Origin: Streptomyces scopuliridis RB72
Lineage (GTDB): Bacteria > Actinomycetota > Actinomycetes > Streptomycetales > Streptomycetaceae
NCBI RefSeq assembly: GCF_000718095.1
Contig: NZ_JOEI01000040.1
Coordinates: 52,883 to 116,882 of the forward strand
Length of the DNA: 64,000 nucleotides
Direction of reading: 5' to 3'
The notes under the pieces are model-generated. The model ran no database searches, was not told the origin of the DNA, and was given only the letters and a program-made list of their open reading frames with translations. Positions 1 to 64,000 of this stretch are shown here, in pieces. A program made the translations under genes and the position numbers. Within the stretch, counting starts at the first letter, position 1; each line of letters starts with the position of its first letter.

Positions 1-333
1 CGCGCACTCCGCGGACTCCGTGATCAGCGCCTTGCGGTCGCCCTCGGTCCGGCGGGTCAGCGCGACCCTCAGCGCGGCGGTGCCGGAGTGGGCGTCGGCG
101 ACGGTGTCGAAGGAGAAGTCGTTGTCGCCCCAGCCGGACCGCTCCCAGCAGTACGGCATGGCGTCCGCGCCCGGCGTCTCGAACCCGGGGTTCTTGACGA
201 GGTTCGCCCCGGCCGCCGCGGGCTGCTGGGTGGCGAACAGCAGGCCGCCGGTCATGGCGAGGAGGGCGAGGAACGCGGTACGGCGCGACGTACGGAACCG
301 GCGCGGCGAGACCCGCGGAAGGACCGCACTCAT
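1..333 (-). CDS. Secreted protein with carbohydrate-binding-type N-terminus (partial, runs off window start)
   Basis: Only the first 111 codons are present; the C-terminus lies outside the window. The N-terminus carries two Arg-rich stretches (RRFRTSRRT) and a hydrophobic segment ending in an Ala-rich cleavage region, which is a signal peptide. The mature part starts with NLVKNPGFETPG, the usual opening of CBM-like jelly-roll domains attached to secreted hydrolases or deacetylases. The ATG overlaps the stop of the upstream GT2/GtrA gene by 4 bp, so it is the last gene of the glycosyltransferase operon and probably acts on, or is attached to, the glycan that operon makes. Catalytic function cannot be told from this part. 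Confidence 0.75.
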   Translation of the reverse strand, partial: MSAVLPRVSPRRFRTSRRTAFLALLAMTGGLLFATQQPAAAGANLVKNPGFETPGADAMPYCWERSGWGDNDFSFDTVADAHSGTAALRVALTRRTEGDRKALITESAECA

Positions 334-1568
334 CGGCGCACGCTCCCCTCAGTACGGCCGGCCGCCGCGCCACTCGTCACACGGGCCTGAGCGCGCCGGC
401 CCGGCCGCTCCCGCTTCGGCAGATAGACCAGCGCCTCCGTCCCCACGAACCGGAGCACGAATGTCGCCAGCAGCGCGCACGCGGTCGCCGTCAGCACCCC
501 CATCCCGAGCTGCGCGACGAACAGCGCGATCAGCGGGATACGGAGCAGCAGATCGGCGTTGGCGAGCAGCGCGAACCGGCCCACCCGGTCCGCCCAGTGC
601 CGGTGCGCCCGCCGGTCACGGAAGAGCAGCACCTCGATCAGCAGGAAGTTCCACAGGACACCGAACTGGTTGGCCATCACCTCGGCCGGCAGATAGTGCA
701 CCCCGGCCGCCGTCAGCCCGTGCAGCGCGAGCAGGTTCGGTACGAAGCCGGTGAGCCCGATCAGCCCGAAGGCGATCATCCGAGCGAGCGTGGCGGCCGT
801 ACGCAGCTCCACGAGATGGCGCAGAAAGCGCAGCCCCTCCTTCGCCGTGGACTTCGACTCGCCCGCGAAGCGGTCGCGGAAGACGAACGGCACCTCGGCC
901 GGCTGCTCGGGCCGGCAGCGTACGGCCAGCTCCAGCAGGATCTTGTAGCCGAGCGGACGCAGCGCCTCCGAGGTGACGGCGGAGCGCCGGATCGCGAAGA
1001 ACCCGCTCATCGGGTCGCTGATCCCGCGCAGCGCGGCCGGGAACATCCCCTTGGTCAGCCAGGTCGCCGCGCGGGAGACGGCGACGCGGTAGCCACCGGC
1101 CAGTCCGGCCCGGCTGCCGCCGTCGATATAGCGGCTGGCGATGACGAGATCGGCGGAGGTCCGCTCGCCGGCCGCGACCAGATCGGGCACGAGCGCGGGC
1201 GGATGCTGGAGATCGGCGTCCATGACGACGATCCAGTCGGACCCGGCGGCCTTGAGCCCTTCGACGACCGCGCCGCCGAGACCGCCCTCGGGCTTCTCGC
1301 GGTGGATGACATTGACCGGGAACGGGCAGTCCTGTGCGGCGGATTCGATGACCTCGGGGGTGTCGTCGGTCGAGTCGTCGACGAAGAGCACCTCGCAGGG
1401 CAGCCTGGCCGGTACGGCCTCGGTGAGCTGCCGCAGCAACTCCCGTACGTTCCCGGACTCGTTGAAGGTCGGGATGATGACGGTGACGGCGCCCGGCTCG
1501 GCGACGACGGTCGCTTCCAGCTCCGGTTCACCGCGCTCCCCGGCACCGATGGGGGGAAGAATGCTCAT
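330..1568 (-). CDS. GT2 glycosyltransferase fused to a GtrA membrane domain (DPM1-like)
   Basis: This 412-residue protein has two domains. Residues about 28-255 are a GT-A fold family 2 glycosyltransferase with VIIPTFNESGN near the start and DADLQHPP as the metal/nucleotide-binding DxD-like site. Residues about 262-385 hold four hydrophobic segments of the GtrA family. Related dolichyl/polyprenyl-phosphate mannosyltransferases put a sugar on a polyprenyl carrier, and the GtrA part is thought to help move it across the membrane. ATGA overlap with the GT39 gene upstream suggests one operon in which this enzyme supplies the lipid-linked sugar used by that GT39 transferase. The sugar is not determinable. 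Confidence 0.88.
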   Translation of the reverse strand: MSILPPIGAGERGEPELEATVVAEPGAVTVIIPTFNESGNVRELLRQLTEAVPARLPCEVLFVDDSTDDTPEVIESAAQDCPFPVNVIHREKPEGGLGGAVVEGLKAAGSDWIVVMDADLQHPPALVPDLVAAGERTSADLVIASRYIDGGSRAGLAGGYRVAVSRAATWLTKGMFPAALRGISDPMSGFFAIRRSAVTSEALRPLGYKILLELAVRCRPEQPAEVPFVFRDRFAGESKSTAKEGLRFLRHLVELRTAATLARMIAFGLIGLTGFVPNLLALHGLTAAGVHYLPAEVMANQFGVLWNFLLIEVLLFRDRRAHRHWADRVGRFALLANADLLLRIPLIALFVAQLGMGVLTATACALLATFVLRFVGTEALVYLPKRERPGRRAQARVTSGAAAGRTEGSVRR

Positions 1569-3271
1569 CGCCCGTCGCCTCCCGCGATCCTGTTGCCATC
1601 CGCGATTCCGTCGCCTTGCGCGATCCGCCGGATCTCGATCCGGTCCTCGCCGTCCCCGAAGACGGCGACGGCGGTCGAGTGCTCCAGCGCGTCCCGCACC
1701 TTGGGCAGATCGCGCGCGTCGCGCCGTACGGTCGGGGACGCGACGACATAGTCCAGATCGCGCCAGCCGTTCGGCATGGTCTTGGTGACGGCCGGGTCGA
1801 GGTCGGCCTTGTAGAACCAGATCGCGCCGAGCCCCGGTTCGTATCCGGCGTGCACCAGATCCAGCCAGAGCGCGTCATCGACCAGCACCCGGGCCCGGGA
1901 CGGGTCGGGCACCTCCGTCGCCATCCAGGAAGCCGCCTGGCGGTAGGGGGCGTTGGCGTCGGCCGTCAGGGCGGTGTGGTTGCCGTCGTACCACCGGGGT
2001 ACGACGACGGCCAGCGCGGTCGCGGCGAGCGCCGCCAGCACCGTCCAGCGGACGGTGGTGAGGGTACGGCCCTCGCGCGGGCCGCGCCGTCTGCGCAGGA
2101 TCGCGTGGGTGACGGACGCGGCGCCGCCCGCCAGCACCAGCGCCAGGAACGGCAGCCCCTGGATGACATACATCGCGGGCAGATAGCCGGACGGGCGCAG
2201 GGCGACGGCGGTCAGGATCACCACGGCCAGCGCGGGCCCCGCCAGCGCCCGCGCGGTGACCGACCAGCGCAGGGTGACCATCAGCAGGACGGCGCCCGCG
2301 ATCCCGCCGAGCGGCAGGACCCGGTCGTAGTAGAGCCAGGACTGGAGCACCCCGTACGAACCGCTGCCCGGGTCGAGGACGAAGCCGGATCCGGGCCTGC
2401 TCATCTGGTACGTGATGCCGTCCCAGAGCGAGACATGCCCGCCCCCGGGCAGCAACTCCCCCTTGAGCAGGGCCATCAGCGGATAGCAGAGCCCGACCAG
2501 CACGCACGCGGTGATCGCGCCGGTCACCGCGAACTTGCGGGTGTCACGATGGCTGTGCCGCCATAACGTCACCAGCAGCGCGGGCAGGACGACCAGCATG
2601 GTCTCCTTCGTGAGCACCCCGACGGCGGCGGCGAGTCCGGCCGCGAAGTGGTGCCACAGATGCCGGCTGGGCGAGGCCGCGAGGCAGAACGCGAGCAGCA
2701 TCCACATCACGGCGATGTTGTCGAGGAAGATCTCCCGCTGGAGCACCACGGAGAGCGGAGAGAGCCCGAACAGGACCATCGCCAGCCCGGCCGCCCAGCG
2801 CGGCAGCCAGAGCCGCCGGGCCAGTACGTAGAGGAAGACCGCGCTCGCCGCGCTGACCAGCAGCATGGCGAAGCGCATCGGGGCGACCGTCATCGCCTCG
2901 GGCGAGAAGAGCGAGGGCAGCCAGGTCAGAAAGGCGATCTGCATCCAGCCGAGCGGCGGATGGTCGTACCAGTAGGTGTAGTGGGCGAGGCCCTTGCCCT
3001 CCTGGACGGCCCAGGCCTGGGCGAGATAGGTGCCCTCGTCGTCGCTGAGCGTCGGATAGTGCTGGATGTTCCAGCCCTGGACCAGCAGGATCGCGACGAG
3101 GAGCGCCCCGCACAGGAGCAGATCGGCGCGGGAGCGGCGGAAGCGTATGACCGGGCGGACGGTGAGCCGCCGCTTGTCGGTGCGCTCCGGCCGGTGCCCG
3201 CGGGCATGACTCGGCTGCGCGGGGACGGCGGTCGGCTGCTCCGTCGTCACCCCGGGGAGGGTGGAGGTCAC
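1565..3271 (-). CDS. Polytopic GT39-type glycosyltransferase (ArnT/PMT superfamily)
   Basis: A 568-residue protein with about 10-12 hydrophobic helices. After a basic cytoplasmic tail the first membrane segment is followed by an acidic loop, TLSDDEGTYLAQAW. The paired acidic residues there are the hallmark of GT-C enzymes that use polyprenyl-phosphate sugars on the outer membrane face. HPPLGWMQ follows, as in the ArnT/PMT family. The GTG start overlaps the TGA of the upstream GT2 gene (GTGA). Likely role: transfer of the sugar made by the neighbouring GT2/GtrA enzyme to an extracellular or wall acceptor. Start and family are clear; the acceptor is unknown. Confidence 0.88.
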   Translation of the reverse strand: MTSTLPGVTTEQPTAVPAQPSHARGHRPERTDKRRLTVRPVIRFRRSRADLLLCGALLVAILLVQGWNIQHYPTLSDDEGTYLAQAWAVQEGKGLAHYTYWYDHPPLGWMQIAFLTWLPSLFSPEAMTVAPMRFAMLLVSAASAVFLYVLARRLWLPRWAAGLAMVLFGLSPLSVVLQREIFLDNIAVMWMLLAFCLAASPSRHLWHHFAAGLAAAVGVLTKETMLVVLPALLVTLWRHSHRDTRKFAVTGAITACVLVGLCYPLMALLKGELLPGGGHVSLWDGITYQMSRPGSGFVLDPGSGSYGVLQSWLYYDRVLPLGGIAGAVLLMVTLRWSVTARALAGPALAVVILTAVALRPSGYLPAMYVIQGLPFLALVLAGGAASVTHAILRRRRGPREGRTLTTVRWTVLAALAATALAVVVPRWYDGNHTALTADANAPYRQAASWMATEVPDPSRARVLVDDALWLDLVHAGYEPGLGAIWFYKADLDPAVTKTMPNGWRDLDYVVASPTVRRDARDLPKVRDALEHSTAVAVFGDGEDRIEIRRIAQGDGIADGNRIAGGDGR

Positions 3272-4524
3272 GCGTGGACGTCCTCTCGGATGAGATGCGC
3301 GCCGACATGACTGGTCAGCTCCCAGTCACCGCGCCCCCGCTGCTCTCGCCAGACGGCGCGGATCGCCGCACCCGCCAGGAGCACCTGGTAGAAGGGGCCG
3401 CCGATGATGAGCTTCAGATAGTGCGTGAGCCGGACGCGCAGTCCGTACTGCCTGCCGAAGTCATGGAGCCCGACGATCTCGAAGACGAAGGTCACCATGG
3501 CGGTGACGAGCGGCAGGAACGTCACGAACGCGATCGTCACCGGTACGTCGAGCAGGAGCGCGACCCCCACGTTGAGCGGGATGATCAGGCCGGTGAACGC
3601 CTGGAGGAACGGTGTCATCAGCGTGTAGCGGGCGAGCATCCGCTGTCCGCGCGTGGGCAGTTGGCGCCAGTCCTTCTTGCGGTACACCTGAAGGAAGCCC
3701 TGGTTCCAGCGGGTGCGCTGTTTGAGCAGGGACATGAGCGAGCCCGGGGTCTCCTCGCGGGTCACCATGTCGGAGTCGTACGCGACGACGACCTTCTTGC
3801 CGACGCTGGAGAGCCGTACGCCCAGATCGCAGTCCTCGGCCAGACAGTTCTGGTCCCAGCCGCCCGCCTCGCGCAGCACGTCGGTGCGTACGAAGACGGT
3901 GTTGCCGCCGAGCGGGATGAAGCCCTTCTGGGCGTGCAGATGGAGCCGGCTGCGGAACCAGAAGAAGTACTCCAGGCAGTTGCGCAGGCTGTACCAGCTG
4001 GAGTGGAAGTTGATCAGCTGGACGCCGCCCTGGACGACATCGGCGCCGGTGGTGCGGAAGGCGTGGTCGACATGGGTCAGCAGCTCCGGATGGACCTGGT
4101 CCTCGGCGTCGAAGACCCCGACGACCTCGCCGGTGCAGTGCGGCAGCGCGGTGTTGAGCGCCTTGGGTTTGTTCTTCGCCTCATGAGTGTCGACGACGAC
4201 CCTGACCCGGTGCGGGTCGCGGGCGGCGGCCCGTTCGGCGACCGCCGCGGTCTCGGGGTCGTCGTGCCCGACGATGACGATGATCTCGAATCCGCTGTGG
4301 CTGGACTCCAGCAGCCGCTCGATGGTGTGCTCCAGCACGGCCTGTTCATGACGGGCCGGCAGGAGCAGCGAGAACGAGCTCTCCCGGCCGCCGTCGGGCC
4401 GGTCGAATCTGGTCGCGGCCAGCGTCTCCGGCGTACGCCAGGCGTGCATCTGCCACCAGAGCGTGAACGCGGCCATCCAGAACAGCGCCAGTGAAATGGC
4501 AGCGATGAATACGGACGTGAACAC
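3268..4524 (-). CDS. Membrane GT2 glycosyltransferase, cellulose/poly-GlcNAc synthase-like
   Basis: About 418 residues starting at a GTG preceded by GAGGGGGG, preferred over an upstream ATG at 4602 that would add a low-complexity tail before the first membrane helix. One N-terminal helix (FIAAISLALFWMAAF), a cytosolic catalytic domain and C-terminal helices match processive GT2 enzymes. Visible motifs are FDAEDQV (DxD), LAEDCDLG (catalytic acidic residue) and QRTRWNQG (QxxRW). These are typical of cellulose synthase, PgaC and hyaluronan synthase relatives. It heads the four-gene minus-strand operon and probably builds an exported polysaccharide; product not determinable. Confidence 0.88.
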   Translation of the reverse strand: MFTSVFIAAISLALFWMAAFTLWWQMHAWRTPETLAATRFDRPDGGRESSFSLLLPARHEQAVLEHTIERLLESSHSGFEIIVIVGHDDPETAAVAERAAARDPHRVRVVVDTHEAKNKPKALNTALPHCTGEVVGVFDAEDQVHPELLTHVDHAFRTTGADVVQGGVQLINFHSSWYSLRNCLEYFFWFRSRLHLHAQKGFIPLGGNTVFVRTDVLREAGGWDQNCLAEDCDLGVRLSSVGKKVVVAYDSDMVTREETPGSLMSLLKQRTRWNQGFLQVYRKKDWRQLPTRGQRMLARYTLMTPFLQAFTGLIIPLNVGVALLLDVPVTIAFVTFLPLVTAMVTFVFEIVGLHDFGRQYGLRVRLTHYLKLIIGGPFYQVLLAGAAIRAVWREQRGRGDWELTSHVGAHLIREDVHA

Positions 4525-4730
4525 ATGGCCCCCCTCGGCCAGGGCCGGCCGCGGCAGGCCCCCCTGGCCGTCGGCTGACCCCTGCATCCCCCTCGTGCGC
4601 ACAGTCCCCCCATGCGCACCTGTTGTGACTCTTGTGGAGACAATAAGGGGGACCTGTGACAGCCGGAGGGCCGATTGGGTGAATTCTGCGTTTCAGGCCG
4701 ATTCACCACCCATCGGAATTCGGCCATACG

Positions 4731-6791
4731 TTACTCGAAAACGCCCAACTCTCCCTTTAGTGCGCTTACTTCCGTCATCGGCGCGGCACAGACGAACCTC
4801 CGGCAGACATACGCGGCGGCCTCCCCGCCGACCAGCGGACGGTCCGTCAGCAGCGGGAACTCATCGCTTCCGGCCACTCCCGCCGCGACGACGGCGCCGG
4901 GCGCGGTGCCCAGCAGGGCCGTACGGTGCAGCGGGCTCCGCCACGGCCCCGGCTCGCCCGCTTTCGCCGCCGCTTCCCCCGGCGTCTCCACGACCGCGAT
5001 CTCGCGCGGCCCGTCGAGCAGCGCCTCGGCCACCGCGAGCCCCCAGCCGATGAAGCGCGGCGCCCTCGGCCCGAGTGCCTTCACCACCCCCAACGCCCCT
5101 TCGGCGGCGGTGCGATGGGCCTCGGAGCCGGTGTGCGCGGCATACGAGAGGAGCGCCCCGGCGGCGGCCGTCCAGCCGGAGGGCGTGGCGTTGTCCGTGG
5201 GGTCCTGGGGGCGCCTGATCAGATGTTCGGCGTCGTGCGCCGTGTCGTACAGCGTCCCGCCCTCGGCCACGAACTGGTCGAGCACAATGTCCAGCAAGAA
5301 CCCGGCGAATTCCAGCCAGGCCCCCTCACCGGTGACCCCCGCGAGCGTCAGGAAGCCCTCGGCGACATCGCCATAGTCCTCCAGCACCCCCGCGTTGGCG
5401 CCGGTGCGGCCGTCCTTCGACGTACGGGCGAGCCGCGCCGCGTCGTCCAGATGCACCCGCATGAGCAGATCGGCGGCCTCGGTGGCGCGTTCCACCAGAT
5501 CCGGCCGGTCGAAGTAGGCGCCGGTCTCCGCCAGGGCGGCGATCGCGAGCCCGTTCCAGGCGGCCACGATCTTGTCGTCCCGCCCCGGCCGCGCCCGCCC
5601 GTCGCGCGCCGCGAGCAGCCGCCGCCGTACGGAATCGACCCGCTCGGCGTCCACCACCCCGCTGTCCAAGGGCAGTTGCAGCACGGACGCGCCCTCCTCG
5701 AACGTGCCCTCCTCCGTCACCCCGAAGTACCGCGCCGCGAAGGCCGCGTCCGACTCCCCCAGCACCTCGCGCAGCTGGTCCGGCGTCCACACATAGAAGG
5801 CGCCCTCTACATGCGCGCCGCTGCCGTCGTCGCTGTCCGCGTCCAGCGCGGAGGCGAACCCGCCCTCGGCCGTGCGCAGTTCACGCACCATGAAGTCGGC
5901 CGTCTCCAGCGCCACCCGCCGCGCCAGATCGGATCCGGTGGCCCGCCACAGATGCGCGTACACCCGGCACAGCAGCGCATTGTCGTACAACATTTTCTCG
6001 AAGTGGGGCACCGTCCACTCACGGTCCACCGAATACCGGGCGAACCCGCCGCCCAGCTGGTCGTAGATCCCGCCCCTGGCCATCGCCTCACACGTATCGG
6101 CCGCCATCTGGAGCGCGCCCTCCGCGCCGGTACGGGCGTAATGACGCAGCAGGAACTCCACCACCATCGACGGCGGGAACTTGGGCGCCCCGCCGAACCC
6201 GCCCCGTACCGCGTCGTACTCCCGGGTCAGCCCCAGCAGCGCCTGCGCCTGCTCCTCCTCGCCGGGCACCCCGTCCCCCCGGTACGCGAGCGACCGCCCG
6301 GCCAGCTCCCCCACGATCCGCGCCGCGACCTCCGTGACCTCCCCGCGCCGGTCCTTCCACGCGGCACTGACCCCCTCCAGGACCTGCGGGAAGGACGCCA
6401 TGCCGTGGCGGGGCGCGGGCGGGAAGTACGTACCGAAGTAGAACGGCTCGCCGTCCGCCGTCAGAAACACCGTCATGGGCCACCCGCCCTGCCCGGTGGC
6501 CGCCTGGACCGCCTCCATATACACGGCGTCGACATCGGGCCGCTCCTCGCGGTCGACCTTGATGCTGACGAAGTGGGCGTTCATGTACTTGGCGGTGGTC
6601 GGGTCCTCGAAGCTCTCGCCCGCCATCACATGGCACCAGTGGCAGCTGCTGTACCCGACGCTCAGCAGCACCGGCACATCCCGCCGCCGCGCCTCCTCGA
6701 ACGCCGCGGGCGACCAGGGCCACCAGTCGACGGGGTTGTCGGCGTGCTGGAGGAGGTAGGGGGAGGTCTCATGGGCCAGTCGGTTCGCCAT
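4731..6791 (-). CDS. DUF255 thioredoxin-fold protein with (alpha/alpha)6-barrel region (YyaL/SPATA20 family)
   Basis: About 686 residues from the ATG reading [16 protein letters not shown], the conserved start of this family; an ATG 9 bp further up is equally possible. The N-terminal 170 residues form a thioredoxin-like domain with SSCHWCHVM (CxxC) and [10 protein letters not shown]. The rest resembles six-hairpin glycosidases. Family members are cytosolic and often annotated as highly conserved proteins containing a thioredoxin domain; their substrate is unknown. It is monocistronic and diverges from the NB-ARC/TPR gene across a 127-bp gap that must hold both promoters. Confidence 0.92.
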
Positions 6792-6918
6792 GCGCCCCAT
6801 CCTGCCCCAGCCCTCGGGAGACGGCGGACGACACACGCACCCGTGGGCGCCCCTCGCGCTCGCGCCGCGCGCGCAGGACAATGTCGGTTCTCACCCATGC
6901 TCTCGGAGGGGGACGCAT

Positions 6919-9900
6919 ATGCGGGAAAGCCACCGGGCCGAAGCCGAAGGGCTGTTGGTACGTGCCGTGGAGGAAGAGGTACGGCGCTCCGGCGGGCGGA
7001 CCGAAGGGAACACACTGCTGGCGCGCGGGCGCAGCGCCCTGGACGCCATGGCGGCGGGTGCGGACGAGGAGTACGCCGCGTACGTGCGGGCGCTGGACGC
7101 GGAGCGGGCCGAACGGCCGCCGCTGTCGGAGCGGTTCAGCAGGCAGTCCCTCGGAACGCCCGCACTGGTCACGTCCGTCGCCGCGGTCGCCGCCGTCGGC
7201 GCGGATGTCGCGCTGGGCACCGCCACGGGCATCGCGTTCGGCGCCGGAGCCGTCGTCGCGGTCGCCGGGGCCGCGACCACCGTCGCCAAGGTGACCGCCT
7301 CGCACTGGCCGGCCGCGCACCGCAGGGCCGGGGCAGCCGGCCAGCCGGGCGGCACCGAGCAGTTGCGGCTCCAGTGGCTGACGGCGCTGGAGGTACGGGG
7401 CATCCGCCCGTTCCTCGACCAGCAGCGGGTGCTGACCTCCGCGACCCGGCGCACCGCCAAGAAACCCACCGTCGTCCCGCAGCTGCGCGGCGGGGACCGC
7501 AGCGCGGCCGCCCGCCGGCGCAGTGTGCTGGAGCAGTCCTTCGGCCATCTGCCCGAGCCGGACGGGCCGTTCGCCGGGCGGCGCGCGGCGATGGCGCAGA
7601 TCGCGCAATGGGTGCACGCGGCCCGCGTGTCGACGGAGACGAAGCCGACGGTCGTGGTGCTGTACGGCGCCCCGGGCTCCGGCCGTACCGAGCTGGCCGT
7701 ACGGGCCGCGCATCAGCTCAAGGACCAGTTCAGGGGCGCCTGCGTGGTCGATCTGCGCGGCGGCGGCTCCTTCGAGGCGCCGCTGTCGACCCGCGACGCG
7801 CTGCTGCATCTGCTCAACCGGCTGGGCGCGCCGCGCGAACAGCTGCTGTTCCGCGAGGGGTCCTCCCCGGAGCAGCAGGTACGGCGGCTGAGCGAGCTGT
7901 ACCACCAGCATCTGACGGGCCTTCCGGTGACGGTCGTCCTGGACGACGCCTCCGATCCCGAGCAGGTGCGGACGCTGGTGCCCGAACGGTCCGACAGCCT
8001 GGTGCTGGTGACGGCGCGCGAGCGGCTCGGTCTGCCGGACGACGTACCGGCCTGGGTGCACCAGCTGCCCGTCGAGCCGCTGGACACGGCGGGCGCGGAA
8101 GAGCTGCTGCGGGCCGTGGCCGAACCGTCCGCCGCGTCGGCGGAGGGACCGTACGACGCGCAATCCACCGACCGCGTCGGCGAGTTGTGCGGCGGCCTGC
8201 CGCTCGCCCTGCGGATCGCCGGGTCCTCGCTCGGGGAGCGCACGGCCCATCGGCTGGCCACGGACCTCGACGCGTACGGCCCGGTCGAACCGGTCGAACG
8301 GGCCCTGTGGGTGCGCTACACCGACCAGAGCGACCAGGCCCGCAGGCTGCTGCGCCGCCTCGCGCTGGCGGGCCGCGCCTCCCTGGGCGCGGCCGCGGCG
8401 GCGGCGCTGCTGGCGACGGACGAGCAGGAGGCCGGCCGGCTGCTGGCCGAGCTGTCCCGGACGGGTCTGATCGACCACGTACGGGCCAGCCGCTACCGGC
8501 TGCACGACGCCGTCAGGGTCTTCGCGCACTCACGGCTGCGGGACGAGGAGGGCGCCGAGGACCGAACGGCCGCCCAGGAGCGGCTGATCCGGAACTACGG
8601 CGAGCTCGCCGACTCCGTGATCCGGCTGGTCGACGGAAAGACGTCCACCCGCGTCGATCAGTTCAAGAGCGCTGCAGGCGCGCACGGCTTCTCGTCGCTG
8701 GACTCGGCGCTGCGCTGGCTCGATGACGAGTCCAGCTTCATCACGGCCGCGCTGCGGCACGCGGAGGGCGTCGACCAGCAGACCGTACTGGACCTGCTGG
8801 GCGCGCTCTGCGACTACTGCCTGCTGCGCGGCGACCTCTACCGGCTGGGCGAGATCAACGAGCTGACGCAGGCGGTGGGCCAGGGGCTGCTGCTCCGCTC
8901 GGTCCAGTGGCGTACGGGCATCGCGGCCCGCCAGCTCGGCGAGCTGGACAAGGCGCGCACGACCCTGACGACGGTCGTCGGTCTCTACCGGGAGGCGGAC
9001 CACGACGCGGGCGCCGCCCGCGCGCTCTGCTCGCTCGGCATCACCCTGCACCACCAGGGCAATCTGACCGAGGCGTCGGCGAAGCTGCGCGAGGCGCTGG
9101 CACTCCAGTCCCCGGAACCGCTGGCCGGCGACCGGGGCTGGACGCTGCACGCCCTGGCGGCCGTCGAGCGCGACCGCGGCTCGGTGGCCGAGGCGCTCAC
9201 GCTCCTCTCCCGCGCGCTCGTCCTGCACCGCGAGAACGAGTCCCTGCACGGCGAGGCGTGGACGCACTTCCAGCTGGGCCAGTTGTATCTGCGGCTCGGC
9301 GAGGTGGCGCGGGCGGAGGCGGAGCTGCGCGCGGCCCTCGATCTCTACGGCAGGACCCGCGACGGCCGCGGCGAGGCGTGGGCGATGACCCAGCTCGCCC
9401 GTACCCGCCTGGTGGACGGCGACCCGGCCCCGGCGGTCGACGAACTGCGCGACGCCCTCGCCCGCCACCGCGACAACGAGGACGCGCGCGGCGAGGCGTG
9501 GACGCTCTACTACCTGGGCCAGGCGCTGGAGGAGACCGGCGACCGCGACCAGGCGGTACGGGAACTGGAGCGGGCGCGCACGATGTTCTCCCGGATGCGC
9601 GACGTGTACGGACTGGCCTGCGCCCGGCACCACTCGGGCCGGGTCACCCGCGACCAGCGCGCCGCCCAGACCGGCAACCTCCGCAACTCGGGCTTCGCCC
9701 GCCAGCTGCTGACCGACGCCCGCGCGGACTTCCGCCGCATCGGCGTCGCCCACGGCGAGGCCTGGACCTGCCTGGAACTGGCCATCATCGACGCCGGCAA
9801 CAACCGCCCCGGCCAGGCGCTCCAGCTCTGCGACGAGGCGGCGGCCCTCTTCGCCTCGTACGACGACCACCGCGGCGTCGACTGGTCCCGCTTCCTGCGC

Positions 9901-10155
9901 TGCACGCTCCTGCCGTACGCCTCGGCGGGCGGCATCGAGGTGGGCTCGGTCGTCGCCGAACAGGAACTCTCGGACCTCTCCGCCGCCGGCCACGCCTCCC
10001 GCGACGGCAAACTCGCGGAATCCATCGCGACGCTCGGGGTCATGCTGAGCCGGGGCGTACGACTGGAGGACGGCTGGCAGGCCTGGCACCTGGGAATGGT
10101 CCCGAACCGCCACGCACGGGAGGTGATGGGCGTACCGGTGACGGCCGTCACATAG
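6919..10155 (+). CDS. NB-ARC/STAND ATPase with C-terminal tetratricopeptide repeats
   Basis: A 1,078-residue protein. The ATG at 6919 follows GGAGGGGG. Residues about 83-125 are a long Ala/Val/Gly hydrophobic stretch that may be membrane-associated. The NB-ARC ATPase follows with P-loop GAPGSGRTEL near residue 250 and Walker B TVVLDDAS near 335, then a winged-helix-like region. The C-terminal third is a run of TPR helices with recurring GEAWT motifs. It resembles the AfsR family without the OmpR-type DNA-binding domain, so it is a STAND-type signalling or scaffold ATPase rather than a transcription factor. A perfect hairpin terminator follows. Input signal and partners are unknown. Confidence 0.85.
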   Translation: MRESHRAEAEGLLVRAVEEEVRRSGGRTEGNTLLARGRSALDAMAAGADEEYAAYVRALDAERAERPPLSERFSRQSLGTPALVTSVAAVAAVGADVALGTATGIAFGAGAVVAVAGAATTVAKVTASHWPAAHRRAGAAGQPGGTEQLRLQWLTALEVRGIRPFLDQQRVLTSATRRTAKKPTVVPQLRGGDRSAAARRRSVLEQSFGHLPEPDGPFAGRRAAMAQIAQWVHAARVSTETKPTVVVLYGAPGSGRTELAVRAAHQLKDQFRGACVVDLRGGGSFEAPLSTRDALLHLLNRLGAPREQLLFREGSSPEQQVRRLSELYHQHLTGLPVTVVLDDASDPEQVRTLVPERSDSLVLVTARERLGLPDDVPAWVHQLPVEPLDTAGAEELLRAVAEPSAASAEGPYDAQSTDRVGELCGGLPLALRIAGSSLGERTAHRLATDLDAYGPVEPVERALWVRYTDQSDQARRLLRRLALAGRASLGAAAAAALLATDEQEAGRLLAELSRTGLIDHVRASRYRLHDAVRVFAHSRLRDEEGAEDRTAAQERLIRNYGELADSVIRLVDGKTSTRVDQFKSAAGAHGFSSLDSALRWLDDESSFITAALRHAEGVDQQTVLDLLGALCDYCLLRGDLYRLGEINELTQAVGQGLLLRSVQWRTGIAARQLGELDKARTTLTTVVGLYREADHDAGAARALCSLGITLHHQGNLTEASAKLREALALQSPEPLAGDRGWTLHALAAVERDRGSVAEALTLLSRALVLHRENESLHGEAWTHFQLGQLYLRLGEVARAEAELRAALDLYGRTRDGRGEAWAMTQLARTRLVDGDPAPAVDELRDALARHRDNEDARGEAWTLYYLGQALEETGDRDQAVRELERARTMFSRMRDVYGLACARHHSGRVTRDQRAAQTGNLRNSGFARQLLTDARADFRRIGVAHGEAWTCLELAIIDAGNNRPGQALQLCDEAAALFASYDDHRGVDWSRFLRCTLLPYASAGGIEVGSVVAEQELSDLSAAGHASRDGKLAESIATLGVMLSRGVRLEDGWQAWHLGMVPNRHAREVMGVPVTAVT

Positions 10156-10166
10156 CCATCGCCTCC

Positions 10167-10199
10167 GGCCCCATGACGCCCTGTGGGTGTCATGGGGCC
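10167..10199. terminator. Bidirectional terminator between NB-ARC/TPR gene and small membrane gene
   Basis: An 11-bp perfect stem, GGCCCCATGAC paired with GTCATGGGGCC around an 11-nt loop, lies 12 bp after the plus-strand stop and 29 bp after the minus-strand stop of the converging gene. There is no U-tract, as usual in Streptomyces. Confidence 0.8.
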
Positions 10200-10227
10200 G
10201 GACGCGACGCCGGCTGAGGCGGTCGCG

Positions 10228-10497
10228 CTACTCGCCCTGCGAGGCGGCGGACGTCGGCTCGTTCTCCGCGGGCTGCTTCGAGGACTGCGCGGACGCGGCG
10301 GGCGTCCGCACCGGAGTCTCCTCGAAGTTGACCATGCTCATGTGGCGGTTCATCGACTTCATCAGCATCCACACGCCCCCCGCCATCACCGCGAACACGA
10401 TGAACCCGAGCACACCGGGCGTCACCTTGTTCTCGTCGAGCTCCTTGGCGAGAGGAGCCGCGAACGCCATCGCCTGAGTCGCATACATATCAGCCAT
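10228..10497 (-). CDS. Small single-pass membrane protein downstream of mca
   Basis: 89 residues: a short N-terminus, one clear transmembrane helix (GVLGFIVFAVMAGGVWMLM) and a polar Ser/Ala/Glu-rich C-terminal tail. The ATG overlaps the end of mca by 8 bp, so the two are translationally coupled. I do not know a function; this small protein is typically found next to mca in streptomycetes, which hints at a link to thiol metabolism but is not evidence for it. Confidence 0.75.
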   Translation of the reverse strand: MADMYATQAMAFAAPLAKELDENKVTPGVLGFIVFAVMAGGVWMLMKSMNRHMSMVNFEETPVRTPAASAQSSKQPAENEPTSAASQGE

Positions 10498-11371
10498 TGT
10501 CGCGGATGCCCGCGAACAGGTCGCTCTCGGGGAGGGATGTATCGACGAGCGACTTCGCGAGCTCGTACTCCTCCGTCGGCCAGACCTCCCGCTGGATGTC
10601 CATCGGGATACGGAACCAGCCGCCGTCCGGGTCGATCTGGGTGGCGTGCGCGATCAGCGCCTTGTCACGGATCTCGAAGAAGTCGGCACACGGAACATGC
10701 GTGGTCAGCGTCCGCTCCACGCGCTCGAACTCCTTCCAGCGCTCCAGCCACTCGCCGTACGGGGACTCAAGACCCCGGGCGAGCAGCGCCTCGTGGAGCG
10801 CGACCGTACGCGGCCGGTTGAAGCCCTGGTTGTAGTAGAGCTTCTCCGGCTGCCAGACGGGACCGAAGTCGTCCTCCGGGTACTTCTCCTTGTCCGCCGC
10901 GGCCTCGAACGCCACCATCGAGATCTTGTGGGTCATGATGTGGTCCGGGTGCGGATACCCGCCGTTCTCGTCGTACGTGGTGATGACCTGCGGCCGGAAC
11001 GACCGGATCAGGCGTACGAGACGGCCCGCCGCCTCGTCCACGTCCTCCAGCGCGAAGCAGCCCTCGGGCAGCGGCGGCAGCGGGTCGCCCTCGGGCAGAC
11101 CCGAGTCGACGTACCCCAGCCACTCCTGCTTGACGCCGAGGATCTCGCGCGCCTCGTCCATCTCCTTCTTGCGTACCTCGTGGATGTGCTCCTCGATATA
11201 GGCGTCACCCTGGAGCTTGGGGTTGAGGATGGAGCCGCGCTCGCCTCCCGTGCAGGTCACGACCAGCACGTCCACCCCCTCGGACACGTACTTGGCCATG
11301 GTGGCCGCGCCCTTGCTCGACTCGTCGTCGGGGTGGGCGTGAACGGCCATCAGTCGCAGCTGCTCAGTCAA
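10490..11371 (-). CDS. mca: Mycothiol S-conjugate amidase
   Basis: 293 residues from a TTG start with GAGGA 9 bp upstream, reading LTEQLRLMAVHAHPDDE. The LmbE-like zinc amidase fold is shown by AVHAHPDDES (first zinc site) and YPHPDHIMTH (second). The enzyme cleaves mycothiol S-conjugates of electrophiles and antibiotics into a mercapturic acid, which is exported, and GlcN-Ins, which is recycled to mycothiol. Length equals the usual Mca size and distinguishes it from the related deacetylase MshB. It is divergent from the DUF4307 gene and coupled to the small membrane gene downstream. In-frame ATGs further upstream would add unrelated residues. Confidence 0.93.
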   Translation of the reverse strand: MTEQLRLMAVHAHPDDESSKGAATMAKYVSEGVDVLVVTCTGGERGSILNPKLQGDAYIEEHIHEVRKKEMDEAREILGVKQEWLGYVDSGLPEGDPLPPLPEGCFALEDVDEAAGRLVRLIRSFRPQVITTYDENGGYPHPDHIMTHKISMVAFEAAADKEKYPEDDFGPVWQPEKLYYNQGFNRPRTVALHEALLARGLESPYGEWLERWKEFERVERTLTTHVPCADFFEIRDKALIAHATQIDPDGGWFRIPMDIQREVWPTEEYELAKSLVDTSLPESDLFAGIRDNG

Positions 11372-11470
11372 GACTCGATCCTCAGTGATGTGTCGCATCG
11401 GACGGCTTCTATAGTGACGGATATCGGGGGGCGGAAATTCCGGGTTGCCCGACTCCGAAGGGAAACGAAC

Positions 11471-11872
11471 ATGGCCGCGGTGCGCGAGGAGCCTCTCCGG
11501 AGCCGCTACGGCCGCTCGGCGGACCAGCGCGCGGACCGCGGTCTGAAGGTCGTCGGCGCGGTGCTCGGCGTCGCGCTGATCGGTCTGATCGGCTGGTTCG
11601 GCTATCACTACGTGGTCGACCGGAGTGTCTCCGGAGAGCTCATCAAGTTCAAGCGGGTTTCCGCCACCGAGGTCGAGGCGCATCTGGAGGTCCGCAAGGA
11701 CCGGGACGCCACCGGCAGCTGTACGTTGCGCTCCCTCGCGGAGAGCGGCGCGGAGGTCGGCCGGCTGGACGTGCGCTTCGGCGCGGGCGAGACGCGGATC
11801 GACCGGGTCGTCACGGTGCGTACCACGTCCAGCGCGACCAGTACCGAGCTGCTGGGCTGTACGTCGGACTGA
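11471..11872 (+). CDS. DUF4307 membrane protein
   Basis: 133 residues. A charged cytoplasmic N-terminus (EEPLRSRYGRSADQRADR) is followed by one transmembrane helix (VVGAVLGVALIGLIGWFGYHY) and an extracytoplasmic domain of about 90 residues ending in LLGCTSD, with Cys residues that may form a disulfide. This is the actinobacterial DUF4307 family, commonly found between mca and greA. AAGGGAAACGAAC precedes the ATG. Function unknown. Confidence 0.85.
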   Translation: MAAVREEPLRSRYGRSADQRADRGLKVVGAVLGVALIGLIGWFGYHYVVDRSVSGELIKFKRVSATEVEAHLEVRKDRDATGSCTLRSLAESGAEVGRLDVRFGAGETRIDRVVTVRTTSSATSTELLGCTSD

Positions 11873-12106
11873 GCCCCGCCCCGGGCGACGCGGGCTTCCC
11901 GGCGCCGGGAGCGGCGGAACCAGGGCCGGGACCCGCCGCCGGTATCGCCGATGGGCCGCGCTGACCTGCGTCGATGTAATTCTGATGGCTTTCGTCCTCC
12001 CCCTCGCGCCACGAAATTGTTAGGCTCGTGGTTTCGCCCACCCGAGAAGGCACATTCTTCTGGGTAGGGCGTTGCTTTGTATTCCCGGTACCTACGAGGA
12101 GCACCT

Positions 12107-12604
12107 GTGACCCAGACCAGTGAGAACGTCACCTGGCTCACCCAGGAGGCGTACAACCAGCTGAAGGCCGAGCTGGAGTACCTGTCTGGTCCCGCGCGCA
12201 CGGAGATCTCTATGAAGATCGCGGCGGCCCGTGAGGAGGGCGATCTGCGGGAGAACGGCGGGTACCACGCGGCCAAGGAGGAGCAGGGCAAGCAGGAGCT
12301 CCGAGTGCGCCAGCTGACCCAGCTCCTGCAGAACGCGAAGGTCGGCGAGGCCCCGGCGGACGACGGGATCGTCGAGCCCGGCATGGTCGTGACGATCGCC
12401 TTCGACGGAGATCCGGACGACACCCTGGACTTCCTGCTGGCCTCGCGCGAGTACGCCAGCTCGGACATCGAGACCTATTCGCCGCAGTCGCCGCTGGGCA
12501 GCGGTGTGAACGGCAAGAAGGTCGGCGAGAACGCGGAGTACGAGCTGCCCAACGGCAGGACCGCCTCCGTGAAGATCCTCAACGCCAAGCCCTACCAGGG
12601 CTGA
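12107..12604 (+). CDS. greA: Transcription elongation factor GreA
   Basis: 165 residues from a GTG with ACGAGGAGCACCT upstream. The N-terminal coiled coil contains EGDLRENGGYHAAKEEQ, with the acidic tip (D, E) that reaches into the RNA polymerase secondary channel and stimulates cleavage of backtracked RNA. The C-terminal FKBP-like domain follows from about residue 85. It is monocistronic and closed by a strong hairpin. Confidence 0.95.
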   Translation: MTQTSENVTWLTQEAYNQLKAELEYLSGPARTEISMKIAAAREEGDLRENGGYHAAKEEQGKQELRVRQLTQLLQNAKVGEAPADDGIVEPGMVVTIAFDGDPDDTLDFLLASREYASSDIETYSPQSPLGSGVNGKKVGENAEYELPNGRTASVKILNAKPYQG

Positions 12605-12607
12605 GCC

Positions 12608-12639
12608 AGGGCCGGTACACCCACGGGTGTACCGGCCCT
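12608..12639. terminator. greA/ilvA bidirectional terminator with duplicated arm
   Basis: A 15-bp perfect stem (AGGGCCGGTACACCC with GGGTGTACCGGCCCT) starts 4 bp after the greA stop. The 3' arm is repeated once more just downstream (ACGGGTGTACCGGCCC), so two alternative foldings are possible. The converging ilvA ends about 70 bp further on. Confidence 0.85.
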
Positions 12640-12710
12640 TACGGGTGTACCGGCCCTTACGCGGACCGCCGGGGTCCGGAACGCGGGCCCCTCAGCCCGG
12701 AGCGGGCCCC

Positions 12711-13976
12711 TCAGCCCAGAATCGTGTAGCCCGCCTCCCGCAGCGCCGCCGCCACCTCCGTGCAGTGCGCGGGCCCCTTGGTCTCCAGATGCACTTCCAC
12801 GTCCGCCTCCGTCAGCCCGAGCCGCGGATCGGTCCGTACATGGCTCACATCGAGCACATTGGCGTCGGCCACCGACAGCACCCCGAGCATCGTCGCCAGC
12901 GCGCCCGGCCGGTCCGTCACCCGCAGCCGCAGGCTCAGATAGCGTCCGGCCGCCGCCATGCCGTGGCGCAGGATGCGCTGCATCAGTACGGGGTCGACGT
13001 TGCCGCCCGAGAGCACCGCGACGACCGGGCCGCGGAAGGAGCCGGGGTCGCTGAGGAGCGCGGCCACCGGGCTGGCCCCGGCCGGTTCCACCACCAGCTT
13101 CGCCCGCTCCAGACAGAGCAGCAGGGCGCTGGACAGCTCGTCCTCGGAGACCGTACGCACCTCGTCGACCAGCTCCTGGACCAACTGGAACGGGATGTCA
13201 CCGGGGCGGCCCACCTTGATGCCGTCCGCCATCGTCTGCGGTGACTCGACCACCATCGGCCGGCCCGCCGCGAGCGAGGGCGGATACGCGGCGGCGCCCG
13301 CCGCCTGGACCCCGATCACCCGGATGTCGGGGCGCAGCGACTTCACCGCGAGGGCGATGCCAGCGGCCAGCCCGCCGCCGCCGATCCCGACGACGATCGT
13401 CCGTACCTCCGGGCACTGCTCCAGGATCTCCAGGCCGACCGTGCCCTGTCCGGCGATGATGTCCGGGTGGTCGAAGGGGTGGATGAAGACCGCGCCGGTG
13501 TTCCTGGCGTACTCCTCGGCGGCGGCCAGCGTCTCGTCCACGACCTGTCCGTGCAGCCGCACCTCCGCGCCGTAGTCGCGGGTCGCGGCGACCTTCGGCA
13601 GGGGCGCTCCGACCGGCATGAACACCGTCGACCGGACGCCGAGGAGGGTGGAGGCGAGCGCGACGCCCTGGGCGTGGTTGCCGGCGCTGGCCGCGACGAC
13701 GCCCGCCGCGCGCTCCTCCGGGGAGAGGCCGGCGATCCGTACGTACGCGCCGCGCAGCTTGAACGAGCCGGTCCGCTGGAGGTTCTCGCACTTGAAGAGG
13801 ACCGGTGCGCCGACCAGCTGCGTCAGATATCTGCTCCCCTCCATCGCGGTCATCCGCGCCACGCCGGACAGCATCTTCTGGGCCCCTCGGATGTCATCGA
13901 GAATCAGGGGGTGCGGAGGATGGTGCGCGTGGTGGTGCGCGGGGCGCGGCACCGGGCGGGACGTACCGAAGCTCAT
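12711..13976 (-). CDS. ilvA: Threonine ammonia-lyase (threonine deaminase)
   Basis: 421 residues. The PLP-binding Lys is in TGSFKLRGAY, and the Gly-rich phosphate-binding loop is VGIGGGGLAAG. A C-terminal ACT-like domain begins near residue 340 (LRLRVTDRPGALATMLG). It converts threonine to 2-oxobutyrate and ammonia, the first committed step to isoleucine. The single ACT-like domain and length place it with the shorter, catabolic-like enzymes common in actinobacteria rather than two-ACT biosynthetic IlvA. The His-rich N-terminal extension (HHHAHHPPHP) is unusual and could bind metal. It is divergent from the MarR gene. Confidence 0.92.
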   Translation of the reverse strand: MSFGTSRPVPRPAHHHAHHPPHPLILDDIRGAQKMLSGVARMTAMEGSRYLTQLVGAPVLFKCENLQRTGSFKLRGAYVRIAGLSPEERAAGVVAASAGNHAQGVALASTLLGVRSTVFMPVGAPLPKVAATRDYGAEVRLHGQVVDETLAAAEEYARNTGAVFIHPFDHPDIIAGQGTVGLEILEQCPEVRTIVVGIGGGGLAAGIALAVKSLRPDIRVIGVQAAGAAAYPPSLAAGRPMVVESPQTMADGIKVGRPGDIPFQLVQELVDEVRTVSEDELSSALLLCLERAKLVVEPAGASPVAALLSDPGSFRGPVVAVLSGGNVDPVLMQRILRHGMAAAGRYLSLRLRVTDRPGALATMLGVLSVADANVLDVSHVRTDPRLGLTEADVEVHLETKGPAHCTEVAAALREAGYTILG

Positions 13977-14027
13977 GAGTGCCAGTCTCGCAGCTCACGG
14001 GCCGGGCGGCCGTCGGCGTCCACCGCC

Positions 14028-14096
14028 GGGCTCCGGCCGGGGTCGGGTACGGGCTCCGACCGAGGCCGGGTACGGGCTCCGAACCGGGTCGGGTAC
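14028..14096. repeat. Three tandem 23-bp repeats in the ilvA-marR intergenic region
   Basis: Units at 14028-14050, 14051-14073 and 14074-14096 each begin GGGCTCCG and end CGGGTAC, with two or three substitutions between copies. More degenerate GGTACGGGTCAGG-type steps continue to about 14150. No coding frame is convincing here; it may be a spacer or a regulator-binding array. Confidence 0.7.
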
Positions 14097-14222
14097 GGCA
14101 ACAGGTACGGGTCAGGTGCAGGTCGGGTGCGGCATCAGGTTTACGCAGGGCAGGTACGGTCCAAGCCATCGCCGCGTACTCTGTCCCCCACCAACCGACC
14201 CCCGCACGAGAGAGCCCCAGCC

Positions 14223-14834
14223 ATGCCCCCCATTCAGGACATGACTTCCGCTGCGTCGGTCTCCAGGGAGACGGCCTCCGAACCCTCGGACGACGCCGGC
14301 CTCCTCGATGCCCTCCAGCACCAGGTGGCCGTCTTCGCCCGGCGGGCCGAACAGACGCGGCTCGGCGGTGTGGGCCAGGTCCGCAACTCGATGGACCGCG
14401 CCGCGTATCTGCTGCTCAACCGGCTCGACCGGGAAGGCCCGATGGGCGTCAAGGCGCTGGCCGCCGGGATGGGCATCGACTCCTCGACGGTCACCCGGCA
14501 GGTCGCGCCGCTGGTCGACAGCGGCCTGGTCAAGCGCACCTCGCATCCGGAGGACGGCCGCGCGGTCGTGCTCGAACTGTCGCCGCGCGGACTGGCCAGA
14601 CTCGAAGAGGTCCGCTCGTCACGGCGCGAGCTGATGGCGCAGGTCACGGGCGGCTGGACGGAGGACGAGCGGAACTCCTTCACCACGCTGCTCACCCGGT
14701 TCAACGGCGCGCTCTCGGCGCGGGCGGCCGGACTGCCCTCCAGTGACGGCGGTACGGGTGATGAGGACGGCACAGGCGGTACGGGCGGTACGGATGAGCC
14801 GGGCGCGGTCGCGGACGCGGGGACGCCCTCTTGA
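14223..14834 (+). CDS. MarR-family transcriptional regulator
   Basis: 203 residues from ATG 14223 (an in-frame ATG at 14241 is possible). The winged helix-turn-helix spans about residues 45-130, with GVKALAAGMGIDSSTVTRQV as helix-turn-helix and HPEDGRAVVLELSPRG as the wing. The last 35 residues are a Gly/Thr/Asp-rich disordered tail of repeated GGTG steps. It diverges from ilvA, so it could control that gene or itself; the 23-bp tandem array lies in the shared upstream region. Ligand unknown. Confidence 0.88.
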   Translation: MPPIQDMTSAASVSRETASEPSDDAGLLDALQHQVAVFARRAEQTRLGGVGQVRNSMDRAAYLLLNRLDREGPMGVKALAAGMGIDSSTVTRQVAPLVDSGLVKRTSHPEDGRAVVLELSPRGLARLEEVRSSRRELMAQVTGGWTEDERNSFTTLLTRFNGALSARAAGLPSSDGGTGDEDGTGGTGGTDEPGAVADAGTPS

Positions 14835-14866
14835 CCCTGAACCCCTGACTGGCCTCATATGAGGTC

Positions 14867-15379
14867 GTGCGAGAGCGGCGGGCTGCCTTGGATCGCCGCC
14901 GCGCCCGGGAGTTCGAGGCGTTCGCAGCGGGCGCGGCCGGCCGGCTGCTGCATGCGGCCGTACTGCTCACGGGCGAGCCGCCCGACGCCACCCCGCGGGC
15001 CCAGCGCCTGCTGATCGCCGCGCTGTCCCGTACGTACGCGGAGTGGGACCGGCTCAGTGGCGCCGACGGCGAGGATCCGTACGACCGCGCCCGCCGGGAG
15101 CTGGTGCTGCGCTTCGCCCGCGAGGCCGCCTGGCGCGACCCGGTCCGGCGGGGCGGCCGGGCGGCCGGCGTGCTCGGGGGGCTCGGTCCGCAGGAACGTA
15201 TCGTCCTGGTGCTGCGCCTGTACGAGGGGCTGGCCGAGGAGCAGACCGCGGCGCTGATCGGTCTCACGGAGGAGCGGGTCCGCGTGGTCTGCGCGCGGGC
15301 GGTCGCGGCGATGCGCGAGCCGTCGCGGCGGCGCCGTACGAGGCCGGGCCCGTCCGGACTCCGGGAGGCGGGCCCATGA
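14867..15379 (+). CDS. Sigma-70 region-4-like regulatory protein
   Basis: About 170 residues, rich in Arg and Ala. The C-terminal half, LGPQERIVLVLRLYEGLAEEQTAAL plus LTEERVRVVCARAVAAMR (two adjoining stretches), looks like sigma factor region 4, including a helix-turn-helix. The N-terminal part is a poor match to region 2 of ECF sigma factors and lacks a clear linker, so this may be a degenerate or accessory sigma factor. GTG 14867 has GAGG too close and a TTG at 14888 has none, so the start is uncertain. It overlaps the next small membrane protein by ATGA, as sigma/anti-sigma pairs do. Confidence 0.65.
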   Translation: MRERRAALDRRRAREFEAFAAGAAGRLLHAAVLLTGEPPDATPRAQRLLIAALSRTYAEWDRLSGADGEDPYDRARRELVLRFAREAAWRDPVRRGGRAAGVLGGLGPQERIVLVLRLYEGLAEEQTAALIGLTEERVRVVCARAVAAMREPSRRRRTRPGPSGLREAGP

Positions 15380-15630
15380 GGGGCGCCGACCGGAAGCGGG
15401 CCGAGGTGCTTCGGATGATGCTGGATCCGGTACGCCCCGACGTACCCGCCGATATCGTCCGCCGCGCCACCGAACGCGGGGCCCGGCTGCTGCGCAGACG
15501 CCGGGCCGCGCGGCGGGTGATCTGGACGCTGCTGATCGTGGCGCTGATCATGTTCGGGGTCTGGGCGTCGGCCGCGCATCCGTGGTCGGTGCCGCCGACG
15601 GAGACGACACCGCCGCTGGAGGACTGGTGA
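15376..15630 (+). CDS. Small single-pass membrane protein coupled to the sigma-like gene
   Basis: 84 residues: a basic N-terminal half (ATERGARLLRRRRAARR), one transmembrane helix (VIWTLLIVALIMFGVWASA) and a short Pro/Thr-rich outside tail. GGGAGGCGG precedes the ATG, which overlaps the stop of the sigma-like gene. The coupling and topology fit a membrane partner of that protein, but no known anti-sigma motif is present. Confidence 0.7.
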   Translation: MRGADRKRAEVLRMMLDPVRPDVPADIVRRATERGARLLRRRRAARRVIWTLLIVALIMFGVWASAAHPWSVPPTETTPPLEDW

Positions 15631-15732
15631 CGGTCCGGACTTGTGACGGTCCGGCCGGTCGGCCTCCAGCGGCGGTGAGCGATCAGTGGTTCAGCGGGTA
15701 GCGGTTCAGCGGTCAGCGGGTGAAGGGGTTGT

Positions 15733-16893
15733 TCAGCCCAGGGCCTGCTGGAGATCGGCCAGCAGATCGTCGGCGGACTCGATCCCCACGGAGAGCCTGA
15801 CCAGGTCGGAGGGCACCTCCAGCGCCGAACCCGCCGCCGAGGCGTGCGTCATCCGGCCGGGGTGCTCGATCAGGGACTCGACACCGCCGAGGGACTCGCC
15901 GAGCGTGAACAGCTTCGCGCGGTCGCAGACCGCGACCGCCGCCTCCTCGCCGTCCTTGACCTGGAAGGAGATCATCCCGCCGAACGCCTTCATCTGCTTG
16001 GCGGCGACCTCGTGGCCCGGGTGCTCGGGCAGCCCCGGGTAGAGGACCTTGGAGACGCGGGGGTGCGAGGTGAGCATCTCGGTGATGCGCGTGGCGTTCT
16101 CGCTGTGCCGGTCCATCCGTACGGCGAGGGTCTTGATGCCGCGCAGCACCAGCCAGGCGTCGAAGGGACCGGCGACGGCCCCCATCGCGTTCTGGTGGTA
16201 GGCCAGCTCGTCGGCCAGCTCCGCGTCGTCGACGATCAGGGCGCCGCCGACGACGTCGGAGTGCCCGCCCATGTACTTCGTCGTCGAGTGGACGACGACG
16301 TCGGCGCCGAGCGCCAGCGGCTGCTGGAGGTAGGGGCTGGCGAAGGTGTTGTCGACGACGAGCCGCACCCCGGCCGAGCGCGCGATCCCGGCGAGCTGGG
16401 CGATGTCGGTGATGTTGAGGAGCGGGTTCGAGGGGGTCTCGACCCAGATCGCCTTCGTACGCGGGGTGAGCGCGGCCTGTACGGCCGCCGGGTCCGAGGT
16501 GTCCGCGACCGAGAAGTCCACGCCCCAGCGGGAGACGACCTTGGCGAAGAGCCGGAACGTGCCGCCGTAGGCGTCGTTCGGGATCACGACATGGTCGCCG
16601 GGCGCCAGCAGCGTACGCAGCAGGCAGTCCTCGGCGGCGAGCCCGGACGCGAAGGCGAGCCCGCGCCGGCCGCCCTCCAGGGCCGCGAGGTTCTCCTCCA
16701 GCGCGGTGCGGGTGGGGTTGGCGCTGCGGCTGTACTCGTAGCCGCCGCGGAGGCCGCCGACGCCGTCCTGCTTGTAGGTGGACACCTGGTAGATCGGCGG
16801 GACGACGGCGCCGGTGAGGGGGTCCGCGGTGTTGCCCGCGTGGATGGCGCGGGTCTCGAAGTGGTGCGGGTCGCTGGTGTGCTGGTGGGTCAT
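15733..16893 (-). CDS. metB: Cystathionine gamma-synthase/lyase (Cys/Met metabolism PLP enzyme)
   Basis: 386 residues. The PLP Lys lies in VVHSTTKYMGGHSDVVGG, and SRSANPTRTALEENLAALEG with FASGLAAEDCLL are standard family segments. The family carries out gamma-replacement (O-succinyl/acetylhomoserine plus cysteine to cystathionine) or gamma-elimination, and sequence alone does not separate the two. In streptomycetes the reverse transsulfuration role is also plausible. The ATG at 16893 reads MTHQHTSDPHHFETRAIHAG, a good family N-terminus. A class B palindromic repeat lies 135 bp upstream of its start. Confidence 0.9.
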   Translation of the reverse strand: MTHQHTSDPHHFETRAIHAGNTADPLTGAVVPPIYQVSTYKQDGVGGLRGGYEYSRSANPTRTALEENLAALEGGRRGLAFASGLAAEDCLLRTLLAPGDHVVIPNDAYGGTFRLFAKVVSRWGVDFSVADTSDPAAVQAALTPRTKAIWVETPSNPLLNITDIAQLAGIARSAGVRLVVDNTFASPYLQQPLALGADVVVHSTTKYMGGHSDVVGGALIVDDAELADELAYHQNAMGAVAGPFDAWLVLRGIKTLAVRMDRHSENATRITEMLTSHPRVSKVLYPGLPEHPGHEVAAKQMKAFGGMISFQVKDGEEAAVAVCDRAKLFTLGESLGGVESLIEHPGRMTHASAAGSALEVPSDLVRLSVGIESADDLLADLQQALG

Positions 16894-17027
16894 GGGTCCT
16901 GAGGGTAGCGCCGCGTCGCCTCCCGGCGGTGCGCCTTCCGACGGGGGGATCGGTCGCGTTGTCCGGGTTGCGGTCGCGGCGCACCCACCCCCAGCCTCAG
17001 CGAGGTCGCGGGGTTGCGGGGCCCACC

Positions 17028-17144
17028 GGCGGGAGGGGGTCGAGGTCGGAGGAGGTGCGTGTCCGGACGTAAAGCGTCGCAGCTCGCGCGAAGCGCGGTG
17101 ACCACGCGACGGAGTCGCATATCGACCGCAGCGCAGTCCGGAGC
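17028..17144 (+). repeat. Palindromic repeat, class B, copy 1
   Basis: 117 bp: a G-rich head (GGCGGGAGGGGGTCG...GGAGGAGG), then an 82-bp core from GTCCGGACGTAAAGCG to GCAGTCCGGA holding small hairpins (CGTCGC...GCGACG, CGCGcgaagCGCG, GTCGcatatCGAC). It differs from the copy at 29319-29435 at a single base. The head is nearly identical to that of the class A elements. It ends against the 5' part of the following gene, whose reading frame continues back into it with no ordinary start codon. Confidence 0.9.
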
Positions 17145-17279
17145 AGGGGCGGTATCCGCCAGGTCGCCCCGGGATCGCCCGATGCCGCCGATCCGGCCGC
17201 GTACGGCTTCGTACGGCAGGAGGCGCTGGACGTCCGGCTGCCGGGGCCCGACCAGGACCTCCTCGACGTACTCGATGTC

Positions 17280-18200
17280 GTGCAGCGCACCCAGGACTGG
17301 CGGGCCGCCGCGCAGCTGCTCGCGGGCACCGCCAAGGAGGGCGAGGTGCGCTGGCAGCGCGTGCAGGCGTTCGCCGGGGCGGCCTCGCTGGAGCTTCAGG
17401 CGGCGGGCGGGCCCGCCAAGGACGGGCAGCGGCCGGCGGGCGGGGCATGGCTGCGGGCCTGGCGCGCGGAGTCGCCGAAGGACGCGGGCGGGGCGGCGGT
17501 GCACGCGGAGTTCCTGGTGCAGCAGGCGTGGCGGTCCTCGGCGGCCGGGACCGATGAGTTCCGGATCATCCTGGAGGAGGCCCGGACGGTGTGCGGCGAG
17601 GCGGCGCTGCTGGCGCCCGGCGACCCCGTGCCGTACATCATCGAACTGGCCGTGGCCCGTGGACTCGGGTACTCGCCCGAGCAGTTCGACCAGCTGTGGG
17701 CGAAGGTGATCGACCGCGCTCCGGCGCACATGGGGGCGCATCTGGCGGCGCTGCACTACTGGTGCGAGAAGTGGCACGGCTCCCGCGACGAGGCCGACCG
17801 GTTCGCGACCGCGGCGGCGGCGCGCGCGCCGCGGGGCTCGCTGCTGGCGGCGCTGCCGCTGTTCGCGGTGTACGAGCACCTTCCCGAGGTCAATCTGGTG
17901 CAGGGGTTCTACCAGAGCGCGGTGGTCACGAAGGCGGTGGAGGGCGCGCTCTTCGCGGTCCACGCGGCCCGGCAGGACGACCCGATGCTCCCGCACGCAC
18001 GGCATCTGCTGATCCTCTTCCTCGTACGGTCCGAGCGGTGGGCGGAGGCGATGAACCAGCTGGTACAGGTCGACGGCCATGTCGGAGCGCTGCCCTGGAC
18101 GCATGACGGCGACCCGGCGGCGGAGTACACGGTGTACCGGGCGCTGGCGGTGGCGGGGTACGAGGCGAACGGCGGCAGCCCGGCGACGCTGCCGCGCTGA
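17280..18200 (+). CDS. TPR-like hypothetical protein with unclear 5' end
   Basis: 306 residues from GTG 17280, all-helical and Ala-rich, with TPR-like pairs such as DPVPYIIELAVARGLGY and HARHLLILFLVRSERWAEA. Coding character continues upstream in the same frame: from about 17181 it reads DAADPAAYGFVRQEALDVRL and on to the GTG. The frame stays open back to a TAA at 17070, inside the class B repeat, with no ATG, GTG or TTG. The authentic start was therefore probably lost when the repeat was placed there, or translation uses a rare codon (ATC at 17154 follows AGGGGCGG). The gene lies between metB and msrA; no function is known. Confidence 0.75.
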   Translation: MQRTQDWRAAAQLLAGTAKEGEVRWQRVQAFAGAASLELQAAGGPAKDGQRPAGGAWLRAWRAESPKDAGGAAVHAEFLVQQAWRSSAAGTDEFRIILEEARTVCGEAALLAPGDPVPYIIELAVARGLGYSPEQFDQLWAKVIDRAPAHMGAHLAALHYWCEKWHGSRDEADRFATAAAARAPRGSLLAALPLFAVYEHLPEVNLVQGFYQSAVVTKAVEGALFAVHAARQDDPMLPHARHLLILFLVRSERWAEAMNQLVQVDGHVGALPWTHDGDPAAEYTVYRALAVAGYEANGGSPATLPR

Positions 18201-18272
18201 CCTCCGGGCCCTCGGAATGTCCGGGCCCTCTCATACGTTCCTCTGAGCAGGACCCCACACCTGAGGAGAGCC

Positions 18273-18929
18273 ATGTTCCTGCGACGCACCCCCGAGCTCC
18301 CCACTCCCGAGCAGGCCCTGCGCGGCCGCCCGGAGCCGGCGTTCGCGGTCCCCTCCCGCCACACGGTCCTCGGCCACCCCCTGCTGGGCCCGTACCCGGA
18401 GGGTCTGGAGACCGCCGACTTCGGCCTGGGCTGTTTCTGGGGCGCGGAGCGTACGTTCTGGCAGAAGGAAGGCGTCTGGACCACGCTGGTCGGCTACCAG
18501 GGCGGCTCCACGCCGAACCCCACCTACGAAGAGGTCTGCTCGGGCCTGACGGGCCACACGGAGGCGGTGCGTGTCGTCTACGACCCCAAGGTCGTCTCGT
18601 ACGCCGACCTGCTGAAGCTCTTCTGGGAGTCCCACAACCCGACCCAGGGCTTCCGCCAGGGCAATGACGTCGGCACGCAGTACCGCTCGGCGATCTACCC
18701 GCACACACCGGCCCAGTCCGAGGCCGCGGAATCCTCCCGCGCGGCCTACCAGAAGGTCCTGACGGGCAACGGCTACGGCGCGATCACCACGGAGATCCTC
18801 CCGGCGGAAGGCCGCACCTTCTACCCGGCGGAGGCCGACCACCAGCAGTACCTCGACAAGAACCCGGCAGGCTACTGCGGCCTCGGCGGCACGGGCGTCT
18901 CCTGCCCGATCGGCGTGGCCTCCGCCTGA
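18273..18929 (+). CDS. msrA: Peptide-methionine (S)-S-oxide reductase
   Basis: 218 residues with GAGGAGAGCC before the ATG. The catalytic Cys is in [13 protein letters not shown]; conserved [18 protein letters not shown] and [11 protein letters not shown] follow. The C-terminal [13 protein letters not shown] carries the resolving cysteines. The enzyme repairs S-epimers of methionine sulfoxide in proteins and free methionine, using thioredoxin. Length is standard. Confidence 0.95.
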
Positions 18930-18949
18930 CCCGCCCGCCCCGTAGCCGG

Positions 18950-18984
18950 TGGCCCGGTCCGCCCGGTCGGGCTACCGGGCCACG
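18950..18984. terminator. Hairpin between msrA and the PH-domain gene
   Basis: GTGGCCCGG pairs with CCGGGCCAC, 21 bp downstream of the msrA stop. The right arm overlaps the last codons of the converging PH-domain gene. Alternative pairing of GTAGCC (18943) with GGCTAC (18971) is also possible. Confidence 0.55.
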
Positions 18985-19337
18985 AACTGGGTCAGGATGG
19001 CCTGGACCTCGTAGATGTCGACGCCCTTCGTGAACGTCTTCTGGATCGGCGCGGGGTTGCTGGAGATCCAGATCTTCAGCTCGGCGTCGAGGTCGAACGT
19101 GCCGGCCGTCTCCACCGCGAAGTGCGTGATGCTCTTGTAGGGGATGGAGTGGTACTCCACCTTCTTGCCGGTGATCCCCTGCTTGTCGACGAGGATGAGC
19201 CGGCGGTCGGTGAAGAGCATGGTGTCGCGGATCAACGTGTACGCGGCACGCACCTGTTCGCCCTGGCCCAGGAGGCGCGCGTAGTCCTGCTGGGCCGCCG
19301 TCGGGTCGACCGTGTGCGCGTTGCCGAACAGTGCCAT
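18972..19337 (-). CDS. Bacterial PH-domain protein (bPH_1)
   Basis: 121 residues forming one bacterial pleckstrin-homology-like domain. Recognisable pieces are DTMLFTDRRLILVDKQGITGKKVEYHSIPYKSI (in short runs: LFTDRRLILVDKQG, then YHSIPYKSITHF) and the C-terminal helix VDIYEVQAILTQFV. No signal peptide or membrane helix. Family function is unknown; some members form rings or respond to stress. It is monocistronic and its promoter region holds the start of a decayed endonuclease gene on the other strand. Confidence 0.88.
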   Translation of the reverse strand: MALFGNAHTVDPTAAQQDYARLLGQGEQVRAAYTLIRDTMLFTDRRLILVDKQGITGKKVEYHSIPYKSITHFAVETAGTFDLDAELKIWISSNPAPIQKTFTKGVDIYEVQAILTQFVAR

Positions 19338-19456
19338 GGCTGGCCCCCCATGTATGAAAATTGCCCGATCTTCGGACTATACCGGCTACAGACCGTTGCC
19401 CCGGCTCCGACGGACCTTCCCCGCCTTCCGTGTACCCCGCAATACAGTCTCCTGTC

Positions 19457-19530
19457 ATGGACTGGATCGAACGGGTGGGAAACCTGCGTCAGTGGACGCA
19501 GAACGGAGAACGCGCCCCGCACAAGCCCGG
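19457..19530 (+). pseudogene. Start of a PT-DNA/McrA-like HNH restriction endonuclease, truncated after about 24 codons
   Basis: The frame from ATG 19457 reads MDWIERVGNLRQWTQNGE then RAPHKP. From family memory this is the conserved opening of Streptomyces phosphorothioated/methylated-DNA-dependent HNH endonucleases, where RAPHKP is followed by a hydrophobic LLLLYAL-type helix. Here the similarity stops at the Pro (about 19528) and runs into unrelated GC-rich sequence, and nothing like the DNA-binding or HNH parts follows. It is a remnant of a lost type IV-like restriction gene. The identification rests on one short segment. Confidence 0.5.
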
Positions 19531-19621
19531 AACGGCCGCCCGTGACCGGCGCGGGGGCGCGCCAACCGGCGCAGAAACAGGCCCACTTCACGCCCCCCAT
19601 CCCGGCGGATAGCTTGAGCCC

Positions 19622-20446
19622 ATGTGCGTCTCGATGGACCAGGCGGAGTTCTCAGGCACCACCCTGTACGCCGGGCGGCTGCATCACGCGGCGCACGGGC
19701 TGATCCATGTCCTCGGGTATCAGAACACCGCGGCCAATCTCGCCGTCGGGCCCAACGCCATGCTGCTGCATCTGCCCGCGCGGCAGATGTCCCGGGAGAA
19801 CTTCATCTCGGCGGGGCGCGGTCCGGATGTGCTCAGCCGGATGGTCGATGCCGTACGGCCGGTTCCCGCCGCGGAGCGGGGTGGGATGGCGTGGATGGGG
19901 TGGGACTCGGGGCAGCGGGTCGAGGTGTTCGATCACGACATCTATACCGTGCTGCTCGCCACCGATCCGACGCTCCTCGAATCCGCCCTGATACAGGTGC
20001 CGTTACGCAGACGGCCGCGTCTGAACCCGCTCCTGCTGGAGTTCTACGCCGCCCACTACCCCGGCCATTCCATCGCCGTGTGCTGCTTCGACAACGCCGA
20101 GGCGGAGCGGGCGAAGCCGCTGCTGATGTGGTACCGGCCGACGGCCCCCGACCGGCTGACGCTGCCTGCGCTGGACTGTCATACCGGCGAGCCGCCCGAC
20201 CTCGACGCCGATGTGCCCGTGGACCATTGGGTGCTGCTCGGCACCGACGAGGCGCCGGAGGACTGGGGGGAGACCGTGGACTATCCGCCCGGGTTGCGCC
20301 ACCAGCTGCGGCAGTATCTGCCGGACACCGTCATGGGGTCCTATTTCGGCGGCTGTTCCCTCCCCAACGGCGACTTCGCCATCACCCACGACGATCTGCT
20401 CGCCGGGGACCTGGACCGCATACACCGGCTCCGGCCCCGTTCCTGA
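19622..20446 (+). CDS. Conserved hypothetical protein
   Basis: 274 residues, soluble, mixed alpha/beta, no signal peptide or known motif. It starts MCVSMDQAEFSGTTLYAGRL and ends DRIHRLRPRS; several HxxH-like and acidic patches occur (HHAAHGLIH, LGTDEAPEDWGE). I do not recognise a family with assigned function. It stands between the endonuclease remnant and the sigma-factor operon, 73 bp from the latter, and could be transcribed with it. Codon usage is fully Streptomyces-like, so it is a real gene. Confidence 0.7.
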   Translation: MCVSMDQAEFSGTTLYAGRLHHAAHGLIHVLGYQNTAANLAVGPNAMLLHLPARQMSRENFISAGRGPDVLSRMVDAVRPVPAAERGGMAWMGWDSGQRVEVFDHDIYTVLLATDPTLLESALIQVPLRRRPRLNPLLLEFYAAHYPGHSIAVCCFDNAEAERAKPLLMWYRPTAPDRLTLPALDCHTGEPPDLDADVPVDHWVLLGTDEAPEDWGETVDYPPGLRHQLRQYLPDTVMGSYFGGCSLPNGDFAITHDDLLAGDLDRIHRLRPRS

Positions 20447-20519
20447 GCCCCCGGGGGATATCGCTCGCAGCGCCCCGAGGTGATGCTGCCGACGGCCGTA
20501 CGGCACCCTCCCCAGGGAT

Positions 20520-21149
20520 GTGACACAGGGCACACCGGATGGAAAACCTGACGGTGACCCCGTACGTCTAGCCGGTGTGAGATCCAGCGGGAAGACACCA
20601 GCGGAGCTTGACGAGGAGGGACTCGTCAAGCTCGTCGCCAAGGGCGACCGCGCCGCGTTCGAGGAGCTCTACCGGCGTACGGCGCCGTGGCTGGCGGTGC
20701 GGTTGCGCCGGCGGTGCGCCGATGAGCAGATCGTCGCCGAGGTCATGCAGGAGACGTATCTGGCTGTTTGGCGCGCCGCGAGCGCGTTCGCGGGGGCCGC
20801 GGTCGGCGGAACCGCCGTCGGGTGGCTGTGGACGATCGCGGCGCGCCGGCTCGTCGACGCCTTCCGCCGGCGCGCGCACCAGGCCCGGCTGCCCGCCGCC
20901 GTGAGCGCCGACGCCACCACGCCGGCCGTCGCGCCCGCCGCCGAGGACGAGGCGCTGGCGGCGGCGGTCGGCGGGGAGGTCGGCGACGCGCTGCGGCGGC
21001 TCGCGCCCGAACTGCGCGACGTACTGCGGGCCATGGTGCTCGACGGGATGTCCGTACGGGAGACCTCCGTACTGCTCGGGGTGCCGGAAGGAACCGTCAA
21101 GACCCGCGCCCGGCGGGCACGGAGAGCGATGCGGGAGGCACTGTCATGA
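20520..21149 (+). CDS. ECF-type RNA polymerase sigma factor
   Basis: Up to 209 residues from GTG 20520 (GTG 20577 is an alternative). Region 2 contains GDRAAFEELYRRTAPWL, EVMQETYLAVWR and VGWLWTIAARRLVDAFRRR, the core-binding and -10 recognition helices. Region 4 contains LAPELRDVLRAMVLDGMSV and GVPEGTVKTRARRARRAMR. The stop overlaps the ATG of a zinc-finger anti-sigma-like membrane gene (ATGA), and an ABC transporter follows, so this sigma factor probably autoregulates an operon sensing envelope or antibiotic stress. Confidence 0.9.
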   Translation: MTQGTPDGKPDGDPVRLAGVRSSGKTPAELDEEGLVKLVAKGDRAAFEELYRRTAPWLAVRLRRRCADEQIVAEVMQETYLAVWRAASAFAGAAVGGTAVGWLWTIAARRLVDAFRRRAHQARLPAAVSADATTPAVAPAAEDEALAAAVGGEVGDALRRLAPELRDVLRAMVLDGMSVRETSVLLGVPEGTVKTRARRARRAMREALS

Positions 21150-22012
21150 GCACGGAGGACCACGTGGAACACCCGTCGGAGCGGCTCATCGGCCGGTACG
21201 CGCGAGGTGATACGGAAGATACGGAAGCCGCACTCGAAGGCGGCGTAAACGGCACCGGCATCGCGCACGACGAAGTGTGGGCGCTCGAAGCCCATCTGGA
21301 GTCCTGCGCGCGATGCCGCGCACGCCTCGCCGTGGCCACCCGCCACACCACCCCGGCCGTGACCGCGCTCGTCGACGGCGTCTGGGACGGGCTGGCACCA
21401 CAGCTCCCGGCGATCGCGCCGATGCCACGGCGCCACCGATGGGCGCTGCCGCTCTCGGCCTGGGCCTCACCGGTGATGGTGCCGTGGCTGTGCATGACCG
21501 TCCTCGTCACCCTGATCGCCGTGATCCTCGACAGCCTGAGCGGCCAGGGCATCTCCTTCGTGCTGCTGCTGGCCCCCGTACTGCCCGTGTTCGGCGTCGC
21601 CGCCTCCTGGGCGCGCGGCTTCGATCCGGCGTACGAACTCGTCGCGGGCACCCCGCGCGCCGGGCTCCAACTGGTGCTCCGGCGCACGACATCCGTACTC
21701 GTCGTGGTGATCTCCGCGCTGCTGGTGGCCGGTTGGGTGACCGGCGCCGCCGTCGCGCAGTGGCTGCTGCCCTGTCTGGCGTTCACCACCGGCGCGCTCG
21801 CGCTCGGCGGGCTGATCGGGGTGACAAGGGCCGCGATCGGGCTGGTGGCGGCCTGGGCCGCGGTGATCGTGGCGCCGACGGTGGCCGTGAGCCGTACGCC
21901 CGTCGCCCTCCAGGCGGAAGCCCTGCCCGTGTGGGGCGCCGTCTTCGCGCTCGGGGTGATGGTCGTGATCGCCCGCAGGGGCGCGTACACCCTCCTCGGC
22001 ATCCACCGCTGA
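21146..22012 (+). CDS. Zinc-finger (zf-HC2-like) membrane anti-sigma factor
   Basis: 288 residues. The N-terminal 70 residues hold HLESCARCRARL, an HxxxCxxC zinc-binding motif of ZAS-type anti-sigma factors. About six hydrophobic helices follow (such as WLCMTVLVTLIAVILDSL). The gene overlaps the sigma factor by 4 bp. The likely role is to hold the ECF sigma factor at the membrane until a signal releases it. The multi-pass C-terminal region is larger than usual for the class and may itself be the sensor. Confidence 0.85.
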   Translation: MSTEDHVEHPSERLIGRYARGDTEDTEAALEGGVNGTGIAHDEVWALEAHLESCARCRARLAVATRHTTPAVTALVDGVWDGLAPQLPAIAPMPRRHRWALPLSAWASPVMVPWLCMTVLVTLIAVILDSLSGQGISFVLLLAPVLPVFGVAASWARGFDPAYELVAGTPRAGLQLVLRRTTSVLVVVISALLVAGWVTGAAVAQWLLPCLAFTTGALALGGLIGVTRAAIGLVAAWAAVIVAPTVAVSRTPVALQAEALPVWGAVFALGVMVVIARRGAYTLLGIHR

Positions 22013-22097
22013 AACGGCTGAAACGGCTGAGACAGCTGTGACCGCTGAGACCGTCGCACATACACGCACACCCACACACACCCGAAAGGGCCTTTCC

Positions 22098-22121
22098 ATG
22101 ACCGACGTGGTGACGACATGA
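22098..22121 (+). CDS. Seven-codon leader ORF coupled to the ABC ATPase
   Basis: ATG ACC GAC GTG GTG ACG ACA TGA, preceded by GAAAGGGCCTTTCC. Its TGA overlaps the ATG of the ABC ATPase gene at 22118 (ATGA), whereas that ATG itself has no good ribosome site. The mini-ORF therefore probably loads ribosomes for the ATPase by translational coupling. It could be chance. Confidence 0.4.
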   Translation: MTDVVTT

Positions 22122-22930
22122 CGCGCGGTGTGACCGCCGCCGAAGTGGCGCCGAAGACCTACGCCTGGGAGATCCGGGCCGAAGGGCTGCGGGTAAGGGC
22201 CGGCGGCCGCAAGCTGGCCGTCAACGGCCTCGATCTGAACCTCGGTACCGGAGTCCACGGTCTGCTCGGGCCCAACGGCGCCGGCAAGACCACCCTCATC
22301 CGCGCGCTCGCCACCGTCCTCCGGCCCGCCGGGGGCACCCTCGAACTGCTGGGCACCCCCGCCGACGCGCAGACCGGCGGCCGGCGCGAGCTGCGCCGCC
22401 GAATCGGTTATCTGCCGCAGGAGTTCGGGTACTACCGGCGCTTCACCGTCCGCGAGTTCGTCGAGTACATGGCGTGGCTGAAGGAGATGCCCCGCGAGGA
22501 GATCCCCGGAGCCGTCCAGCGCGCCGTCGAGCGCGTGGGCCTCGCGGACCGCGCCGACGACCGGATGAAGACCCTCTCCGGCGGCATGGTGCGGCGCGCG
22601 GGGATCGCGCAGGCGATCGTCAACGATCCGCGCATCCTGCTGCTCGACGAGCCGACGGCCGGGCTCGACCCGGCGCAGCGGCTGCGCTTCCGCGAGCTGC
22701 TGCACCAACTCGGCACGGACAGCTGTGTGGTCGTCTCCACGCATCTGGTCGAGGACGTCGCGGCGGCCTGTACGGACGTGGTGCTCATCGCGGACGGCGC
22801 GCTGGTGTTCCGGGGCACCCCGGACCAGCTCGCCGCCGCGGGCGGCGCCGCGCACCCGGGCGACAGCCCCATCGAGCGTGGTTACGCGGCGCTGCTCATG
22901 CGCTCCGAGCCGGGAAGGGGTACGTGGTGA
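22118..22930 (+). CDS. ABC transporter ATP-binding protein
   Basis: 270 residues with a complete ATPase: Walker A LLGPNGAGKTTLIR, Q-loop YLPQEFGYY, signature TLSGGMVRRAGIAQA, Walker B ILLLDEPTAGLD and switch His in VVSTHLVED. The VRRAGIAQA form is typical of ABC-2-type exporters. The next gene overlaps (GTGA) and encodes its membrane partner. Located in the sigma/anti-sigma operon, it may export a toxic or signalling compound or act in envelope homeostasis. Confidence 0.92.
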   Translation: MTRGVTAAEVAPKTYAWEIRAEGLRVRAGGRKLAVNGLDLNLGTGVHGLLGPNGAGKTTLIRALATVLRPAGGTLELLGTPADAQTGGRRELRRRIGYLPQEFGYYRRFTVREFVEYMAWLKEMPREEIPGAVQRAVERVGLADRADDRMKTLSGGMVRRAGIAQAIVNDPRILLLDEPTAGLDPAQRLRFRELLHQLGTDSCVVVSTHLVEDVAAACTDVVLIADGALVFRGTPDQLAAAGGAAHPGDSPIERGYAALLMRSEPGRGTW

Positions 22931-24357
22931 GCCCGGAAGCCCCCGTACAACAGGTACGCGCACCTCGCAGAGGCCGGATCCTGCGGATCGAACTCCGGCG
23001 CTCGGCCGCCCCGTTGGCGGGCGTCCTGCTCCTGATCGTCGCGCTCGGCTTCCTCCAGCTGGTCGGCGGACCGTGGTGGCAGGGCGCCGAGAGCTGGACG
23101 CGGCAGTGGACCTCCACCGCCTGGTGGGAACGGTTCGCGATGGTGTTCATGTGGCCCCTGGCGGTGACCGCCGGGGCCGTGAACGGGATACGCGACCGGC
23201 GCTCCGGTACGTCCGAACTCCTCGCGACGACACCGCGCCCCGGATGGCACCGCGCCGTCACGGCCGCCGGCGCGTTCGCGCTCACGCTGACCGCCGCCTA
23301 CGCGCTGGTGTTCCTCTACGGCGGGGTACGGGTGCTCGCCAACGACGGTTACGCCGATCTCGGCTGGCTGCCGATCCTGGCGGTCGGGGCGCTGGCGCTG
23401 GTCGCGGGCGCGCTGCTGGGCATGGGGGTCGGCAGGACCGTACCGTCCGCGCTGACTCCGCCGGTGCTCGCGATGGTGTCCCTGACGGCGGTGACGGCCG
23501 TGCATGTGACGGTCACCCCCGACATGGTGCCGAACCGGATCGTGCTGCTCTCTCCCGCGCTCTCCCAGGTGTACAGCGCGTTCCTGACCGTCACGTGGCG
23601 CGTCCACGCCGGACAGACCGTCTGGCTGCTCGGGCTGGCGGCCACCGGGTTCCTCCTGCTCGTGGCCCGGAGGCCGCGCGCCCGGCTGCTCGCGCTGCTG
23701 CCCGTGGCGCTGGGCGCGGCCGTCGCGGTGCCGCTCCTGCCGACCGATTCCGCGCGTAACTACGCGCTCGACAAGGCGGCGACGGCGCTGGTGTGCGACG
23801 GCCGCGTCTGCGTGACGAAGCTGCACGAACCCCGGCTGGCCGCGCTCAAAGGACCCGGCGAGGAGGCCCTGCGGCTGCTGGGACGGCTGCCCGACCCGCC
23901 GTCGGCGGTACGCGAGAGTGTCGATCCGTGGCCCAGGGACACGGAGGTGTCCCGGCCCTCCGGAGTCGTACCCGTCGACTTCGAGGCCCAGGCTCTCGAC
24001 GGCGCGACGAAGGACGAGTACACCCGCGCCCTGCTGGCGGGCGCCGGGACGGCGCCGTGTCTCGTCGCGGACATGAGCGACCCGACCGAGGAGCAACGGC
24101 GGGCGTACGACGAGACCAAGGTCGTACGCGAACTGGCCGCGCGGACGGTGGCCGCCGCCTGGTTCACCGGTGAACTGGAACCCCTGCGCGGCACCGCCTG
24201 GCTGCGCGCCGACGCCGACAAACTGGCCGGGCCTGCCTGGAACGCGCTGCGCGCCCTGCCGCCGGACGTACAGCGCGAGCGGATCACAGCCCTGCGGACG
24301 GCCGCGCTCTCCTGCGACGGAGACCTGCTGAACGTACTGAAGGACGGCCCTCGGTGA
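22927..24357 (+). CDS. ABC transporter permease-like membrane protein
   Basis: 476 residues; GTG 22927 is 7 bp after GGAAGGGG (GTG 22924 also possible). About six transmembrane helices lie in residues 20-290, including the ABC-2-like segment GIRDRRSGTSELLATTPRPGWHRAV, where the pre-helix is followed by a permease helix. The C-terminal 190 residues are soluble, with paired Cys (VCDGRVC) and no known motif. It overlaps both neighbours, making a continuous sigma-to-transporter operon. Confidence 0.82.
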   Translation: MSPEAPVQQVRAPRRGRILRIELRRSAAPLAGVLLLIVALGFLQLVGGPWWQGAESWTRQWTSTAWWERFAMVFMWPLAVTAGAVNGIRDRRSGTSELLATTPRPGWHRAVTAAGAFALTLTAAYALVFLYGGVRVLANDGYADLGWLPILAVGALALVAGALLGMGVGRTVPSALTPPVLAMVSLTAVTAVHVTVTPDMVPNRIVLLSPALSQVYSAFLTVTWRVHAGQTVWLLGLAATGFLLLVARRPRARLLALLPVALGAAVAVPLLPTDSARNYALDKAATALVCDGRVCVTKLHEPRLAALKGPGEEALRLLGRLPDPPSAVRESVDPWPRDTEVSRPSGVVPVDFEAQALDGATKDEYTRALLAGAGTAPCLVADMSDPTEEQRRAYDETKVVRELAARTVAAAWFTGELEPLRGTAWLRADADKLAGPAWNALRALPPDVQRERITALRTAALSCDGDLLNVLKDGPR

Positions 24358-24977
24358 GACGACGGCAGCCGGAACGACGGGCGGCGGCCCCCACCCGCCG
24401 GCCGTCCACCCGCTGGCTCACGCTGTACGCGCGCTCCCGCCAGGTCCCCGCGTCGCTCGCCGCCGCGCTGATCGCCACCGTCGCCGCCTGGTCGCTCACC
24501 CGGGGCACCGAGTCCGGTGATCCGAGGACCCAGGTCCTGCTGCTGACCTCCGTCGTGGCGGCGGCCGCGGTCGGCCTGAGCGGGCAGGACCGCGCGCTCG
24601 ACCGTACGGCGGCGATCCGCTGGGCACCCCGGCGCGCGGCACATGTGCTGTTCATCGGGGTGCTCGCCGGGGCGGTGCTGCTCGCCCTTCCGGCCGCTGG
24701 TGACGAGCCGTTGGCGGCCGGGACGCTCGTACGGAACAGCGCCGGGGCGGCGGGGCTCGCCGCGATCGGGGCGGCGCTGTGGGGCGGGCAGTACGCCTGG
24801 ACGCTGCCCTTCGGCTGGTGCGCGGTGGCGCTGTTCGTACCGCCCACGGACGGGGTGACGGCCCAGGTCGCGACATGGCTGCTCCAGCCGTCCGGTACGA
24901 CCGTCGCCGGCTGGACGGCGGTCGCTCTCGCGTCGGGCGGCGGGCTGCTCTACGCGCTGGCCGGCCCACGGCGCTGA
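24354..24977 (+). CDS. Integral membrane protein of the ABC operon
   Basis: 207 residues, about six hydrophobic helices after a basic tail (RRRQPERRAAAPTRR). The GTG overlaps the stop of the permease gene. It is probably a second membrane component of the transporter. No motif beyond topology. Confidence 0.78.
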   Translation: MRRRQPERRAAAPTRRPSTRWLTLYARSRQVPASLAAALIATVAAWSLTRGTESGDPRTQVLLLTSVVAAAAVGLSGQDRALDRTAAIRWAPRRAAHVLFIGVLAGAVLLALPAAGDEPLAAGTLVRNSAGAAGLAAIGAALWGGQYAWTLPFGWCAVALFVPPTDGVTAQVATWLLQPSGTTVAGWTAVALASGGGLLYALAGPRR

Positions 24978-25169
24978 ACCGGCCCCGTACCGACAGCGGC
25001 GCCGCACCGACCGGACAACTCCCCACCTTGAAGGCACCGTTCACCCGGCCGCCACCCTCCAGATGACCGAAAGCCACCGGCCGGTGCCCGCAGAGGTGAA
25101 TGGATATGCGCGACCCACCACGCCTCCCGTTGGGGGCGCGGTCCCGCGACCACACCAACTGGAGACCGT

Positions 25170-26597
25170 ATGACCGGCTCAGCCCGTACGCAGCACCGGC
25201 CTGACAGCCATCGCCCCGCACGGGCCGCCAGGCGCCCCGGCGGCGCGGCGCGCGGTCTGGCCGCCGGACTGGCCGCGGGCGCGCTCGCGTTGGGCGGTGT
25301 CGTCGCGAGCGGCTCCCCCGCCGGCGCGGCCCCGACGGGTACGACCGGCACAGCCGGAGCCAAGGGCGCCGCGCTCCAGGCCGAGGCCGGTGACCTCCTC
25401 GATGTCACGCTGGATCAACTGCGCCCCACCCAGCCCTCCGTGGGCTTCGACCAGATCTACTACAAGCTCGGCCGCTACAGCAGCCCCAAGGACGAGCAGA
25501 ACGGCGACTTCAACAAGCGGTTCGACGACTGGTGCGAGACCAACGGCCAGGAGGAAGCCGCCACGGTGTCGCCGGGCGCCAAGCTCACCGACCCCTCCAG
25601 CTTCACCTGCACCGTCCCGGTCGGCCAGGAGACGGACGAGACGCGCGCCGCGATGAAGACGGTCGTCATCGGCCCCGGCGGCGAGCTGTATCTCACCGAC
25701 GGACACCACACCCTGACGTCCTTCCTGGAGACGCCCGACGGCGGCCCCACGACGCATATCCGGCTGCGCGTCACCGGCAATCTGAGCGGTCTGTCGCCCG
25801 CCGCCTTCTGGCAGGCCATGCAGGAGAAGAAGTGGGTCTGGCTGCGCGACGAGAACAACAACCCCATCACCACGGACCAGCTTCCCCAGCGCCTCGGCCT
25901 GGCCCGCTTCCATGACGACCGCTACCGCAGCCTCGTCTACTTCACGCGCGACATCGGCTACCAGGCTCCCGCGGACGCGGCGGAGTACCTGGAGTTCCTG
26001 TGGGGCACCTGGCTGCGCGAGCGCGTGAACCTCGACGCGTACGACCTCGACTCCCCCGCCTCCTACCTGACCGCGATCCGCGCCGCCTCCGAGGCCATGT
26101 CGGGCACGGCAGGTGACACCGTCATCGCCGACGGCCGCACCGCCGACGAGCTGGGCCGGATGCCGGAGTGGAACGCCGGGAAGAAGCCGACCGGCGGTGA
26201 GTTCGGCAAGCTGAGCGCCCCGATCTCCGACCAGAAGCCCGGCAAGCTCGCGTACGCCCTGGACTTCCGCAGCCGGATCCTGGCCGCGCCCGCCTGCACG
26301 AAGACGCTGACCGGCAAGCACACCGGCCCGCTGGTCGTCTCCTCGGGCGTCCTCTGCCTGAACGGCACGCGGCAGACCGGCCCCGTCGTGGTCGCCGCGG
26401 GCGCGAGCCTGGTGGCGAAGGGCGCGGACATCACCGGGCCCGTCCAGGCGGTCGGCGCCCACACGGTGCAGCTCTGCGGCACCTCGCTGACCGGTCCCCT
26501 CTCCGTGGTCAACACCAAGCAGCGGCTGACCCTGTCGGGCGCCGGCTGCACCCCGAACACCCTCAACGGACCGGTCCATCTGGTCGGCAATCCATAG
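25170..26597 (+). CDS. Secreted ParB-like protein (ParBc_2 type)
   Basis: 475 residues with CTGGAGACC before the ATG. A long Arg/Ala-rich signal peptide ends near SPAGAAPTG. Residues about 70-290 contain the family pattern: QLRPTQPSVGFDQIYYKLGR, then GELYLTDGHHTLTSF with the conserved DGHHT site, then YLEFLWGTWLRE. This is the secreted ParB-like nuclease-fold family, of unproven activity. The C-terminal 110 residues form a repetitive, Gly/Val-rich beta domain (TGPLVVSSGVLCLNG, TGPVVVAAGASL, TGPVQAVGAHTVQLCG) that may bind surfaces. It is monocistronic. Confidence 0.82.
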   Translation: MTGSARTQHRPDSHRPARAARRPGGAARGLAAGLAAGALALGGVVASGSPAGAAPTGTTGTAGAKGAALQAEAGDLLDVTLDQLRPTQPSVGFDQIYYKLGRYSSPKDEQNGDFNKRFDDWCETNGQEEAATVSPGAKLTDPSSFTCTVPVGQETDETRAAMKTVVIGPGGELYLTDGHHTLTSFLETPDGGPTTHIRLRVTGNLSGLSPAAFWQAMQEKKWVWLRDENNNPITTDQLPQRLGLARFHDDRYRSLVYFTRDIGYQAPADAAEYLEFLWGTWLRERVNLDAYDLDSPASYLTAIRAASEAMSGTAGDTVIADGRTADELGRMPEWNAGKKPTGGEFGKLSAPISDQKPGKLAYALDFRSRILAAPACTKTLTGKHTGPLVVSSGVLCLNGTRQTGPVVVAAGASLVAKGADITGPVQAVGAHTVQLCGTSLTGPLSVVNTKQRLTLSGAGCTPNTLNGPVHLVGNP

Positions 26598-26640
26598 GTT
26601 CCTGGGGCCTCCGCCCCTGGGCGCGACTACGCTCGATGCC

Positions 26641-26685
26641 ATGTCCGCGCACTACTTCTTCCTGTCACACGCTCCCTGGCCCTGA
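26641..26685 (+). pseudogene. Fourteen-codon TIR-like gene start, cut at the IscB element boundary
   Basis: ATG 26641 reads MSAHYFFLSHAPWP then TGA. YFFLSH/YAxxP is the way TIR-like and FxsC-type domains begin. The frame ends 7 bp before the first hairpin of the predicted omega RNA. This fits insertion of the IscB element into, or deletion of, a TIR-like gene. No downstream remainder of that gene is visible after iscB. The evidence is a short motif only. Confidence 0.35.
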
Positions 26686-26691
26686 ACGCTG

Positions 26692-27014
26692 GGGCCTACC
26701 AGCCGTTGGCGTGTAGGCCCGTGTGTGACCAGCCCAAGTCATCACGATCCGCAGATCGGAAGGAGGTGCATTCGATGACTACGTTCGATGCAGGACAGAA
26801 GACCCACTCCGGGGTGCTTCCTCAGCCCCGGACCCTGGAACCGGCGTCAGCAGACACTCCTGGGAGCAGGAACGAAACGGGGCGCCGGGGTACGGGCGAC
26901 CGCACACCCGGTATCGGACATGGGCGAGGGGAGATTCCGCGGACCGGCACCCGGTCCGCGGGGCGTCACCCCGGCACTGATGTGCCGGGCGAGGGCCGTG
27001 AGGCCCATTCCGTC
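26692..27014 (+). ncRNA. Predicted omega RNA (HEARO RNA) of IscB
   Basis: IscB nucleases are guided by an RNA encoded directly upstream of the ORF (HEARO motif). This 323-nt stretch is dense with hairpins: GGGCCTAC/GTAGGCCC with inner GCC-GTT-GGC (26692-26720); TCCGGGG/CCCCGGA (26808-26832); CCGCGGACCGG/CCGGTCCGCGG, 11 bp with a 3-nt loop (26937-26961); CCCGGCAC-TGAT-GTGCCGGG (26970-26989); GGGCC-GTGA-GGCCC (26993-27006). The last ends 8 nt before the iscB GTG. The guide would be the roughly 16 nt just 5' of the first hairpin, i.e. flanking DNA around 26676-26691. The 5' end is inferred. Confidence 0.72.
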
Positions 27015-28397
27015 GTGTTCGTCCTCGACAAGCACGGCACACCCTTGCAGCCCACGTCTCCGGCGCGGGCTCGCAAGCTCCTCAAGCGAGGCCGGGCAGT
27101 GGTTGCCCGGCACACCCCGTTCGTCATCCGCCTCAAAGACCGCACGGCTACCGGATCATCGGTGGACGGTGTGGAGTTGGGGATCGACCCCGGCAGCAAG
27201 CGCACAGGCATCGCCGTCTTCACCACGAACGGGGGCGGGGAACGTCGCGGCCTGTTCGCGGTCGAACTCGCCCACCGGGGAGGGCAGATCCGCGACAGGC
27301 TCACCGTCCGTGCCGCTTACCGCCGAGGCCGTCGCTCGCGGAACCTGCGCTACCGCGCGCCCCGCTTCAACAACCGCTCCAGACTGCGGGGCTGGCTCGC
27401 CCCGTCGCTTCGCCACCGCGTAGAGACCACCATGTCGTGGACGAACCGGCTGGCCCGTTGGGCGCCTGTCACTGCCGTACATGTGGAGCGGGTCGCCTTC
27501 GACACCCATCTCATGACAGCCGGTAAACCGCTGGAGGGGGTCGAGTACCAGCACGGCACCCTGCACGGAACGGAGGTCCGCGAATACCTCCTGGCCAAGT
27601 GGGGCCGTGTCTGTGCCTACTGCGGGGCGTCGGGCGTGCCGCTGAACATCGACCACATCCACCCCAGCTCACGCGGCGGCTCCGACCGCATCAGCAACCT
27701 CACCATCGCCTGCGCCCGCTGCAACCAGACCAAGAACAACAGCCCCGTCGAAGACTTCCTCATAAACAAGCCGAAGCTGCTCGCGAAGATCCTCACGCAG
27801 GCCAAGGCCCCGCTGCGGGACGCAGCCGCCGTCAACGCCACCCGATGGGCCCTGTGGCGCGCGCTGGACGCCGCCTTCCCCCACGCCGTGCGTACCGCGT
27901 CGGGCGGACGCACCAAGTGGAACCGGCAACGCACAGGGCTCCCTAAAACCCACACCCTCGACGCCCTGTGCGTCGGCGCCTTGAACACCGTCACCCAGCA
28001 CCCGCACACCGTGCTGACGGCCCTGGCCGGTGGACGTGGCCGCTACCGGCGCACGGACCCCGACCGGTACGGCTTCCCCCGCAAAACCAATCCCCGCACC
28101 AAAACCGTTCACGGCTTCCAGACCGGCGACTACGCCCGCGCCATCGTCCTCGCCGGCAAACACGCGGGCACCCACACGGGCCGCATCGCGGTGCGCTCCA
28201 CCGGCCGATTCAATATCCGCACAGCTCACGGACTTGTTCAAGGCATCCACTACCGGCACATTCGCCTTCTCCAGCGAGCCGACGGCTACGCCTACACCAT
28301 CCAGGATGAAGGCCCGCCTTCGCCTTCTCACCCAGCCGCGAACCCGTCTCTGCTGCGGCAGGAACTACGGGCGGGGCGCGTGGTTCCGGAGGGGTAA
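27015..28397 (+). CDS. iscB: IscB RNA-guided endonuclease (Cas9 ancestor family)
   Basis: 460 residues from GTG 27015. Domains in order: PLMP (VFVLDKHGTPLQPTSPARAR), RuvC-I with catalytic Asp58 in LGIDPGSKRTGIAV, Arg-rich bridge helix (YRRGRRSRNLRYRAPRFNNR), RuvC-II Glu in VHVERVAFD, HNH with CAYC / NIDHIHPSSRGG / CARCNQTKNN (zinc ribbon plus catalytic His), RuvC-III KTHTLDALCVGAL, and a C-terminal TAM-interaction-like region. All catalytic residues are present, so it is probably an active nickase/nuclease. An in-frame ATG at 26775 with a perfect AAGGAGGTG exists, but its 80 extra residues are low-complexity and coincide with the RNA hairpins. No TnpA transposase is in the window. Confidence 0.92.
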   Translation: MFVLDKHGTPLQPTSPARARKLLKRGRAVVARHTPFVIRLKDRTATGSSVDGVELGIDPGSKRTGIAVFTTNGGGERRGLFAVELAHRGGQIRDRLTVRAAYRRGRRSRNLRYRAPRFNNRSRLRGWLAPSLRHRVETTMSWTNRLARWAPVTAVHVERVAFDTHLMTAGKPLEGVEYQHGTLHGTEVREYLLAKWGRVCAYCGASGVPLNIDHIHPSSRGGSDRISNLTIACARCNQTKNNSPVEDFLINKPKLLAKILTQAKAPLRDAAAVNATRWALWRALDAAFPHAVRTASGGRTKWNRQRTGLPKTHTLDALCVGALNTVTQHPHTVLTALAGGRGRYRRTDPDRYGFPRKTNPRTKTVHGFQTGDYARAIVLAGKHAGTHTGRIAVRSTGRFNIRTAHGLVQGIHYRHIRLLQRADGYAYTIQDEGPPSPSHPAANPSLLRQELRAGRVVPEG

Positions 28398-28450
28398 CGT
28401 CCCGGGCGACGTGGCTACCGTCGGCCTCGCCGTGCCATCGGTTACGCTGA

Positions 28451-28780
28451 GCGACATATGGATCGGCTCTGCTGGACCTGGCACGGCGACGTTCACTCTC
28501 CCACCTCGTACTCGTCGCGGCCGTAATCCTGAACACCGGCTGGATGATCAACAAGACTGATGACGATCCGGTGGTCTCCGCCACCGTGCCGTCGTGGGCG
28601 CACACCGACGGTGTCGTCTCGGCCTTGGACCGGCTCGGCGCCGCCCGTACCTCGTGGAGGCCGTCCCCGGCCGCAATCACCGCGAGACCGCTGTCCTCGC
28701 CCCGCGCATCACCATGGCGCGCCGCTGGAAACGGCAGCTCGACGTCGCGCGCGGACGGCTCTTCTACTTCCGGTTGGCCA
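28451..28780 (+). pseudogene. Frameshifted remnant of a membrane-anchored protein
   Basis: No intact gene fills 28398-28763. One plus frame from 28451 (after a TGA) reads SLSHLVLVAAVILNTGW, a membrane anchor, then MINKTDDDPVVSATVPSWAH and VVSALDRLGAA. Near 28640 the sense switches frame and continues PYLVEAVPGRNHRETAVLAP, then RITMARRWKRQLDVARG, and stops where the opposing murG-like fragment begins. No start codon is visible. I do not recognise the family. Two ORFs that meet tail to tail, both broken, mark a rearrangement point beside the IscB element. Confidence 0.45.
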
Positions 28781-29225
28781 GGCCCAGGCGCACGGTCTGC
28801 TCGTGGAGGACCGGCGAGCGGCGGCACATGCGGGCGGCCAGCCCCGCGGGAACAGCGACGTATCCGCCGGTGGCGAGAACGACGTCCGGCCGGAATTCGG
28901 CAACGATCTTCCGAGCCTGCGCCACACCGAGCGGCACCCGGGCCATGTCCCGCACATTGGCCGGACTTACCATTTTGAGGGGGTTGCTGGACCGGCGGAT
29001 CTTGCCCGTGCTGACCGTGGTGAACGGAATGCCCTCGGCCGGGGCGACGCGGGCCTCCAAGCCGTCCGCCGTGCCGATCCAAAGCACATCGAGCGTTCCG
29101 CCCTCGGCCGCCAACCTGCCCCGCAACGTTCGGATCGCGGTCAGGGCAGGGTACGTGTGACCGCCGGTTCCTCCACCCGTGACGATCAAGCGGAAGACGC
29201 GCGAGGGAAGGGAAGCACCGTTCAT
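28764..29225 (-). pseudogene. MurG-like glycosyltransferase, N-terminal domain only
   Basis: About 153 residues from ATG 29225. FRLIVTGGGTGGHTYPALTA is the UDP-GlcNAc transferase MurG N-terminal loop; ILWIGTADGLEARVAPAEGI-type sequence (here VLWIGTADGLEARVAP) and VVLATGGYVAVPAGLAA with HEQTVRLGLANR follow as in MurG. Full-length MurG is about 360 residues; here the C-terminal UDP-GlcNAc-binding domain is missing and a TAG follows ANRK. Streptomyces has its essential murG in the dcw cluster, so this is a second, truncated copy. An N-domain alone should be inactive. Some streptomycetes carry extra MurG-like genes, which may be its origin. Confidence 0.7.
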
Positions 29226-29318
29226 CCGGCGCACCCTACTGGCTGTTACAAGCCCAGGCGCACACGTCCGGTGCGTTATCGCCATGCCCTGAGCCTAGGG
29301 CCCGGCCGCCTGGTCGGT

Positions 29319-29435
29319 GGCGGGAGGGGGTCGGGGTCGGAGGAGGTGCGTGTCCGGACGTAAAGCGTCGCAGCTCGCGCGAAGCGCGGTGACCACGCGA
29401 CGGAGTCGCATATCGACCGCAGCGCAGTCCGGAGC
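29319..29435 (+). repeat. Palindromic repeat, class B, copy 2
   Basis: 117 bp, identical to 17028-17144 except one base in the G-rich head (GTCGGGGTC against GTCGAGGTC). The core end GTCCGGAG lies 12 bp from the stop codon of the minus-strand GNAT gene; the G-rich head points toward the murG-like fragment. Confidence 0.92.
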
Positions 29436-29447
29436 CACCCGCACCCG

Positions 29448-30437
29448 TCAGAGCTTCGCCTGGAAAATCCCCGCCGGCCGCTCCCGCCGATACCCCAGCG
29501 ACTCGTTCATCGCCAGCGTCGACTCGTTGTCGTCGGAGACGGTGGTACGGATCTCCCGCACGCCCGGATGCAGTTCACGCAGCCGCCCCAGCAAATGCCG
29601 TTTGACGGCGCGGCCCAGGCCCCGGCCCCGGTGCGTGGGGACGACCACCGTGTCGTACTGGAGCGCGCGGGTGTCCGACGGGGCGGTCAGGACGAGTTCG
29701 GTGTAGGCGACGACGGCGTCGTCCCGCTCGGTGTCCAGGACGGCCGAGGTGAGGACGACCCCGCCGCGCTGCTCGATCAGCCGGGCCGCGGTCCGTACCC
29801 GCTCCACGTCCCAGCTCGGGGTGCGTTCGTCCAGTTGTCTGCTCGGGCCCGACACGTCGCGTCTCGCGTCGTGGGCGCGGGCGAACGCCTCGGCCGTGCC
29901 GTCGGGCACGACGCCCGACCAGCCCGCGAAGCGCAGCCCCTCGGGCAGGGCGGGCTGCGGTATTTCCTCCAGCGCCTGGGCGACGCGCTGCACGTACCAG
30001 CCGAGCCGCAGCACGTTCGTGAAGCCGAGGCTGTCGACGAACGCCTCGCCCGCGCCGCCGAGTTCGAGGACGGTCGAGACCGAGGAGCGTCCCTGGGCGG
30101 CGAGTTCGGCGCGGATCGCCGTCCAGAGCGTCGCGCCGATGCCGCGCCGGCGGGCGTCGGGCCGTACCACCAGGGCGTCCAGGAAGGCCGTGTGCCGGTT
30201 GGTCTCGTCGGTGAACAGGAGCAGCGAGGCGACGCCCTCGTACGTGCCGTCCCGCCCCACCACCGCGAGATGAACGTTTCGCCCGCTCACCGGCGGGACC
30301 CGCAGCTTTCCCGCCGTCTCCGTCCGGCTCGGCTCCGGCGCGGAGGCCGGGAGATCGCGGACATGGGCCGCGCTGATCACCGCGTGCCAGGCGGCTGTCT
30401 CGGCGTCCGAGGGCGGGCTTCCCAGAGTGATCAGCAT
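29448..30437 (-). CDS. Tandem GNAT acetyltransferase
   Basis: 329 residues with two GNAT folds. The first has VVRPDARRRGIGATLW (acetyl-CoA-binding motif A) and ends DSLGFTNVLRLGWYV; the second has VVVPTHRGRGLGRAVKRHLL and NESTLAMNESLGYRRER. Both motif A loops look intact. Two-domain GNATs of this type in streptomycetes are related to mycothiol synthase-like and Eis-like architectures, but the substrate cannot be deduced. It ends next to a class B repeat. Confidence 0.88.
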   Translation of the reverse strand: MLITLGSPPSDAETAAWHAVISAAHVRDLPASAPEPSRTETAGKLRVPPVSGRNVHLAVVGRDGTYEGVASLLLFTDETNRHTAFLDALVVRPDARRRGIGATLWTAIRAELAAQGRSSVSTVLELGGAGEAFVDSLGFTNVLRLGWYVQRVAQALEEIPQPALPEGLRFAGWSGVVPDGTAEAFARAHDARRDVSGPSRQLDERTPSWDVERVRTAARLIEQRGGVVLTSAVLDTERDDAVVAYTELVLTAPSDTRALQYDTVVVPTHRGRGLGRAVKRHLLGRLRELHPGVREIRTTVSDDNESTLAMNESLGYRRERPAGIFQAKL

Positions 30438-30500
30438 GGGTCGAACCTACGCGTACGAGGATGGTGACGCCCCCGGGTTACCGGAGACATCCGGGCGGAA

Positions 30501-30532
30501 CCGGGCCGTACGTGGACGCCCGTACGGCCCGG
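30501..30532. terminator. Terminator of the FtsX-type ABC ATPase gene
   Basis: A 12-bp perfect stem, CCGGGCCGTACG with CGTACGGCCCGG, and an 8-nt loop, 19 bp beyond the minus-strand stop at 30551. Confidence 0.85.
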
Positions 30533-30550
30533 CGAACGCCACTCGCGGAC

Positions 30551-31234
30551 TCAGGCCGCGGCGTTCTCGGTGATCGTGACCCGTCCCTTGCGGATCGTGG
30601 CGAGCCGTGGAGCGCGGCGGGCGATCGAGCTGTCGTGAGTGACCATGATGAAGGTCAGGCCGTGCTCTTTCCAGAGGCCCTCCAGCAGTTCCATGATCTC
30701 GTCACGCATCGACTCGTCGAGATTTCCCGTGGGTTCATCGGCGAGCAGCACCTTCGGCCGCTTGACAAGGGCGCGGGCGATCGCGACGCGCTGCTGCTGG
30801 CCGCCGGAGAGTTCGCCGGGCACATGGCCGAGCCGTTCGCCGAGGCCGACGGAGCCGAGCGCCTCCGCCGCGCGTTCGCGCCGGGCCGCGCCCTTGAGGC
30901 CGAGCGGCACGAGCGCCGTCTCGACGTTCTCCTGCGCGGTCAGCGTGGGGATGAGGTTGAAGCTCTGGAAGACGAAGCCGATGCTCTCCGCCCGTACCTT
31001 GGTGAGCCTGGCCTCGGGGAGCTGGGCCAGGTCCACCCCGTCGAACTCGACGCTGCCCCGCGTCGGCCGGTCGAGGCCGCCGAGCATCTGGAGGAGCGTG
31101 GACTTTCCCCCGCCGGTCGGGCCCTGGATGACGAGCCGGCCGCCGTCCTCGATGGTCAGATCGACGCCGGCGAGCGCGTCGACGGTCTTCTTGCCGCGCG
31201 AGTAGCGCTTGGTGACGCCTCTGAGCTGGTACAC
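30551..31234 (-). CDS. ABC transporter ATP-binding protein, MacB/LolD type
   Basis: 227 residues. Walker A GPTGGGKSTLLQ, Q-loop VFQSFNLIPTLT, signature ELSGGQQQRVAIARALVK and Walker B VLLADEPTGNLD are all present; NLIPTLTAQENVETAL is typical of the MacB/LolD/FtsE group. It partners the FtsX-type permease 46 bp upstream. Such systems are mechanotransmitters or exporters for peptides, lipoproteins or drugs. It has a terminator just downstream. Confidence 0.93.
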   Translation of the reverse strand: MYQLRGVTKRYSRGKKTVDALAGVDLTIEDGGRLVIQGPTGGGKSTLLQMLGGLDRPTRGSVEFDGVDLAQLPEARLTKVRAESIGFVFQSFNLIPTLTAQENVETALVPLGLKGAARRERAAEALGSVGLGERLGHVPGELSGGQQQRVAIARALVKRPKVLLADEPTGNLDESMRDEIMELLEGLWKEHGLTFIMVTHDSSIARRAPRLATIRKGRVTITENAAA

Positions 31235-31280
31235 GGTTCAACTCCTGCTGTGCGAAATCCTGTTGAAAGGGGGGACGGGA

Positions 31281-32729
31281 CTACTCGACGCGGCGCAGGG
31301 CGTCCGCGGGCCGCAGCCGGGAGGCCCGCCAGCCGCCGAAGCCGCCGGCGATCAGACCGCCCGCGACGGCCAGCCCCACGGCGATGCCGATGGTGGAGAC
31401 GGAGACGGGCGCGGTCAGGGCGATGTCGAGGGCCTTGGACGCGGTCTGCCGCGCGGGGCCGCCGCCCATGGGACCGCCGCCGGCGAGGCCGCCGCCCCCA
31501 CCCGTGGAGCCGAGCTGCGCCGTGAGGGTCGGGCTGATGGCGGTGACGAGGTAGGCGCCGCCGAGACCGAGGGCGATGCCGAGCACCCCGCCGAGCAGTC
31601 CGTTGACGAGCGCCTCGCCGACCACCTGGCGGGTGACCCGGCCGCTCTTCCAGCCGAGCGCCTTGAGCGTGCCGAACTCCCGTACCCGGCGGCTGACGGC
31701 CGAGGAGGTGAGCAGCCCCGCCACCAGGAAGGCAGCGATCAGCACGGCGATGGAGAGCCACTTGCCGACCGTCGTGGCGAGGTCGGAGGCGGTGGAGAGG
31801 GAGCCGGACACGGTGCCGGCGAGATCGGCGGAGGTGGTGACCGTCGTGTCCGGGATGTTCTTCTGGATGGCGGACTTGACGCTGTCGATCTGCTGCGAGT
31901 CGGCGGCCTTGACGTAGACCGTGGTGACCTTGTCCTTGGAGTCGGCCAGGGTCTGGGCCTTCTTCAGCGGGATGTAGAGGTTGGCGGCGGAGTCCCCGCT
32001 GTCGGCGGTCGCGACGCCGACGATGGAGAACTTCGTACCGGAGATGGTGACGGTCTTGCCGACCGCGAGGCTCTTCTCCTTGGCGTACGCGCTGTCGACG
32101 ACCGCGACCGCCGCGTCCGTCTCGGTGCTCTTGAACGTACGGCCCGTGGTGATCTTGGACGAGGTCAGCGGGCCCAGCGCGGGCGCGGCGACATCGGTGC
32201 CGAACACGGTGTAGGAGTTGACGTCGAACGCGGCGCCGCCGCCCCGGACTTCGCCGCCGCCGGCGCCGCCCGTACCGCCCTGGCCGGTCCTGCCACCGCC
32301 TTGCGGCGGGGTGATCTCGCCGGGCTTGAACTCCCCGTTGACCTTGAGCACGGTCAGGCTGAGCCCGCCGACGGCCTGCGCGACCCCGTCCTGGCCGCCG
32401 ACTTGGGTGACGGTCGAGGAGGCCAGGGTCTGGAAGCCCTGCACCATCACGCGGTCGCTGCTCTGTTCGGCGCCGGTGTCGCCCTTGGCGTCGAACTCGA
32501 AGCGCCGGCGGTTGTCGCCCTCGCCGGGCGGGGCCGCGGCCTTGGTGACGGTCATGTCGGTGCCGAGGCCGTACAGCGACTGCAGGACCTTGTCCTGGGC
32601 CTGGCTCATGCCCGAGGAGACGGAGCTGACGACGATCACCAGCGCGATGCCCAGGGCGAGCCCCGAGGCGACGACGAGCGCCGCCTTTCTGCGACGGCGC
32701 AGCTCGCGCCTGAGGTAGGTGAAGAACAT
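31281..32729 (-). CDS. ABC transporter permease, FtsX/MacB family
   Basis: 482 residues from ATG 32729 (MFFTYLRRELRRRRKAAL). One N-terminal helix (VVASGLALGIALVIVVSS), a large extracellular domain of about 250 residues with a Gly-rich linker (GGGRTGQGGTGGAGGGEVRG), then three C-terminal helices with the FtsX motif FGTLKALGWKSGRVTRQVV. This matches MacB-type permeases. It works with the ATPase gene downstream. Substrate unknown. The 80-bp upstream gap is filled by the terminator of the L,D-transpeptidase gene, so the promoter must lie near it. Confidence 0.9.
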   Translation of the reverse strand: MFFTYLRRELRRRRKAALVVASGLALGIALVIVVSSVSSGMSQAQDKVLQSLYGLGTDMTVTKAAAPPGEGDNRRRFEFDAKGDTGAEQSSDRVMVQGFQTLASSTVTQVGGQDGVAQAVGGLSLTVLKVNGEFKPGEITPPQGGGRTGQGGTGGAGGGEVRGGGAAFDVNSYTVFGTDVAAPALGPLTSSKITTGRTFKSTETDAAVAVVDSAYAKEKSLAVGKTVTISGTKFSIVGVATADSGDSAANLYIPLKKAQTLADSKDKVTTVYVKAADSQQIDSVKSAIQKNIPDTTVTTSADLAGTVSGSLSTASDLATTVGKWLSIAVLIAAFLVAGLLTSSAVSRRVREFGTLKALGWKSGRVTRQVVGEALVNGLLGGVLGIALGLGGAYLVTAISPTLTAQLGSTGGGGGLAGGGPMGGGPARQTASKALDIALTAPVSVSTIGIAVGLAVAGGLIAGGFGGWRASRLRPADALRRVE

Positions 32730-32791
32730 GGGCGTGAAGCTAGGTGCCCGGTGTGATGAGGAGTTAAGGGCCGGGTGAGAGCGGGATGAGA

Positions 32792-32838
32792 ACGCGGACG
32801 GCGGCGGCACCTGGAGAAGGTGCCGCCGCCGTCCGCGT
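32792..32838. terminator. Very strong terminator after the L,D-transpeptidase gene
   Basis: A 20-bp perfect stem (left arm 32792-32811, ACGCGGACGGCGGCGGCACC; right arm 32819-32838) with a 7-nt loop TGGAGAA. It lies 54 bp beyond the minus-strand stop at 32892 and upstream of the FtsX permease start. Confidence 0.88.
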
Positions 32839-32891
32839 ACGGACTCGGACCGGCCGGGCGAGTCGGTTCAGGGCCTGACGACCCGTCCGGA

Positions 32892-34136
32892 TCAGGCGGC
32901 CGAACCGGCCTGCCAGTCGGACCAGTTCATGTTCCAGCCGTTGAGGCCGTTGTCCGGGGCGATGGTCTTGTCTGCGGAGTTCTTGACGACGACCACGTCA
33001 CCGATGAGCGAGTTGTTGTAGAACCAGGCGGCCGGCTGGTTGGGGTCACCGGCGCCCTTCACGTCCTTCAGGCCCACACAGCCGTGGCTCGTGTTGACGT
33101 TGCCGAACGCGTTGCCGCCCCAGTAGCTGCCGTGGATGAAGGTCCCGGACGTGGACAGCCGCATGGCGTGCGGGACGTCCTTGATGTCGTACTCGCCCTT
33201 GCCGTCGTCGTCCGTGAAGCCGACCGTGGCGCCGTTCATCCGGGTCTCCTTGAACTTCTCGGAGATCACCATCTGGCCGTTGTAGGTCGTGTTCTCGGGC
33301 GAGCCGGCCGAGATCGGGATGGTCTTGAGCGTCTGGCCGTCCCGTACGACGGTCATCGTCTTGCTTTTGACGTCGACGGTGCTGACCTGGCTGCGGCCGA
33401 TCTGGAAGGTGACCGTCTTCTGCTGGACGCCGAAGACGCCGTTGGCACCCTCGATCCCGTCCAGGTTCAGCTTGAGGGTGACCGTGGAGCCGCCCGTCCA
33501 GTACTGCTCGGGGCGGAAGTCGAGGCGCTGCTGGTTGAACCAGTGGCCGACGACCTGCTGGCCGCTGCTCGACGTGACGGTGATGCCGTCCTGGACGGCC
33601 TTCTTGTCGGTGATCGCCTTGTCGAAGTTGATCGAGACCGGCATACCGACGCCGACGGTGGAGCCGTCCTCGGGGGTGAAGTTCCCGATGAAGCTGTTGC
33701 TGGGCGAGACAGTGGTGAAGGAGGAGTTCTCATGGGCCTCGCGGCCCTTGGCGTCCTTCGCCGTCGCGGTGATCTTGTACGAGGTGGAGCGCTCCAGCTG
33801 GGCGTCCGGCTTCCAGCTCTTGGCATCGGCGGCCAGGGTGCCCTTGACGGCGGTGCCGTCCGCGGTGGTCATCGTCACGCTGGTGAGGGTGCCCTTGGTG
33901 ACGGTGACCTTGGCGTCGTTGTTGATGCCCACATTCGTCGCGCCGTTCTTGGGCGCGATGGTTATCTGGGCCTGCGAGGTCTCCTTGGCGGCCACCTCGT
34001 CCGCCTTGGCCTGTGCCGACGCCGAGCTCTCCGAAGGGGCCTTGTCCGCCCCCTGGCTGCACGCCGCGAGCACCAGTACGCCGCCGAGCACCGCGGACGC
34101 GGCCACGAGGCCCTTGCGCCGCTTGCTGTCCCTCAT
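32892..34136 (-). CDS. L,D-transpeptidase lipoprotein (Ig-like plus YkuD)
   Basis: 414 residues from ATG 34136, 6 bp after GGAGAAG. The signal peptide ends in VLAACSQG, a lipobox, so the protein is lipid-anchored outside. Two Ig-like domains (residues about 45-250) precede the YkuD catalytic domain, with HGSYWGGNAFG and NVNTSHGCVGL holding the catalytic His and Cys. The enzyme makes 3-3 peptidoglycan cross-links, resembling mycobacterial LdtMt2. A disordered Ala/Ser/Lys linker follows the lipobox. The 5' region has two overlapping inverted repeats. Confidence 0.94.
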   Translation of the reverse strand: MRDSKRRKGLVAASAVLGGVLVLAACSQGADKAPSESSASAQAKADEVAAKETSQAQITIAPKNGATNVGINNDAKVTVTKGTLTSVTMTTADGTAVKGTLAADAKSWKPDAQLERSTSYKITATAKDAKGREAHENSSFTTVSPSNSFIGNFTPEDGSTVGVGMPVSINFDKAITDKKAVQDGITVTSSSGQQVVGHWFNQQRLDFRPEQYWTGGSTVTLKLNLDGIEGANGVFGVQQKTVTFQIGRSQVSTVDVKSKTMTVVRDGQTLKTIPISAGSPENTTYNGQMVISEKFKETRMNGATVGFTDDDGKGEYDIKDVPHAMRLSTSGTFIHGSYWGGNAFGNVNTSHGCVGLKDVKGAGDPNQPAAWFYNNSLIGDVVVVKNSADKTIAPDNGLNGWNMNWSDWQAGSAA

Positions 34137-34208
34137 CACACGCTTCTCCATCATCGCCGCTAACCCTGCCGATAACACTTAAGAACACCTGTACCGGTTC
34201 GTCCGGTT

Positions 34209-34239
34209 CCACATCCGCCGGAGATGTGGTGAACACCAC
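34209..34239. promoter_or_regulatory. Overlapping inverted repeats in the L,D-transpeptidase upstream region
   Basis: CCACATC-7 nt-GATGTGG (34209-34229) overlaps GTGGTG-AA-CACCAC (34226-34239). Both are symmetrical enough for dimeric regulators or could form an RNA hairpin in the 5' leader, about 75-100 bp before the ATG at 34136. Confidence 0.4.
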
Positions 34240-34259
34240 TCGCCCCGGGGAAATGCGTG

Positions 34260-34292
34260 AGCCCCGGCCCGTCGCTGCGGCGGACCGGGGCT
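34260..34292. terminator. Hairpin downstream of the acidic-protein gene
   Basis: AGCCCCGG pairs with CCGGGGCT around a partly paired 17-nt loop, 24 bp beyond the minus-strand stop at 34316. Confidence 0.65.
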
Positions 34293-34315
34293 TACCAGAG
34301 TGACACGCCCGCGCG

Positions 34316-34696
34316 TTACACCCGACCAGCTCCGACCTCGCCCTCGACCCCCACCTCGCTGTCGTCCTCGTCGTCCTCGTCGTCCTCGTCGTCCTCGTCG
34401 AGGCCCCACTCCACCGCGTCGGGGTCGTAGTCGATCACTTCACTGGTCCAGGATGCCTGGGCCAGCTCGATCCCCGGGACCTCCTTGACGAGGTCGAAGG
34501 GTTCCACCAGATACGCGAGGGCCTCCGCCTCGTCTTCCCGGACCGCGGACCGGGCATGCGCCCGTTCATCGTCCGGCATGGACTCGTCCGCGCCGATGCG
34601 GTCGAGGGCGGCGGCGCTCAGTCGCTGGGGGTCATCGACCTCCAGCACCAATTCCACCTGTACCCGAACATACCGTGATGTCTCAGAATCGCTCAT
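34316..34696 (-). CDS. Acidic hypothetical protein
   Basis: 126 residues, strongly acidic. The N-terminal 90 residues alternate beta and helix (RYVRVQVELVLEVDD, SAAALDRIG), followed by a Asp/Glu repeat (DEDDEDDEDDEDD) from a run of GTCGTCCTC repeats in the DNA, then a short tail. No signal, no known motif. It is divergent from the LAxTG protein gene across about 107 bp. Function unknown. Confidence 0.75.
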   Translation of the reverse strand: MSDSETSRYVRVQVELVLEVDDPQRLSAAALDRIGADESMPDDERAHARSAVREDEAEALAYLVEPFDLVKEVPGIELAQASWTSEVIDYDPDAVEWGLDEDDEDDEDDEDDSEVGVEGEVGAGRV

Positions 34697-34803
34697 ACGA
34701 CGGAGGGTAAGCTCCCGGCCCCACGACTTTCCCGCGACCCGCTGCGGTCATTACCATCACCGCACCCAGCCAATTCGGCGTTGTCACAAGGGGGATCGAT
34801 CAC

Positions 34804-35091
34804 GTGTCCATCGCGCGCCGACCGCTCCTGACAGCTACCGCCGCCGGCACCCTGCTCTGCGCTCTGTGGTTCGTGCCCTCAGCGAAGGCCACCGAGGAGC
34901 AGGGCGGCCCGCGGGAGCAGTCAGCGGTATCCGCTCAGAGCCTCACCGCCGGGGACTCCGGGCAGCTGACCCTCGCCGACACGGGCGGCGTGGACACCAC
35001 GCCGTACCTGGTCGGCGGGAGCCTCTGTCTCGGGATCGGCGCGGGGTTCGTCGCGTACTCCGTACGCAGAGGTGCCCGCGCGTCGTTCTGA
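34804..35091 (+). CDS. Small LAxTG-type sortase-anchored surface protein
   Basis: 95 residues from GTG 34804. An N-terminal signal peptide (RRPLLTATAAGTLLCALWF) and a short mature part precede LADTGG, which matches the LAxTG motif recognised by the class E sortases of Streptomyces. A membrane helix (PYLVGGSLCLGIGAGFVAYS) and VRRGAR complete the sorting signal. The mature peptide left after sorting would be only about 40 residues, much smaller than long chaplins and without chaplin Cys. Role unknown. A 19-bp terminator follows. Confidence 0.8.
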   Translation: MSIARRPLLTATAAGTLLCALWFVPSAKATEEQGGPREQSAVSAQSLTAGDSGQLTLADTGGVDTTPYLVGGSLCLGIGAGFVAYSVRRGARASF

Positions 35092-35100
35092 GACGCGTAC

Positions 35101-35141
35101 ATACGGAGGGGCCGCCCGGACGCCGGGCGGCCCCTCCGTAT
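35101..35141. terminator. Bidirectional terminator between the LAxTG gene and hutH
   Basis: A 19-bp perfect stem: ATACGGAGGGGCCGCCCGG (35101-35119) with its complement at 35123-35141, loop ACG. The hutH stop is at 35143, so the hairpin serves both converging genes. Confidence 0.92.
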
Positions 35142-35142
35142 C

Positions 35143-36690
35143 TCAGGCCAACGGCCCGGTCACCGGCTCCACCGAGGCGACCAGCCCGCCCCCGCGCACG
35201 AACGCGTCGGCCCCGGCGAGATCGGGCGCCAGGAAGCGGTCGGGGCCGGGCCCCTGGACACCCGCGGCGCGCAGCCCGTCGATGGCCGCCTGCGAGGCGG
35301 GCGCGGGCGTGAGGCCCGTACGCAGCTCGATCGCGCGCGTCGCGGCGTACAGCTCGACGGCGATCACCCGGGTCAGGTTGTCGACGGCGGTACGGAGCTT
35401 GCGCGCGGCCGACCAGCCCATGGAGACATGGTCCTCCTGCATCGCGGAAGAGGGGATCGAGTCGACCGACGCCGGCACCGCGAGCCGCTTCATCTCGCTG
35501 ACCAGCGCGGCCTGGGTGTACTGGGCGATCATCAGTCCCGAGTCGACGCCCGCGTCGTCGGCGAGGAAGGGCGGCAGACCGTGCGAGCGGTTCTTGTCCA
35601 GCAGCCGGTCCGTACGGCGCTCCGCGATGGAACCGAGGTCGGCGGCGGCGATCGCCAGGAAGTCCAGCACGTACGCCACCGGGGCGCCGTGGAAGTTGCC
35701 GTTGGACTCCACCCGGCCGTCCGGCAGCACCACGGGGTTGTCCACCGCCGACGCCAGCTCCCGGTCGGCCACGACGCTCGCGTACGCCAGCGTGTCCCGG
35801 CCCGCGCCCGCGACCTGCGGGGCGCAGCGCACGGAGTAGGCGTCCTGGACCCGCGGGGCCTCGTCCTGCTGGAAGTGCCCGGTCAGCCCGGACCCGGCGA
35901 GCACTCGCAGCATATTGGCGGCGCTGGCGCCCTGGCCCGGATGCGGGCGGATGGCGTGCAGCTCGGGGGCGAGGACCTTGGCGGTACCGAGCAGAGCCTC
36001 CAGGCTCAGCGCGGCGGTGATGTCGGCGGAGGTGTAGAGCCGCCGCAGATCGGCGATGGCCATGACCAGCATGCCGAGCATGCCGTCGGTCCCGTTGAGC
36101 AGGGCGAGCCCTTCCTTCTCCCGCAGCTCCACGGGCTCGATCCCATGCGCGGCGAGCAGCTCCCCCGCGGGCTGCACGACGCCGTCGGGACCCTCCGCGT
36201 CGCCCTCGCCCATCAGGGTCAGCGCGCAGTGGGAGAGCGGCGCGAGATCCCCGGAGCAGCCGAGCGAGCCGAACTCGTGCACCAGGGGCGTGATCCCCGC
36301 GTTCAGCACGTCGGCCATGGTCCGCGCCACGAGCGGGCGCACGCCGGTGCGCCCGGAGGCCACGGTCTTGAGCCGCAGGAACATCAGCGCGCGTACGACC
36401 TCCCGCTCGACGCGGGGGCCCATCCCGGCGGCGTGCGACCGCACGATATTGCGCTGGAGCTGGGCCCGGAGATCCTGGCCGATCCACCGGGTGGCCAGCG
36501 CCCCGAACCCGGTGGAGACCCCGTACACGGGCTCGGGCTTGGCGGCCAGCGCGTCCACGACTTCCCGAGCGGCGGCCAGCGCGTCGAGGGCCTCGGCGGA
36601 GAGCTCGACCCGAGCGTGGCCCCGGGCCACGGCGACCACGTCCTCGGCGGTCGTCCCGGACGTCCCCACCACGACTGTGTGCATATCCAT
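35143..36690 (-). CDS. hutH: Histidine ammonia-lyase
   Basis: 515 residues from ATG 36690 (MDMHTVVVGTSGTTAED). It converts histidine to urocanate and ammonia, the first step of histidine utilisation. The MIO prosthetic group forms from an internal Ala/Cys-Ser-Gly triad: here GSLGCSGDLAPLSHCAL, with Cys instead of the usual Ala, as known in Streptomyces enzymes. NFHGAPVAYVLDFLAIA and QEDHVSMG are further signature regions. No other hut gene is adjacent. A class A repeat lies upstream. Confidence 0.95.
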   Translation of the reverse strand: MDMHTVVVGTSGTTAEDVVAVARGHARVELSAEALDALAAAREVVDALAAKPEPVYGVSTGFGALATRWIGQDLRAQLQRNIVRSHAAGMGPRVEREVVRALMFLRLKTVASGRTGVRPLVARTMADVLNAGITPLVHEFGSLGCSGDLAPLSHCALTLMGEGDAEGPDGVVQPAGELLAAHGIEPVELREKEGLALLNGTDGMLGMLVMAIADLRRLYTSADITAALSLEALLGTAKVLAPELHAIRPHPGQGASAANMLRVLAGSGLTGHFQQDEAPRVQDAYSVRCAPQVAGAGRDTLAYASVVADRELASAVDNPVVLPDGRVESNGNFHGAPVAYVLDFLAIAAADLGSIAERRTDRLLDKNRSHGLPPFLADDAGVDSGLMIAQYTQAALVSEMKRLAVPASVDSIPSSAMQEDHVSMGWSAARKLRTAVDNLTRVIAVELYAATRAIELRTGLTPAPASQAAIDGLRAAGVQGPGPDRFLAPDLAGADAFVRGGGLVASVEPVTGPLA

Positions 36691-36807
36691 ATTCAGGAGC
36701 GTACGGACTGAATCGCAGGGTGTCACTACACGAAGCGCCTCCCGGCGGGGGGGTCGTGGTGCGGGGGTGCGTTGTACCTCCGGGGGCCGGGGCCTCCGGA
36801 GGTACAT

Positions 36808-36929
36808 GTCCGGACGGCATGATTTACGGCGCGCAGCTGCCCACAGTCAGAAGACGGGCGTCCACGCGCCACAAATCACGCTTTAGTGTCCGGACACGCA
36901 CCTCCTACGACCCCGACCCCCTCCCCCGG
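36808..36929 (-). repeat. Palindromic repeat, class A, copy 3 (reverse orientation)
   Basis: Read on the minus strand it is G-rich head (CCGGGGGAGGGGGTCGGGG) then GTGTCCGGACACTAAAGCG, stem, loop, and CGTAAATCATGCCGTCCGGAC. The stems equal those of the other A copies while the 5-nt internal loops and 13-nt apical loop differ (for example TGGAC/AGCTG instead of CGAAC/CGGTA). The head end is 24 bp from the stop of the DUF6010 gene. Confidence 0.9.
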
Positions 36930-36952
36930 TCGGCCCGCGCGCCCTCGCGGTG

Positions 36953-37369
36953 TCAGGCGGTCCGGTCCTGGATCACCACGGGTCGCTTACCGCGGAAGAG
37001 CTCACGCAACGTCGGGCCCCCTCGCAGGCACCAGAGCGCGATGACCGGGTCACAGATGGCACAGCCCAGCGACGAGTCGTGGGCGAAAGGGATCAAGGGG
37101 CTGCCCTTGATGTGGTGAACGATGTCCCACGCGGTGTGCAGCAGCCAGCCGATGCCGATGAAGGTCCACGAGTCCAGGCCGCGGTAGGCGACATAGGTGA
37201 CGAGTGCGGCGAATGCGAACTCCCAGCCTTGCAGGCCGCCGCCGCTGAGGTACGCGGCGCCCGCCCCGGCGAGCATGACGGCGTTGAAGCGCCGCCGGTG
37301 CGGTTCGCGGATGAGGGACATCAGCAGCGCGTAGAGAACGCCGATCCCGACCGGTATGACGTATTGCAT
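36953..37369 (-). CDS. DUF6010 membrane protein
   Basis: 138 residues from ATG 37369 with AAGAGG upstream. Four hydrophobic segments are seen (YVIPVGIGVLYALLMSL, AVMLAGAGAAYLSGG, FAFAALVTYVAYRG, WTFIGIGWLLHTAWDIVHH). HTAWDIVHH and CAICDPVIALWC contain conserved polar residues typical of DUF6010. Function unknown. The gene is bracketed by repeat elements on both sides (A at its 3' end, C 150 bp upstream), which suggests it may have arrived or been spared together with them. Confidence 0.78.
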   Translation of the reverse strand: MQYVIPVGIGVLYALLMSLIREPHRRRFNAVMLAGAGAAYLSGGGLQGWEFAFAALVTYVAYRGLDSWTFIGIGWLLHTAWDIVHHIKGSPLIPFAHDSSLGCAICDPVIALWCLRGGPTLRELFRGKRPVVIQDRTA

Positions 37370-37518
37370 GCGTGCCTCTTCTTGAGGTGTGACGGTACGT
37401 CGGCCCGCCATGTGGGGGCCGGCGCGGCGGCTCACCACGCTAGGCCCGCGTCCGGTCGCCCCCCAGAGGCATTACTGACAGGTTCCAACGGGTTGCCGCC
37501 ACGGCGGGGGGCCGCCTC

Positions 37519-37790
37519 GCGCACGGCCGCGTCGTCGGTGACGGGCGGCGAAGGGGGGCGCGCAGGGGTCGTGTCCGGGACACTAAGCGTGATGTGTGGC
37601 GCACGACCGCCCGCATCCCGACTGTGGCCGGAGTCGCGCCGTACGGGGGTCCGGGGGTGTCCCCCGGGAAAGCACAGCATGCCGTCCCGGGCGCGAGCCC
37701 CGGAGCGCACCCCGGCAACAACCCGACCCCAGCCAAAGATCACCCGCACCGAACAACCCGCACCCGGAAACCGGCCCCAGGCCAAAGACG
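37519..37790 (+). repeat. Composite palindromic repeat, class C, copy 1
   Basis: Shares with the copy at 49414-49712 a head (GCGCACGGCCGCGTCGTCGG ... GGGGTC), a core starting GTGTCCGGGACACTAA and ending CATGCCGTCCCGGGC, and a tail containing a single unit of the 48-bp repeat (AACAACCCGCACCCGGAAAC ... GCCAAAG). In this copy the right stem is interrupted by about 34 bp of extra DNA with its own CCGGGGG-tgt-CCCCCGG hairpin (37645-37678). The tail ends 14 bp from the stop of the minus-strand GGDEF gene. The 150 bp between its head and the DUF6010 start show nothing else. Confidence 0.85.
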
Positions 37791-37803
37791 AACGCACTCC
37801 GGA

Positions 37804-38979
37804 CTACGCCCCCCCGCCGGGAGGCGCAGGCGCGTCCCGGAAGCGCCGACGGTCCCGAGCCGGCCTCGCCGGCGCAGGCGCGTCCGCCAGCCGCAGCACC
37901 GCCCCGTCCCGCCCCGCCACCACCGGCCCCCCCGCCCGCGCCGCCTTCGCCCGGTACTGCGCCGCGTCCGCCAGCCGGAACAGCCGGCGTGCCGACCGCA
38001 CCTCGCCGATCGGATCCCCCGTCGACGCGATCCCGCACGCCACGCCCTCCCCCAGCTCCAGCCCGGCCGCCCGCTCGCACAGCTCCGTCGCCACCGCCAG
38101 CACCTCGTCCGACGTCGGCCCCACCGTCAGCAGACAGAACTCGTCCCCGCCCAGCCGCGCCACCAGTGCGCCCGGAAGCCGCGCGCCGCTCACGGACAGC
38201 AGCGTGGCGAACCGTTCCAGCAGACGGTCACCGACCGCGTGCCCCTGGGTGTCGTTGACCTTCTTGAGGCCGTTGAGATCGCAGACGACCAGGCTGACGA
38301 CGGCCCCCTCCTCCCGGTACCGCTCGATCGCCTCGTCGAGCCGTGCGTCGACCGCGCGCCGGTTCGCGAGCCCGGTCAGCGGGTCGGTGAAGGCGAGTCT
38401 GCGGACCTCTTCGAGCCGCTCCGTCTGGGCGATCCCCGCCGCCACCACGGACGCGATGACGGTCGCGAAATCCGCGTCGGCCACGTCGAACAGCGGTGCT
38501 TCCGGAGGTCTGGCCACGTACAGCTCGCCCCACGCCCGCCCGTGCAGCACGATCGGCGCGACGACACAGCAGCCACGGCCCCGCCTGCGCAGCGCGGCCA
38601 CGCGCTGGTGGTTGTAGCCGGGCCGGCCCGAAACCCCCGCGCCCCCAAACGCCGGCCCCGCCGCCGTCTCGACCCACGCCTGCGGCCCGCCGCCCCCCGC
38701 CCACCGCTCGTGCAGGAACTCCGCGATCTCGGGGAACTCATGCACGGGGTACGTCTCGTCCTCGGGGAACTCCTCCTCCCCGCCCACCCGCGCCCCCGCG
38801 TTCACCAGCACCTTGAGCCGGCCGAGATCCCGCTCCCACACCGACAGCGCCCCGAAGCTCCCCCCGAGTGCCTCCAGCGCGCCCCGCGCGGCGGCCCGCC
38901 AGGACTCGATCGCCGTTGGGGCCGCCGCCATCGCCTGAGACAGTTCCACTATGGCGCGCAGTCGCCCATCCACTCCCAT
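37804..38979 (-). CDS. GAF-GGDEF diguanylate cyclase
   Basis: 391 residues. The N-terminal 190 residues are a GAF-like sensor (GGSFGALSVWERDLGRLKVL, GCCVVAPIVLHGRAWGELYV). The GGDEF domain begins LAFTDPLTGLANRRAVDARL and carries the intact active site ARLGGDEFC, so it should make cyclic di-GMP from GTP. The five-residues-upstream RxxD inhibitory site is absent. In Streptomyces c-di-GMP controls development through BldD and the RsiG-WhiG switch. The C-terminal tail is Pro/Ala/Arg-rich. The stop lies 14 bp from a class C repeat. Confidence 0.9.
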   Translation of the reverse strand: MGVDGRLRAIVELSQAMAAAPTAIESWRAAARGALEALGGSFGALSVWERDLGRLKVLVNAGARVGGEEEFPEDETYPVHEFPEIAEFLHERWAGGGGPQAWVETAAGPAFGGAGVSGRPGYNHQRVAALRRRGRGCCVVAPIVLHGRAWGELYVARPPEAPLFDVADADFATVIASVVAAGIAQTERLEEVRRLAFTDPLTGLANRRAVDARLDEAIERYREEGAVVSLVVCDLNGLKKVNDTQGHAVGDRLLERFATLLSVSGARLPGALVARLGGDEFCLLTVGPTSDEVLAVATELCERAAGLELGEGVACGIASTGDPIGEVRSARRLFRLADAAQYRAKAARAGGPVVAGRDGAVLRLADAPAPARPARDRRRFRDAPAPPGGGA

Positions 38980-39057
38980 CGCCCCAGCTTAAAACGGTTT
39001 GACAGGATTTGATCATCTGGACCGTTAGGTGATCACGACGCGTTCACCCGCAGGGAA

Positions 39058-39095
39058 CCGTACGGCGTCCCGGGACGCCACAGGACGCCGTACGG
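39058..39095. terminator. Terminator of the enoyl-CoA hydratase gene
   Basis: A 13-bp perfect stem CCGTACGGCGTCC / GGACGCCGTACGG with a 12-nt loop, ending 3 bp from the minus-strand stop at 39098. Confidence 0.85.
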
Positions 39096-39097
39096 CC

Positions 39098-39907
39098 TCA
39101 CTCACCCGGCCACTGCGGCTTCCGCTTCTCGTTGAACGCGGCGACCCCCTCCGCCCGGTCCCCGGAGAACGCGACGGACCGCCACGCGGCGTCCTCGACC
39201 TCAAGGCCCGCCCGCAGATCGAGCCCGTGCCCCAGCCGCAGCGCGCGCTTGGCAGCGCGCAGGCCGACGGGCGAGTGGGCGGCGATACGGCCGGCCAGGG
39301 CCAGCGCCTCGTCCCGGTCGGCGCCCTCGTCCACCAGCTGGTCGACCAGCCCCAGCGCCGCCGCCTCGGCCGCGGCCACCCGCCGCGCCGTGAAGACCAG
39401 TTCCGCGGCACGCGCGGCGCCGACCCGGCGCGGCAGCAGCTGCGTACCACCGCCGCCGGGGATCACCCCGACCGACACCTCGGGCAGCCCCACGACCGCC
39501 GTGGAGTCGGCGACGATCAGATCGCAGGCGAGCGCCAGCTCGAAGCCCCCGCCCAGCGCGTAGCCGTGCACCGCCGCGATCGTCGGCATCGGCAGTTCCA
39601 GTACGCCCGTATACGCGGCCCGCGCGGTCGGCCGCTGACGCACGAGTTCGGCGTCGCTCAGGGAGTTGCGCTCCTTGAGGTCGGCGCCGACACAGAAGGC
39701 CCGCGCGTGAGTGGAGGTCAGGACCGTGACCCGTACGCCCCGGTCGGCGCCGAGCGCGGCGCACGCGGCCCCGAGGGACCGGGCCAGCTCGGTGGAGACG
39801 GCGTTCATGGCCTTGGGCCGGTCCAGGACCAGTTCCGCGACATGATCGTCCTGACCGTGCCGCCGTACGACGACGAACTCCCCGAACCTCTGCTCAGCCT
39901 CAGCCAT
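39098..39907 (-). CDS. Enoyl-CoA hydratase/isomerase (crotonase family)
   Basis: 269 residues. LDRPKAMNAVSTELARSL opens the crotonase fold; AFCVGADLKER supplies the first oxyanion-hole amide, GYALGGGFELALACDLIVA the second, and LPEVSVGVIPGGGGTQLLPR carries the catalytic Glu region. The substrate is a CoA thioester in beta-oxidation or branched-chain degradation, not resolvable further. The 278 bp to cya contain no convincing gene. Confidence 0.9.
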   Translation of the reverse strand: MAEAEQRFGEFVVVRRHGQDDHVAELVLDRPKAMNAVSTELARSLGAACAALGADRGVRVTVLTSTHARAFCVGADLKERNSLSDAELVRQRPTARAAYTGVLELPMPTIAAVHGYALGGGFELALACDLIVADSTAVVGLPEVSVGVIPGGGGTQLLPRRVGAARAAELVFTARRVAAAEAAALGLVDQLVDEGADRDEALALAGRIAAHSPVGLRAAKRALRLGHGLDLRAGLEVEDAAWRSVAFSGDRAEGVAAFNEKRKPQWPGE

Positions 39908-40185
39908 GACCGCACCCTCCCGGTTAACGACGGTTCACCTTCACCGGGGCCGATCCTAAGGGGCGGCTCCGGGCCCCCGGGCCTGAACAGCGGCGTTGGA
40001 CTCGGCGCCCGATGAGGAACTACGACGGCCAAACCGCCGAGCAGCGCCGTGATTCGAGACGGACACGCCTGAGAACCCGGAGCACATCCACGCCGTCGAC
40101 ATCGTCCCCGGCCAGATCGAGGGCGCGCCTCGCTGAGCACGGCGGGCGGACGCACCTCCCCGGTCGGTCCGGATCCGCCCAGGAC

Positions 40186-41337
40186 CTACCTGTTCCGCCG
40201 CCCCATCAGCCAGGGCTCCACCACGCCCAGCCCCCGCACCGGCCGCTGCCACATCGGCTGGAGCCCGAAGCGGTACGAGGGCAGCGCCGCGCCCGCCTTC
40301 TCGGCCTTCGCCGCGGCCTCCGCGGCCTGCGCCTCGGAGGCCGGGGCGTCGCCGGTGCGGATCAGCTCCTCCGCGAACGCGCCGTCGACCAGCACCGTGT
40401 CCTTCGGCGCTATCGACGTCAGCCGGCTCGCGAGGTTCACCGTCGTACCGAACACGTCGCCCATCCGCGTCGTGACCGTCCCGAACGCGATCCCGACGCG
40501 GAGGGCCGGCATCGACTCGTCATGGGTCATGGTCTCTATCAGCCGCAGCGCTATCTCCGCGGCCGTTCCCGCGTCGTCCGCCGCGAACAGGACCTCGTCG
40601 CCGAGGGTCTTGATCAGCCGGCCGCCGTGCGCGGCGACGAGGTCGGCGGCGGTCGTCTCGAACGCCTCGACCAGCTCGCCGAGCTCCTCCTCCTCCAGCC
40701 GGCGGGTCAGCCGGGTGAACCCGACGAGGTCGGCGAAGCCGACGGCGAGCCGCCGGTCGACCATCTCGTCGTCGTCCGCCGCCTGGACGACGCGGCCGGT
40801 GGCGGCGGCGAGCTGGCGCCGCCACACGTAGACGAGGAACTCCTCCAGCTCGGGCAGGAGCAGCTCCACCAGGGGGTATGTGACTTCCGTACGGGTCATG
40901 CCGGGCTCGGGCGGCTCGGTCAGGCCCTCCAGGAAGGAATCGATCTGCCACTCCGCCAGCCGGGCGGTGGTCTGCCCGGTCGAGCGGGCGACCTGGATCG
41001 CCATCGGCTCGCTGAGCAGCCCCGCCTCCACCAGACCGGCGAGCCTCCGCAGAGCCAGTACGTCCGCTTCCGTGAGCGCCTTGGCCTGGCCGATGTCGGC
41101 GAAGCCCATGGCGCGCCAGAAGCGGGAGGCGAGGTCCATCGAGACCCCGGCGGTACGGGCCGCCTGGAAGGCGGTGTAGCGGCGGTCCGCGCCGAGGATC
41201 AGCTGTTCGAGGCGGATGGCCAGCGGGTCGTCGGACGGCTCGGCCGTGTGGTCGACGACATGGTGGGGGTTGGGGTGTGCCGAGGACTCCGACGGCGGCT
41301 GCGCGTCCTCGCCGGAAGTCGAATCGTCGACGGTCAC
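40186..41337 (-). CDS. cya: Class III adenylate cyclase
   Basis: 383 residues from a GTG with GGAGG upstream. The N-terminal 200 residues are helical and include an HTH-like segment (YTAFQAARTAGVSMDLASRF). The cyclase domain starts RRLAVGFADLVGFTRLTRRL, with metal Asp in FADLVGFT, and continues LIKTLGDEVLFAAD and VRVGIAFGTVTTRMGDVFG. It is soluble and makes cAMP. In S. coelicolor Cya is needed for normal germination and antibiotic production. A 19-bp inverted repeat lies in the upstream gap. Confidence 0.92.
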   Translation of the reverse strand: MTVDDSTSGEDAQPPSESSAHPNPHHVVDHTAEPSDDPLAIRLEQLILGADRRYTAFQAARTAGVSMDLASRFWRAMGFADIGQAKALTEADVLALRRLAGLVEAGLLSEPMAIQVARSTGQTTARLAEWQIDSFLEGLTEPPEPGMTRTEVTYPLVELLLPELEEFLVYVWRRQLAAATGRVVQAADDDEMVDRRLAVGFADLVGFTRLTRRLEEEELGELVEAFETTAADLVAAHGGRLIKTLGDEVLFAADDAGTAAEIALRLIETMTHDESMPALRVGIAFGTVTTRMGDVFGTTVNLASRLTSIAPKDTVLVDGAFAEELIRTGDAPASEAQAAEAAAKAEKAGAALPSYRFGLQPMWQRPVRGLGVVEPWLMGRRNR

Positions 41338-41501
41338 CAGCCGCCTCCTGCCCGTTCCCTGCGCACTGCCCTGCCGATCTGTCGTGGACCGCCTCAACGA
41401 TACGGCAGATGTGCGCTGGCTCACGTATCGCGGGGGCACCTGGATCGGGGCGCGACGGTCCGGTCACGGGCCGTCGCCGGAGGCCGCCCCAGCGACTCCG
41501 C

Positions 41502-41520
41502 CATATGCATCCTGCATATG
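41502..41520. promoter_or_regulatory. AT-rich inverted repeat upstream of cya (ARG-box-like)
   Basis: CATATGCA-TCC-TGCATATG: 8-bp perfect arms, 3-bp spacer, strikingly AT-rich for this genome, in the 222-bp gap between the cya start and the birA stop. It resembles Streptomyces ARG boxes as I remember them (CCATGCA...TTGCATA type). The regulator is not proven. Confidence 0.5.
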
Positions 41521-41559
41521 CCCGTGCCGGAAAACGCCCCCGGACGGACAGCGCGCGCC

Positions 41560-42438
41560 TCAGACGACCGGCCGCAGATGGACGATGTCGCCCGCGCCGA
41601 CCGGATGCCTGGCGCCGTCCTCCGTCGCGACCACCAGCCGTCCGTCGCCGTCCACGGCCACCGCCTCGCCCACCAGCTCGCGGTCGCCCGGCAGGACCGC
41701 CCGGACCGTGCGGCCCAGCGTCGCGCACCCCGCCGCGTACGCCTCCTGGAGCCGGGACACCACCGGGTCGCCGTCCGCCTCGCGCCACTCCCCGTACCAC
41801 CGCTCCAGGGACCGCAGGACCCCGCGCAGCAGGGTGTCGCGGTCGAGGGACACCGCGTTCGCCAGGGCCAGCGAGCCGGCCGCCGGAACGGGAAGTTCCG
41901 CCGCGTGCAGCGAGACATTGATGCCGACGCCCACCACGACCGCGTCGTCCCCGGCCCGCTCCGCGAGGATCCCGCCGGCCTTCCGCTCCTCGCCGTCCAC
42001 GGTCACCAGCAGGTCATTGGGCCATTTGAGTGCCGTGTCCACGCCCGCGGCCCGCGCCAGCCCGGTCGCGACGGCCACTCCGGTCAACAGCGGCAGCCAG
42101 CCGTAGCGGTGGACGGGTACGCCGGGGCCCGGTCTGAGCAGTACGGAGAAGAAGAGCCCGGAGCGCGCGGGCGCGGACCATCGCCGGTCCAGCCGGCCGC
42201 GTCCCGCCGTCTGCTCCTCGGCGATCAGTACGGTGCCCTCCGGCGCTCCCGGTGTGCCGTCCGCCCCCGCCCGGGCCCGCGCGGCCAGATCGGAGTTGGT
42301 GGATCCGGTGGCGGCGACCACGTCGAGCGAGCTCCACAGCCCGCCGGGCCGGATCAGCCCGCGGCGCAGCGCGCGCTCGTTCAGCGGGGGGCGTTCGAGG
42401 TCGGACCAGCGGCTCTCGGGTGCATGGGGATCCGTCAT
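41560..42438 (-). CDS. birA: Biotin-[acetyl-CoA carboxylase] ligase
   Basis: 292 residues. [20 protein letters not shown] is the biotinyl-AMP-binding loop; [20 protein letters not shown] and [10 protein letters not shown] complete the active site; the C-terminal SH3-like domain ends [10 protein letters not shown]. No N-terminal DNA-binding domain, so it is a monofunctional (class I) ligase. It attaches biotin to the BCCP lysine of AccA2 encoded 4.5 kb away and faces away from pccB across a 118-bp divergent promoter region. Confidence 0.93.
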
Positions 42439-42556
42439 GCAAGCCACCCTAGGTGTGGCCAACACCGCACTGCCGAACGGTATCCGCGCCGATACCCTAC
42501 GGATCAGTAGCACCCGGAACACCCGCATCCGTGACCCCGCAGGGAGCCGCATCCCG

Positions 42557-44170
42557 ATGTCCGAGCCGGAAAACGCCCGAGGAATCCCCCACGGAACCGC
42601 CGCCCACACCACCGCGGGCAAGATCGCGGATCTCCAGCGGCGTATCGAGGAAGCCACGCACGCGGGTTCCGCGCGCGCCGTGGAGAAGCAGCACGCCAAA
42701 GGCAAGCTGACGGCCCGCGAGCGGGTCGGTCTGCTGCTGGACGAGGGGTCCTTCGTCGAGCTGGACGAGTTCGCCCGGCACCGCTCCACCAATTTCGGCA
42801 TCGAGAAGAACCGCCCGTACGGGGACGGGGTGGTCACCGGTTACGGCACGGTCGACGGCCGTCCGGTCTGTGTCTACTCGCAGGACTTCACGATCTTCGG
42901 CGGCTCGCTCGGCGAGGTCTACGGCGAGAAGATCGTGAAGGTCATGGACTTCGCGCTGAAGACCGGCTGTCCGATCATCGGCATCAACGACGGCGGCGGC
43001 GCCCGGATCCAGGAAGGGGTGGCCGCCCTCGGTCTCTTCGCCGAGATCTTCCGCCGCAATGTGCACGCCTCGGGCGTCGTACCGCAGATCAGCCTGATCG
43101 TCGGCCCGTGCGCGGGTGGCGCGGTCTACTCCCCCGCGATCACCGACTTCACGGTGATGGTCGACCAGACCTCGCACATGTTCATCACGGGTCCCGATGT
43201 GATCAAGACGGTGACCGGCGAGGACGTGGGCTTCGAGGAACTGGGCGGCGCCCGTACGCACAACACGACCTCCGGCGTCGCGCACCACATGGCGGGCGAC
43301 GAGAAGGACGCCATCGAGTACGTCAAGTCCCTGCTCTCGTACCTCCCCTCGAACAATCTGTCCGAGCCGCCCGCCTTCCCCGAGGAGGCGTCGCTGGAGC
43401 CGACGGACGAGGACCGCGAGCTGGACACGCTGATCCCGGACTCCGCGAACCAGCCGTACGACATGCACGCGGCCATCGAGCACGTACTGGACGACGCCGA
43501 ATTCCTGGAGACCCAGGCGCTGTTCGCGCCGAACATCATCACCGGCTTCGGCCGGGTCGAGGGCTTCCCGGTCGGGATCGTGGCGAACCAGCCGTTGCAG
43601 TACGCGGGCTGTCTGGACATCAACGCCTCGGAGAAGGCAGCGCGTTTCGTCCGTACGTGCGACGCCTTCAACGTCCCGGTGCTGACGTTCGTGGACGTCC
43701 CGGGGTTCCTGCCGGGCGTCGACCAGGAGTACGGCGGCATCATCCGGCGCGGCGCCAAGCTGATCTACGCGTACGCCGAGGCCACCGTCCCGCTGATCAC
43801 GGTGATCACCCGCAAGGCCTTCGGCGGCGCGTACGACGTCATGGGCTCCAAGCATCTGGGCGCCGACCTCAACGTGGCCTGGCCGACCGCGCAGATCGCG
43901 GTGATGGGCGCGCAGGGCGCGGTGAACATCCTGCACCGCCGCACGATCGCGGCGGCCGGTGATGTGACGGCGCAGGAGGAGACGCGCGCCGAACTGATCC
44001 AGGAGTACGAGGACACGCTGCTCAATCCGTATGTGGCGGCCGAGCGCGGCTATGTCGACGCGGTCATCATGCCGTCGGAGACCCGGGCGCATATCGTCCG
44101 GGGCCTGCGTCAGCTGCGGACGAAACGGGAAAGCCTGCCTCCGAAGAAGCACGGCAACATCCCCCTCTAG
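42557..44170 (+). CDS. pccB: Acyl-CoA carboxylase beta (carboxyltransferase) subunit
   Basis: 537 residues from ATG 42557. N half: [20 protein letters not shown] and [20 protein letters not shown] with [19 protein letters not shown] half: [20 protein letters not shown] and [14 protein letters not shown]. These are the acyl-CoA and carboxybiotin halves of the crotonase-fold transferase. The Asp in [13 protein letters not shown] is the position that distinguishes propionyl-CoA specificity in this group. With AccA2 and the epsilon subunit it makes methylmalonyl-CoA, a polyketide extender. Confidence 0.93.
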
Positions 44171-44192
44171 GACTCCGGGAAGGCCGCCGACA

Positions 44193-44399
44193 GTGATCAA
44201 GGTTGTACGAGGAAATCCCACCCGGGAGGAGCTGGCCGCCGCACTCGCGGTGGTCCGGGCCCGCGCGGCGGCGATGGCGGACTCCCCGCCGGGCACACCC
44301 GAGCCCCCCGCCGAGTGGTCCGCCCCGACGCGGATCGCCCGCCGCCGGTTCCCCCAGCCGGGGCCGCGGGCGTGGGCGCGTACGTACTGGCCGGGGTAG
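44193..44399 (+). CDS. pccE: Acyl-CoA carboxylase epsilon subunit
   Basis: 68 residues from GTG 44193, 22 bp after the pccB stop. IKVVRGNPTREELAAALAVV is the conserved AccE/PccE start, and the C-terminal end PRAWARTYWPG is also typical. The epsilon subunit, found only in actinobacteria, stimulates the carboxylase by binding the beta-alpha complex. Pro/Arg-rich middle part. Confidence 0.92.
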   Translation: MIKVVRGNPTREELAAALAVVRARAAAMADSPPGTPEPPAEWSAPTRIARRRFPQPGPRAWARTYWPG

Positions 44400-44446
44400 G
44401 CGCGGGTGTCCTGGGCCCCGAGAGGGACCGAGGACGGGGCGCGGGC

Positions 44447-45245
44447 TCAGCGGCGCTTGAGGAACAGCCCGGCCAGGGCGGCGCCGGCCACCACGATCGC
44501 GGCGTTGACCAGGACGGCGAGCCCGATCCCGGCGCGGACCGGGCCGGCGGTGACGACCACGGCGCTCATGATCGGTGTGCCCATGGTGATACCGATCTGC
44601 TGGGTCATGGTGGCGAGACCGGTCGCCGTCCCCTGCTCGGAGTCGGGCAGCCCGGAGGTCGCGGTGACCATGAAGCCGACGATGGCGAGCATGTTCCCGA
44701 CCCCGCCCACGAACGTGCCCGCGAGCAGCAGCGCCAGCCGGCCACGGTCGTCGCCGAGGGCGAACAGGGAGGCGGTGGCGACCGCTTGGAGCAGCCCGCC
44801 GCCGACGAGCGTGGCGCGGGTCCCGTACCGGCCGATGACGCGGGGGGCCAGCACCCCGCCGAGGATCGTGCCGACCCCGAGCACCCCGAAGGAGAGCCCG
44901 GCGGCCAGCGGTGAGAAGCCCAGGACCTGCTGAAGGTAGAGCGTCATCAGGAAGACCAGGGAGGTCTCGGTGACGAAGGCGACGAGTCCGGCGAGGTTGC
45001 CCCAGATGACGGTCCTCCGGCGCAGGATCCATACGGGCACGAGCGGCGCGGCGGACCGCTTCTCCAGGAAGTAGAACCCGGTCAGCGGTACGGCGCCGAC
45101 GGCCAACGGGACGAGCGCGCGCGGGTCGCCCCAGCCGTACTCACCGGCGGCCGTGAGGCCGTACACGAGCGCGAGCAGTCCACCGGTCACGGCGAGGGCG
45201 CCGGGCAGGTCGAGCGGTGGCAGTCGCACTCGCGGGCGCGCGCGC
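44447..45245 (-). pseudogene. 5'-truncated DHA2-family MFS drug exporter
   Basis: The coherent frame ends here at about 45245 and covers only the C-terminal half of a 14-helix DHA2/QacA exporter: LDLPGALAVTGGLLALVYGL (helix 7 region), PLVPVWILRRR, FLMTLYLQQVLGFSPLAAGL, then SGLPDSEQGTATGLATMTQQ and a last helix. The N-terminal six helices are absent; upstream DNA instead encodes the mmpB-like gene on the other strand. An in-frame open stretch to 45541 has no family similarity. It is a gene remnant, or at best a half-transporter. Confidence 0.75.
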
Positions 45246-45297
45246 CGGGGCGTTCCGCGGCCTGAGGAGCCGGCGAGGATAGGCCGCCGGGAGCGCC

Positions 45298-45323
45298 GCG
45301 CCTGAGTACACGTACTCAGGCGC
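45298..45323. promoter_or_regulatory. 12-bp-arm inverted repeat upstream of the mmpB-like gene
   Basis: GCGCCTGAGTAC-AC-GTACTCAGGCGC, perfect arms, 31 bp before the ATG at 45354. A second shorter repeat (CTCCGG...CCGGAG) follows. It can be a regulator-binding site or the 3' hairpin of something upstream. Confidence 0.5.
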
Positions 45324-45353
45324 TCCGGACCCGGCGGCCGGAGTATCGGTCTC

Positions 45354-45482
45354 ATGCTGTGGTCCGACCCGGAGAACGAGCCGCCCAGGGAGATGCGCGA
45401 CGCGCAGCTCATGCTGCGCCGCGCCGGTGTGCTGCTCGCGCTGGCGGTGGTGCTGGCGATGATCGTGCTCGGGCTGCACTGA
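45354..45482 (+). CDS. mmpB: MmpB-like small membrane protein
   Basis: 42 residues: a charged N-terminus MLWSDPENEPPREMRDAQLM, a basic step (LRRAG) and one transmembrane helix (VLLALAVVLAMIVLGL). From memory, streptomycetes carry this conserved 42-residue protein between pccE and maf, named morphogenic membrane protein MmpB. It is plus-strand, 58 bp before maf, and probably cotranscribed with it. The gene name is a recollection and not checked. Confidence 0.7.
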   Translation: MLWSDPENEPPREMRDAQLMLRRAGVLLALAVVLAMIVLGLH

Positions 45483-45539
45483 CCGTCTCCCGCGGACCTC
45501 CCCCGTACCAGCCGGACGCCGCGACTTACGATGGCCCGC

Positions 45540-46145
45540 ATGACCGATCAGCGCCGCCGGCTCGTTCTCGCCTCCGCCTCCCCCGCCCGTCTCGGACTGC
45601 TCCGGCAGGCCGGGCTCGACCCCGAGGTGATCGTCAGCGGCGTCGACGAGGACGCCCTCTCCGCCCCGACCCCCGCCGAACTGGCGCTCGTTCTCGCCGA
45701 GGCCAAGGCCACCGCCGTGGCCGCGCTCCCCGCGACGGCCGGCGCGCTGGTCATCGGCTGCGACTCCGTCCTCGAACTCGACGGCGAGGCGTACGGCAAG
45801 CCCGCCGACGCCGAGGAGGCCATCGCCCGCTGGAAGTCGATGCGGGGACGCGCCGGAATCCTGCGGACCGGGCACTGCGTGATCGATACGACGACCGGCC
45901 GCCGCGCCGCCGAGACCGCCTCGACCACCGTCCGCTTCGGGAACCCGACGGACGCCGAGATCGCCGCGTACGTCGCCTCCGGCGAACCCCTCCAGGTCGC
46001 GGGCGCCTTCACCCTGGACGGCCGCTCCGCGCCCTTCGTCGACGCGATCGACGGCAACCACGGCAATGTCATCGGCCTGTCGCTGCCCCTGCTGCGCCGG
46101 CTGCTCGGCGAGCACGGCGTCACGATCACCGACCTGTGGGCCTGA
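45540..46145 (+). CDS. maf: Maf-family nucleoside-triphosphate pyrophosphatase
   Basis: 201 residues from ATG 45540 (an ATG 9 bp upstream is also possible). [20 protein letters not shown] is the Maf opening with its SxxxR substrate site; [16 protein letters not shown] and [17 protein letters not shown] follow. The enzyme hydrolyses modified or non-canonical nucleotides such as dTTP/UTP derivatives to monophosphates and is linked to septum control. Soluble. Confidence 0.92.
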
Positions 46146-46173
46146 ACCGGCCCCGTCAACACGGCACTTGCGC

Positions 46174-46623
46174 TCAGGCGGGCGCCGACCCCTCGGCGGG
46201 CCCCTCAGCCGGCCCCTCGGCCGCGCCCACCCGCTCGGGCTCGTACGCCACCAGCACCAGCACGATCAGCCCCAGCACGACCATCATGAACGCGAAGGCG
46301 CTCCACCCCACCAGCCCCACCGTCACCGAGCCGAGCACCCCGTGCACGACCGCGCAGGTGATGAGCGCGATCCTGCCGAAGCGCCCCGGAGCGCGGTTCC
46401 TGAGGGCCGTACGCACCAGAATCGCCGCGACGAGCACGAGATAGGCGCCGAAGACGCCTCCCATCACCCACGTACCAAGAGACATGGCGGACGGATCGAG
46501 TCCGGCCAGGGACATCCGCTGATTGTCGACAACCGTCGCCAGCACCCCGTTGACGAACACGATGCCGACCGCTTCGAGCAACAGCACGATCGCGGCCACC
46601 CAGGCCACCGGTCTGCGCGCCAC
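46174..46623 (-). CDS. Four-helix membrane protein
   Basis: 149 residues from GTG 46623, which has GAAGAGG upstream (an ATG at 46665 is less well placed). Four hydrophobic helices are clear: WVAAIVLLLEAVGIVFVNGV, WVMGGVFGAYLVLVAAILV, IALITCAVVHGVLG, FAFMMVVLGLIVLVLVAY. The tail repeats AEGPAEGPAEG. No family function known. An inverted repeat lies just upstream and it is divergent from accA2. Confidence 0.75.
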   Translation of the reverse strand: MARRPVAWVAAIVLLLEAVGIVFVNGVLATVVDNQRMSLAGLDPSAMSLGTWVMGGVFGAYLVLVAAILVRTALRNRAPGRFGRIALITCAVVHGVLGSVTVGLVGWSAFAFMMVVLGLIVLVLVAYEPERVGAAEGPAEGPAEGSAPA

Positions 46624-46643
46624 GACGCCACCCTCTTCCCCTG

Positions 46644-46687
46644 TTACCGGTAGTACGTACGACATCGCGCACGCTACTAACCGGTAA
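46644..46687. promoter_or_regulatory. Inverted repeat upstream of the four-helix membrane gene
   Basis: TTACCGGT...ACCGGTAA arms (46644-46651 and 46680-46687), extended inward as TTACCGGTAGTA / TACTAACCGGTAA with one extra base. It lies 21-64 bp upstream of the GTG at 46623. The remaining 46688-46971 gap to accA2 shows only GC-rich unremarkable sequence plus the accA2 ribosome site AAGGAGGGAG. Confidence 0.4.
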
Positions 46688-46971
46688 ACCTCCGGACAAG
46701 GGCCCGGGCACGGGCAAAGATTCATTCGGCCATTCGTAGGGACTCCACAAAGAATCGCGATCCGCCGAGGGGCACTCGGACAGAGAGCTGGACCACATCC
46801 GAGCGCTACTGTGCGACGGGGGATCCCGGCGTACCGTGGTGCCACAAGGGATTTCGCCTCCTGAACGAGCCTCGAACCACGCTCCGTGTGGGCAGGGTCA
46901 CCAATGGGGACGGATCCATGGGGCGTGTCGGCAGTCCCTAAACTCAGCTTGTTTTCAAGGAGGGAGCCATC

Positions 46972-48726
46972 GTGCGCAAGGTGCTCATCGCCAACCGTGG
47001 CGAAATCGCTGTCCGCGTTGCCCGTGCCTGCCGGGATGCCGGGATCCAGAGCGTAGCCGTCTACGCGGACCCGGACCGGGACGCCCTGCACGTCCGCGCG
47101 GCCGACGAGGCCTTCGCCCTGGGCGGTGACACCCCGGCAGCCAGCTATCTGGACATGGCCAAGGTGCTCCAGGCGGCCAAGGACTCCGGCGCTGACGCGA
47201 TCCACCCGGGCTACGGATTCCTGTCCGAGAACGCCGAATTCGCCCAGGCCGTACTGGACGCCGGGCTCACCTGGATCGGCCCGCCGCCGGGGGCCATCCG
47301 CGACCTCGGCGACAAGGTCGCCGCCCGCCATATCGCCCAGCGCGCCGGTGCCCCCCTGGTCGCCGGAACGCCCGACCCGGTCTCCGGCGCGGACGAGGTC
47401 GTCGCGTTCGCCGAGGAGCACGGCCTGCCGATCGCCATCAAGGCGGCCTTCGGCGGCGGCGGACGCGGCCTCAAGGTCGCCCGTACGCTCGAAGAGATCC
47501 CGGAGCTGTACGACTCGGCCGTCCGCGAGGCCGTCGCCGCCTTCGGCCGCGGCGAGTGCTTCGTCGAGCGCTACCTCGACAAGCCCCGCCATGTCGAGAC
47601 CCAGTGCCTGGCCGACACCCACGGCAATGTCGTCGTCGTCTCCACCCGCGACTGCTCCCTCCAGCGCCGCCACCAGAAGCTCGTCGAGGAAGCCCCCGCC
47701 CCCTTCCTCTCCGACGCCCAGAACGCCGAGCTGTACGCCGCCTCCAAGGCGATCCTCAAGGAGGCCGGCTACGTCGGCGCGGGCACCGTCGAGTTCCTCG
47801 TCGGCACCGACGGCACGATCTCCTTCCTGGAGGTCAACACCCGCCTCCAAGTGGAGCACCCGGTCACCGAAGAGGTCACCGGCATCGACCTGGTCCGCGA
47901 GATGTTCCGCATCGCCGACGGCGAGGCCCTCGGCTACGACGACCCGGCCGTGCGCGGGCACTCCTTCGAGTTCCGTATCAACGGCGAGGACCCGGGCCGC
48001 GGCTTCCTGCCCGCCCCCGGCACGGTCACCACCTTCGCCCCGCCCACCGGCCCCGGCGTCCGCCTGGACGCGGGCGTCGAGTCCGGCTCCGTCATCGGCC
48101 CGGCCTGGGACTCCCTGCTCGCCAAGCTGATCGTCACCGGCGCCACCCGCGAACAGGCCCTCCAGCGCGCCTCCCGCGCCCTCAACGAGTTCACCGTCGA
48201 GGGCATGGCCACCGCGATCCCCTTCCACCGCAAGGTCGTCACCGACCCCGCCTTCACCTCCGACCCGTTCACCGTCCACACCCGCTGGATGGAAACGGAG
48301 TTCACCAACGACATCCCGCCCTTCGCGGCCCCCGCCGACGCCGAGACCGACGACGAGCCCGGCCGCGAGACCGTCGTCGTCGAGGTCGGCGGCAAGCGCC
48401 TCGAAGTCTCCCTGCCCACCAGCCTGGGCATGACCCTGGCCCGCACCGGCCTCGCCGCCGGCGCCAAGCCCAAGCGCCGCGCCGCCAAGAAGTCCGCCTC
48501 CGCGGCCTCCGGCGACACCCTGGCCTCCCCGATGCAGGGCACCATCGTCAAGGTCGCCGTCGAAGAGGGCCAGGACGTCAAGGAAGGCGACCTCGTCGTC
48601 GTCCTCGAAGCCATGAAGATGGAACAGCCCCTCAACGCGCACCGCTCCGGCACGATCAAGGGCCTCACCGCCGAAGTCGGCGCGTCCCTCACCTCCGGCG
48701 CCACCATCTGCGAAATCAAGGACTGA
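46972..48726 (+). CDS. accA2: Acetyl/propionyl-CoA carboxylase alpha subunit (biotin carboxylase plus BCCP)
   Basis: 584 residues from GTG 46972 with AAGGAGGGAG upstream. Biotin carboxylase: [33 protein letters not shown], the ATP-grasp lid [14 protein letters not shown] and [16 protein letters not shown] linker rich in Ala/Lys precedes the C-terminal biotinyl domain, whose lysine is in [12 protein letters not shown]. It carboxylates biotin and serves several beta subunits, here probably PccB encoded nearby. A strong terminator follows. Confidence 0.94.
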
Positions 48727-48732
48727 CCCACC

Positions 48733-48771
48733 GCCGAGGCCCCGCCCGAGCGCATCGGCCGGGGCCTCGGC
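48733..48771. terminator. Terminator of accA2
   Basis: An 11-bp perfect stem GCCGAGGCCCC / GGGGCCTCGGC with a 17-nt partly paired loop, 6 bp after the accA2 stop. Confidence 0.88.
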
Positions 48772-48821
48772 GTGTGCGGTGGCATCCTTGACGCCACGGG
48801 TGGAGACAGAGAGGACCCCCA

Positions 48822-49403
48822 ATGGCGAGCAGTACGGCACACCCGCTGCCCCGGCCCATGCGCGCCGACGCACGGCGCAACTACGAGCGCCTGCTCACGG
48901 AGGCCCGCCGCACCTTCGCGGAACACGGCACGGACGCCTCCCTGGAGGACATCGCGCGCCACGCGGGCGTCGGCATCGGCACGCTCTACCGGCACTTCCC
49001 GAACCGCCAAGCGCTGATGAACGCGGTCTTCCAGGAAGCGGTCACCTCCCTCATCGAGCGCTCCCGCGAACTCGCCGAGGCGGAGCAGCCGTGCGGTGCG
49101 CTGGTCGAATGGCTGGGCGCGCTCATCACTCACGCGGGTGAGTACCGCGGGCTCTCACAGGCGCTCATGTCGGCGTCCCACGACGAGAGTTCGGCGCTGT
49201 CGCAGTGCAGCGTGCCGATGCGCGAGGCGGGCGGGCGCCTTCTGGTACGGGCGCAGCGGGCCGGCCATGTCCGGCCGGAGGTCTCGATCGACGACCTGCT
49301 GCAACTCACGAACGCGATTGCCTTGGCGGCGGAGCAGTCCCCGTCCGACCCGCACTTGGCGGAACGCCTCCTGAAATTGACGCTTACGGGCCTGCGGGCC
49401 TGA
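48822..49403 (+). CDS. TetR/AcrR-family transcriptional regulator
   Basis: 193 residues. The N-terminal DNA-binding part is ARRTFAEHGTDASLEDIARH then AGVGIGTLYRHFPNRQALMN, with the recognition helix GIGTLYRHFP. The C-terminal dimer and ligand domain has no special motif. Regulated gene unknown; no transporter is directly adjacent, but the truncated DHA2 exporter 3.5 kb away would be a typical partner class. Stop codon is 10 bp from a class C repeat. Confidence 0.9.
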   Translation: MASSTAHPLPRPMRADARRNYERLLTEARRTFAEHGTDASLEDIARHAGVGIGTLYRHFPNRQALMNAVFQEAVTSLIERSRELAEAEQPCGALVEWLGALITHAGEYRGLSQALMSASHDESSALSQCSVPMREAGGRLLVRAQRAGHVRPEVSIDDLLQLTNAIALAAEQSPSDPHLAERLLKLTLTGLRA

Positions 49404-49413
49404 GCCTTTTTAT

Positions 49414-49712
49414 CTTTGGCCGAGGCCGGTTTCCGGGTGCGGGTTGTTCGGTGCGGGCGGTCTTTGGCCGACGCCGGTTTCCGGGTGCGGGTTGTTCGGT
49501 GCGGGCGGTCTTTGGCCGACGCCGGTTTCCGGGTGCGGGTTGTCGCCGGGTGACGCTCCGGGGCTCGCGCCCGGGACGGCATGATTTACGGCGCGCAGCT
49601 GCCCAACGTCTAGACACTGGCGTTCGCGCGCCACAAATCACGCTTTAGTGTCCCGGACACGACCCCTGCGCGCCCCCCTTCACCGCCCGTCACCGACGAC
49701 GCGGCCGTGCGC
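49414..49712 (-). repeat. Composite palindromic repeat, class C, copy 2 (reverse orientation) with tandem 48-bp units
   Basis: Read on plus: 48-bp units beginning CTTTGGCCGA at 49414, 49462 and 49510 (third partial), then GGGGCTCGCGCCCGGGACGG, the core (CATGATTTACGGCGCGC ... ACAAATCACGCTTTAGTGTC) and the head (GACCCCTGCGCGCCCCCC ... GACGACGCGGCCGTGCGC). Its core keeps the class A stem (GGCGCG/CGCGCC, GCC/GGC) with different loops. The unit end lies 10 bp from the TetR gene stop, its head end 47 bp before the DUF5707 start. No gene lies within. Confidence 0.88.
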
Positions 49713-49759
49713 AAGGGCGGGCTCTGTCACGAAACGCACCGTTTTCCGGAGGGGAATTC

Positions 49760-50173
49760 GTGTCCAAGCGCATCGTTATTCCGTCGCTTATTGGTGCCGT
49801 CGCTATCGGCGGCATGGCGTCCGCCGCCCCCGCCAAGCCGACCGTGGAGAACAACTCGGCCCGATACGCCGCGGGCTCGCTCACCTTCACCGCGAAGGTG
49901 ACCGACGACTCGGGAGTCCAGGGCCTCAAGGTCCTGGCCTGGCCGAAGAGTTCGGACCTCAAACCGACGGCCGAGGAAATGGCGCACGTCGAGAGCGCCA
50001 CATGCAAGAAGTCCACAGCGGAGACGTCCGTGTGCACCTACACCCTGAAGGTCACCCAGAAGGAGGCGGCCGACCTGCCCAAGGGCACCTGGTACGTCTC
50101 CGCGCTGGCGACAGCCAAAGACGGAGACAAGACCTTCGTGCCCGAGGCCGCGGTCTTCAGCGTCACGCGCTGA
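49760..50173 (+). CDS. Secreted DUF5707 protein
   Basis: 137 residues from GTG 49760, with CCGGAGGGG upstream. A signal peptide (IVIPSLIGAVAIGGMASAAPA) precedes one Ig-like/beta domain (LTFTAKVTDDSGVQGLKVLA, VCTYTLKVTQKEAADLPKGT) with a Cys pair that may form a disulfide. This matches the streptomycete DUF5707 family. Function unknown. It is flanked by a class C repeat upstream and a class A repeat 18 bp downstream; the read-through tail of the DeoR gene overlaps its 3' end antisense. Confidence 0.85.
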   Translation: MSKRIVIPSLIGAVAIGGMASAAPAKPTVENNSARYAAGSLTFTAKVTDDSGVQGLKVLAWPKSSDLKPTAEEMAHVESATCKKSTAETSVCTYTLKVTQKEAADLPKGTWYVSALATAKDGDKTFVPEAAVFSVTR

Positions 50174-51390
50174 ACCGCGCGGCGGCTGGGGGCGACCACC
50201 GGCGGGAGGGGGCCGGGGTCGGAGGAGGTGCGTGTCCGGACACTAAAGCGTGATTTGTGGCGCGCGAACGCCCGCATCCCAACTGTGGGCCGGTACGCGC
50301 CGTAAATCATGCCGTCCGGACGCAAGTCCGCCACCCGCGCCCGCTCCCCCGGCTCCTGCGCCGCCAGCGACGCCGCCGCACTCCGCAGCTGCGACCCCGG
50401 CCCCCCGCTCCCCGGCCCCTGTCCCGGACCCGGCCCCGCCGCATGCGTACGGCGCTGCCCCGGAAGCGGTACGTCTCGACGCGACTGACGCCCCGCCTGA
50501 TGCGCTTCACCGCCCGAGCCACCGGCCCCGCCCACGGAACCGGACCCGGCACCCGCACCCGCCCCGGCCGAAGACCCGCCGACAGAGCCGGCCCCGCCGG
50601 CCCCGCCGACCCCGCCGGCCACCGCGATCTGCACCCCCTGATCCGCCAGCGCCTGAAGCTCCGTCGCCGCGCGATCGTCATGCGCCGGCGGCTCGTCGGT
50701 CACCAGCCTGCTGATGAGATCCGTCGGCACCGTCTGGAACATCGTGTCGGTGCCCAGCTTCGTATGGTCGGCCAGCACCACGACCTCCGCCGCGGCCTGC
50801 ACCAGCGCCCGGTCCACGCTCGCCGAGAGCATGTTGGACGTGGACAGCCCGCGCTCGGCGGTCAGCCCGCTCCCGGACAGGAACGCGCGGGTGACCCGGA
50901 GGCCCTGGAGGGACTGCTCCGCCCCGCTGCCGACCAGCGCGTAGTTCGAGCCGCGCAGCGTGCCGCCGGTCATGACGACCTCGACCCGGTTGGCATGCGC
51001 GAGGGCCTGCGCGACGAGCAGCGAGTTGGTGACGACCGTCAGGCCGGGGATCCGCGCGAGCCGGCGGGCCAGCTCCTGCGTGGTCGTACCGGCGCCGACG
51101 ACCACGGCCTCGCCCTCTTCGACGAGACTCGCGGCGAGATCGGCGATGGCCGTCTTCTCGGCCGTTGCGAGATGGGACTTTTGCGGAAAGCCGGATTCTC
51201 GCGTGAATCCGCCCGGCAATACCGCACCGCCGTGCCGGCGGTCGAGGAGTCCTTCGGCCTCCAGCGCCCGCACGTCCCGCCGTACGGTCACTTCGGAGGT
51301 CTGGACGACGCGGGCGAGCTCACGGAGCGACACGGCCCCGTTGGCGCGCACCATTTCGAGGATCAATTGGCGACGTTCTGCAGCGAACAC
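50038..51390 (-). CDS. DeoR-family transcriptional regulator with stop codon overwritten by a class A repeat
   Basis: Residues 1-245: ERRQLILEMVRANGAVSLRE and TSEVTVRRDVRALEAEGLLD form the DeoR winged helix-turn-helix; LTVVTNSLLVAQALAHANRV and ADHTKLGTDTMF belong to the phosphosugar-binding domain. A Gly/Ala-rich disordered tail of about 110 residues follows, ending ERARVADLR. The next codons are already the repeat (PDGMIYGAYRPTVGM), and the frame then stays open antisense through the DUF5707 gene to a TGA at 50038. The natural product thus gains about 95 unrelated residues. Family members control sugar or nucleoside metabolism. Confidence 0.82.
   Translation of the reverse strand: MFAAERRQLILEMVRANGAVSLRELARVVQTSEVTVRRDVRALEAEGLLDRRHGGAVLPGGFTRESGFPQKSHLATAEKTAIADLAASLVEEGEAVVVGAGTTTQELARRLARIPGLTVVTNSLLVAQALAHANRVEVVMTGGTLRGSNYALVGSGAEQSLQGLRVTRAFLSGSGLTAERGLSTSNMLSASVDRALVQAAAEVVVLADHTKLGTDTMFQTVPTDLISRLVTDEPPAHDDRAATELQALADQGVQIAVAGGVGGAGGAGSVGGSSAGAGAGAGSGSVGGAGGSGGEAHQAGRQSRRDVPLPGQRRTHAAGPGPGQGPGSGGPGSQLRSAAASLAAQEPGERARVADLRPDGMIYGAYRPTVGMRAFARHKSRFSVRTRTSSDPGPLPPVVAPSRRAVQRVTLKTAASGTKVLSPSLAVASAETYQVPLGRSAASFWVTFRV
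50192..50321 (+). repeat. Palindromic repeat, class A, copy 1
   Basis: 130 bp, matching 63871-64000 at 127 positions. G-rich head with GGAGGAGG, then GTGTCCGGACACTAAAGCG, left stem TGATTTGTGGCGCG, internal loop CGAAC, GCCC, 13-nt loop ending ACTGT, GGGC, internal loop CGGTA, right stem CGCGCCGTAAATCATGC, and GTCCGGAC. It starts 18 bp after the DUF5707 stop, and its far end sits exactly at the normal end of the DeoR-like gene. Confidence 0.93.
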
Positions 51391-51417
51391 GAAACTGACA
51401 GTAACCCCAACGACCGT

Positions 51418-51430
51418 CTGCTTTCAGCAG
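51418..51430. promoter_or_regulatory. Possible DeoR autoregulatory operator
   Basis: CTGCT-TTC-AGCAG, a short perfect inverted repeat 28 bp upstream of the DeoR ATG, in an AT-richer promoter stretch (AACAGAAGTTGTACACAG nearby). Confidence 0.35.
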
Positions 51431-51584
51431 TTTGCGCCGAATAACAGAAGTTGTACACAGACGAGCGCGCACAGTGGTATAAAGCGATCCCGCTATTCGA
51501 ACGCACCACCATGGAACGGGCTTACCCAGCCCTACGAGCCGATGAACGCCCCGCCGCGAACGCCGCCGCGACCGGCGGAACCGG

Positions 51585-53021
51585 TCAGCTCTCCTCGCCG
51601 GTCTTCACGGTGTGCAGCTGTCGCGCCACCTCGGCGATCGAGCCCGACAGGGACGGGTAGACCGTGAAGGCGTTCGCGATCTGCTCCACGGTCAGGTTGT
51701 TGTCGACCGCGAGCGCGATGGGATGGATCAACTCGCTGGCGCGCGGCGATACGACGACCCCGCCGACCACGATCCCGGTGCCGGGACGGGCGAAGATCTT
51801 GACGAAGCCGTCCCTGATGCCCTGCATCTTGGCGCGCGGGTTGCGCAGCAGCGGCAGCTTGACGACGCGCGCGTCGATCTTGCCGGCGTCGACGTCCGCC
51901 TGGCTGTAACCGACGGTGGCGATCTCCGGGTCGGTGAAGACGTTCGACGAGACGGTCTTGAGGTTGAGCGGGGCGACCGCGTCGCCCAGGAAGTGGTACA
52001 TCGCGATCCGGCCCTGCATGGCCGCGACCGAGGCGAGGGCGAAGATCCCGGTGACGTCACCGGCGGCGTAGACGCCGGGCGCGGAGGTACGGGAGACCCG
52101 GTCGGTCTTGATGTGGCCCGACTCCTTGACCAGGACGCCGGCCTCCTCCAGGCCCATCCCCGCGGTGTTGGGGATGGCGCCGACGGCCATCAGACAGTGC
52201 GTACCGGAGATGACGCGGCCGTCGGAGAGTGCCACCTCGACCCGGTCGCCGACCCGCTTGGCGGCCTCGGCGCGGGAGCGGGACATCACGTTCATGCCGC
52301 GGCGCCGGAAGACGTCCTCCAGCACGCCCGCGGCGTCCGGGTCCTCGCCGGGCAGTACGCGGTCACGGGAGGAGACGAGCGTCACCCGCGAGCCGAGCGC
52401 CTGGTAGGCACCGGCGAACTCGGCGCCGGTGACGCCGGAGCCGACCACGATCAGTTCCTCGGGCAGCTCGTCGAGGTCGTACACCTGCGTCCAGTTGAGG
52501 ATGCGCTCGCCGTCGGGCTGCGCGTCCGGGATCTCGCGGGGGTGCGCGCCGGTGGCGATCAGTACGGCGTCGGCGGTAAGCGACTCCTCGCTGCCGTCCG
52601 CGGCGGTCACGATCACCTGGCGCGAGCCGTCCACGGCCTGCCGTCCGTCGAGCCGCCCGCGCCCGCGCATGACACGCGCGCCGGCCCGGGTGACGGAGGC
52701 GGTGATGTCGTGCGACTGGGCGAGGGCGAGCCGCTTCACACGCCGGTTGACCTTGCCGAGATCGACCCCGACGACGCGGGCGGCCTGTTCCGAGGGAGTG
52801 TCGTCGGCGACGATGATGCCCAGCTCCTCGTACGAGGAGTCGAAGGTGGTCATCACCTCGGCCGTCGCGATGAGGGTCTTCGACGGCACGCAGTCGGTGA
52901 GCACCGACGCGCCGCCGAGTCCGTCGCAGTCGACGACGGTCACTTCCGCGCCGAGCTGGGCCCCTACCAGAGCCGCCTCGTAGCCGCCGGGGCCGCCACC
53001 GATGATCACGATCCGGGTCAC
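51585..53021 (-). CDS. lpdA: NAD(P)H-quinone dehydrogenase (LpdA-like flavoprotein disulfide reductase fold)
   Basis: 478 residues from GTG 53021. FAD-binding IVIIGGGPGGYEAALVGAQL opens the protein; GVYAAGDVTGIFALASVAAM is the second FAD site. At the redox-active region the sequence is GGASVLTDCVPSKTL: the first Cys of the classical CxxxxC is Ser, so it cannot be a lipoamide dehydrogenase. Mycobacterial LpdA has the same loss and is an NAD(P)H-dependent quinone reductase. The C-terminal dimer domain is complete. Role: quinone reduction and oxidative stress. Confidence 0.9.
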   Translation of the reverse strand: MTRIVIIGGGPGGYEAALVGAQLGAEVTVVDCDGLGGASVLTDCVPSKTLIATAEVMTTFDSSYEELGIIVADDTPSEQAARVVGVDLGKVNRRVKRLALAQSHDITASVTRAGARVMRGRGRLDGRQAVDGSRQVIVTAADGSEESLTADAVLIATGAHPREIPDAQPDGERILNWTQVYDLDELPEELIVVGSGVTGAEFAGAYQALGSRVTLVSSRDRVLPGEDPDAAGVLEDVFRRRGMNVMSRSRAEAAKRVGDRVEVALSDGRVISGTHCLMAVGAIPNTAGMGLEEAGVLVKESGHIKTDRVSRTSAPGVYAAGDVTGIFALASVAAMQGRIAMYHFLGDAVAPLNLKTVSSNVFTDPEIATVGYSQADVDAGKIDARVVKLPLLRNPRAKMQGIRDGFVKIFARPGTGIVVGGVVVSPRASELIHPIALAVDNNLTVEQIANAFTVYPSLSGSIAEVARQLHTVKTGEES

Positions 53022-53260
53022 GAAAAAGTCCGCCTCGCGTTGTCAACCCGGCCCGTCTGCCACCCCGGCCGGGGTTCCGGGGGAGCCCCGGGGGATGCAG
53101 TACGTACTCCATTGTCCCGCACGCTTCAAGTAGCGCCCCTCCGGGGTGCCACCGGCCCCCGGAGGAAGGTGACCGTCACGTTCCGGGTGCCGTCTTTCCG
53201 GAGGCGAACCGAGCCCTCAAAAAAGCAAGCCACGTCCGTACCTCCCGTACCCTCGACCCC

Positions 53261-53698
53261 ATGTCGCTCTACGCCGCGTACGCCGGCAACCTCGACGCGC
53301 GGCTGATGACCCGCCGCGCCCCGCACTCCCCGCTGCGCGGCACCGGCTGGCTCAACGGCTGGCGGCTGACCTTCGGCGGCGAGCAGATGGGCTGGGAGGG
53401 CGCGCTGGCCACCGTCGTGGAGGCGCCGCGTTCCCAGGTCTTCGTCGCGCTGTACGACATCGCCCCGATGGACGAGGACTCCATGGACCGCTGGGAGGGC
53501 GTGGGGCTCGACATCTACCGCCGTATGCGGGTACGGGTGCACACCCTGGACGGCGAGGAGCCGACCTGGATGTACGTCCTGAACGGCTACGAGGGTGGTC
53601 TCCCCTCGGCGCGCTATCTGGGCGAGCTGGCCGACGCCGCGGAGTCGGCGGGCGCCCCGCACGACTACGTGATGGAGCTGCGCAAGCGCCCCTGCTGA
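53261..53698 (+). CDS. Gamma-glutamylcyclotransferase-fold protein
   Basis: 145 residues: YAAYAGNLDARLMTRRAP matches the AYGSN-like substrate loop of the AIG2/GGCT family (here YAGNL), followed by GWLNGWRLTF, ALYDIAPMDEDSMDRWEG and YLGELADAAESAGAP. Such proteins cyclise gamma-glutamyl amines or amino acids; actinobacterial members' substrates are unknown. Small, soluble, monocistronic. Confidence 0.85.
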   Translation: MSLYAAYAGNLDARLMTRRAPHSPLRGTGWLNGWRLTFGGEQMGWEGALATVVEAPRSQVFVALYDIAPMDEDSMDRWEGVGLDIYRRMRVRVHTLDGEEPTWMYVLNGYEGGLPSARYLGELADAAESAGAPHDYVMELRKRPC

Positions 53699-53773
53699 CG
53701 GGAATGAACCGGGGAACGAACCGGCGGCGACCCGGGGGACAAACCCCGAAAGAACCGGACCGGAACCGGGGAA

Positions 53774-53794
53774 GCGGCGCACCGCCGCCGTTTT
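53774..53794 (+). terminator. Terminator after the GGCT-fold gene
   Basis: GCGGCG-CAC-CGCCGC followed by CGTTTT, a stem with a U-tract, rare in this genome, 75 bp beyond the stop. Confidence 0.55.
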
Positions 53795-53840
53795 CGTTGG
53801 AAACGACAACACAACGATGTCATGACCGTGCGACCATCAT

Positions 53841-53852
53841 CTACGCGCGTAG
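53841..53852. promoter_or_regulatory. Palindrome in the purine nucleoside phosphorylase promoter region
   Basis: CTACGCGCGTAG, a perfect 12-bp palindrome 25 bp upstream of the GTG, where a -10/-35 region would lie. It fits a dimeric repressor site. Regulator unknown; a DeoR-family regulator is encoded nearby. Confidence 0.5.
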
Positions 53853-53877
53853 GGCATGACCGGCTACCCTCATCCGC

Positions 53878-54705
53878 GTGAACGCATCTGTTATCCCGGC
53901 CAACGCCGACGGATCCGACCCCCTGGCCGCCGCCGACGCCGCCGCCACCCGCCTGCGCGAGCTGACCGGCGCCGAGACCCATGACGTCGCCCTGGTGATG
54001 GGCTCCGGCTGGGCACCGGCCGTCGACGCGCTCGGCGCACCCGAGGCGGAGTTCCCCGTAACCGAACTGCCCGGCTTCCCCCCGCCGGTCGTGGCCGGCC
54101 ACGGCGGCAGAATCCGCTCGTACCGGATCGCCGAGAAGCGCGCGCTGGTCTTCCTGGGGCGTACGCACTACTACGAGGGCCGCGGGGTCGCCGCCGTCGC
54201 GCACGGCGTACGTACCGCGGTCGCCGCGGGCTGCAAGACCGTCGTCCTGACCAACGGCTGCGGCGGACTGCGCGAGGGCATGCGACCCGGCCAGCCCGTG
54301 CTGATCAGCGACCACATCAATCTGACGGCCGTCTCCCCGATCGTCGGCGCCAACTTCGTGGATCTCACGGACTTGTACTCGCCGCGGCTGCGCGCGCTGT
54401 GCAAGGAGATCGACCCGGCCCTCGAAGAGGGGGTGTACGTGCAGTTCCCCGGCCCGCACTACGAGACGCCGGCCGAGATCAACATGGTCCGTGTCATGGG
54501 CGGCGACCTCGTCGGCATGTCCACCGTCCTGGAGGCCATCGCGGCCCGCGAGGCGGGCGCCGAGGTGCTCGGCATCTCGCTGGTCACGAACCTGGCCGCG
54601 GGCATCTCGGGCGAGCCGCTCAACCACGAGGAGGTCCTCCAGGCGGGACGCGACTCGGCCACCCAGATGGGCGCCCTGCTCGCCCAGGTGCTCGAACGCG
54701 TCTAG
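53878..54705 (+). CDS. Purine-nucleoside phosphorylase
   Basis: 275 residues from GTG 53878. [34 protein letters not shown] and [10 protein letters not shown] are the trimeric (PNP type I) signature regions; [16 protein letters not shown] and [12 protein letters not shown] follow. The enzyme splits inosine and guanosine nucleosides with phosphate to give free base and (deoxy)ribose 1-phosphate. The phosphosugar mutase 82 bp downstream would then process the sugar phosphate, forming a salvage pair. Confidence 0.93.
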
Positions 54706-54787
54706 TGCCCCTCTGAGCCGGGAATGACATCCCGCCGGGGCCACGCCGTAGGCCCCGGCACCACAGCTACCAGGAGGTGCCCCCACC

Positions 54788-56452
54788 GTGCAGCAGGACG
54801 CCACGCATCAGGACCTCATCGCGCGGGCCAAGGCCTGGCAGGCCGAGGACCCCGACAGCGACACCCGCGAAGAACTCGGCAAGATCATCGACGCCGGGGA
54901 CACCGGCACACTGGCGGAACGGTTCGCCGGCACGCTCCAGTTCGGCACCGCCGGGCTGCGCGGCGAGCTGGGCGCCGGGCCCATGCGGATGAACCGCGCG
55001 GTCGTCATCCGCGCCGCGGCCGGCCTCGCCGCGTACCTCATCGCCCAAGGCCATGGTGACGGCCTGGTCGTCATCGGATACGACGCCCGCTACAAGTCCG
55101 CCGACTTCGCCAGGGACACCGCGGCCGTGATGACCGGCGCCGGGCTGCGCGCCGCCGTACTGCCCCGGCCGTTGCCGACGCCTGTACTGGCCTTCGCCGT
55201 ACGGCATCTCGGCGCCGTCGCGGGCGTGGAGGTCACCGCCAGCCACAACCCGCCCCAGGACAACGGCTACAAGGTCTATCTTGGCGGCGGCTCCCAGATC
55301 GTGCCGCCCGCCGACGGCGAGATCGCGGCCCGGATCGCCGCGGTCGGCCCGCTGGCCGGTGTGGCCCGGCCCGACGACGGCTGGGAGATCCTCGGCGACG
55401 AGGTTCTGACGGCGTATCTGGAACGTACGGACGCGGTCCTGACCCCCGGCACCCCCCGCACCGCGCGCGTCGTCCACACGGCGCTGCACGGCGTCGGTAC
55501 GGAAACCCTCCTGGCGGCCTTCGCGCGGGCCGGCTTCCCCGAGCCCGCGCTCGTGGCGGAGCAGGCCGAGCCCGATCCGGCCTTCCCGACCGTCGCGTTC
55601 CCGAACCCGGAAGAGCCGGGCGCGATGGATCTGGCCTTCGCCACCGCCCGGCGCGTACGGCCCGACCTGATCATCGCGAACGACCCGGACGCGGACCGCT
55701 GCGCCGTCGCCGTCCCCGACGACACGGCCGTCAGCGGCTGGCGGATGCTGACCGGCGACGAGGTCGGCGCGCTGCTCGCGGCCCATCTCGTCCACAAGGG
55801 CGCGACGGGCACCTTCGCCGAGTCGATCGTCTCGTCCTCGCTGCTCGGCCGGATCGCCGGGGCGGCGGAGCTCGGGTACGAGGAGACGCTGACCGGCTTC
55901 AAGTGGATCGCCCGCGTCGAGGGCCTGCGGTACGGATACGAGGAGGCGCTCGGCTACTGCGTCGACCCCGACGGCGTCCGCGACAAGGACGGCATCACGG
56001 CCGCGCTGCTGGTGGCGGAGCTGGCCTCCGAGCTCAAGGCCCAGGACCGCACGCTCAGCGACCTGCTGGACGATCTGGCCGTCACCCACGGCCTGCATGC
56101 CACGGACCAGCTCTCGGTCCGCGTCCAGGTCCTGTCCCTGATCACCGACGCGATGCGCCGCCTGCGCGAGAATCCGCCGAAGGAACTGGCCGGCCTGACC
56201 GTCGCCTCTACCGAGGACCTGACGCGCGGTACGGACACGCTCCCCCCGACGGACGGCCTCCGCTACCACCTGGAGGGCGCGTACCGTGCCCGCGTCATCG
56301 TCAGGCCGAGCGGCACCGAGCCCAAGCTCAAGTGCTACCTGGAGGTCGTGATCCCGGTCGAGGACGCGACGGCCCTGGCGACGGCACGGACCACGGCCAC
56401 GGCGACGCTGGCCGCGATGAAGCGCGACCTGGCAGCGGCGGCCGGCATCTGA
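54788..56452 (+). CDS. Phosphosugar mutase (phosphopento/phosphomannomutase family)
   Basis: 554 residues from GTG 54788 with AGGAGGTG upstream. FGTAGLRGELGAGPMRMN, the active Ser in VEVTASHNPPQDNGYK, the metal site IANDPDADRCAV and the C-terminal phosphate loop RPSGTEPKLKCYLEVV are intact. The alpha-D-phosphohexomutase family interconverts sugar 1- and 6- (or 5-) phosphates. Its position after PNP favours ribose/deoxyribose 1-phosphate to 5-phosphate, although it is often annotated phosphomannomutase. Confidence 0.92.
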   Translation: MQQDATHQDLIARAKAWQAEDPDSDTREELGKIIDAGDTGTLAERFAGTLQFGTAGLRGELGAGPMRMNRAVVIRAAAGLAAYLIAQGHGDGLVVIGYDARYKSADFARDTAAVMTGAGLRAAVLPRPLPTPVLAFAVRHLGAVAGVEVTASHNPPQDNGYKVYLGGGSQIVPPADGEIAARIAAVGPLAGVARPDDGWEILGDEVLTAYLERTDAVLTPGTPRTARVVHTALHGVGTETLLAAFARAGFPEPALVAEQAEPDPAFPTVAFPNPEEPGAMDLAFATARRVRPDLIIANDPDADRCAVAVPDDTAVSGWRMLTGDEVGALLAAHLVHKGATGTFAESIVSSSLLGRIAGAAELGYEETLTGFKWIARVEGLRYGYEEALGYCVDPDGVRDKDGITAALLVAELASELKAQDRTLSDLLDDLAVTHGLHATDQLSVRVQVLSLITDAMRRLRENPPKELAGLTVASTEDLTRGTDTLPPTDGLRYHLEGAYRARVIVRPSGTEPKLKCYLEVVIPVEDATALATARTTATATLAAMKRDLAAAAGI

Positions 56453-56542
56453 CCTGCCGACACGTGTAGGGCGTACCCCCAGCAGGGTCACGGACTTCGC
56501 AGGAATCCGACAGACGGTCCGCAGGTTCGGCGGGGGTACGCG

Positions 56543-56701
56543 GTGCAGGCGTTGAAGGCGTTACGTGCCGGGGGCCCCGAACAGGTGGGGCCCTACCGCC
56601 TCGTGGGCCGGCTCGGCTCCGGCGGCATGGGCAGCGTATTCCTGGGGCGGTCGCGGGGCGGGCGCACGGCAGCCGTCACTCGACCTGGAGCAGGTACGTG
56701 A
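56543..56701 (+). pseudogene. Serine/threonine protein kinase, N-terminal fragment
   Basis: GTG 56543 opens a 52-codon frame that reads QVGPYRLVGRLGSGGMGSVF then LGRSRGGRTAAV, the P-loop of Hanks-type kinases of streptomycetes, and then diverges and stops. The next expected Lys (in VAVKV) is replaced. Only the glycine loop remains, so it is inactive debris. Confidence 0.8.
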
Positions 56702-56790
56702 CCAGCGCGCCTACCTGGTCCGGATCACGACCCGCCAGGCGCGCAACCCAGAGCGCTCAGCCCCGCCAGGTGAACTGCTCACTCGCCGGA
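56673..56790 (+). pseudogene. Fragment of a SigJ-type ECF sigma factor
   Basis: In a different frame from the kinase fragment and overlapping it, the plus strand reads LDLEQVRDQRAYLVRITTRQ then ARN. In ECF41/SigJ-like sigma factors the region 2 end reads like VRDPRAYLVRITTRQALNRL. Only this short helix is left, with no start and no region 4. It shows that the mosaic joins two unrelated genes. Confidence 0.5.
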
Positions 56791-56880
56791 TGAAGTGCTC
56801 AGACTTCCGACGCAGGAGATCGCACCGGAGACGGAGCGTAAATGTTCACGCAGGCCCCCGGCAACAGTCGGGGACCTCTG

Positions 56881-57402
56881 TCAGGCACGGGCCCGCCGGG
56901 CCGGACAGGGAAGGTCGGGAGCAGCGCGGTTCGGAGAGCACGTCACCAGCGCGACCGAGTGGAAGACAGTGCCTTTCAGGTAGTGGCCAAGGGATACGTC
57001 TCCTCCCCACGTCAGACGCTCGACTGCGGCCTTCACCAGCACAACCAGCCGCGTCGCTTCCCGATCCTCCTCAGAGGCGAACCGAGGTGAGTACTGGGCG
57101 AGTTGGAGGCCGAGCCATTCGCCGGCTCCATTGGGTTCCTCCCATGTCCCGAGGATCACGGACGGCGGTTTCATGAGCCAGTGCGCTGTCTGGATCGGGG
57201 GAACGTCAGAAGTCGGGAACACGGCCACGGCTTCCCTGTACCGGTCGACTACCTCCTTCTCGCTGGTCGCGGTCGGGGCCTGGCTGGGCGGTCTGCGAAT
57301 GCTCTCACTGTCGAACGTCTTCTTCTCTCCGAGCCATGCGTAGCCGTGGTGGTGCACTGCTGCTCCGTTCCGAGAGACGGCGACGGCCCCACCCGTCGGC
57401 AT
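56881..57402 (-). CDS. Conserved hypothetical protein
   Basis: 173 residues. Clear conserved stretch: YREAVAVFPTSDVPPIQTAH, LMKPPSVILGTWEEPNGAGE, WLGLQLAQYSPRF, VERLTWGGDVSLGHYL. The N-terminal 25 residues are less conserved and the start could be internal. No membrane segment. Genes of this type occur in streptomycetes near XRE/DUF397 genes; function unknown. Base composition resembles the accessory region. Confidence 0.65.
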   Translation of the reverse strand: MPTGGAVAVSRNGAAVHHHGYAWLGEKKTFDSESIRRPPSQAPTATSEKEVVDRYREAVAVFPTSDVPPIQTAHWLMKPPSVILGTWEEPNGAGEWLGLQLAQYSPRFASEEDREATRLVVLVKAAVERLTWGGDVSLGHYLKGTVFHSVALVTCSPNRAAPDLPCPARRARA

Positions 57403-57437
57403 GAGGGCAGGGCCGTCAGTTCAGGTGGTGCTGTGGG

Positions 57438-57662
57438 TCAGGCCGAAAGGTCGAAGCGCGCAGGGTCGATGCCCGCCGCGCCCAGCTCCGCCGTGGTAAA
57501 GCGCAGCGGCTCGGCGTCCGGGCGCTTGCTGTCGCCCATGGCCCACGCGTCCGGCCCGATCTTTGCGAGGGTCACGCACGCCTCCCCGTCCGGATGGGTA
57601 TTGCCGCCGCAAGCCTTCGAGAACTCCGCTCCCTCGATCGAGAGCCTGTACAGGTCGGTCAT
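57438..57662 (-). CDS. DUF397 protein (AbaA/WhiJ-module small regulator), copy 1
   Basis: 74 residues: YRLSIEGAEFSKACGGNTHP then GEACVTLAKIGPDAWAMGDS and LRFTTAELGAAG. DUF397 proteins are small, partner the neighbouring DUF5753-containing XRE regulators, and may act as their antagonists. The XRE gene is 0.7 kb upstream. The W-x-K-S-S-x-S motif seen in other DUF397 proteins is here FSKAC, a variant. Confidence 0.85.
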   Translation of the reverse strand: MTDLYRLSIEGAEFSKACGGNTHPDGEACVTLAKIGPDAWAMGDSKRPDAEPLRFTTAELGAAGIDPARFDLSA

Positions 57663-57754
57663 CGTTGTGTCCTTCCTGATCTGCTGACGGCCCAGAGAGG
57701 GCCGTCCCCCGCCCGTAGCGGACGGAAGTCTTGGAGGTGGGTGCCCCGGGCTTC

Positions 57755-57825
57755 CCTGGACGAGTAAGTCCGAAGCAGCGTCGTCCGCCCCCGGGCAGAC
57801 GGGACTTCGGACTTACTCGTCCAGG
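57755..57825. repeat. 21-bp perfect inverted repeat with 29-bp spacer
   Basis: Left arm 57755-57775 begins CCTGGACGAGTAAG; right arm 57805-57825 is its exact reverse complement. The spacer (57776-57804) is GC-rich. The element lies in the 227-bp gap upstream of the DUF397 gene and downstream of two small genes. It looks like a strong terminator/attenuator or the ends of a small excised element. Confidence 0.8.
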
Positions 57826-57888
57826 TCCGAAGCGATGCGCTCACCGCCCAGGGCGGTACCCGGCCAAGGGGCGGATTCCGCGAGTCCG

Positions 57889-58107
57889 TCAGTGCGCCGA
57901 GGGCAACCGCGGCGCCTCAGCGATCTGCTGCACCACGTCAGCCGGAAGCATCCCGAGATGCACGTAGGGCTGGCCGGTGTGCGTCACCGTGGGATGTAAG
58001 CCGCTCCATGAGGACTCGGGAACGCCGAGGGCAGACAGAGCGGCCCGTATCGCTGCCGTGGCGTCAGTGGCCCGGGTACGGCCGTCTCTCCATGTCTGCA
58101 TGTCCAT
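57889..58107 (-). CDS. Small hypothetical protein
   Basis: 72 residues from ATG 58107, whose A is shared with the TGA of the upstream small gene (TGATG coupling). Sequence: MDMQTWRDGRTRATDATAAI then RAALSALGVPESSWSGLHPT and VTHTGQPYVHLGMLPAD. It looks like a small two-helix regulator. No function known. Longer ATG at 58137 is possible but overlaps the partner gene. Confidence 0.6.
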   Translation of the reverse strand: MDMQTWRDGRTRATDATAAIRAALSALGVPESSWSGLHPTVTHTGQPYVHLGMLPADVVQQIAEAPRLPSAH

Positions 58108-58298
58108 CACGCCGCAGCCGCTTTCCGAGTGGGGCATTCCCCCGAGTGCCGGTAGACCACGACTGGCGGTCCCGAAGCACGCTCGATGGTTCCCCGGCGC
58201 ACGGGGTCGAGAGGCTTAACCTCCCGCAGGCAGGCCGAACACTTGTGTCCCGGGGGCGCGTAGGTCACGTACTCCCACTCGTCCGTCCTGGTTGCCAT
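58107..58298 (-). CDS. Small zinc-ribbon-like hypothetical protein
   Basis: 63 residues from ATG 58298. HKCSACLREVKPLDPVRRGT and HSGECPTRK supply three Cys and two His in a CxxC...HxxxC spacing, so it may bind zinc. Coupled to the following small gene by TGATG. Function unknown. Confidence 0.55.
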   Translation of the reverse strand: MATRTDEWEYVTYAPPGHKCSACLREVKPLDPVRRGTIERASGPPVVVYRHSGECPTRKAAAA

Positions 58299-58363
58299 TG
58301 CGCACCCCTTCACCGCCGCTTGCGTGCATCAGCGGCCATAGTGTCCGGGCAAGGGTCCAGGTT

Positions 58364-59215
58364 CTAGTCGGTTTCCTGTTCGCGCAAAATCTCGTCCCGG
58401 ATACCCTCGATCAGGGCCCGCATCTCGCCACCTGAAACGGCAGTCCCGCTGAATCCTTCGAACTTGGATGCGTACAGGGAAATGTCCCTGGGGTCCGTCA
58501 CCACCGTTTCCGCATGAACAGTCTCAACGGTCACCGTGCGGTCATCCTTGATAGAGAACGAGTGGCCCGGAAAATCCGTCTGAGGAGTGGACAACGTAAT
58601 GATCCTGATGTCCACGTCAGGTAGCCGAGAGATAGAAATCAATCGATCAAGCTGCCCAACCATCATCAGGGGCGGAAGAATGCGCCACCGAAGGACCGAT
58701 TCCGTGATGATGAATCGGAACGTCTTCCCTTCGGAGTACAAGATGTTTTGTCGTGCCAGTCTCGCACCGATGGTGCGCTCTAGCTGCGCTTCCGTCAGGT
58801 CCCTCCGGGCGAAGACTGCCCGAATATACTCGGGAGTCTGGAGCAGACCGGGAATTAGCGATGGTTGAAACAGGCGCAGCAGGGTTGTTTGTGATTCGAG
58901 AGCTTGCACCTGTTGTTGTTTACGACTGTACCCGAGCCGTCGAATAAGCCGCCACGCCGTGGCCTCCGTTGCCGCCTCTCTGGCGGCAGCCATGTACTCG
59001 GCCTTGACCTCGTCGGATACACCTATGGCCGTGAGGATGCAGTCAACGTCCGTGACACTCGGAGCTGCGTTCCCGTTCTCAATCTTGGACAGCTTGGAAC
59101 GAGACATAGCAGCGCCACGGGCGACCGCTTTCGCCTCCAGTCCGGAGCACTCCCGCAGTTCCCGCAGCGCTGACCCAAGGCTAGATTTGATCACTCGCCG
59201 TACTTTGTCCACCAT
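58364..59215 (-). CDS. XRE-family regulator with DUF5753 domain, module 1
   Basis: 283 residues. XRE helix-turn-helix: ELRECSGLEAKAVARGAAM then SRSKLSKIENGNAAPSVTDV. The DUF5753 domain includes PSLIPGLLQTPEYIRAVFAR and the C-terminal FSGTAVSGGEMRALIEGI. GC is visibly lower than the chromosome average, a sign of acquisition. It overlaps the DUF6879 gene by 25 bp. This is the DNA-binding member of a WhiJ/AbaA-like module. Confidence 0.88.
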   Translation of the reverse strand: MVDKVRRVIKSSLGSALRELRECSGLEAKAVARGAAMSRSKLSKIENGNAAPSVTDVDCILTAIGVSDEVKAEYMAAAREAATEATAWRLIRRLGYSRKQQQVQALESQTTLLRLFQPSLIPGLLQTPEYIRAVFARRDLTEAQLERTIGARLARQNILYSEGKTFRFIITESVLRWRILPPLMMVGQLDRLISISRLPDVDIRIITLSTPQTDFPGHSFSIKDDRTVTVETVHAETVVTDPRDISLYASKFEGFSGTAVSGGEMRALIEGIRDEILREQETD

Positions 59216-59718
59216 TCAGAGAACGGCACAGCCTGAGCCATTGCCGTGTCTCTGTACGTCAAGAATCGGGCGAGCTGATCCTCTTCGAGGAAATCGACCC
59301 CCAGGTACTTACCCTCCGCGTCGTACTTCATGGCGCCGATGACCTGCTCATCGAACAGCCAGTAATCCGGAGCGTCCGAAATCGGGTTCTCTTGGCTCGT
59401 GGTGTCCAAGATGAAGAACTCTTCCCCGGCCTGCATATTGCGCCGGTAGCCCCAGGAAAGTTCGAACCGCAGGTAGTCGGTAAGCGGACGGGCGAGGATG
59501 TGGACGCGGTAGATTCTCTTCCCCGATTGGACCGCGTTCCCGACGGTCGTCATCCAGCCAGCCGTCTTGTAGTCCTCGGGCTGCGGCTCACCGGCAAGGA
59601 ATGCCTGATAGGCATCAACACCACCCGACTTGCTGTAATCGTCCAGGGTCTCCAGCCGGAATGCCTCCCGACCGAAGTCCTTGAACCAATCCCCCAGCGT
59701 CTTAGATGAGGTTGTCAC
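59191..59718 (-). CDS. DUF6879 family protein
   Basis: 175 residues: LGDWFKDFGREAFRLETLDD and YKTAGWMTTVGNAVQSGKRI with FDEQVIGAMKYDAEGKYLG match the DUF6879 proteins encoded beside DUF5753 XRE genes. Alpha/beta, soluble, many aromatic residues. Function unknown, possibly a ligand or toxin-like partner. Overlaps both neighbours, so one operon. Confidence 0.85.
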   Translation of the reverse strand: MTTSSKTLGDWFKDFGREAFRLETLDDYSKSGGVDAYQAFLAGEPQPEDYKTAGWMTTVGNAVQSGKRIYRVHILARPLTDYLRFELSWGYRRNMQAGEEFFILDTTSQENPISDAPDYWLFDEQVIGAMKYDAEGKYLGVDFLEEDQLARFLTYRDTAMAQAVPFSEWWTKYGE

Positions 59719-59893
59719 GTACAGCCTTTCGGATGAGCTCGACAGGGATTTCCACCAGGGTTTCGTGAGCTGGAATCTCCAGCCCGTGGTCGGCCACCTT
59801 GTCCCCCTGGATGGCCAGCGTTCCCCGGTCCGTTGCGTAGACAGTCGGGCACTCGCCCTCGTCGCACTCGCCCACCAGTCGTGTCAGCTTCAC
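59702..59893 (-). CDS. Small partner protein of the DUF6879/XRE module
   Basis: 63 residues: MKLTRLVGECDEGECPTVYA then TDRGTLAIQGDKVADHGLEI and PAHETLVEIPVELIRKAV. CxxGEC may bind metal. It is the first gene of the minus-strand operon and overlaps the DUF6879 gene by 17 bp. Function unknown; the same small protein usually accompanies DUF6879. Confidence 0.75.
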   Translation of the reverse strand: MKLTRLVGECDEGECPTVYATDRGTLAIQGDKVADHGLEIPAHETLVEIPVELIRKAVRDNLI

Positions 59894-60079
59894 AGCCTGC
59901 CCCCCTTTCGTCGGGTGTTGCGTCCAATGCTCTCGGGCCTCACCGCGCGGAACAAGAGGTTCGAGTTTCCGTAACTGGAAACCGCTCGGCAGCCCTGCCC
60001 GGCATCGCCCGCACGCTCGGCGGTAGGCGGTCCCGTGACCCTAGGAGCGTCGGACAGCCGACGACACGCCGCTGGTGAC

Positions 60080-60260
60080 CGCGGTGCGGCAGCCCTGAGC
60101 CTCTTACGTGACTGGGACGAACGCCGGGTTGTTGCCCGGCGGCTCCTGCACGACAAGACCATCAACACGACGGACCGCGTCGCGGGGCTCCTCGCGCTGC
60201 TCTACGCGCAGAGGGCCAGCGACATTCGTCGCCTGACGACCGATCGCGTCAGATACATAT
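60080..60260 (+). pseudogene. Tyrosine-recombinase-like fragment
   Basis: Within 59894-60385 there is no intact gene. The plus frame over 60080-60240 reads LLRDWDERRVVARRLLHDKT then NTTDRVAGLLALLYAQRASD and IRRLTTDRV. This is the pattern of the catalytic-core start of actinobacterial integrase-like recombinases (RVAG..LLLYAQ..SRIxxLTTDxV). Start and Arg-His-Tyr box are absent, and similarity ends at 60250. Confidence 0.45.
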
Positions 60261-60289
60261 CGGGAGCGAGTCCGCCTTCCACGTGGAAT

Positions 60290-60317
60290 AGCCCCGGATT
60301 GCGCGTGATCCGGGGCT
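60290..60317. terminator. Hairpin upstream of the second regulatory module
   Basis: A 10-bp perfect stem, AGCCCCGGAT / ATCCGGGGCT, 8-nt loop, 69 bp beyond the minus-strand stop at 60386. Confidence 0.8.
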
Positions 60318-60385
60318 TCCTGCTGAGAGCTTCTGATCCGTCCTGAGTAGAGGTCATCCTTCGGATTGCCCGCGGGATCTCCTTC

Positions 60386-60637
60386 TCAGAGCTCGGTTCC
60401 TTCGGGGATGAGGTGGTCGTACTGGCCCGCCTTGACGGCCAGGATGTGAGCCAGCATCTCCCGGTCGGTGAACCGCAACGCCCCGTCCAGGTCACGCCGC
60501 TTGGAGTCGCCGAAGGCGACACCGCCATCGATCGGCATGATCTGAACGCAGGAGTCTCCTGTGCCGTTGCTGAACGAGGATTTCTCCCACTCCCCGTTGA
60601 GTGGCGCCGAATAGAGGGAGTCCTTCGGGTTACTCAT
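60386..60637 (-). CDS. DUF397 protein, module 2
   Basis: 83 residues from ATG 60637 that overlaps the XRE stop (ATGA). WEKSSFSNGTGDSCVQIMPI and VAFGDSKRRDLDGALRFTDR carry the full DUF397 signature (W-x-K-S-S-x-S). It is the small partner of the XRE regulator upstream. Confidence 0.9.
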   Translation of the reverse strand: MSNPKDSLYSAPLNGEWEKSSFSNGTGDSCVQIMPIDGGVAFGDSKRRDLDGALRFTDREMLAHILAVKAGQYDHLIPEGTEL

Positions 60638-61509
60638 GTCAGTTCCTTCTCGATCTCTTCGATGCGCCGGACGGTCTCCTGCTCGTCCAGCGCATGACTC
60701 GCCAAGTCGGCGAACCTCCGGCGGGCGCTCCGTACCTCTGCGGGATCGTCCTGGAGGGTATCGCCGTGTACCCACTCCTTCGATACGACGCTGCGGTTGT
60801 CGGCGCCAGGAAAGTCGAGGATCGTGAAGATCGCGCTTGAGATACTCGCGGCTCCTGCCGTGAACGGGATCATTCGCAGCGAGATGTTCTGCTGCTTGGT
60901 GATCGACATCAGGTGTTGAAGCTGCCCGCGCATGACCTCCGGTCCGCCCACAACGGCCCGAAGGGCGGACTCGAAGCAGAGGCCGTCCATGGTCAGAGGG
61001 TTTCTGCGAGTGAGGACTTGCTGCCTCTTTATCCGGGCTTCGACAAAGGTTTCACGGTGCTCCGTGCTCTCGTGCCGCTGGCCGAACGCCGCGATCGCAT
61101 CCACGTACTCGCGGGTCTGGAGGAGCCCCGGTACGTACGTGCCTCCGTGTACCGACATGCGGTCGGCAGCATCTTCGAGCGAGAAGTAGCGGTACGAGTC
61201 GCCGCTGAACAGGGCCTGCATTTCCGGCCGTTCATACCATGCGCGGCCGTACGATCTGCCCTGCGCGATCGTCGCGACGATCCCGGCCCGTTCCTCGGGC
61301 GTCACCTTCAAGAGCTTGAGCAGCTTGGGGAGTTGTTCATCCGTGGGGAATGCCCTGCCGCGCTCGATCTTGCCCACGGTGTACCGCGAGACGCCGAGCG
61401 CCTGCCCCACCGCCTCCTGCTGGAGACCAGCTTCCACGCGGAGACGTTGAAGCTCCTCGCCCACGCGCCGCATGGCGAAGATCGCGTTCGCGTTGACGCT
61501 TACAGCCAC
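60634..61509 (-). CDS. XRE-family regulator with DUF5753 domain, module 2
   Basis: 291 residues. HTH: LRVEAGLQQEAVGQALGVSR then YTVGKIERGRAFPTDEQLPK. The DUF5753 domain: GGTYVPGLLQTREYVDAIAA and ISLRMIPFTAGAASISSAIF. With the DUF397 gene it makes the AbaA/WhiJ-type pair, and a divergent HATPase gene completes the classical three-gene arrangement. Normal GC for the chromosome. Confidence 0.9.
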   Translation of the reverse strand: MAVSVNANAIFAMRRVGEELQRLRVEAGLQQEAVGQALGVSRYTVGKIERGRAFPTDEQLPKLLKLLKVTPEERAGIVATIAQGRSYGRAWYERPEMQALFSGDSYRYFSLEDAADRMSVHGGTYVPGLLQTREYVDAIAAFGQRHESTEHRETFVEARIKRQQVLTRRNPLTMDGLCFESALRAVVGGPEVMRGQLQHLMSITKQQNISLRMIPFTAGAASISSAIFTILDFPGADNRSVVSKEWVHGDTLQDDPAEVRSARRRFADLASHALDEQETVRRIEEIEKELT

Positions 61510-61614
61510 GAGTCCCCTTCCGCTGGCGTGCTCTCCCGACGCCGTCAGAGTATCGGTCAGTTGACCACCCTATGACTCTCCGAGCTGAGATCCACACGCT
61601 GGGTTGCGCAGGGC

Positions 61615-61628
61615 GAGTCACGTGACTC
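61615..61628. promoter_or_regulatory. 14-bp palindrome in the divergent promoter of module 2
   Basis: GAGTCACGTGACTC, perfect, about midway between the XRE start (61509) and the HATPase start (61707). Good candidate binding site for the module 2 XRE regulator. Confidence 0.55.
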
Positions 61629-61706
61629 AGACTGGGCGCGCACGCTGCGAACGCACGTAACCGCAGCGGGCTACCCCTACATCCGCGCGCCTGAAAGGTG
61701 TGGGTA

Positions 61707-62123
61707 ATGGATCAGCGTGGTTACGTCCTGGCAGTGGAGCGCTATCCCTGTACGGCAGTTGCCGTGCCCGAGGCCCGCGCCATAGCCGCCCGTGCCTACG
61801 CGCCGTATCCCTGGGTGGACCACGACACCGTCAAGCTGCTGGTCAGCGAGACCGCCACCAACGCCGTGCTGCACGCCGGCGGTGGCGGGTTCGATCTGAT
61901 CTGCCACGCACCGTTCGACGGCTCGGTTCAGATCGAGTTGCACGACCGGGGCGAACGACGCCCCGCCCGCCGCGCGCACGGCGCATGGGACCAGCACGGC
62001 AGAGGGCTGGAGTTACTGGACCTCCTCGCGCCCGGGTGGTCCGTCGTCAGAACGATGACCGGGAAGGGCCTCGTCTTCACCGTCAAGGCGGCCCCGTACC
62101 CCGTGACGCTCAACGAGAGGTGA
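61707..62123 (+). CDS. RsbW/SpoIIAB-like ATP-binding regulator
   Basis: 138 residues from ATG 61707 (GTG 61698 also possible). The Bergerat ATPase fold shows VKLLVSETATNAVLHAGGGG (N-box), IELHDRGER (G1-like DxG) and HGRGLELLDLLAPGWSV (G2). Streptomyces has many such serine-kinase-like anti-sigma/anti-anti-sigma proteins; beside DUF397/XRE pairs they form the WhiJ-type cassette. It is followed 4 bp later by a Nudix gene. Confidence 0.88.
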   Translation: MDQRGYVLAVERYPCTAVAVPEARAIAARAYAPYPWVDHDTVKLLVSETATNAVLHAGGGGFDLICHAPFDGSVQIELHDRGERRPARRAHGAWDQHGRGLELLDLLAPGWSVVRTMTGKGLVFTVKAAPYPVTLNER

Positions 62124-62127
62124 GGAC

Positions 62128-62610
62128 ATGTACTTCGAACTCGGCCGGCCCGAACCACCCCGCCGCCGCACCGGTGTCGCCGGATTCTTCACCCGGCGGA
62201 TCGACGACGAACTGAACGTACTCCTCATGCCCGCCACCACCGGGGGATCCTGGCAACTGCCCGGCGGCGACGCCGAGTCCGACGAGTTCATGCACGAGGC
62301 GTACGAACGCGAGATCGCGGAGAAGACCGGCCTCTCCCCTGCCGCCCCCGAGGAGATCCTCGTCGTGGACCACGTACCCAGGGGCGTGACGGAGGCCGAA
62401 GGGCTCGACGTCGTCTTCAAGGGCGCCGACGTCATCCCGTACACCACGGATCCCACAACGACCGCGTACCGCTGGGCGACTCTCAAGGAGACGGACGACC
62501 TCTGCCTCGGGCCGGAGCGCGACCGCATCCGCTCCGCCCACGATGCCTGGCTCACGGGCCGCACGACCTACCTCATCTGGGGCGAGCCCGTCACCACCCG
62601 CCGCCCCTGA
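62128..62610 (+). CDS. Nudix hydrolase
   Basis: 160 residues. The Nudix box is GDAESDEFMHEAYEREIAEK then TGL: G-x5-E-x7-R-E-I-x-E-K, where the second acidic residue of the EE pair is Lys. The main metal-binding Glu remains. Substrate is probably a nucleoside diphosphate derivative but is undetermined. It begins 4 bp after the HATPase stop, so they are coupled. Confidence 0.88.
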   Translation: MYFELGRPEPPRRRTGVAGFFTRRIDDELNVLLMPATTGGSWQLPGGDAESDEFMHEAYEREIAEKTGLSPAAPEEILVVDHVPRGVTEAEGLDVVFKGADVIPYTTDPTTTAYRWATLKETDDLCLGPERDRIRSAHDAWLTGRTTYLIWGEPVTTRRP

Positions 62611-62848
62611 CCGCTCGCCGTCACGGTTTGCGGTGGTGCCGGTCGAACGCGTTCGTCACCGTCATGCTGGCGGTTCATCAGATTACGTGAACTCACGGTT
62701 GTCACTCGGTTGGGCCGGATGGGCGCCCATACGCTCCTTTGCGTCGCCCGGAAGAGGGCGGCACTCGTCGCGTGCTGTACGCGCGCCCCGCTCGTCCCAG
62801 CCGCAGTGCGCTGTTCGGACCGCGTGGGCAGTTCAACTGGGAGTGGAC

Positions 62849-63376
62849 ATGGGCTCTTTAGGTCGTAGGACCGTCACGGTCATGGCAGTGGCTTTGGCGT
62901 CGCTGGGGGTGGGAAGCGGCGCCATGGCGTCAGCGGCCACCCCACCCGTCGCGCCGTGCGGCGGGGCGGAGTGCCCCAGCCTCCAGCCGGTCAACATCGC
63001 CGCCACCCAGGGCTCGTTGAACGTCACACAGATGCAGCTGGAAAACCTCAGCGCGCTCGTCGTCGATGCCGTCACCGGACAGCCCGTCCGCGGGGCGCAG
63101 GTGCAGTTCTACACCACCGCCGGTCGACTGCTGGGGGCCGCCTACACGAACTACAGCGGTATCGCCGCGATCGCCGCATCGGAGAATCTCGGCCCCGGCA
63201 CGGTCCAGGAACTGCTGACCGGCTACAACGCCGTGCTGGTCGGGGACGGCATCCATACCCCGGCCACCGCTCACGGAGCGATCACCGTCGGAAACGACTG
63301 GGTGCCCCTCGGGAGCATGCTCTTCAGCGACCGCACACTCAAGCGGGACGTGGTTCCGGTCGACTGGAGCCGGTAA
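62849..63376 (+). CDS. Secreted protein with N-terminal part of a tail-fibre S74 chaperone domain
   Basis: 175 residues, GGGAGTGG before the ATG. A signal peptide (VTVMAVALASLGVGSGAMAS) precedes a beta-rich domain (LENLSALVVDAVTGQPVRGA, QVQFYTTAGRLLGAAYTNYS). It ends FSDRTLKRDVVPVDWSR; SDxxLKxDVVPV is the start of the peptidase S74/intramolecular chaperone (ICA) domain of phage tail fibres. The rest of that domain is in the next gene. It may assemble a secreted beta-helical fibre. Confidence 0.8.
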   Translation: MGSLGRRTVTVMAVALASLGVGSGAMASAATPPVAPCGGAECPSLQPVNIAATQGSLNVTQMQLENLSALVVDAVTGQPVRGAQVQFYTTAGRLLGAAYTNYSGIAAIAASENLGPGTVQELLTGYNAVLVGDGIHTPATAHGAITVGNDWVPLGSMLFSDRTLKRDVVPVDWSR

Positions 63377-63378
63377 GG

Positions 63379-63762
63379 ATGCGGTTCTTCCGCCGGCGAT
63401 CCCGGGCGGCTGACCACAGTGCCCCGGCCCGTCGTCCGGCCGAGGCGCAGGAGGGTGGCGGTGTGGCCCCGGTCGGCGCGGTCAACGGCTACGCGATCCT
63501 GGCGACGGTGGCCGCGCTGCCCGTCAGCACCTGGCGCTACCTCTGGGAGCCCGAAGACGTACGGCACCTCGGACCGATGGCCCAGGACTGGCACGCCGCC
63601 TTCGGCTTCAACCAGGACGACACGAAAATCCCCCTCGTCGACGGCCTCGGCGTCGCCCTGGTGTGCGTCCAGGCACTTCACCGCCGCGTGGAAGAACTCA
63701 CCGTCGAAGTGGATCGCCTGCGAGAGGCCGCGAGCGTCAACAAGCCCGAGACCGCGCTATAG
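63379..63762 (+). CDS. C-terminal part of the S74 (intramolecular chaperone) domain, separate gene
   Basis: 127 residues starting 2 bp after the previous stop. After a basic head (RFFRRRSRAADHS) it reads AILATVAALPVSTWRYLWEP, EDVRHLGPMAQDWHAAFGF and VDGLGVALVCVQALHRRVEE, exactly the continuation of the S74 ICA domain: a central helix, the HLGPMAQD motif and a coiled-coil end. The cut between the two genes falls inside the domain. They could recombine as two chains, or this may be a frameshifted single gene. Confidence 0.8.
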   Translation: MRFFRRRSRAADHSAPARRPAEAQEGGGVAPVGAVNGYAILATVAALPVSTWRYLWEPEDVRHLGPMAQDWHAAFGFNQDDTKIPLVDGLGVALVCVQALHRRVEELTVEVDRLREAASVNKPETAL

Positions 63763-63870
63763 GGGCTCACGCGCAGAGGCCGACGATGTGGTGATCGGCG
63801 TCATCCGCCCGGGGCGGCCTGGACGGGCACAGCTCGTATGCGGTGACGGCCAGGCGAGCGGGGCCGCGCG

Positions 63871-64000
63871 GCGACCACCGGGGGGAGGGGGTCGGGGTCG
63901 TAGGAGGTGCGTGTCCGGACACTAAAGCGTGATTTGTGGCGCGCGAACGCCCGCATCCCAACTGTGGGCCGGTACGCGCCGTAAATCATGCCGTCCGGAC
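63871..64000 (+). repeat. Palindromic repeat, class A, copy 2 (reaches window end)
   Basis: 130 bp, 127/130 identical to 50192-50321, ending at the last base of the window with GTCCGGAC; anything beyond is unseen. It lies 108 bp after the stop of the S74 tail gene. The short interval before it has no gene. Confidence 0.93.

Follow-up and report, generated by a model that had tools for sequence, protein, structure and literature searches.

The hairpin at positions 50192-50321 belongs to a dispersed family of structured repeats, and we read it, with moderate confidence, as a Streptomyces-specific, non-autonomous mobile repeat of the REPIN/MITE type. The strand signature of its imperfect base pairs (G·T in large excess over A·C), its indifference to the orientation of the neighbouring genes, its arrangement in inverted doublets and an occupancy that differs between relatives favour, when taken together, a mobile element that folds as a single strand over a family of terminators. 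The stretch of Streptomyces scopuliridis RB72 DNA analysed here (64,000 nt, hereafter the window) contains several copies in two classes, and the features discussed below are the following.

50192-50321, plus strand: class A copy with outer stem A1
50192-50233, plus strand: G-rich leader of the copy at 50192-50321
50234-50241 with 50314-50321, plus strand: outer stem GTCCGGAC of the same copy
50242-50247, plus strand: bulge ACTAAA of the same copy
50248-50264 and 50296-50312, plus strand: inner arms of the same copy
36808-36929, minus strand: class A copy (A1), outer stem 36888-36895 with 36808-36815 in minus-strand reading
63871-64000, plus strand: class A copy (A1), ending at 64000, the end of contig C40 and of the window
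49552-49674, minus strand: class A copy carrying the other outer stem, A2 (GTCCGGGAC / GTCCCGGGC)
37557-37709, plus strand: A2 copy, its 3' arm broken by an extra hairpin at about 37643-37677
17028-17144, plus strand: class B copy, with leader, outer stem GTCCGGAC and bulge start GTAAA as in class A and another inner hairpin
29319-29435, plus strand: class B copy, 99% identical to 17028-17144
49760-50173, plus strand: gene of 137 aa (DUF5707), flanked by the divergent hairpins 49552-49674 and 50192-50321
36953-37438, minus strand: gene of 161 aa (DUF6010), flanked by the divergent hairpins 36808-36929 and 37557-37709

The three A1 copies of the window follow one scheme, GTCCGGAC-ACTAAA-17-nt arm-5 nt-GCCC-13 nt-GGGC-5 nt-arm-C-GTCCGGAC, and the sequence-only reading that had drawn attention to them gave both this scheme and the positions of the three hairpins correctly. 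Its description understated the outer stem beyond GTCCGGAC, class B with the same leader, the inverted pairing and the two A2 copies of the window. Class A outer stems in S. scopuliridis RB72 are of two kinds, A1 with GTCCGGAC in both arms and A2 with GTCCGGGAC and GTCCCGGGC, and the two kinds meet as divergent partners in the window, 49552-49674 (minus) with 50192-50321 (plus) and 36808-36929 (minus) with 37557-37709 (plus). The copy at 36808-36929 lies directly past the stop codon of the minus-strand gene 36953-37438. Adjoining the A2 hairpin at 49552-49674, a GC-rich unit of 48 bases is repeated head to tail in three copies (49413-49556), and sequence related to this unit recurs in inverted order at 37678-37797. 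A similar extra hairpin in the 3' arm, as at about 37643-37677, characterises a class A subfamily seen in at least three genomes (L009, L010, L106, L107 and L162).

Across the genome of S. scopuliridis RB72, a 20-base core pattern with up to two mismatches identified 32 class A 5' arms, and the same pattern read backward, as a control, gave none; the element is dispersed, as had been claimed from the window, but the three copies then counted were too few. Class B was found at 29 places spanning leader and core, among 56 match rows, with a 30th place cut short, and a BLAST search with 50192-50330 hit 51 places in the genome, many of them representing the shared leader alone. The copies are often paired: all 17 adjacent pairs within 1 kb are divergent doublets, and 34 of the 61 class A and class B copies belong to such pairs, one cut-short class B place and one cut-short class A partner being left out of this count. 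Class A is combined with class B in 14 of the 17 doublets and with another class A in 3 of the 17, and divergent pairs are present in G241, G101, G055 and G376 too. Contigs C14, C17, C33, C35, C44 and C45 begin or end inside elements, as does the contig end at 64000; with the assembly breaking within the repeats, the true copy number and the true neighbours may exceed our counts.

The predicted RNA fold of the named strand is one hairpin of -54.7 kcal/mol (z -6.3), as good as which none of 200 shuffles folded; the opposite strand reaches -48.2 kcal/mol (z -4.2, 1/200 shuffles as good) and leaves the A·C positions open. The earlier claim that the element folds fully on one strand only thus holds, in that just the named strand pairs completely; the opposite strand still folds, less well. 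The three G·U pairs between the inner arms, also pointed out at that stage, are there in the sequence and in the predicted fold. Two further properties had been described accurately. Stem bases are kept while loops vary, with an identity of 96.7% for the conserved blocks (78 comparisons) and of 71% for loops of equal length (34 comparisons); and the spacing is kept, with 40 nt between the conserved blocks in 13/13 complete, uninterrupted copies that a regular expression caught in the S. scopuliridis RB72 genome, copies with an inserted hairpin or cut ends being left out.

In the common form found across species, an outer stem of at least 17 pairs, whose sequence differs between species, is followed by a bulge in which GTAAA of the 5' strand faces A of the 3' strand (in S. 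scopuliridis RB72, ACTAAA faces C), an inner stem of 16-17 bp, GCGTGATTTGTGGCGC / GCGCCGTAAATCATGC, and then 30-odd variable nucleotides. Copies entered the alignment through an exact pattern that covered the bulge together with the inner stem's 5' arm, and then had to pass a 3'-arm filter of at most four edits; since that 5' arm lies inside the search pattern, to which the TAAA of the bulge belonged as well, its conservation is partly by choice and only the 3' side of the inner stem is free evidence. The outer stem past its first four pairs was outside the selection criteria. In the 23 complete rows of 47 that were used from the alignment (A3) for the covariance model (R1), the outer helix shows changes on both sides in 11 of 17 pairs with 97.7% of the cells paired, and over the whole structure 64 cells have changed on both sides compared with 15.5 in shuffles, a signal that sliding the partner abolishes. 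The inner G·U pairs are nearly fixed (23/23, 22/23 and 18/23 sequences). After a filter that demands the first three pairs to be paired and at least 11 of 17 to be paired, 58 distinct outer stems were left, and 29 of them are interrupted, 16-18 pairs out from the bulge, by a 3x3 internal loop, G-N-A/G-G-A; the 29 comprise 14 GCA, 11 GGA and 4 GTA variants. A site for a protein binding double-stranded DNA was considered and is unlikely, because the distance between the arms varies (loop strings of 39-46 letters in 47 rows) while the outer stem covaries. At one locus of several species (L070, L075, L092 and L118), the sequence before the hairpin, read by eye, could perhaps pair either with its own upstream copy or with the 3' arm of the outer stem, in the manner of a switch.

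If only the double-stranded DNA were constrained, G·T and A·C would be expected about equally often among imperfect pairs. In the outer stems, we counted 78 G·T against 9 A·C pairs in 90 of 95 elements from 39 genomes, the other five failing the filter just described; the numbers are 53 against 9 for distinct stems and 28 against 5 for one stem per genome (p 6.6e-5), and by genome 22 favour G·T, 3 favour A·C and 14 are ties. A looser earlier count with both stem ends gave a weaker bias, 61 G·T against 28 A·C among the distinct stems of 97 of 99 elements. The copies are related and the counts are therefore not independent events, and the direction is the same at each level of thinning. With G·T so far above A·C, selection appears to act on one strand, in the form of RNA or of single-stranded DNA, and to keep this particular strand foldable. 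The original suggestion of an RNA or single-stranded DNA structure fares well as regards the favouring of one strand; on the choice between the two it goes no further, as G·U pairs cannot separate RNA from single-stranded DNA. Because the strand signature is measurable, existence as folded RNA, as folded single-stranded DNA or as DNA only becomes testable. More generally, the covariance model, the copy number, the covariation and the excess of G·T are all favourable to the proposal of a dispersed element with a strand-specific fold under selection; the evidence named beforehand as speaking against it was a handful of copies with no stem covariation, and what we found are 32 arms and a covarying outer stem.

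Of the 392 Streptomyces genomes sampled, 71 contain the family according to the covariance model (E 1e-4 or better); the copy numbers of this survey are lower bounds, since at most nine candidates per genome were scored, under stricter filters. In a class-level sample, the same approach found it in 7 of 394 genomes, all of them Streptomyces and thus 1 of 137 genera. The exact core pattern occurs at 55 loci in the genomes of GTDB species, 54 in Streptomyces and one in a MAG; the latter (L116) is without a 3' arm and was dropped as a chance match. As far as sampled with strict filters, the family is confined to Streptomyces and patchy within the genus. The same genomes recur between these counts, G273 apparently being AP-93 and G294 apparently TBY4, with identical coordinates. 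With one copy from outside the window as the query, none of 50,697 phage records carries a copy and 1 of 72,556 plasmid records matched; with a window copy as the query, the plasmid records gave no match. Such scant carriage counts against a mobile element. Core matches in viral contigs were taken for chance, all eight, read by eye, being without a 3' arm in the next 100 nt.

The window region is comparable in eight relatives, and site occupancy differs between species. At the first site (36712-37867), S. scopuliridis RB72 has A1, the DUF6010 gene and A2; in G781, whose aligned blocks are 87-95% identical, two class A hairpins stand near each other and no DUF6010 gene lies between them. One class B copy and other repeats are found near a contig end in G783, other repeats in G225, and some 1.4 kb of different sequence in G241; a rearrangement affects G784, the sequence of G782 ends there, and G101 and G105 have no core match at this site. 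At the second site (49404-50590), where S. scopuliridis RB72 has A2, the DUF5707 gene and A1, there is one class A hairpin in G241, one class B hairpin (L248 2334-2500) inside about 2.1 kb of other sequence in G781 and no core match in G101, G784 or G783; the DUF5707 gene at 49760-50173 has no match at the same place in G781. The element marks places where genes come and go between related strains. The class A hairpin of S. scopuliridis RB72 and the class B hairpin of G781 at the second site have similar leaders, and the difference between them may be due either to an exchange of inner hairpins or to an independent gain.

The 3' end of the copy at 50192-50321 is joined to the end of a minus-strand gene, the frame of which continues into the hairpin, while the same gene end in G781 retains a trailer and its own stop codon; both an insertion at the gene end and a later deletion would lead to this difference. 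In the group of AP-93, G090 and TBY4, the hairpin is part of a larger composite that also comprises CTCAAACGCCGG-type repeats; at one site G090 and AP-93 have the hairpin with flanking repeats where TBY4 is without 453 bp, a gap that could be a deletion at a GGGG repeat. No clean insertion with target duplication was seen at the compared sites, the junctions being ragged and the right ends differing between copies, and no clean empty site was obtained for a G376 copy, the relatives being too distant. Some copies look old and appear to have been inherited at a single locus by several species, a pattern more in keeping with a retained function than with a parasite.

For a mobile repeat of this type, we infer that new copies would arise via a folded single-stranded intermediate, RNA or single-stranded DNA, which a helper encoded elsewhere in the genome might recognise by the bulge and the inner stem. 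Copies would persist between gene 3' ends as they are presumably least harmful there, and some could be kept as terminators or 3'-end stabilisers. Searches for Y1 transposases and reverse transcriptases over 46 genomes found no helper, which counts against this reading. The reverse transcriptase domain (PF00078) is present in 23 of the 46, namely 15/26 with copies and 8/20 without a model match, and a retro-type helper was rejected; Y1 (PF01797) is present in 14 of the 46, 10/26 with copies and 4/20 without a model match, the 20 including two genomes (G006 and G008) with one weak BLAST match each. No transposase was seen among 13 neighbour proteins, chosen from the clustered neighbours of 54 loci and read by eye. 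Bacterial MITEs and the enterobacterial repeats of the RU/ERIC type are non-autonomous, inverted-repeat and intergenic, and can bring stop codons and terminators. The Streptomyces hairpin is comparable in these respects, but differs by its covarying outer stem and its strand-specific G·U pairs. MITEs are further marked by fixed terminal inverted repeats with a target-site duplication and by a related full-length element that carries a transposase; no defined ends or target duplication were found at the compared sites. REP sequences have a short conserved tetranucleotide 5' of the hairpin; in our family, the inner stem is preceded by GTAAA or ACTAAA, a motif that lies within an outer stem.

It is possible, though we give it a rather low probability, that the family instead consists of spread terminators or 3'-end stabilisers, hairpins past stop codons that halt RNA polymerase both ways or block 3'-to-5' decay. 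The gene context speaks for it, as convergent gaps are commoner and divergent gaps rarer than in controls: among 63 elements, 29 gaps are convergent, 21 tandem sense, 10 tandem antisense and 3 divergent, compared with 22 convergent, 41 tandem and 27 divergent among 90 control gaps, the contexts coming from a simple codon-composition gene finder, not annotation, with shared inherited sites counted repeatedly, elements without a predicted gene on either side left out and a few elements overlapping a prediction. In 10 of the 63, the stop codon is separated by 37-45 nt from a point set 25 nt ahead of the bulge, several copies start right after stop codons, some of them at a locus common to several species, and the predicted folds of representative copies are very stable, down to -94.9 and -107 kcal/mol. 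According to PMC3765725, transcripts from convergent genes commonly overlap in Streptomyces.

On the other hand, no U-run stands behind the hairpin in the copies examined, and the sole terminator-like site within 49300-50700 is a separate one, a hairpin with a T-run at 49387-49402, where the plus-strand gene 48822-49403 ends. Between convergent genes, a terminator family would work in both directions, and bidirectional terminators, which are long hairpins at gene 3' ends, should tolerate G·T and A·C alike, against the 28:5 observed with one stem per genome; neither a conserved bulge nor an inner stem conserved in sequence is needed for termination, and the strand-specific pairing also sets our family apart. 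Tandem copies occur in both orientations, 21 sense and 10 antisense, and as at least 4 of the 21 represent one inherited site, a sense preference cannot be claimed; the bias of strand relative to neighbouring genes that had been proposed as a check is weak. The verdict "not simple terminators" of the sequence-only reading is supported. With a mobile repeat as the preferred reading, copies are tolerated at gene 3' ends and may also terminate or insulate transcripts, and a role as terminator or stabiliser is likely at some sites, as a side effect or by domestication. The element has to be known before terminators of convergent genes and small RNAs are annotated in Streptomyces.

The bulge is retained, with another inner hairpin in place, in class B, in the L217 form and in the minimal L223 form (GTAAA-GC-GAA-GC-A). 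It is improbable, in our judgement, that the family represents a new type of mobile hairpin system, in which a socket of outer stem and GTAAA/A bulge would accept class A, class B or the minimal GCGAAGC, a non-Y1 helper would copy the folded strand, and the inverted doublets would collect strain-specific genes, shaping the gene islets of Streptomyces; not every predicted fold of class B, L217 and L223 preserves the pairs as drawn, so the socket is an interpretation of the sequence.

We also doubt that the family is a structured regulatory RNA whose bulge and inner stem bind a protein or an RNase (e.g., RNase III), with the copies acting as processing sites or sponges. Strand-specific pairing, the 3x3 internal loop (GNA/GGA in 29/58 distinct stems, 16-18 pairs from the bulge) and the GTAAA/A bulge across the aligned copies (with TAAA in the search pattern) would suit such a role, but no single gene function is shared by the clustered neighbours of 54 loci, class B and the short L223 and L217 forms keep the bulge and not the inner stem, and no Rfam family matches the window at the gathering score. 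The Rfam hits below the cut-off, weak plant microRNA-precursor models and one CRISPR-repeat model, are unrelated. That the form belongs to no named family, as had been surmised, agrees with Rfam and with the literature searched on Streptomyces repeats and mobile elements, where no description of the hairpin family was recognised, supplementary lists being places that may hold one; this covers the parts used of PMC3765725, on Streptomyces ncRNA, and of PMC4681348. PMC11109978, as far as its main part goes, is an ncRNA survey that files such motifs as mobile or repeat candidates, and its supplementary lists may still list such a motif.

Integron attC sites are folded single strands with asymmetric unpaired bases and a variable terminal loop, found at gene 3' ends, and the Streptomyces hairpin is like them in its asymmetric bulge, variable loop and position at gene 3' ends. 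The DUF5707 and DUF6010 genes lie between hairpins and have no match at the same places in G781, as would be expected of cassettes that carry a gene and its hairpin as one mobile unit and recombine at the folded hairpin. We regard this as very unlikely, since the copies are scattered and not arrayed, the core is different, several copies lie behind genes kept in several species and the doublets are inverted, not tandem; no integrase reached the TIGR02249 cut-off in the 26 genomes with copies, a search that had no positive control, as 0/14 controls reached it too. Sub-threshold TIGR02249 matches, present in all 14 controls as well, were taken for other tyrosine recombinases.

REPINs are described in PMC3116915 as inverted doublets whose spacers vary; the paper proposes that RAYTs move them and predicts a hairpin in single-stranded DNA or mRNA. 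The resemblance is evident in that both are short, intergenic, dispersed and non-coding hairpins in inverted doublets with variable spacers; unlike REPINs, the Streptomyces family has a unit of some 120 nt in which two stems are stacked and a bulge is enclosed, and two hairpin types meet in one doublet (A with B, 14/17 pairs). No well-described REP/REPIN counterpart in high-GC actinobacteria was found in the literature searched. That we are dealing with a true REPIN moved by a RAYT-type Y1 transposase is extremely improbable, despite the inverted, intergenic and non-autonomous doublets and a PF01797 somewhat commoner in genomes with copies (10/26 vs. 4/20), as this domain is absent from 16 of the 26, including G189, G241, G376, G090, G055 and G058 with several copies each, and Y1 genes follow the copies poorly.

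Other repeats accompany the hairpin in some genomes. In G376, where 12 of 20 match rows span the hairpin (the query itself counted), arrays of a GC-rich unit of 89-106 bases lie on the leader side of the hairpins (L151 1032-1754). In the group of AP-93, G090 and TBY4, the hairpin is flanked by, or contained in, a further Streptomyces repeat, CTCAAACGCCGGACGG and its inverse (L167, L205 and L211); the ends of this repeat are of the type GCCCTGCGGGGC...GTCCCC, and a 1.6-kb query gave 123-135 matches per genome in this group, many of them to the part with the CTCAAACGCCGGACGG repeat.
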